Part shown: piece by piece, positions 1 to 11,760 of the stretch | How the letters are laid out: each line of letters opens with the position of its first letter | How positions within the stretch are numbered: the stretch's first letter is position 1 | DNA from: Clostridia bacterium | Lineage (GTDB): Bacteria > Bacillota > Clostridia > Oscillospirales > CAG-272 | Length of the DNA stretch: 11,760 nucleotides | Direction: 5' to 3' | Assembly (NCBI GenBank): GCA_017456685.1 | Contig: JAFTIV010000097.1 | Span: 1 to 11,760 of the forward strand | Program-made: the position numbers and the translations under genes | The notes under the pieces: generated by a model | What the model was told of the DNA's origin: nothing | Databases searched by the model: none | Seen by the model: the letters and a program-made list of their open reading frames with translations, nothing else

Positions 1-599
1 ATATGGAAATTTGGCTCACAGAGTTTGGCTGGGATACCAACCAAAGCTGGAAGACCTCAACCGCTGCACACGCGTACGGACCTTATACAGGCAGACAGGC
101 GCAGGGAATTTGGCTTGTGCGTGAGTACCTACTACTTTCCTCAATAGGTGTTGAAAAGGCAGCTATGTATATGTCTCGTGACTGTGGACCAGAGGAAACT
201 GCAGTTGGTAAATATGGCTCAAGTGGACTTATAAGATTCCCAATCGAGATTAACCCAACAAATGTAATTCAAGGAAACAAGAAGGACTCCTTCTACTATG
301 TTTACACCCTTAAGGAGGTTCTCAAGAATACTCGCTTTGATTGCGAGCTTGCCTCGGGCAACGAGAATGTTAAGGTCTTTAAGTATGTAACAAAGGACGG
401 CAAGGCAACCTATGCTGTATGGTGCGTGACCTCAACTGGCTTAGAGGTTGATATGAGCCTAAGCGTTGGAGAGGGCGAATTTACCCTTGTAGAGCTCGCA
501 AACGAGAGATACAACGGTAAGAGAAGCGACCTTGAGTGCAAGGACGGCACAGTAAGCTTCGTGGCAAGCGAGAGCCCTGTGTTCATTGTTGAAAAATAA
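1..599 (+). CDS. Glycoside hydrolase (GH clan A-like), C-terminal part only
   Basis: The reading frame is open from the window edge to TAA at 597-599, so the gene starts outside the window. The ATG at position 3 is almost certainly internal, because it aligns with Lys644 in the middle of the full-length paralogue at 1097-3640. The visible part begins on the strand carrying the presumed catalytic nucleophile (WLTEFGWDTN, Glu at residue 7 of the visible part). It then covers the end of a TIM-barrel-like catalytic domain and a C-terminal beta-rich domain (around ASGNENVKVF). Identity to the paralogue is roughly two fifths by eye, and this copy lacks the Asp-rich loop found there. The two genes converge. 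A secreted or surface sugar-cleaving role is inferred from the paralogue; the substrate is unknown. Confidence 0.75.
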   Translation, partial: MEIWLTEFGWDTNQSWKTSTAAHAYGPYTGRQAQGIWLVREYLLLSSIGVEKAAMYMSRDCGPEETAVGKYGSSGLIRFPIEINPTNVIQGNKKDSFYYVYTLKEVLKNTRFDCELASGNENVKVFKYVTKDGKATYAVWCVTSTGLEVDMSLSVGEGEFTLVELANERYNGKRSDLECKDGTVSFVASESPVFIVEK

Positions 600-609
600 T
601 TTTTAAAGC

Positions 610-655
610 AAAAGAGCAAGAGTAAAGGGAGAAATTCCTCTATTCTTGCTCTTTT
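610..655 (+). terminator. Rho-independent terminator of the left glycoside hydrolase gene
   Basis: A perfect 12-bp stem pairs AAAAGAGCAAGA (610-621) with TCTTGCTCTTTT (644-655). It continues inward with an imperfect helix closed by a GAAA tetraloop at 631-634. The hairpin starts 11 nt after the TAA. The T run is mostly inside the stem, so it could also work on the opposite strand. Confidence 0.75.
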
Positions 656-700
656 AGTGCGAAAGGCTTCATTATTTATATATAGAAAATTGAAAACAAA

Positions 701-738
701 AAAGGAAGCAGAGAAATAGCGTGGTATCCTTAGCGGAG
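701..738 (+). repeat. Left terminal inverted repeat of the hairpin element
   Basis: It consists of AAAGGAAGCAGA (701-712), a 6-bp stretch, then GCGTGGTATCCTTAGCGGAG (719-738). Its partner is the inverted copy at 1055-1088. Confidence 0.7.
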
Positions 739-815
739 AATTTTACACTCAAAGTGCGAGCATCGCATTTGACTAGTCAAACGCAAATGGGCTAAGCCCA
801 AACCCATATTACAAG

Positions 816-863
816 CAGAAAGAGAGAACAGACGGTTCATAGCCGAAGGTTCTCTCTTTTCTG
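816..863. repeat. Long hairpin inside the element
   Basis: CAGAAAGAGAGAAC (816-829) pairs with GTTCTCTCTTTTCTG (849-863), giving 14 bp with one bulged T. A small inner stem CGG/CCG (833-835 with 843-845) forms in the loop. It sits just left of the GTGATATT array. Confidence 0.65.
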
Positions 864-873
864 TTGGTATAAA

Positions 874-1044
874 GTGATATTCTTTGCTGACGCAAAGAGT
901 GATATTGTCGCACAGCGACAGTGATATTGAAGCCTTACGGCTTCAGTGATATTCTATTCGCCCAAAAACTCGCGAAGCGAATACCACTCGGCGTAAGCCG
1001 AATATCACTGCGAAGCAATATCAATCGCCGTAGGCGAATAGAAC
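874..1044. repeat. Two head-to-head arrays of GTGATATT linkers and small hairpins
   Basis: On the plus strand GTGATATT occurs at 874-881, 899-906, 921-928 and 946-953. The copies are separated by hairpins of unrelated sequence: CTTTGC-TGAC-GCAAAG (882-897), GTCGC-ACA-GCGAC (907-919) and GAAGCC-TTAC-GGCTTC (929-944), each followed by A. From 980 onward the linker is inverted: AATACCAC (980-987), AATATCAC (1001-1008), AATATCAA (1017-1024) and the degenerate AATAGAAC (1037-1044). Its hairpins are CGC-GAA-GCG (971-979), TCGGC-GTAA-GCCGA (988-1001), TGC-GAA-GCA (1009-1017) and TCGCC-GTA-GGCGA (1025-1037). The linker is conserved while stems change by compensating base pairs, which indicates selection for structure, or copying of a hairpin-linker unit. 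Confidence 0.85.
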
Positions 1045-1088
1045 TGGCGTGATACTCCGTTAAGAGTATCACGCCATCTGCTTCCTTT
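1045..1088 (-). repeat. Right terminal inverted repeat with 13-bp hairpin
   Basis: TGGCGTGATACTC (1045-1057) pairs perfectly with GAGTATCACGCCA (1064-1076) around the loop CGTTAA. The outer TCTGCTTCCTTT (1077-1088) is the inverted copy of 701-712. The end of the repeat is 8 bp from the stop codon of the 847-residue lipoprotein, so this stem may also terminate that gene. No U tract follows on the minus strand, so it would be an atypical terminator. Confidence 0.7.
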
Positions 1089-1096
1089 GTGTTTAA

Positions 1097-3640
1097 TTAG
1101 TCAACCATAACGATTGTCATAGACTCGCTTACATCGATTGTAACAGTTCCGTTTGAAACGGTAATGTTGTTGATTACACCATCGGTGTCGTTGTCAGCAA
1201 AGTTAATTGTCTTAGCAGTTGAACCGCTTACGCTGAACTGGAAGTCATCAACGGTTGTGCCGTCCATTGTTGGGCACCAAGCTGTGTAAGCTGTCTTGCC
1301 CTCAGCATTCTTGAACTCGTAGAGCCATACATTCTCGTTGCCTGTAGCGATTTCTCTTGTGAAGGTGTAGTCGCTGAGGTGTGTTTTGAGAGTGTAGAGG
1401 TAGTAGTAAGCATCCTTTGCTTGACCCTTTCCATCGAAGACACCACATGTACCATACTTACCAACAGAGATTCTGTCATCTCCAACATCCTCGCACATGT
1501 ACATAGTAGCCTTATCAAGACCACAGCTTGCAAAGAGGATATAAGCACGAGCGAGCCAGTCACCTTGAATTTGGTGAACTCTTGCGAACTTGTCGTCCTC
1601 GTCAAGGTCGCCGTCGTTATCCAAGTCAGTTACATTATATGCGTGGCAGGAGGTCATTGTCTCGTAGCTTTGGTTAGTATCCCAACCAAACTCTGTGAGC
1701 CATACCTCTTTTTCTGGGAAGTACTTATTTCTGTACTCAATCATAAGTGAAAGAGCATCAACAACGCCGAAGAACTCTGGGCATACGCCAACAGTTACAT
1801 CTATGCTGTTCATATAGAATGTGTAGCCGAAGTAGGTGTGGAAGTTGAACGCATCCATAGCGATGTCGCCATCGGTACGGTTAGCCTTCATCCAATATAC
1901 CATAGTCATCATATACTTAGACTGAAGACCAGCAAGACCAGCAACAGCAACCTTCATGTTAGGGTCACCGTTCTTAGCGCCGAGGTGGTAGCCGGTGTTT
2001 TCAACCTGAGTTGAGGTGAGTGACATTTGGTGTCCGTCGTATGAGGCTGATTGAAGAGCAGCGAGCTGATAAGGAACATAACCGAGTGAGTCCTCACCGT
2101 TAGGCTCGTTACCGAACTCAAGCCATTTAAGGGTACCTTGACCGCACTCAATTGTAGCAGCTGCGGAGTGAGCCTTCAAGGTTTGGAGTGTGCTTGCTGA
2201 GGTGTTAGAGCCATAGCGAGCAGCGAACCAGTACATATTATCTGCATAGATGAAGTAAACCTCAGGGTTGAACTTTTCCCAGTAGCTTGCAGCAACGAGC
2301 TTTCCGCCCTCCTTAACTGGAAGACCAGATTCGTCAACCTTATTAGCAACATTCATCTCGCCCCATTGAACACAAGGAATGGTAAGAATGTTTTGTGAAT
2401 ATTTTTTGTAGGTGATATCCCAGCTTCCGCCTGTAGAAGCCATTGAGGAAGCGTAAATGTTAGCCTTTCCTGGGTAAGCGGCAGGATTGTATGACCAGCC
2501 CATATTGTGGTACTCACGAAGAACATTTACACACGCGAGCTGATCTACAGAGGTGTTACCGCCACCAGTAGCAGCAAATCCGCACATACCGAGAATTTCG
2601 CCAACGGTTGGGAGCTTGTGAAGGGTTGTAGCAATCTTATCACCCTCGCCCTTTTGGTAGCCGTAAAGGTGAATTTCGTTAGGAGCATAGCCGTCCTTGA
2701 ATACAACCTGAATGTATCTTGTCATTTCACCGAGCTCAACCTCTGTCCAAGCAGAAGGATTGAGGTCGTCCTTAGTAAGAGTTACACAGCCCTCCCACTT
2801 GTCGTCCTCTGCCATAAAGTCAACAGGGGTCTTTGACCATCTTACCTTGATGGTGCCGTAGTCCGCTGCAATGTCCTTGAAGAATAGGTTAACAGATGAG
2901 ATATAGTGCATATACTCAAGGTCGATAATAGGTGAAATGTTCATTCCAGCCTTTCCTTGCTCACTGTTTGAAGCGTTATTCTTTGTATCTGTAGGGTCTC
3001 CAAAGATTGCGCCAAGGTTTGTAGTTGGGAATATAAGTGAGCTTGCAAGATGCTGCTCATCAAACAAGGCAAGAAGGCTATTGTTTGTCTCACCGTGGTA
3101 AACTGCGTTCATTCTTGTCTCGTAGTCGATGTAAACCTGCTTGTTACCGCCAACACGAGCAACCTCCATACCAGAGGCTGTCTTAACAGCAACCCAGTAA
3201 GCCTTTGAGATGCTTGGTGAAATTCCCTTTACAACAAGGGTCTTTTCAACATCACCTGAAAGGGTGAAGTCAGCCTTTGTAGCCTTTGAAAAGTTCTTAT
3301 CTGTGATTTCCTTCTCGCTCCATCTAATGTCGAAATCGCTTGCCTGTGACTCAGCATACACATTGAACTTAAGTGTAGCAGAATCCTTGCCGAAATCGAT
3401 TACGCGAATGTAACGAGGGAGAACTGAACCGCCAAGAACGGCATCTCCACTTTGATCGCCACCGGAGCTTGATTCGTCACCGCCAGAGCTTGATGAATCG
3501 TTGCCACCAGAGATTGAGCCTGGATCGTCGCCAGATGAGCTTGATTGTTTTTCCCCGCCACCCTTACAAGAAGCTAAGCCAAGTGTAAGGCAAAGAATAA
3601 GCATTATGGCAAGAATTGAAAGTAAAATCTTCTTTTTCAT
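1097..3640 (-). CDS. Surface lipoprotein, multidomain glycoside hydrolase (GH clan A-like)
   Basis: The 847-residue protein starts with a type II signal peptide whose lipobox is LASC (Cys25), so it should be lipid-anchored outside the membrane. A Ser/Gly/Asp-rich linker covers residues 26-70. A fibronectin-III-like beta domain covers about 74-155, and a galactose-binding-like (discoidin-type) beta domain about 170-330. The catalytic region (about 340-700) has the two hallmarks of clan GH-A TIM barrels: the acid/base strand WLEFGNEPN (Glu512) and the nucleophile strand EVWLTEFGWD (Glu650). The NEPN form occurs in families such as GH5 and GH39, but the exact family cannot be set by eye. A beta-rich C-terminal domain follows. 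An Asp-rich loop DLDNDGDLDEDD (about 672-683) fits a calcium-binding loop and is absent from the convergent paralogue. The start is supported by GGAGG (3647-3651) six bases upstream and by a consensus promoter. The role in polysaccharide breakdown is inferred; the substrate is unknown. Confidence 0.85.
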   Translation of the reverse strand: MKKKILLSILAIMLILCLTLGLASCKGGGEKQSSSSGDDPGSISGGNDSSSSGGDESSSGGDQSGDAVLGGSVLPRYIRVIDFGKDSATLKFNVYAESQASDFDIRWSEKEITDKNFSKATKADFTLSGDVEKTLVVKGISPSISKAYWVAVKTASGMEVARVGGNKQVYIDYETRMNAVYHGETNNSLLALFDEQHLASSLIFPTTNLGAIFGDPTDTKNNASNSEQGKAGMNISPIIDLEYMHYISSVNLFFKDIAADYGTIKVRWSKTPVDFMAEDDKWEGCVTLTKDDLNPSAWTEVELGEMTRYIQVVFKDGYAPNEIHLYGYQKGEGDKIATTLHKLPTVGEILGMCGFAATGGGNTSVDQLACVNVLREYHNMGWSYNPAAYPGKANIYASSMASTGGSWDITYKKYSQNILTIPCVQWGEMNVANKVDESGLPVKEGGKLVAASYWEKFNPEVYFIYADNMYWFAARYGSNTSASTLQTLKAHSAAATIECGQGTLKWLEFGNEPNGEDSLGYVPYQLAALQSASYDGHQMSLTSTQVENTGYHLGAKNGDPNMKVAVAGLAGLQSKYMMTMVYWMKANRTDGDIAMDAFNFHTYFGYTFYMNSIDVTVGVCPEFFGVVDALSLMIEYRNKYFPEKEVWLTEFGWDTNQSYETMTSCHAYNVTDLDNDGDLDEDDKFARVHQIQGDWLARAYILFASCGLDKATMYMCEDVGDDRISVGKYGTCGVFDGKGQAKDAYYYLYTLKTHLSDYTFTREIATGNENVWLYEFKNAEGKTAYTAWCPTMDGTTVDDFQFSVSGSTAKTINFADNDTDGVINNITVSNGTVTIDVSESMTIVMVD

Positions 3641-3691
3641 TGTTTTCCTCCATATGGAAATTTAGCTTGTAATGCTTTTTTTACATTATAT

Positions 3692-3720
3692 ATAATACAC
3701 TACGCGAGCGCTCTTGTCAA
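3692..3720 (-). promoter_or_regulatory. Sigma-A promoter of the glycoside hydrolase lipoprotein
   Basis: On the minus strand TTGACA (3715-3720) and TATTAT (3692-3697) are separated by exactly 17 bp, about 50 bp upstream of the start codon. The spacer holds an 8-bp palindrome GAGCGCTC (3706-3713), which could be an operator. In the 5' UTR, TTTCC (3656-3660 complement) can pair with GGAAA overlapping the Shine-Dalgarno sequence. Confidence 0.85.
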
Positions 3721-3770
3721 GACATTTTTAAGCAATTTTGCTCTCAAATCACTAAAAAAATAATTTGTTT

Positions 3771-3785
3771 TGTGCATATTGCACA
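3771..3785. promoter_or_regulatory. Inverted repeat TGTGCA-N3-TGCACA, possible operator
   Basis: A perfect 6-bp inverted repeat lies about 50 bp upstream of the lipoprotein -35 box, in an AT-rich gap downstream of the amidase gene. It is not followed by a T run, so it does not look like a terminator. Regulation of the lipoprotein gene is a guess from position. Confidence 0.35.
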
Positions 3786-3819
3786 TAGATCTGCTCACTT
3801 TTTTGGTTAACTTGCCAAA

Positions 3820-4443
3820 TCACGCCTCTGTTTCATCCCGCACCTGCTCGGGTGTCTCAGGTGCGGGCACTGCGGGCTCGGGAGTAGCGGGCGCGGGTGG
3901 CACGGGCGCGATGGGTGGAGAATAAAGCGACTCGAAGCACTCTATTTGAAACCTTGTATCATAGCGAACGCCAAGGATATGAATTACTCTCAAATCCGCG
4001 TAATTGTAGCTTGAAAGTGGCTTGTCAAGCGCATCGTTTGAGTTCGCACAAATGTAAATTTCGCCATCGCGTATTTCGCTTATTATGATTGTGTGGTAAA
4101 AAATCCCTTCGTCGTTTTGAAGCTGAATAACATCTCCAATCTCTGCTTGACTGAGCGTTGACAGGACCCCGAACGGTCCAACATCCGTGTTCTGTGTCAT
4201 AAAGTTGTAAAAGAATTCGACCCCTGTCCATGAGGCACTTCGTCTGTTTGTCGATAGGTAATACCACCCATAAATGGGTGTGTAGTTCATAACACAGCTC
4301 CCTGCAAGCACGCATTGAGAAACGAAATTTGTGCAATTTCCACCAATTCCTGCAAACGAGAAGAAAAGTGGATTTCGAGCAAGCGCGTATTTTCTTGCGT
4401 ATAGCACAGCTCGCTCTCGAATGTATTCCTTTTCAAGTATCAT
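3820..4443 (-). CDS. Amidase_6-type (putative amidase domain) protein, no signal peptide
   Basis: The 207-residue protein matches the putative amidase domain family (Pfam Amidase_6, PF12671). The N-terminal pattern of Tyr-Ala-rich helix, ARNPLFF and GGNCTNFVSQC is typical and supplies the presumed nucleophile Cys37. The presumed catalytic His117 lies in YHTIIISEI, and ICANSND (131-137) is the likely third site. Known family members are papain-like cysteine hydrolases usually met in secreted or spore and cell-wall proteins. Here there is no signal peptide or membrane segment, and the domain is followed by a Pro/Ala/Glu-rich tail (about 175-207). The start ATG has AGAGGTG upstream and lies inside an inverted repeat. 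The gene is divergent from the PiT permease. Activity on peptidoglycan or another amide is inferred, not seen. Confidence 0.8.
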   Translation of the reverse strand: MILEKEYIRERAVLYARKYALARNPLFFSFAGIGGNCTNFVSQCVLAGSCVMNYTPIYGWYYLSTNRRSASWTGVEFFYNFMTQNTDVGPFGVLSTLSQAEIGDVIQLQNDEGIFYHTIIISEIRDGEIYICANSNDALDKPLSSYNYADLRVIHILGVRYDTRFQIECFESLYSPPIAPVPPAPATPEPAVPAPETPEQVRDETEA

Positions 4444-4473
4444 AAAATCACCTCTTTATGAGTATTTTATGAT
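4439..4473. promoter_or_regulatory. 10-bp inverted repeat across the amidase start codon
   Basis: ATCATAAAAT (4439-4448) and ATTTTATGAT (4464-4473) form a perfect 10-bp inverted repeat with a 15-nt spacer. In the amidase mRNA the 3' arm contains the AUG and the loop holds the AGAGGTG ribosome binding site. It also lies in the short space between the divergent amidase and PiT genes, so it could be a DNA operator instead. The stem is AT-rich and therefore weak. Confidence 0.5.
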
Positions 4474-4520
4474 GAAAGAGGGCTTTTGTGAGTCGCTCTA
4501 ATTTGAAACGGGAGAAGAAA

Positions 4521-5474
4521 ATGAGCTTTTTTGGAGATATCAATTCACCGCTTGGCATCATTACATTTATGTGTGCGCTCGTGCTTATATTTTTAAACGG
4601 CTTCACTGATGCGCCAAACGCAATAGCCACGACAGTTGCAACAGATGCGCTCTCAATGAATAAGGCTTGTGTGCTTTGCGCGCTGTGTAACCTAATAGGC
4701 TTGGGCATAATGTCGCTTTTGAATTTGAGGGTTGCCGAGGCAATTTATTCGCTTGCGAGCCTTGGAGATAGGGCACAGGGGGCACTTTTTGCCTCGCTTC
4801 TTGCGGTTATAATATTCACTATTTTTGCGTGGCTGATTTCAATGCCCTCAAGCGAGAGCCACGCACTAATGTCAGCTCTTGTTGGTGCAAGCCTTGCCCT
4901 TGGCACAAGCGTGAGCCTAACCCCGCTTTTCAAAATTGTAATCTATATGCTTTTGTCCTGTATAGGCTCGGCACTTGGCTCGCTTTTGACCGCCAAATTA
5001 CTTAAAAATACACTTTTGCCCTATAGACGGCTACAAATACTTAGCTGTGCGGTAATGTCACTCTCGCACGGTGCACAGGACGGACAAAAGCTCCTTGGTG
5101 TTTTGTTGCTTCTTGCACCAAGCGCCAAGTCAAGACCCCTTGCGCCGACGGTGCTTGTTTGCATGGTGCTTTTTCTCGGCACGCTTTTAGGCGGTGGAAA
5201 AATAACAAAAATGCTTGGCAGGGGAATAAGCACACTGAACGAAAAAAGCGCCTTTATAGCTGACCTTGGTGCGGGTGTGTGCCTGCTTGTGTGCTCGCTC
5301 CTTGGCGTGCCTGTGAGCACAAGTAATGTAAAGGCGTGCGCCATTGCCACCTCGGCATATTGTGACGGAAGGGGTGTAAATATTCGCGCTCTTGTGAAAA
5401 TAGCATATGTCGCCCTTGCCACAATTCCTGCCTGTGCCGTGCTTTCCTATCTTATAACAAAATTGATTTTTTAA
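4521..5474 (+). CDS. PiT-family inorganic phosphate permease
   Basis: The protein is a hydrophobic polytopic transporter, 317 residues from this start. PiT carriers import inorganic phosphate (or metal-phosphate) across the cytoplasmic membrane using a cation gradient. The two inverted halves carry the family signatures: NGFTDAPNAIAT (26-37) and SSESHALMSALVGA (110-123) in the first, LSHGAQDGQK (181-190) and GVPVSTSNVKA (262-272) in the second. The length fits the short bacterial subclass. I prefer ATG 4521 because GGGAG lies at 4510-4514. The alternative is GTG 4488, preceded by GAGGG, which would add 11 charged residues. No PhoU-like (DUF47) partner gene is adjacent, although many such permeases have one. 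No clear terminator follows. Confidence 0.9.
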   Translation: MSFFGDINSPLGIITFMCALVLIFLNGFTDAPNAIATTVATDALSMNKACVLCALCNLIGLGIMSLLNLRVAEAIYSLASLGDRAQGALFASLLAVIIFTIFAWLISMPSSESHALMSALVGASLALGTSVSLTPLFKIVIYMLLSCIGSALGSLLTAKLLKNTLLPYRRLQILSCAVMSLSHGAQDGQKLLGVLLLLAPSAKSRPLAPTVLVCMVLFLGTLLGGGKITKMLGRGISTLNEKSAFIADLGAGVCLLVCSLLGVPVSTSNVKACAIATSAYCDGRGVNIRALVKIAYVALATIPACAVLSYLITKLIF

Positions 5475-5514
5475 ACTTAAACTAAAAGTTGAGTGAATTT
5501 CAACGAATGATATA

Positions 5515-5543
5515 TTGACAATCACGCGCGCCTATGGTTTAAT
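5515..5543 (+). promoter_or_regulatory. Extended -10 promoter of the ABC exporter operon
   Basis: TTGACA (5515-5520) and TTTAAT (5538-5543) are 17 bp apart, with TG one base upstream of the -10 box (5535-5536). An overlapping TATAAT (5543-5548) has too long a spacer. Transcription would start near 5550, leaving a leader of about 150 nt. Confidence 0.75.
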
Positions 5544-5549
5544 ATAATT

Positions 5550-5682
5550 GTGGATTTTCACAAATTTTCTAAAAAATGCCAACCGAATTTAATTTTGTGA
5601 CACTATATAGATGAGGAGCTTGCGAGTCCTCGGTGAAAATTCACAATAAAGGACCTTAGCTACCTCGGCATAGCGGGTCTTT
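5550..5682 (+). promoter_or_regulatory. Structured 5' leader RNA of the ABC exporter operon
   Basis: The first bases of the predicted transcript, GTGGATTTTCAC (5550-5561), can pair along all 12 positions (one G-U) with GTGAAAATTCAC (5633-5644). Inside is the hairpin GAGGA-G-CT/AG-TCCTC (5613-5631) with a TGCG loop. A second hairpin follows (5648-5655 with 5675-5682, extended by GCTA/TAGC at 5659-5662 and 5671-5674) and ends 11 nt before the Shine-Dalgarno sequence. A competing helix TTGTGA (5595-5600) with TCACAA (5641-5646) would exclude the first one. This suggests a switch-like cis-regulatory RNA. It matches no riboswitch class I can recognise. Confidence 0.5.
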
Positions 5683-5702
5683 AAAATTAAGAAGGGAGAA
5701 AA

Positions 5703-7541
5703 ATGAAAAAGGATAAAAAGGATAAAAAGAAAAAGCTGTCCTTTAAAATGGTCGTAAAGGACTGTGCTTATGCCATAAGACTTGTAGTAACAACATCACC
5801 AATCACTCTTTTGCTCCGTATTCTACTTGAGCTTATCAACACATTTTCCTCGTTTATTGTAGGAACCTTTGTTGTAAGATACATAATCAATTCATTCGAA
5901 ACGGGACTTGATTTTAAGACCGTAGCGCTTAGCGCAGGAGTTATGATAGCTGTGCCTCTGTTGCTTCAGCTTATTATAAATCCACTTATTACCATAGTTG
6001 AGGATGTAGCCTTTATAAAGGTAGAGAAAAAGGTTTTAGGTGGCCTTTATGATAAATGCACGGAGGTTGAGCTTGCGTGCTTTGAAAACCCCGAGTTTTA
6101 TGATAAATATGTAAAGGCGACGGGCGAAATCAACTGGCGTATGTGGAACCTTACATGGGCGGTAACACATCTTTTAGGCGCGATTGTAGGAATGATGCTT
6201 TATGGCTCGCTTTTGTTTACGATGGACCCTGCGTTTATCGTTTTTGCAATTTTACCGCTTTTTGGCGCGTTTATCAAGAAAAAGGCAAATGTCCTTTGGC
6301 ACAAGCATACAACCGAGGATAAGGAATACCACCGCCGTGCTAAGTATGCTCAAAGGGTGTTCTATTCGGGCGAGTATGCGAAGGAAATTCGCCTAAGCAA
6401 CGCAAAGGAATTCCTGCTTCAAAGATATGAGCAGGCATCAAACGGACGAGTTGAGGTTGTTAAAAAATACGGCATCAAGGAAATGCTTCTCGAGCTCGCC
6501 CACACAGGGCTTCAAACAATAATCACAAATCCGCTTGCAATAGCCTATGCGGTGTGGCGCACCGTCGTTTCGGGTACGCTTGGTATAGGTGATTGCGCGG
6601 TTGTAATTAACTCCGTATCAAGCCTTACAGGAACCTTTACCCAAATTACAGACAGATATTACAGAGCGCACGAGCACGCACTATTCTTTGAGGACTTCCG
6701 TGGCTTTATGGATTACGACCCCAAGATGAAGGACAAGAAGGATGCACGCTCTCCCGAGAGGGGCACGATAAGGCTCGAGAATGTGTCGTTTAAATACGAG
6801 GGAAGCGATAGCCTTGTGCTTAAAAATGTGTCTATGAAAATAGGCAAAAACGAGAAAATAGCACTTGTAGGACACAATGGTGCGGGAAAAAGCACTCTTA
6901 TAAAGCTTCTTTTGAGGCTTTACGACCCAACAGAGGGTCAAATCACCCTTGACGGTACGCCTCTTAGCGAGCTCAAGCTAAGAGAATACCGCGATATGTT
7001 TAGCGTCGTTTTTCAGGATTTCAAGGTTATCTCACTACCTGTGGCTGAAAACGTGCTGATGAGGCCAAGAGAAGAGGGCGACGAGGAGAAAATTCTCGAG
7101 GCACTAAAAAGCAGTGGCGCTTATGAAAGAATTATGGAGCTTCCAAACGGAATAGAAACTATGCTCACCAAGGAGTTTGACGAGGATGGCGCGGTCTTGT
7201 CAGTAGGACAGGCTCAAAAGGTTGCAATAGCACATGCGTTTTTGAAGGACGCACCATTTATCATTCTCGACGAGCCTTCAAGCGCGCTTGACCCTGTGGC
7301 CGAAAACGAGATGTATAACAATATGATGAGGGCTGGCGAGGGCAAGGCGATGATTTTCATATCACACCGCCTATCAAGCGCTGTGTCTGCTGACAGAATT
7401 TATATGCTTGAGAATGGCGAGGTTATCGAAAGCGGTAGCCACGCGGAGCTTATGGCTCTTGACGGTAAATATGCCGATATGTTCAAAAAGCAAGCCCAAA
7501 ATTATGTCGATATCGACAGAGAGGAGGGCGAAAATGAGTAA
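5703..7541 (+). CDS. ABC exporter half-transporter, permease-ATPase fusion (subunit 1)
   Basis: The 612-residue protein fuses an N-terminal type IV exporter membrane domain (about 20-320, six predicted helices) to an ATPase domain (about 355-590). Visible motifs are Walker A GHNGAGKST (390-398), Q-loop Gln438, Walker B ILDEP with Asp523 and Glu524, and switch His555. The ABC signature reads LSVGQ (499-503) instead of LSGGQ; GTA at 7203-7205 differs from a glycine codon GGA by one base. The N-terminus is Lys-rich (KKDKKDKKKK), encoded by a 9-bp in-frame repeat. GGGAG (5694-5698) precedes the ATG. It overlaps the next gene by 8 nt, so the two very probably form a heterodimer in the cytoplasmic membrane. 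Export is inferred from the fold; the substrate is unknown (drug, peptide and lipid are all possible). Confidence 0.9.
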   Translation: MKKDKKDKKKKLSFKMVVKDCAYAIRLVVTTSPITLLLRILLELINTFSSFIVGTFVVRYIINSFETGLDFKTVALSAGVMIAVPLLLQLIINPLITIVEDVAFIKVEKKVLGGLYDKCTEVELACFENPEFYDKYVKATGEINWRMWNLTWAVTHLLGAIVGMMLYGSLLFTMDPAFIVFAILPLFGAFIKKKANVLWHKHTTEDKEYHRRAKYAQRVFYSGEYAKEIRLSNAKEFLLQRYEQASNGRVEVVKKYGIKEMLLELAHTGLQTIITNPLAIAYAVWRTVVSGTLGIGDCAVVINSVSSLTGTFTQITDRYYRAHEHALFFEDFRGFMDYDPKMKDKKDARSPERGTIRLENVSFKYEGSDSLVLKNVSMKIGKNEKIALVGHNGAGKSTLIKLLLRLYDPTEGQITLDGTPLSELKLREYRDMFSVVFQDFKVISLPVAENVLMRPREEGDEEKILEALKSSGAYERIMELPNGIETMLTKEFDEDGAVLSVGQAQKVAIAHAFLKDAPFIILDEPSSALDPVAENEMYNNMMRAGEGKAMIFISHRLSSAVSADRIYMLENGEVIESGSHAELMALDGKYADMFKKQAQNYVDIDREEGENE

Positions 7542-9330
7542 CAAAAAGGAAAAGGTAACCCTTAAGCAATCCTTAAAAAATAACAAATTTATATTAGGCA
7601 CAGCCTTTAAAAGCGCGCCAGGGCTTTGTATAATGCGCCTTGTAACGGGCTTTTTGACGGGTCTTAATCACGGTGTTGTAATTTATCTTACAAGTGAAAT
7701 TCTAAACGCGCTTGACAGGCGCGAGAGCTTTGAGGCGATTCTTTGGAAAATCGCTACAATGGCAATTTATCTGCTCGCATATCAGCTCTTTTACTCGTGG
7801 CATTGGAAGCAGTATAACCCCAAGCGCAAGCTTCGCTTTATAAGAGACCTTCACAAGCGCTTCTTTGTTAAGGCATCGCAGATTGATTTGTCGTCCTACG
7901 ATAGTCCAGAATTTTATAACGACTTCGTTTACTCGATGGAAACCTGCGACAAGAGCATTATGAATACTGTTGATACCCTTGCCGAGATAATTCGTTGTCT
8001 TGTGGCATCTGTGTCCGTGTTTAGCGTTGTAATGAGCGTTGACTGGATAATCGCTCTTGTAATCCTCGGCTTCTCAATCGCCTCAATGATAATTCATATA
8101 ATCGAAAACGGAATTTGGTATAAGTACGAGCAATTTTTCTCCAAGATTTGGGGAAAGGATTGGTACATAAGCAGATTTTTCTCACTTGCAGATTATGCAA
8201 AGGAGGTCCGCTTAACCAGAATAAGCGAGAATATGAAGGACGAGTTTTATAAAAATAAGACCGAGGAGCGCCGACTTATAATTAAGCGTCAAAGGGAATT
8301 TCTTGTGCTTAATGTTATAGGCTCGCTTCTAAATATAACCGAGAATGCATTTATAATCCTATTTATGTCATATCACCTTATGGTAACTCACACAATTCTT
8401 ATCGGTGGCTTTGCAATTGCAATAACCTCTGCAAGTAAGATGCGCGGAATGTTCGCGGAGCTTCAATGGAGGCTTGCCGAGATAAATAAGCAATCTGTTT
8501 TTGCAGACAAGGTAAGGCGCTTCCTTGAGGCTGAGGTTAAGATAATCTCGGGCGAGCGTGAGCTTCATAGCTTCGAGTCCATAGAGTTCAAGAATGTAAG
8601 CTTTGCTTATCAAGACAAGATGGTGCTTGAGAATGTAAGCTTTAAAATTAACAAGGGCGACAGAATTGCGCTTGTTGGCTATAATGGCGCGGGAAAAACC
8701 ACCATAACCAAGCTTATGATGCGTCTGTATGATACTACAGAGGGCGAGATTTTGGTCAATGGCGTGAGCATAAAGGAATACAGGCTTGATATGCTTCGCG
8801 AGAAGATAGGCGCGGTATTTCAGGATTATAAGGTCTTTGCTGCAACGGTTGCCGAAAATGTTCTTGCCGATGTCTATACCCCCGACAAGGAGCAGATTGT
8901 TATAAATGCCCTTAAGGACAGCACCTTTGGCGAAAAGCTTAATGCTCTGCCCAAGGGAATAGAAACAGAGCTTACAAGAGAGTTTTATAACGACGGAACA
9001 GAGCTCTCGGGTGGTGAGTCTCAAAAGATTGCAATAGCAAGAGTGTTTGCACACAATAACGAGCTTATCGTAATGGATGAGCCCTCAAGCGCTCTTGACC
9101 CGATAGCGGAGTACAACTTGAATGTTGGAATAGACAAAAACGCACGGGGTAAAACAGTTGTGTTTATAACGCACAGGCTATCAACAACCCGACATGTGGA
9201 TATGATTTATATGCTCGAGAACGGAAAAATCATTGAAAGCGGAAGCCACGATGCTCTAATTAGAGATGGTGGCAAGTATGCAGATATGTTTAACCTTCAA
9301 GCCTCAAAATATAAGGCAAGCGAGCCGTAA
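7534..9330 (+). CDS. ABC exporter half-transporter, permease-ATPase fusion (subunit 2)
   Basis: The protein is 598 residues from ATG 7534, the start I choose because GGAGG (7523-7527) sits six bases upstream; the longer open frame from 7408 would lie inside subunit 1. A six-helix membrane domain (about 20-320) is followed by an ATPase domain with Walker A GYNGAGKTT (382-390), Q-loop Gln430, signature LSGGE (491-495, Glu for the usual Gln), Walker B VMDEP (Asp515, Glu516) and switch His547. Both catalytic glutamates of the pair are present, so neither ATP site is degenerate in the usual Walker B way. The 8-nt overlap indicates translational coupling and fixed stoichiometry with subunit 1. Confidence 0.92.
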   Translation: MSNKKEKVTLKQSLKNNKFILGTAFKSAPGLCIMRLVTGFLTGLNHGVVIYLTSEILNALDRRESFEAILWKIATMAIYLLAYQLFYSWHWKQYNPKRKLRFIRDLHKRFFVKASQIDLSSYDSPEFYNDFVYSMETCDKSIMNTVDTLAEIIRCLVASVSVFSVVMSVDWIIALVILGFSIASMIIHIIENGIWYKYEQFFSKIWGKDWYISRFFSLADYAKEVRLTRISENMKDEFYKNKTEERRLIIKRQREFLVLNVIGSLLNITENAFIILFMSYHLMVTHTILIGGFAIAITSASKMRGMFAELQWRLAEINKQSVFADKVRRFLEAEVKIISGERELHSFESIEFKNVSFAYQDKMVLENVSFKINKGDRIALVGYNGAGKTTITKLMMRLYDTTEGEILVNGVSIKEYRLDMLREKIGAVFQDYKVFAATVAENVLADVYTPDKEQIVINALKDSTFGEKLNALPKGIETELTREFYNDGTELSGGESQKIAIARVFAHNNELIVMDEPSSALDPIAEYNLNVGIDKNARGKTVVFITHRLSTTRHVDMIYMLENGKIIESGSHDALIRDGGKYADMFNLQASKYKASEP

Positions 9331-9398
9331 TTATCTACACATGGTTCAAAAAAATCAAATACTTCGATAACAATTTCCAATTTGCGTATTGAAGGAAA

Positions 9399-9431
9399 AA
9401 AGCACCGCACTGTTTTTCAGTGCGGTGCTTT
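9399..9431. terminator. Bidirectional terminator between convergent genes
   Basis: AAAGCACCGCACTG (9399-9412) pairs perfectly over 14 bp with CAGTGCGGTGCTTT (9418-9431) around a TTTTT loop. Read rightward it is followed by TTTAATTGTT and ends the ABC operon. Read leftward it runs into six T residues (complement of 9396-9401) and ends the membrane protein gene. Confidence 0.93.
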
Positions 9432-9446
9432 AATTGTTCTGTCAAA

Positions 9447-10385
9447 TTACTTTTCGTCCTTTACCAAAACAGCCTTGCCGTCGTCAACGGGAGCTTCCTT
9501 TTTGGTGGTGGATGAGGTGGAGTGTGAGCCGTGAGAATTCTCGATAACAAGACCCATTGTAGAAACAAGGGCGAACATTTTTGCAAGAGCATATACGCCA
9601 ATTGCAAATGAAACGAGAAGCTCTGGCTGTGAAAGACCCTCCCAAGCCATAGCAGGCTTGAAAATCTTAGCAATGGAAATTGCAAATGGGAATGCAAACG
9701 AAGCGGTTGCGGTCACAAATGCCATTATCATATAAGGCTTGTGGCGAGTTTTAATAAGCTCAAATTCGCCCTCAAGAATGAAGAATACCGAGATGATAAC
9801 ATAAACGAACATCATAGAAATTTTGGTGACATCCTTTTGATTTGCAAGGTGTGTTGCAAAATAGGTTGTAAATACACCGAAAATGCACCACAGGATAAGA
9901 CATACTGAGGTGATTATCTTAAGATAATTTGGAACAACAATCTTGATGCGTCTTATCTTTTTGGGAAGCGCTTGGATTATAAAGTAGCCAAGGGCAGGAA
10001 CGGAAAGAATCCATCTTGAAACCCTAAAGAAAACGATAGCGCCCTTGCCTGAGCCAACATAGGTCATTGAGGTGATGCACTCATAGATAAAGAATGCGAG
10101 CATCATAACAACCGCAAAGCCGTCAGCAAAGAGAATAAACTTGTTTGTTTTCTTGATGCGAGAAACGCCGATTGTTTTGGACTTTATGCACACATATACC
10201 GATGTAGCGATAGCAGCAACAACCATAATCGCAAACAAAACGGTTATAACATGCGGAAATTCAAGTGTGTCGGTTGAAATGTCGTAAAGATAACCGAAGG
10301 AAACCGAACCCAATAGAGCCACAAAAACAAGCTCAGCGAGAATTATAAAAATGTTTTTACGCAAAAAGCGATAGGTCTTTTTCAT
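9447..10385 (-). CDS. Unknown polytopic membrane protein
   Basis: I do not recognise a family for this 312-residue protein. It has about eight hydrophobic segments, near residues 11-31, 44-66, 82-102, 116-138, 155-177, 189-205, 217-238 and 256-281. A hydrophilic tail (282-312) is rich in His, Ser, Thr, Lys and Asp. Positively charged loops such as PKKIRRIKI (141-149) suggest a cytoplasmic location for those loops. There is no catalytic motif. The gene has its own promoter, an AAGGGG ribosome binding site (10392-10397) six bases from the ATG, and a terminator shared with the ABC operon, so it is a single-gene unit. Convergence with the exporter does not by itself imply a shared function. Confidence 0.85.
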   Translation of the reverse strand: MKKTYRFLRKNIFIILAELVFVALLGSVSFGYLYDISTDTLEFPHVITVLFAIMVVAAIATSVYVCIKSKTIGVSRIKKTNKFILFADGFAVVMMLAFFIYECITSMTYVGSGKGAIVFFRVSRWILSVPALGYFIIQALPKKIRRIKIVVPNYLKIITSVCLILWCIFGVFTTYFATHLANQKDVTKISMMFVYVIISVFFILEGEFELIKTRHKPYMIMAFVTATASFAFPFAISIAKIFKPAMAWEGLSQPELLVSFAIGVYALAKMFALVSTMGLVIENSHGSHSTSSTTKKEAPVDDGKAVLVKDEK

Positions 10386-10429
10386 TTTAAACCCCTTCTT
10401 TGTGTATAATATTATAAACTACGGAACTC

Positions 10430-10458
10430 ATTATATCACATATTGATGCTAAAATCAA
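10430..10458 (-). promoter_or_regulatory. Promoter of the unknown membrane protein
   Basis: On the minus strand TTGATT (10453-10458) and TATAAT (10430-10435) are 17 bp apart, about 45 bp upstream of the start codon. A second TATAAT (10411-10416) lacks a matching -35 box. Confidence 0.8.
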
Positions 10459-10541
10459 GAGCAAAAGCGAAAAAGATAAAATAAATGCCGTAGCGCACTC
10501 TGCAAAATGCGAATTATAAACACTCCCCTGCGGATTTTCAA

Positions 10542-10606
10542 AAAAGCTCTTGTAAGATGGCTTCGAGATATTTTTTTGAAAAATACATCAAAAAGTGAGA
10601 GCTTTT
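10542..10606. repeat. Nested inverted repeats in an AT-rich gap
   Basis: AAAAGCTCT (10542-10550) and AGAGCTTTT (10598-10606) are perfect 9-bp inverted copies. Between them is a smaller stem TATTTTT/AAAAATA (10569-10575 and 10579-10585). Otherwise the gap 10459-10612 shows nothing gene-like. The function is unknown; it may be a cruciform or a secondary termination signal for the upstream operon. Confidence 0.4.
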
Positions 10607-10612
10607 AAACGA

Positions 10613-10648
10613 AAAATTCCCGTTTGCGACGAGGCAAACGGGAATTTT
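10613..10648 (-). terminator. Terminator of the zinc-ribbon and DUF1492 operon
   Basis: A perfect 15-bp stem pairs AAAATTCCCGTTTGC (10613-10627) with GCAAACGGGAATTTT (10634-10648) around a 6-nt loop. On the minus strand it is followed by a further T (10612), giving a TTTTT run, about 25 nt after the TAG at 10674. Confidence 0.88.
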
Positions 10649-10673
10649 GGCGGACTATGTGTCCGTTTTTGAG

Positions 10674-11063
10674 CTATTTTTTGTCTGCTAAGCGATGCTT
10701 TAGGTATCGCTCACAGCATTTGCGTATCGCGTCAGGCGAGTTTCCTCCGCCAATGTGCACGGCAACCTGCTCCCAGTCAAGGCCATTTATATACTTGAGT
10801 GAAAGCGCGAGACGCAAGAGCGGGTCGGGAATTGCGTTTATAAAGTCCATAATTTCCTTGTATAGAGCAAGACATTCGTTAAGATGAGCGCTGATTTCAA
10901 CCTCAAGCGCCTTGATTTCGTTTGCGTAGTCGCTTTTTCGAATAGAGCCGATGCCAGCAATTCCTAAGTGGTCGCTTCTTTTGCGAAAGGAATAAAGGCG
11001 TGACTTTTCATATTCGATTTCCTTATTCAGCGCGTGCAGACGCTTGAGCGTGTCGAGCGTCAT
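10674..11063 (-). CDS. DUF1492/ArpU-like regulator, sigma-region-4-like HTH
   Basis: The protein is 129 residues from ATG 11063. An N-terminal helical, coiled-coil-like part (about 1-75, rich in Leu, Glu and Lys) is followed by a short linker and a sigma-70 region 4-like HTH (about 80-125: DPLLRLALSLKYINGLDWEQVAV then AIRKCCERYLKHR, split by a Gly-rich turn). This layout is that of the DUF1492 family found mostly in Firmicutes phages and integrative elements, where related ArpU-type proteins act as late-gene transcription regulators. The start overlaps the upstream stop as ATGA (11060-11063) and has AGGAAGG just upstream. The longer frame would need a TTG start at 11093. DNA binding is inferred; the target is not visible. 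Confidence 0.8.
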   Translation of the reverse strand: MTLDTLKRLHALNKEIEYEKSRLYSFRKRSDHLGIAGIGSIRKSDYANEIKALEVEISAHLNECLALYKEIMDFINAIPDPLLRLALSLKYINGLDWEQVAVHIGGGNSPDAIRKCCERYLKHRLADKK

Positions 11064-11329
11064 CCCCACCTTCCTATTCTTATAGTCTTGCAAAGCTCGA
11101 ATGCCTCAACGAGCTCAACTACATTGTCAACCTCGAAATAATCCAAAAGCTCATAAAGCTCAAGCTCCCTTGCACAAAGGTCGCAAATTACCTTGCCGTT
11201 TGGAAAGGTGATAAGGGTCTGTCCCTCATCAAGCTCGCTCTCACAGTTAGAACAATAAACCCCACTGCCAGACGAGCGCTCGGGACACGATGAAAGGTGC
11301 CCAAAAAGTGAATTACAAATATCGCACAT
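11060..11329 (-). CDS. Small Cys-rich zinc-ribbon protein
   Basis: The 89-residue protein has three CxxC pairs: Cys2/Cys5, Cys26/Cys29 and Cys49/Cys52, plus a lone Cys15. CSNC and CDLC with the intervening Ile-Thr-Phe-Pro-Asn-Gly turn form a likely rubredoxin-type knuckle pair binding one zinc. An acidic helical tail follows (53-80, ELELYELLDYFEVDNVVELV). GGAGG (11334-11338) lies four bases from the ATG. It is the first gene of a two-gene unit and its stop codon overlaps the DUF1492 start, indicating translational coupling. Such small zinc-ribbon proteins are common in phage-like regions. A nucleic-acid or protein adaptor role is possible but unproven. Confidence 0.8.
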   Translation of the reverse strand: MCDICNSLFGHLSSCPERSSGSGVYCSNCESELDEGQTLITFPNGKVICDLCARELELYELLDYFEVDNVVELVEAFELCKTIRIGRWG

Positions 11330-11388
11330 AAAACCTCCATAAATGCTTGTGACAAAATTGTTTAGTCTGTGAATTTACAAAATACAAT

Positions 11389-11504
11389 GCGTGGGGAGAA
11401 GCAACAGCGCCTTGGGCGAGTCACACACGCAAAGCTCGCAAACGGCAGAGCCACGAGCACTCTTACGGGGCTAAGAGGAAGGCAAAAAGCAATTTAAATT
11501 TGCC
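11389..11504 (-). promoter_or_regulatory. GC-rich structured leader of the zinc-ribbon operon
   Basis: Four consecutive foldable units lie between AT-rich flanks: GGCAAA/TTTGCC (11481-11486, 11499-11504), CTCTTA/TAAGAG (11460-11465, 11472-11477), GCTCG/CGAGC with inner GGC/GCC (11434-11438, 11454-11458), and GCGTG/CACGC with inner CGCC-TTG-GGCG (11389-11393, 11426-11430, 11408-11418). The minus-strand promoter would start RNA near 11507, directly at the first unit. That favours a leader of about 180 nt, or a small RNA, on the minus strand. A plus-strand RNA is less likely, since only a weak TACAAT (11383-11388) is seen there. It matches no RNA family I can recognise. Confidence 0.5.
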
Positions 11505-11609
11505 TACGACCATATTTTAGCAAATTAAAATTGCATTGTCAAGTATGAAATGTGAAAAATATACGACATTTTTTGAAAAATACCTATTGACAAGGCAAAA
11601 AATATTTGC
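11489..11609. promoter_or_regulatory. Three operator-like repeats GCAA-N7-TTGC
   Basis: Three 15-bp inverted repeats with AT-only centres share this form: 11489-11503, 11520-11534 and 11595-11609. The first and the reverse complement of the second agree at 14 of 15 positions. The second fills most of the spacer of the leftward promoter, the first overlies its early transcribed region, and the third ends next to the -10 box of the rightward promoter. Centres are 31 and 75 bp apart, close to 3 and 7 helical turns, which would place them on similar faces of the DNA. They are likely binding sites for the XRE protein encoded next door. Confidence 0.65.
11514..11542 (-). promoter_or_regulatory. Promoter of the zinc-ribbon/DUF1492 operon
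   Basis: On the minus strand TTGACA (11537-11542) and TAAAAT (11514-11519) are exactly 17 bp apart. The spacer is occupied by one GCAA-N7-TTGC inverted repeat, and a second lies just downstream of the expected start point. Confidence 0.85.
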
Positions 11610-11615
11610 TATAAT
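11587..11615 (+). promoter_or_regulatory. Consensus promoter of the XRE regulator
   Basis: TTGACA (11587-11592) and TATAAT (11610-11615) are exactly 17 bp apart, a perfect sigma-A consensus. The spacer contains an operator-like repeat, suggesting autoregulation. The 5' UTR of about 60 nt can form a stem from ACTAAA (11623-11628) and TTTAGT (11653-11658). Confidence 0.9.
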
Positions 11616-11683
11616 TAAGACAACTAAAATAAGATATTAATATTTATCTGTATTTAGTCTATCTACTTGAAGGGAGATAACAT

Positions 11684-11760
11684 ATGCTTAAGCAAAGATT
11701 GATATCTGCGCGCAAGGGCGCAGGGCTTACTCAGGCTGAGGTTGCGGATTTTCTTGGAAT
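11684..11760 (+). CDS. XRE-family HTH regulator, N-terminal part only
   Basis: The ATG at 11684 is preceded by AGGGAG (11671-11676) at good spacing and by a consensus promoter. The 25 complete codons visible read MLKQRLISARKGAGLTQAEV and then ADFLG, the start of a HTH_3/XRE DNA-binding domain (helix 1, then the TQAEVADFLG helix). The rest lies beyond the window, so a C-terminal domain (peptidase, sensor or none) cannot be judged. It is divergent from the zinc-ribbon operon, and shared operator-like repeats suggest that it represses that operon and itself. Confidence 0.85.
   Translation, partial: MLKQRLISARKGAGLTQAEVADFLG

Follow-up and report, generated by a model that had tools for sequence, protein, structure and literature searches.

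What is a gene-free stretch of 388 bp, packed with hairpins and closed by a perfect inverted pair, doing between two convergent genes? The locus occupies positions 701-1088 of an 11,760-nucleotide stretch of a Clostridia bacterium genome (GCA_017456685.1, contig JAFTIV010000097.1), the whole of which is called the window here. A first-pass annotation of the DNA had proposed an undescribed non-autonomous mobile element or repeat family with 12-bp terminal inverted repeats, grown from a single hairpin-linker unit. Much of the anatomy that it described was indeed found. The genes on either side converge on it and are paralogues (37% identity, E 6e-43) that both lack a Pfam match, and no ORF of at least 60 amino acids in the ORF list overlaps 701-1088. 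The interior is as rich in hairpins as had been stated, with fold z-scores of -10.85 and -10.93 on the two strands (0/100 shuffles for each), and in the predicted fold of 701-1088 the 12-bp pair closes the entire structure. The second, inward inverted match is also present and is the weaker one (701-741 against 1052-1088, 76%), and the echo of the linker was seen as repeats of AGTGATATT, with its reverse complement in the second half. The features of the locus are as follows.

3-599, + strand: 3' part of the left convergent gene, a paralogue of the right gene (ORF list, protein comparison)
610-655, + strand: hairpin with arms 610-628 and 637-655, likely the left gene's own terminator (inverted-repeat search)
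692-703, - strand: T-run of the right gene's terminator, an A-run on the + strand (sequence)
701-712, no strand: left arm of the host terminator stem, previously annotated as the left terminal inverted repeat; copy-specific elsewhere (flank-arm comparison)
713-1076, no strand: inserted element with approximate ends, conserved core 721-1074 (copy alignment, empty site, flank arms)
721-810, no strand: module A, left-end module of the constant chassis, GTGGTATCCTTAGCGGAG...GCATCGCATTTG...GGGCTAAGCCCAAACCC; with a core similar to a candidate oriT
816-863, no strand: hairpin B (CAGAAAGAGAGAAC / GTTCTCTCTTTTCTG), constant chassis
872-1044, no strand: hairpin ladder, with linkers AGTGATATT at 873, 898, 920 and 945, and complements at 1001 and, imperfect, at 980
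952-962 / 1033-1043: inner stem of the ladder
872-1044, - strand: ladder, with homology on this strand to an S23 gene leader from contig C136 of the same genome
872-957, + strand: sub-threshold match to Rfam Gut-1 RNA RF01706, 42.8 bits (gathering 50)
976-1046, - strand: sub-threshold match to Rfam Gut-1 RNA RF01706, 46.0 bits (gathering 50)
1045-1076, no strand: hairpin D, right-end module of the constant chassis, TGGCGTGATACTC CGTTAA GAGTATCACGCCA
1077-1088, no strand: right arm of the host terminator stem, previously annotated as the right terminal inverted repeat
1097-3640, - strand: right convergent gene, whose terminator contains the element (ORF list, protein comparison)

The proposal of a dispersed, non-autonomous repeat family was upheld, since many copies were found in the same genome and in related Clostridia, together with the empty sites described below. 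The genome itself gave 20 matches at E≤1e-5, including the window and counting one contig twice; the assembly (1.43 Mb, 63.7% complete, 208 contigs) undercounts the copies because many contigs end inside one. Matches were present in 37 of 57 related genomes (this one included), belonging to 12 of 29 genera, and several genomes reached ten or more. In a collection of named genomes, the pattern of the left-module core retrieved at least 111 stretches; among the 111 matches listed, 107 had the left end of the chassis and four did not (L325, L339, L352, L362). The carriers among the titles listed are mostly metagenome-assembled genomes named Clostridia bacterium or Oscillospiraceae bacterium, and many of the listed ones came from goat, sheep, deer or yak gut. 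Some copies are recent: contigs C30 and C28 of G018, which differ in their flanks, share 139 nt at 100% identity, and in the genome under study C107 and C56 agree at 98.6% over 279 nt. Plasmid records gave no match to the element.

The expectation that copies would share their ends fared less well, as copies were found but their outermost termini differ. For this comparison, 150 distinct left ends were collected, of which 45 reached contig ends and 6 lacked a right end that could be recognised, leaving 99 complete copies with 45-nt flanks (40 from our numbered set of genomes, G, and 59 from named records). The inner ends A and D are common to the copies and imperfectly inverted, and the outer 12-bp pair is specific to each copy. 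The stems that the flanks could form were scored with G+C weighting against a control of 2970 mismatched flank pairs; a score that gave A-T pairs full weight was abandoned, as A- and T-runs match from one copy to another. A score of at least 6 was reached by 80/99 complete copies versus 2.5% of the mismatched pairs, a score of at least 7 by 66/99 versus 0.4%, and a score of at least 4 by 93/99 versus 39.8%; the six copies below 4, with a weak stem or none, were L140, L141, L286, L357, L359 and L370. An A-run adjoined the left arm in 74 copies, a T-run the right arm in 77, and both were present in 62. Considering that the complementary arms are copy-specific and accompanied by these runs, the outer pair is therefore a different intrinsic terminator at each site. 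This ruled out the 12-bp arms as true terminal inverted repeats: the perfect pair 701-712 / 1077-1088 does exist, but its arms, which vary between copies and pair within their own copy only, are part of the host terminator and not the ends of the element. In the window, the element at 713-1076 sits in the loop of the intrinsic terminator of the right-hand gene, with 701-712 and 1077-1088 as the stem.

Empty sites, for which the earlier proposal had also called, were found at the 3' end of uvrA, where two relatives have the stem without the element (G001, GGAACGG-TAAT-CCGTTCC; G004, GGAACGG-ATTTT-CCGTTCC; loops of 4-5 nt), and a third, G009 (L199), has the same GGAACGG/CCGTTCC arms, with the loop occupied by an element of about 350 nt. 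Target duplications, likewise anticipated, were not visible by eye at this one clean site; the loop was replaced, and the stem was single-copy. The site was then surveyed by eye over 30 loci of the genus, of which three had no recognisable end and one was a repeat; among the remaining 26, 20 had a plain terminator within 90 nt, three had none visible, two had other ladders and one had the element. The two other ladders (L200 of G011 and L216 of G002, with ATGAATTG and GTCAGTGG, respectively) lie directly 3' of the stop codon, at the position where relatives have the plain uvrA terminator. At the site of contig C98 of the genome under study, the flanks adjoin in G015 over a plain terminator with a different stem sequence, and in G012 a plain terminator lies 3' of the left gene, with other genes before the right one. 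The latter arrangement was also seen in G007 and G015 at the site of C190.

Within the terminator loop, the 99 complete copies consist of a constant chassis (A, B and D) that carries one of eight types of hairpin ladder, each named by its linker word. The types are GTGAAGTT (29 copies), GTGATATT (18, including the window), GTTATGA (11), ATGAAATC (10), CGATATA (10), ATGAATTG (9), TGATGTT (8) and GCGATAT (2), with two copies untyped. In 97/99 copies, a single word reached a count of three or more over both strands, and the runner-up word averaged 0 to 0.5 per copy, except for GCGATAT, which overlaps CGATATA by definition. Every type has both the word and its reverse complement (means of at least 1.5 on the lesser strand), as would be required by a pairing of the two ladder arms. 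Growth from one hairpin-linker unit, as first suggested, is partly right, in that the ladder is indeed a series of linkers and hairpins, but it does not hold for the whole element, in which ladder types are swapped on a constant chassis. Among copies of the window's type (18), variation is concentrated in the hairpin stems, and the linkers are near-invariant. A few variants of the chassis were recorded. The loop of hairpin D has its usual orientation in 81 of the 99 copies, is otherwise in 15, and is inverted, as if flipped (CTTAACG versus CGTTAAG), in three (L040, L313, L356). At 403-960 of L132 (G024:C128), the ladder and half of D are replaced, and a foreign antisense ORF of about 86 amino acids lies there. 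A second class of chassis has GTGATATT ladders with other end modules, including hairpins such as GGCGCACCTGC..GCAGGTGCGCC (L029, L030, L034, L035 and L036, which are contigs C39, C199, C163, C184 and C76 of the same genome). In the window itself, the hairpin 3' of the left gene (606-658) resembles the hairpin B variant of other copies (88-90% over about 50 nt).

The ladders led to a protein family. Genes of the S23 family (PF05635) were matched in 25 of the 27 genomes of the genus, and 80 of the 99 element ladders matched the leaders of such genes at E≤1e-6, all 80 in one orientation, in which the minus strand of the element corresponds to the plus strand of the leader. The GTGATATT ladders, the window's type, matched in 18/18 cases, all to the leader of the S23 gene on C136, a gene cut by the contig start. 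For the other types, the matches were 29/29 for GTGAAGTT, 9/9 for ATGAATTG, 9/11 for GTTATGA, 8/8 for TGATGTT but to leaders labelled GTGAAGTT, 4/10 for CGATATA with two of these to a GCGATAT leader, and 2/2 for GCGATAT to a GTGAAATA leader; one of the two untyped copies matched, and none of the ten ATGAAATC ladders did at this threshold. Seven of the eight types thus have at least some copies that match S23 leaders. Read on the minus strand, the order is D, ladder, B and A in the element and, in the S23 loci that were read, host hairpin, ladder and S23 ORF, so that A/B stands where the S23 ORF would be. Overall, we regard the insertion in terminator loops and the homology of the ladders to S23 leaders as very well supported.

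The S23 loci were sampled as 72 ORF entries, in which L068 and L268 appear twice and a few come from other genera. Among the 63 entries with enough sequence on both sides, a 7-mer counted at least four times over both strands was found in 54 in the 420 nt upstream of the gene versus 10 downstream. With a word list that was fixed after the leaders had been seen, a type could be assigned to 43 of 68 leaders, leaving 25 untyped. On a tree of 39 typed S23 proteins, the linker word changed 14 times, which is the minimum for 15 words; when the words were shuffled on the tree, the mean was 30 changes, and 0/200 shuffles were as low as 14. It is to be noted that linkage of gene and leader alone could explain this result. 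The pairing of element and S23 types within the same genome was weak: an element and its own S23 type occurred together in 5 of the 16 genomes that had both kinds of data, and there were 6 type matches versus 2.9 by permutation (p 0.03), with element loci unevenly sampled. Individual genomes differed, as G025 (93% complete) has GTGATATT elements and one S23 match, which is of the AATGAAG type, G016 (53% complete) has element matches and no S23 match, and G015 (97% complete) has five element matches and three S23 matches.

Several minor features of the S23 loci were also recorded. A tRNA lies within 700 nt upstream in 31 of 65 entries, and several ladders start directly 3' of a tRNA terminator. 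By eye, the S23 ladder adjoins an inverted copy of the 3' end of the upstream gene, so that the junction is a fold-back hairpin, in L084, L086, L229, L237, L245 and L247 (gene end like SHVE..VCL), in L087 (guaA-like end) and in L094 (another gene). A search of viral contigs for the S23 protein gave no confirmed match, and phage records gave two partial matches to the element, one of which has the order tRNA, terminator, ladder and S23 gene. This order, with a GTGATATT ladder of the same subtype, is seen in L380 (MT835815.1 3071-7174), filed as a phage from human faeces, the DNA of which is probably bacterial.

Taken together, the best explanation, to which we assign a probability of roughly 0.55, is a non-autonomous mobile element of terminator loops that carries an exchangeable ladder resembling S23 leaders and has S23 as its partner in trans. 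The element should be tolerated where it lies, since a landing in the loop would leave the stem and the T-run whole, and the host would keep a working terminator. At tandem sites, the host gene reads from A to D in 19 copies and from D to A in 11. A strand-locked RNA mechanism is disfavoured, because it would give one orientation, and reverse splicing into a transcript was accordingly set aside as a candidate. As both orientations to the host gene occur, the element would rather move as DNA, its targets being hairpins that are exposed where DNA is single-stranded or cruciform. The S23 protein would bind the repeated 7-9-nt linkers and act as the trans-acting partner. To our knowledge, no catalytic activity of S23 is known, and movement by S23 is a tentative proposal that we hold at less than even odds, suggested by the association of ladders, leaders, tree and typing. 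The likeness of the ladders to S23 leaders nonetheless offers a possible role for a poorly understood protein family.

The first alternative is that the element is an ordinary miniature inverted-repeat transposable element (MITE), moved by a DNA transposase with a preference for palindromes or terminators, the S23-like ladder being passenger cargo. Its small size and lack of ORFs, the imperfectly inverted ends (701-741 against 1052-1088, and those of A and D), and the swapping of ladder types on one chassis would all suit such an element, yet the uvrA site has no visible target duplication, and neither a long copy nor, among the five families searched, a common transposase was found. When the right end was looked for within 600 nt, the cores of the 99 complete copies measured 296-527 nt, and a stricter closing rule that allowed 3.5 kb gave 70 copies of 297-506 nt; a long autonomous A-to-D copy was thus not seen, and every complete copy is too short for a transposase. 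It is to be noted that this search excludes the 45 left ends at contig ends and the 6 without a recognised right end. Y1 transposases were matched in 12 of the 27 genomes of the genus and in none of G010, G015, G018 and G025, all of which are at least 93% complete and have element matches. Among 12 genomes searched, reverse transcriptase was matched in 1, DDE_Tnp_1 in 3, and IS110 and rve in 5 each, of which 4 in either case exceeded the cut-off. Relaxase (PF03432) was matched in 2 of 15 genomes of the genus, which did not include G015, G018 or G025, and G015 had no match to any of the six families. Each of the six was therefore rejected as the common mobiliser, being without a match in many element-bearing genomes, and we consider a conventional MITE unlikely.

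Slightly less likely again is that module A is an origin of transfer, at which a relaxase would nick in trans, the single-stranded DNA then being joined into a hairpin loop of the recipient strand. This possibility arose from Flavonifractor sp. An100 (L325 2590-2665), in which a gene for a NikA/MobC-like protein, itself followed by a gene for a MobA/VirD2-like relaxase (genes in L325 934-2587), is preceded at a distance of 53 nt by the module A core, with GCATCGCATTTG.CTAG.CAAACGC ahead of a GC hairpin and AAACCC. The pattern match in L325 is an oriT-like stretch and not a copy, so that Flavonifractor was rejected as an element carrier; this made the S23 and MITE readings slightly less likely and added the relaxase as a rival. 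Judged by sequence resemblance, module A may be, or derive from, an oriT, in which case the element would be a substrate for single-strand nicking, and the oriT-like core makes a relaxase a candidate mobiliser instead of S23. Single-stranded DNA would, moreover, present hairpin loops. Against this, a single locus of this kind was found, with a similar stretch in L362 (2592-2660); the L325 stretch came from a pattern built on A itself and had no match in plasmid records; and in the two genomes of the genus with PF03432, the motif is beside neither relaxase match.

It is improbable that insertion is unselective and that copies are lost outside terminator loops, where they would interfere with genes or termination. 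The loop position does keep the stem and T-run, and 48 of the 99 copies lie between convergent genes (4 are divergent and 17 unclassed by a simple ORF rule), but intergenic sites free of terminators should then be tolerated as well, and yet the flank arms score at least 4 in 93 copies and at least 6 in 80. Still less probable is a structured RNA that is not mobile and is useful to the host at transcript 3' ends, as a stabiliser, an insulator or an S23-responsive regulator. The fold is strong on both strands, and RNAalifold on the 18 copies of the window's type predicted 81 pairs, 12 of which were changed on both sides in at least one sequence, with a small covariation term (-0.53); however, the empty orthologous sites, the near-identical copies at different flanks and the two orientations to the host gene all speak against it. 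Lastly, a REPIN moved by RAYT or a derivative of a group II intron is barely credible, for although the element is hairpin-rich and intergenic, and the L047 copy lies 3' of what by eye is a RAYT-like gene, Y1 and reverse transcriptase are as scarce as given above (without a match in G010, G015, G018 and G025, and matched in 1 of 12 genomes, respectively), and the insertion is in the loop and not behind the terminator.

The terminator-loop element with S23 as putative partner was then compared with known systems. That the family is undescribed holds insofar as no Rfam model matched the window over its gathering score, but the ladder is kin to Gut-1. Gut-1 (RF01706) exceeded its gathering score (50) in 5 of 20 kin loci (L028, L147, L067, L029 and L017). 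Gut-1 was described as a noncoding RNA that is not cis-regulatory, with human-gut sequence as its only known source (Weinberg et al. 2010, PMC2864571); its three hairpins and GUGAAAU-like linkers resemble the ladder of the window, which it matches on both strands below threshold. Here, in contrast, it matches one arm of a larger ladder, located in an insertion element or an S23 leader. Intervening sequences of 23S rRNA with an S23p ORF, as described for Coxiella (PMC4990558), are likewise inserted, in association with S23, into an RNA hairpin and closed by a stem of inverted repeats; the S23 ORF there has repeated heptamers upstream, and that paper gives no known function for S23/IVP proteins. 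They differ in that the target of the present element is a transcription terminator between two protein genes instead of a 23S rRNA helix, that the element reaches ten or more matches in several genomes, and that it has no S23 gene, its ladder resembling the leader of such a gene elsewhere.

REPIN-RAYT systems (PMC3116915) share repeated hairpins beside a protein gene, a protein lineage that fits the repeat type, and dispersal in trans; in contrast, the partner here is a four-helix-bundle protein that is not known as a transposase, many carriers have no Y1/RAYT match, and the target is a terminator loop. Bacterial MITEs, according to a review (PMC10969869), are likewise short, non-coding and intergenic with imperfect inverted ends, but the present element has no visible target duplication, no parent transposase was found for it among the families searched, and its outer arms are host sequence. 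As for group IIC introns, the window had no match over the gathering score to an Rfam intron ribozyme. As far as the searches reach, a terminator-loop-targeted element of this kind is new in its target and its partner, and none of the open-access titles and abstract beginnings searched connects either S23 or Gut-1 to insertion in terminators or to repeated heptamers. The orphan Rfam motif Gut-1 thus gains a setting within an insertion element, which is also a naturally occurring example of insertion aimed at the loops of terminators and connects S23/IVP proteins with repeat words that track the S23 phylogeny.

The association of S23 with words of about seven bases extends beyond the genus. S23 was matched in 26 plasmid records, and 20 of these were fetched (L390-L409, from other phyla), several being close relatives and not independent cases. 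Their S23 genes are flanked, mostly on both sides, by tandem heptamers, and those upstream include ATTAGTG x15 in Bernardetia, CAATTCG x4 in Nostoc and AATTTGG x6 in Dolichospermum. Among lags of 4 to 12, the strongest was 7 in 19/20 upstream and 19/20 downstream stretches of 260 nt versus 2/20 S23 ORFs, and an identity of at least 0.7 at lag 7 was reached in 16/20 upstream stretches, 17/20 downstream stretches, no ORFs and 0.1% of 1000 shuffles. In the S23 leaders of the genus, lag 7 was best in 18/68 and strong in 9, since hairpins separate the words there. Heptamer repeats of Beggiatoaceae, cyanobacteria and Bacteroidetes (PMC4679880) have the same 7-nt period and often stand just upstream of start codons; the terms 'S23' and 'helix bundle' do not occur in the main text of that paper. 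The cyanobacterial STRR are comparable heptamer direct repeats.

It is conceivable, and we offer it as a speculation, that S23/IVP proteins and repeats of about seven bases form a new and widespread class of mobile or ribonucleoprotein system, with words specific to each lineage and elements placed in hairpin loops. If so, the words would adjoin the gene as tandem heptamers in cyanobacteria, Bacteroidota, Spirochaetota and Chloroflexota, and form hairpin ladders in Clostridia; the loops targeted would be terminators here and rRNA helices in the classical intervening sequences; and a common explanation would cover the intervening sequences of 23S rRNA, Gut-1 RNA and some, at least, of the heptamer repeats. 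In five of the plasmid loci (L404, L407, L409, L405 and L406), the S23 genes lie beside genes for helicase, DUF1156, Swt1-HEPN or DNA methylase, and beside cas1, surroundings that resemble defence clusters.
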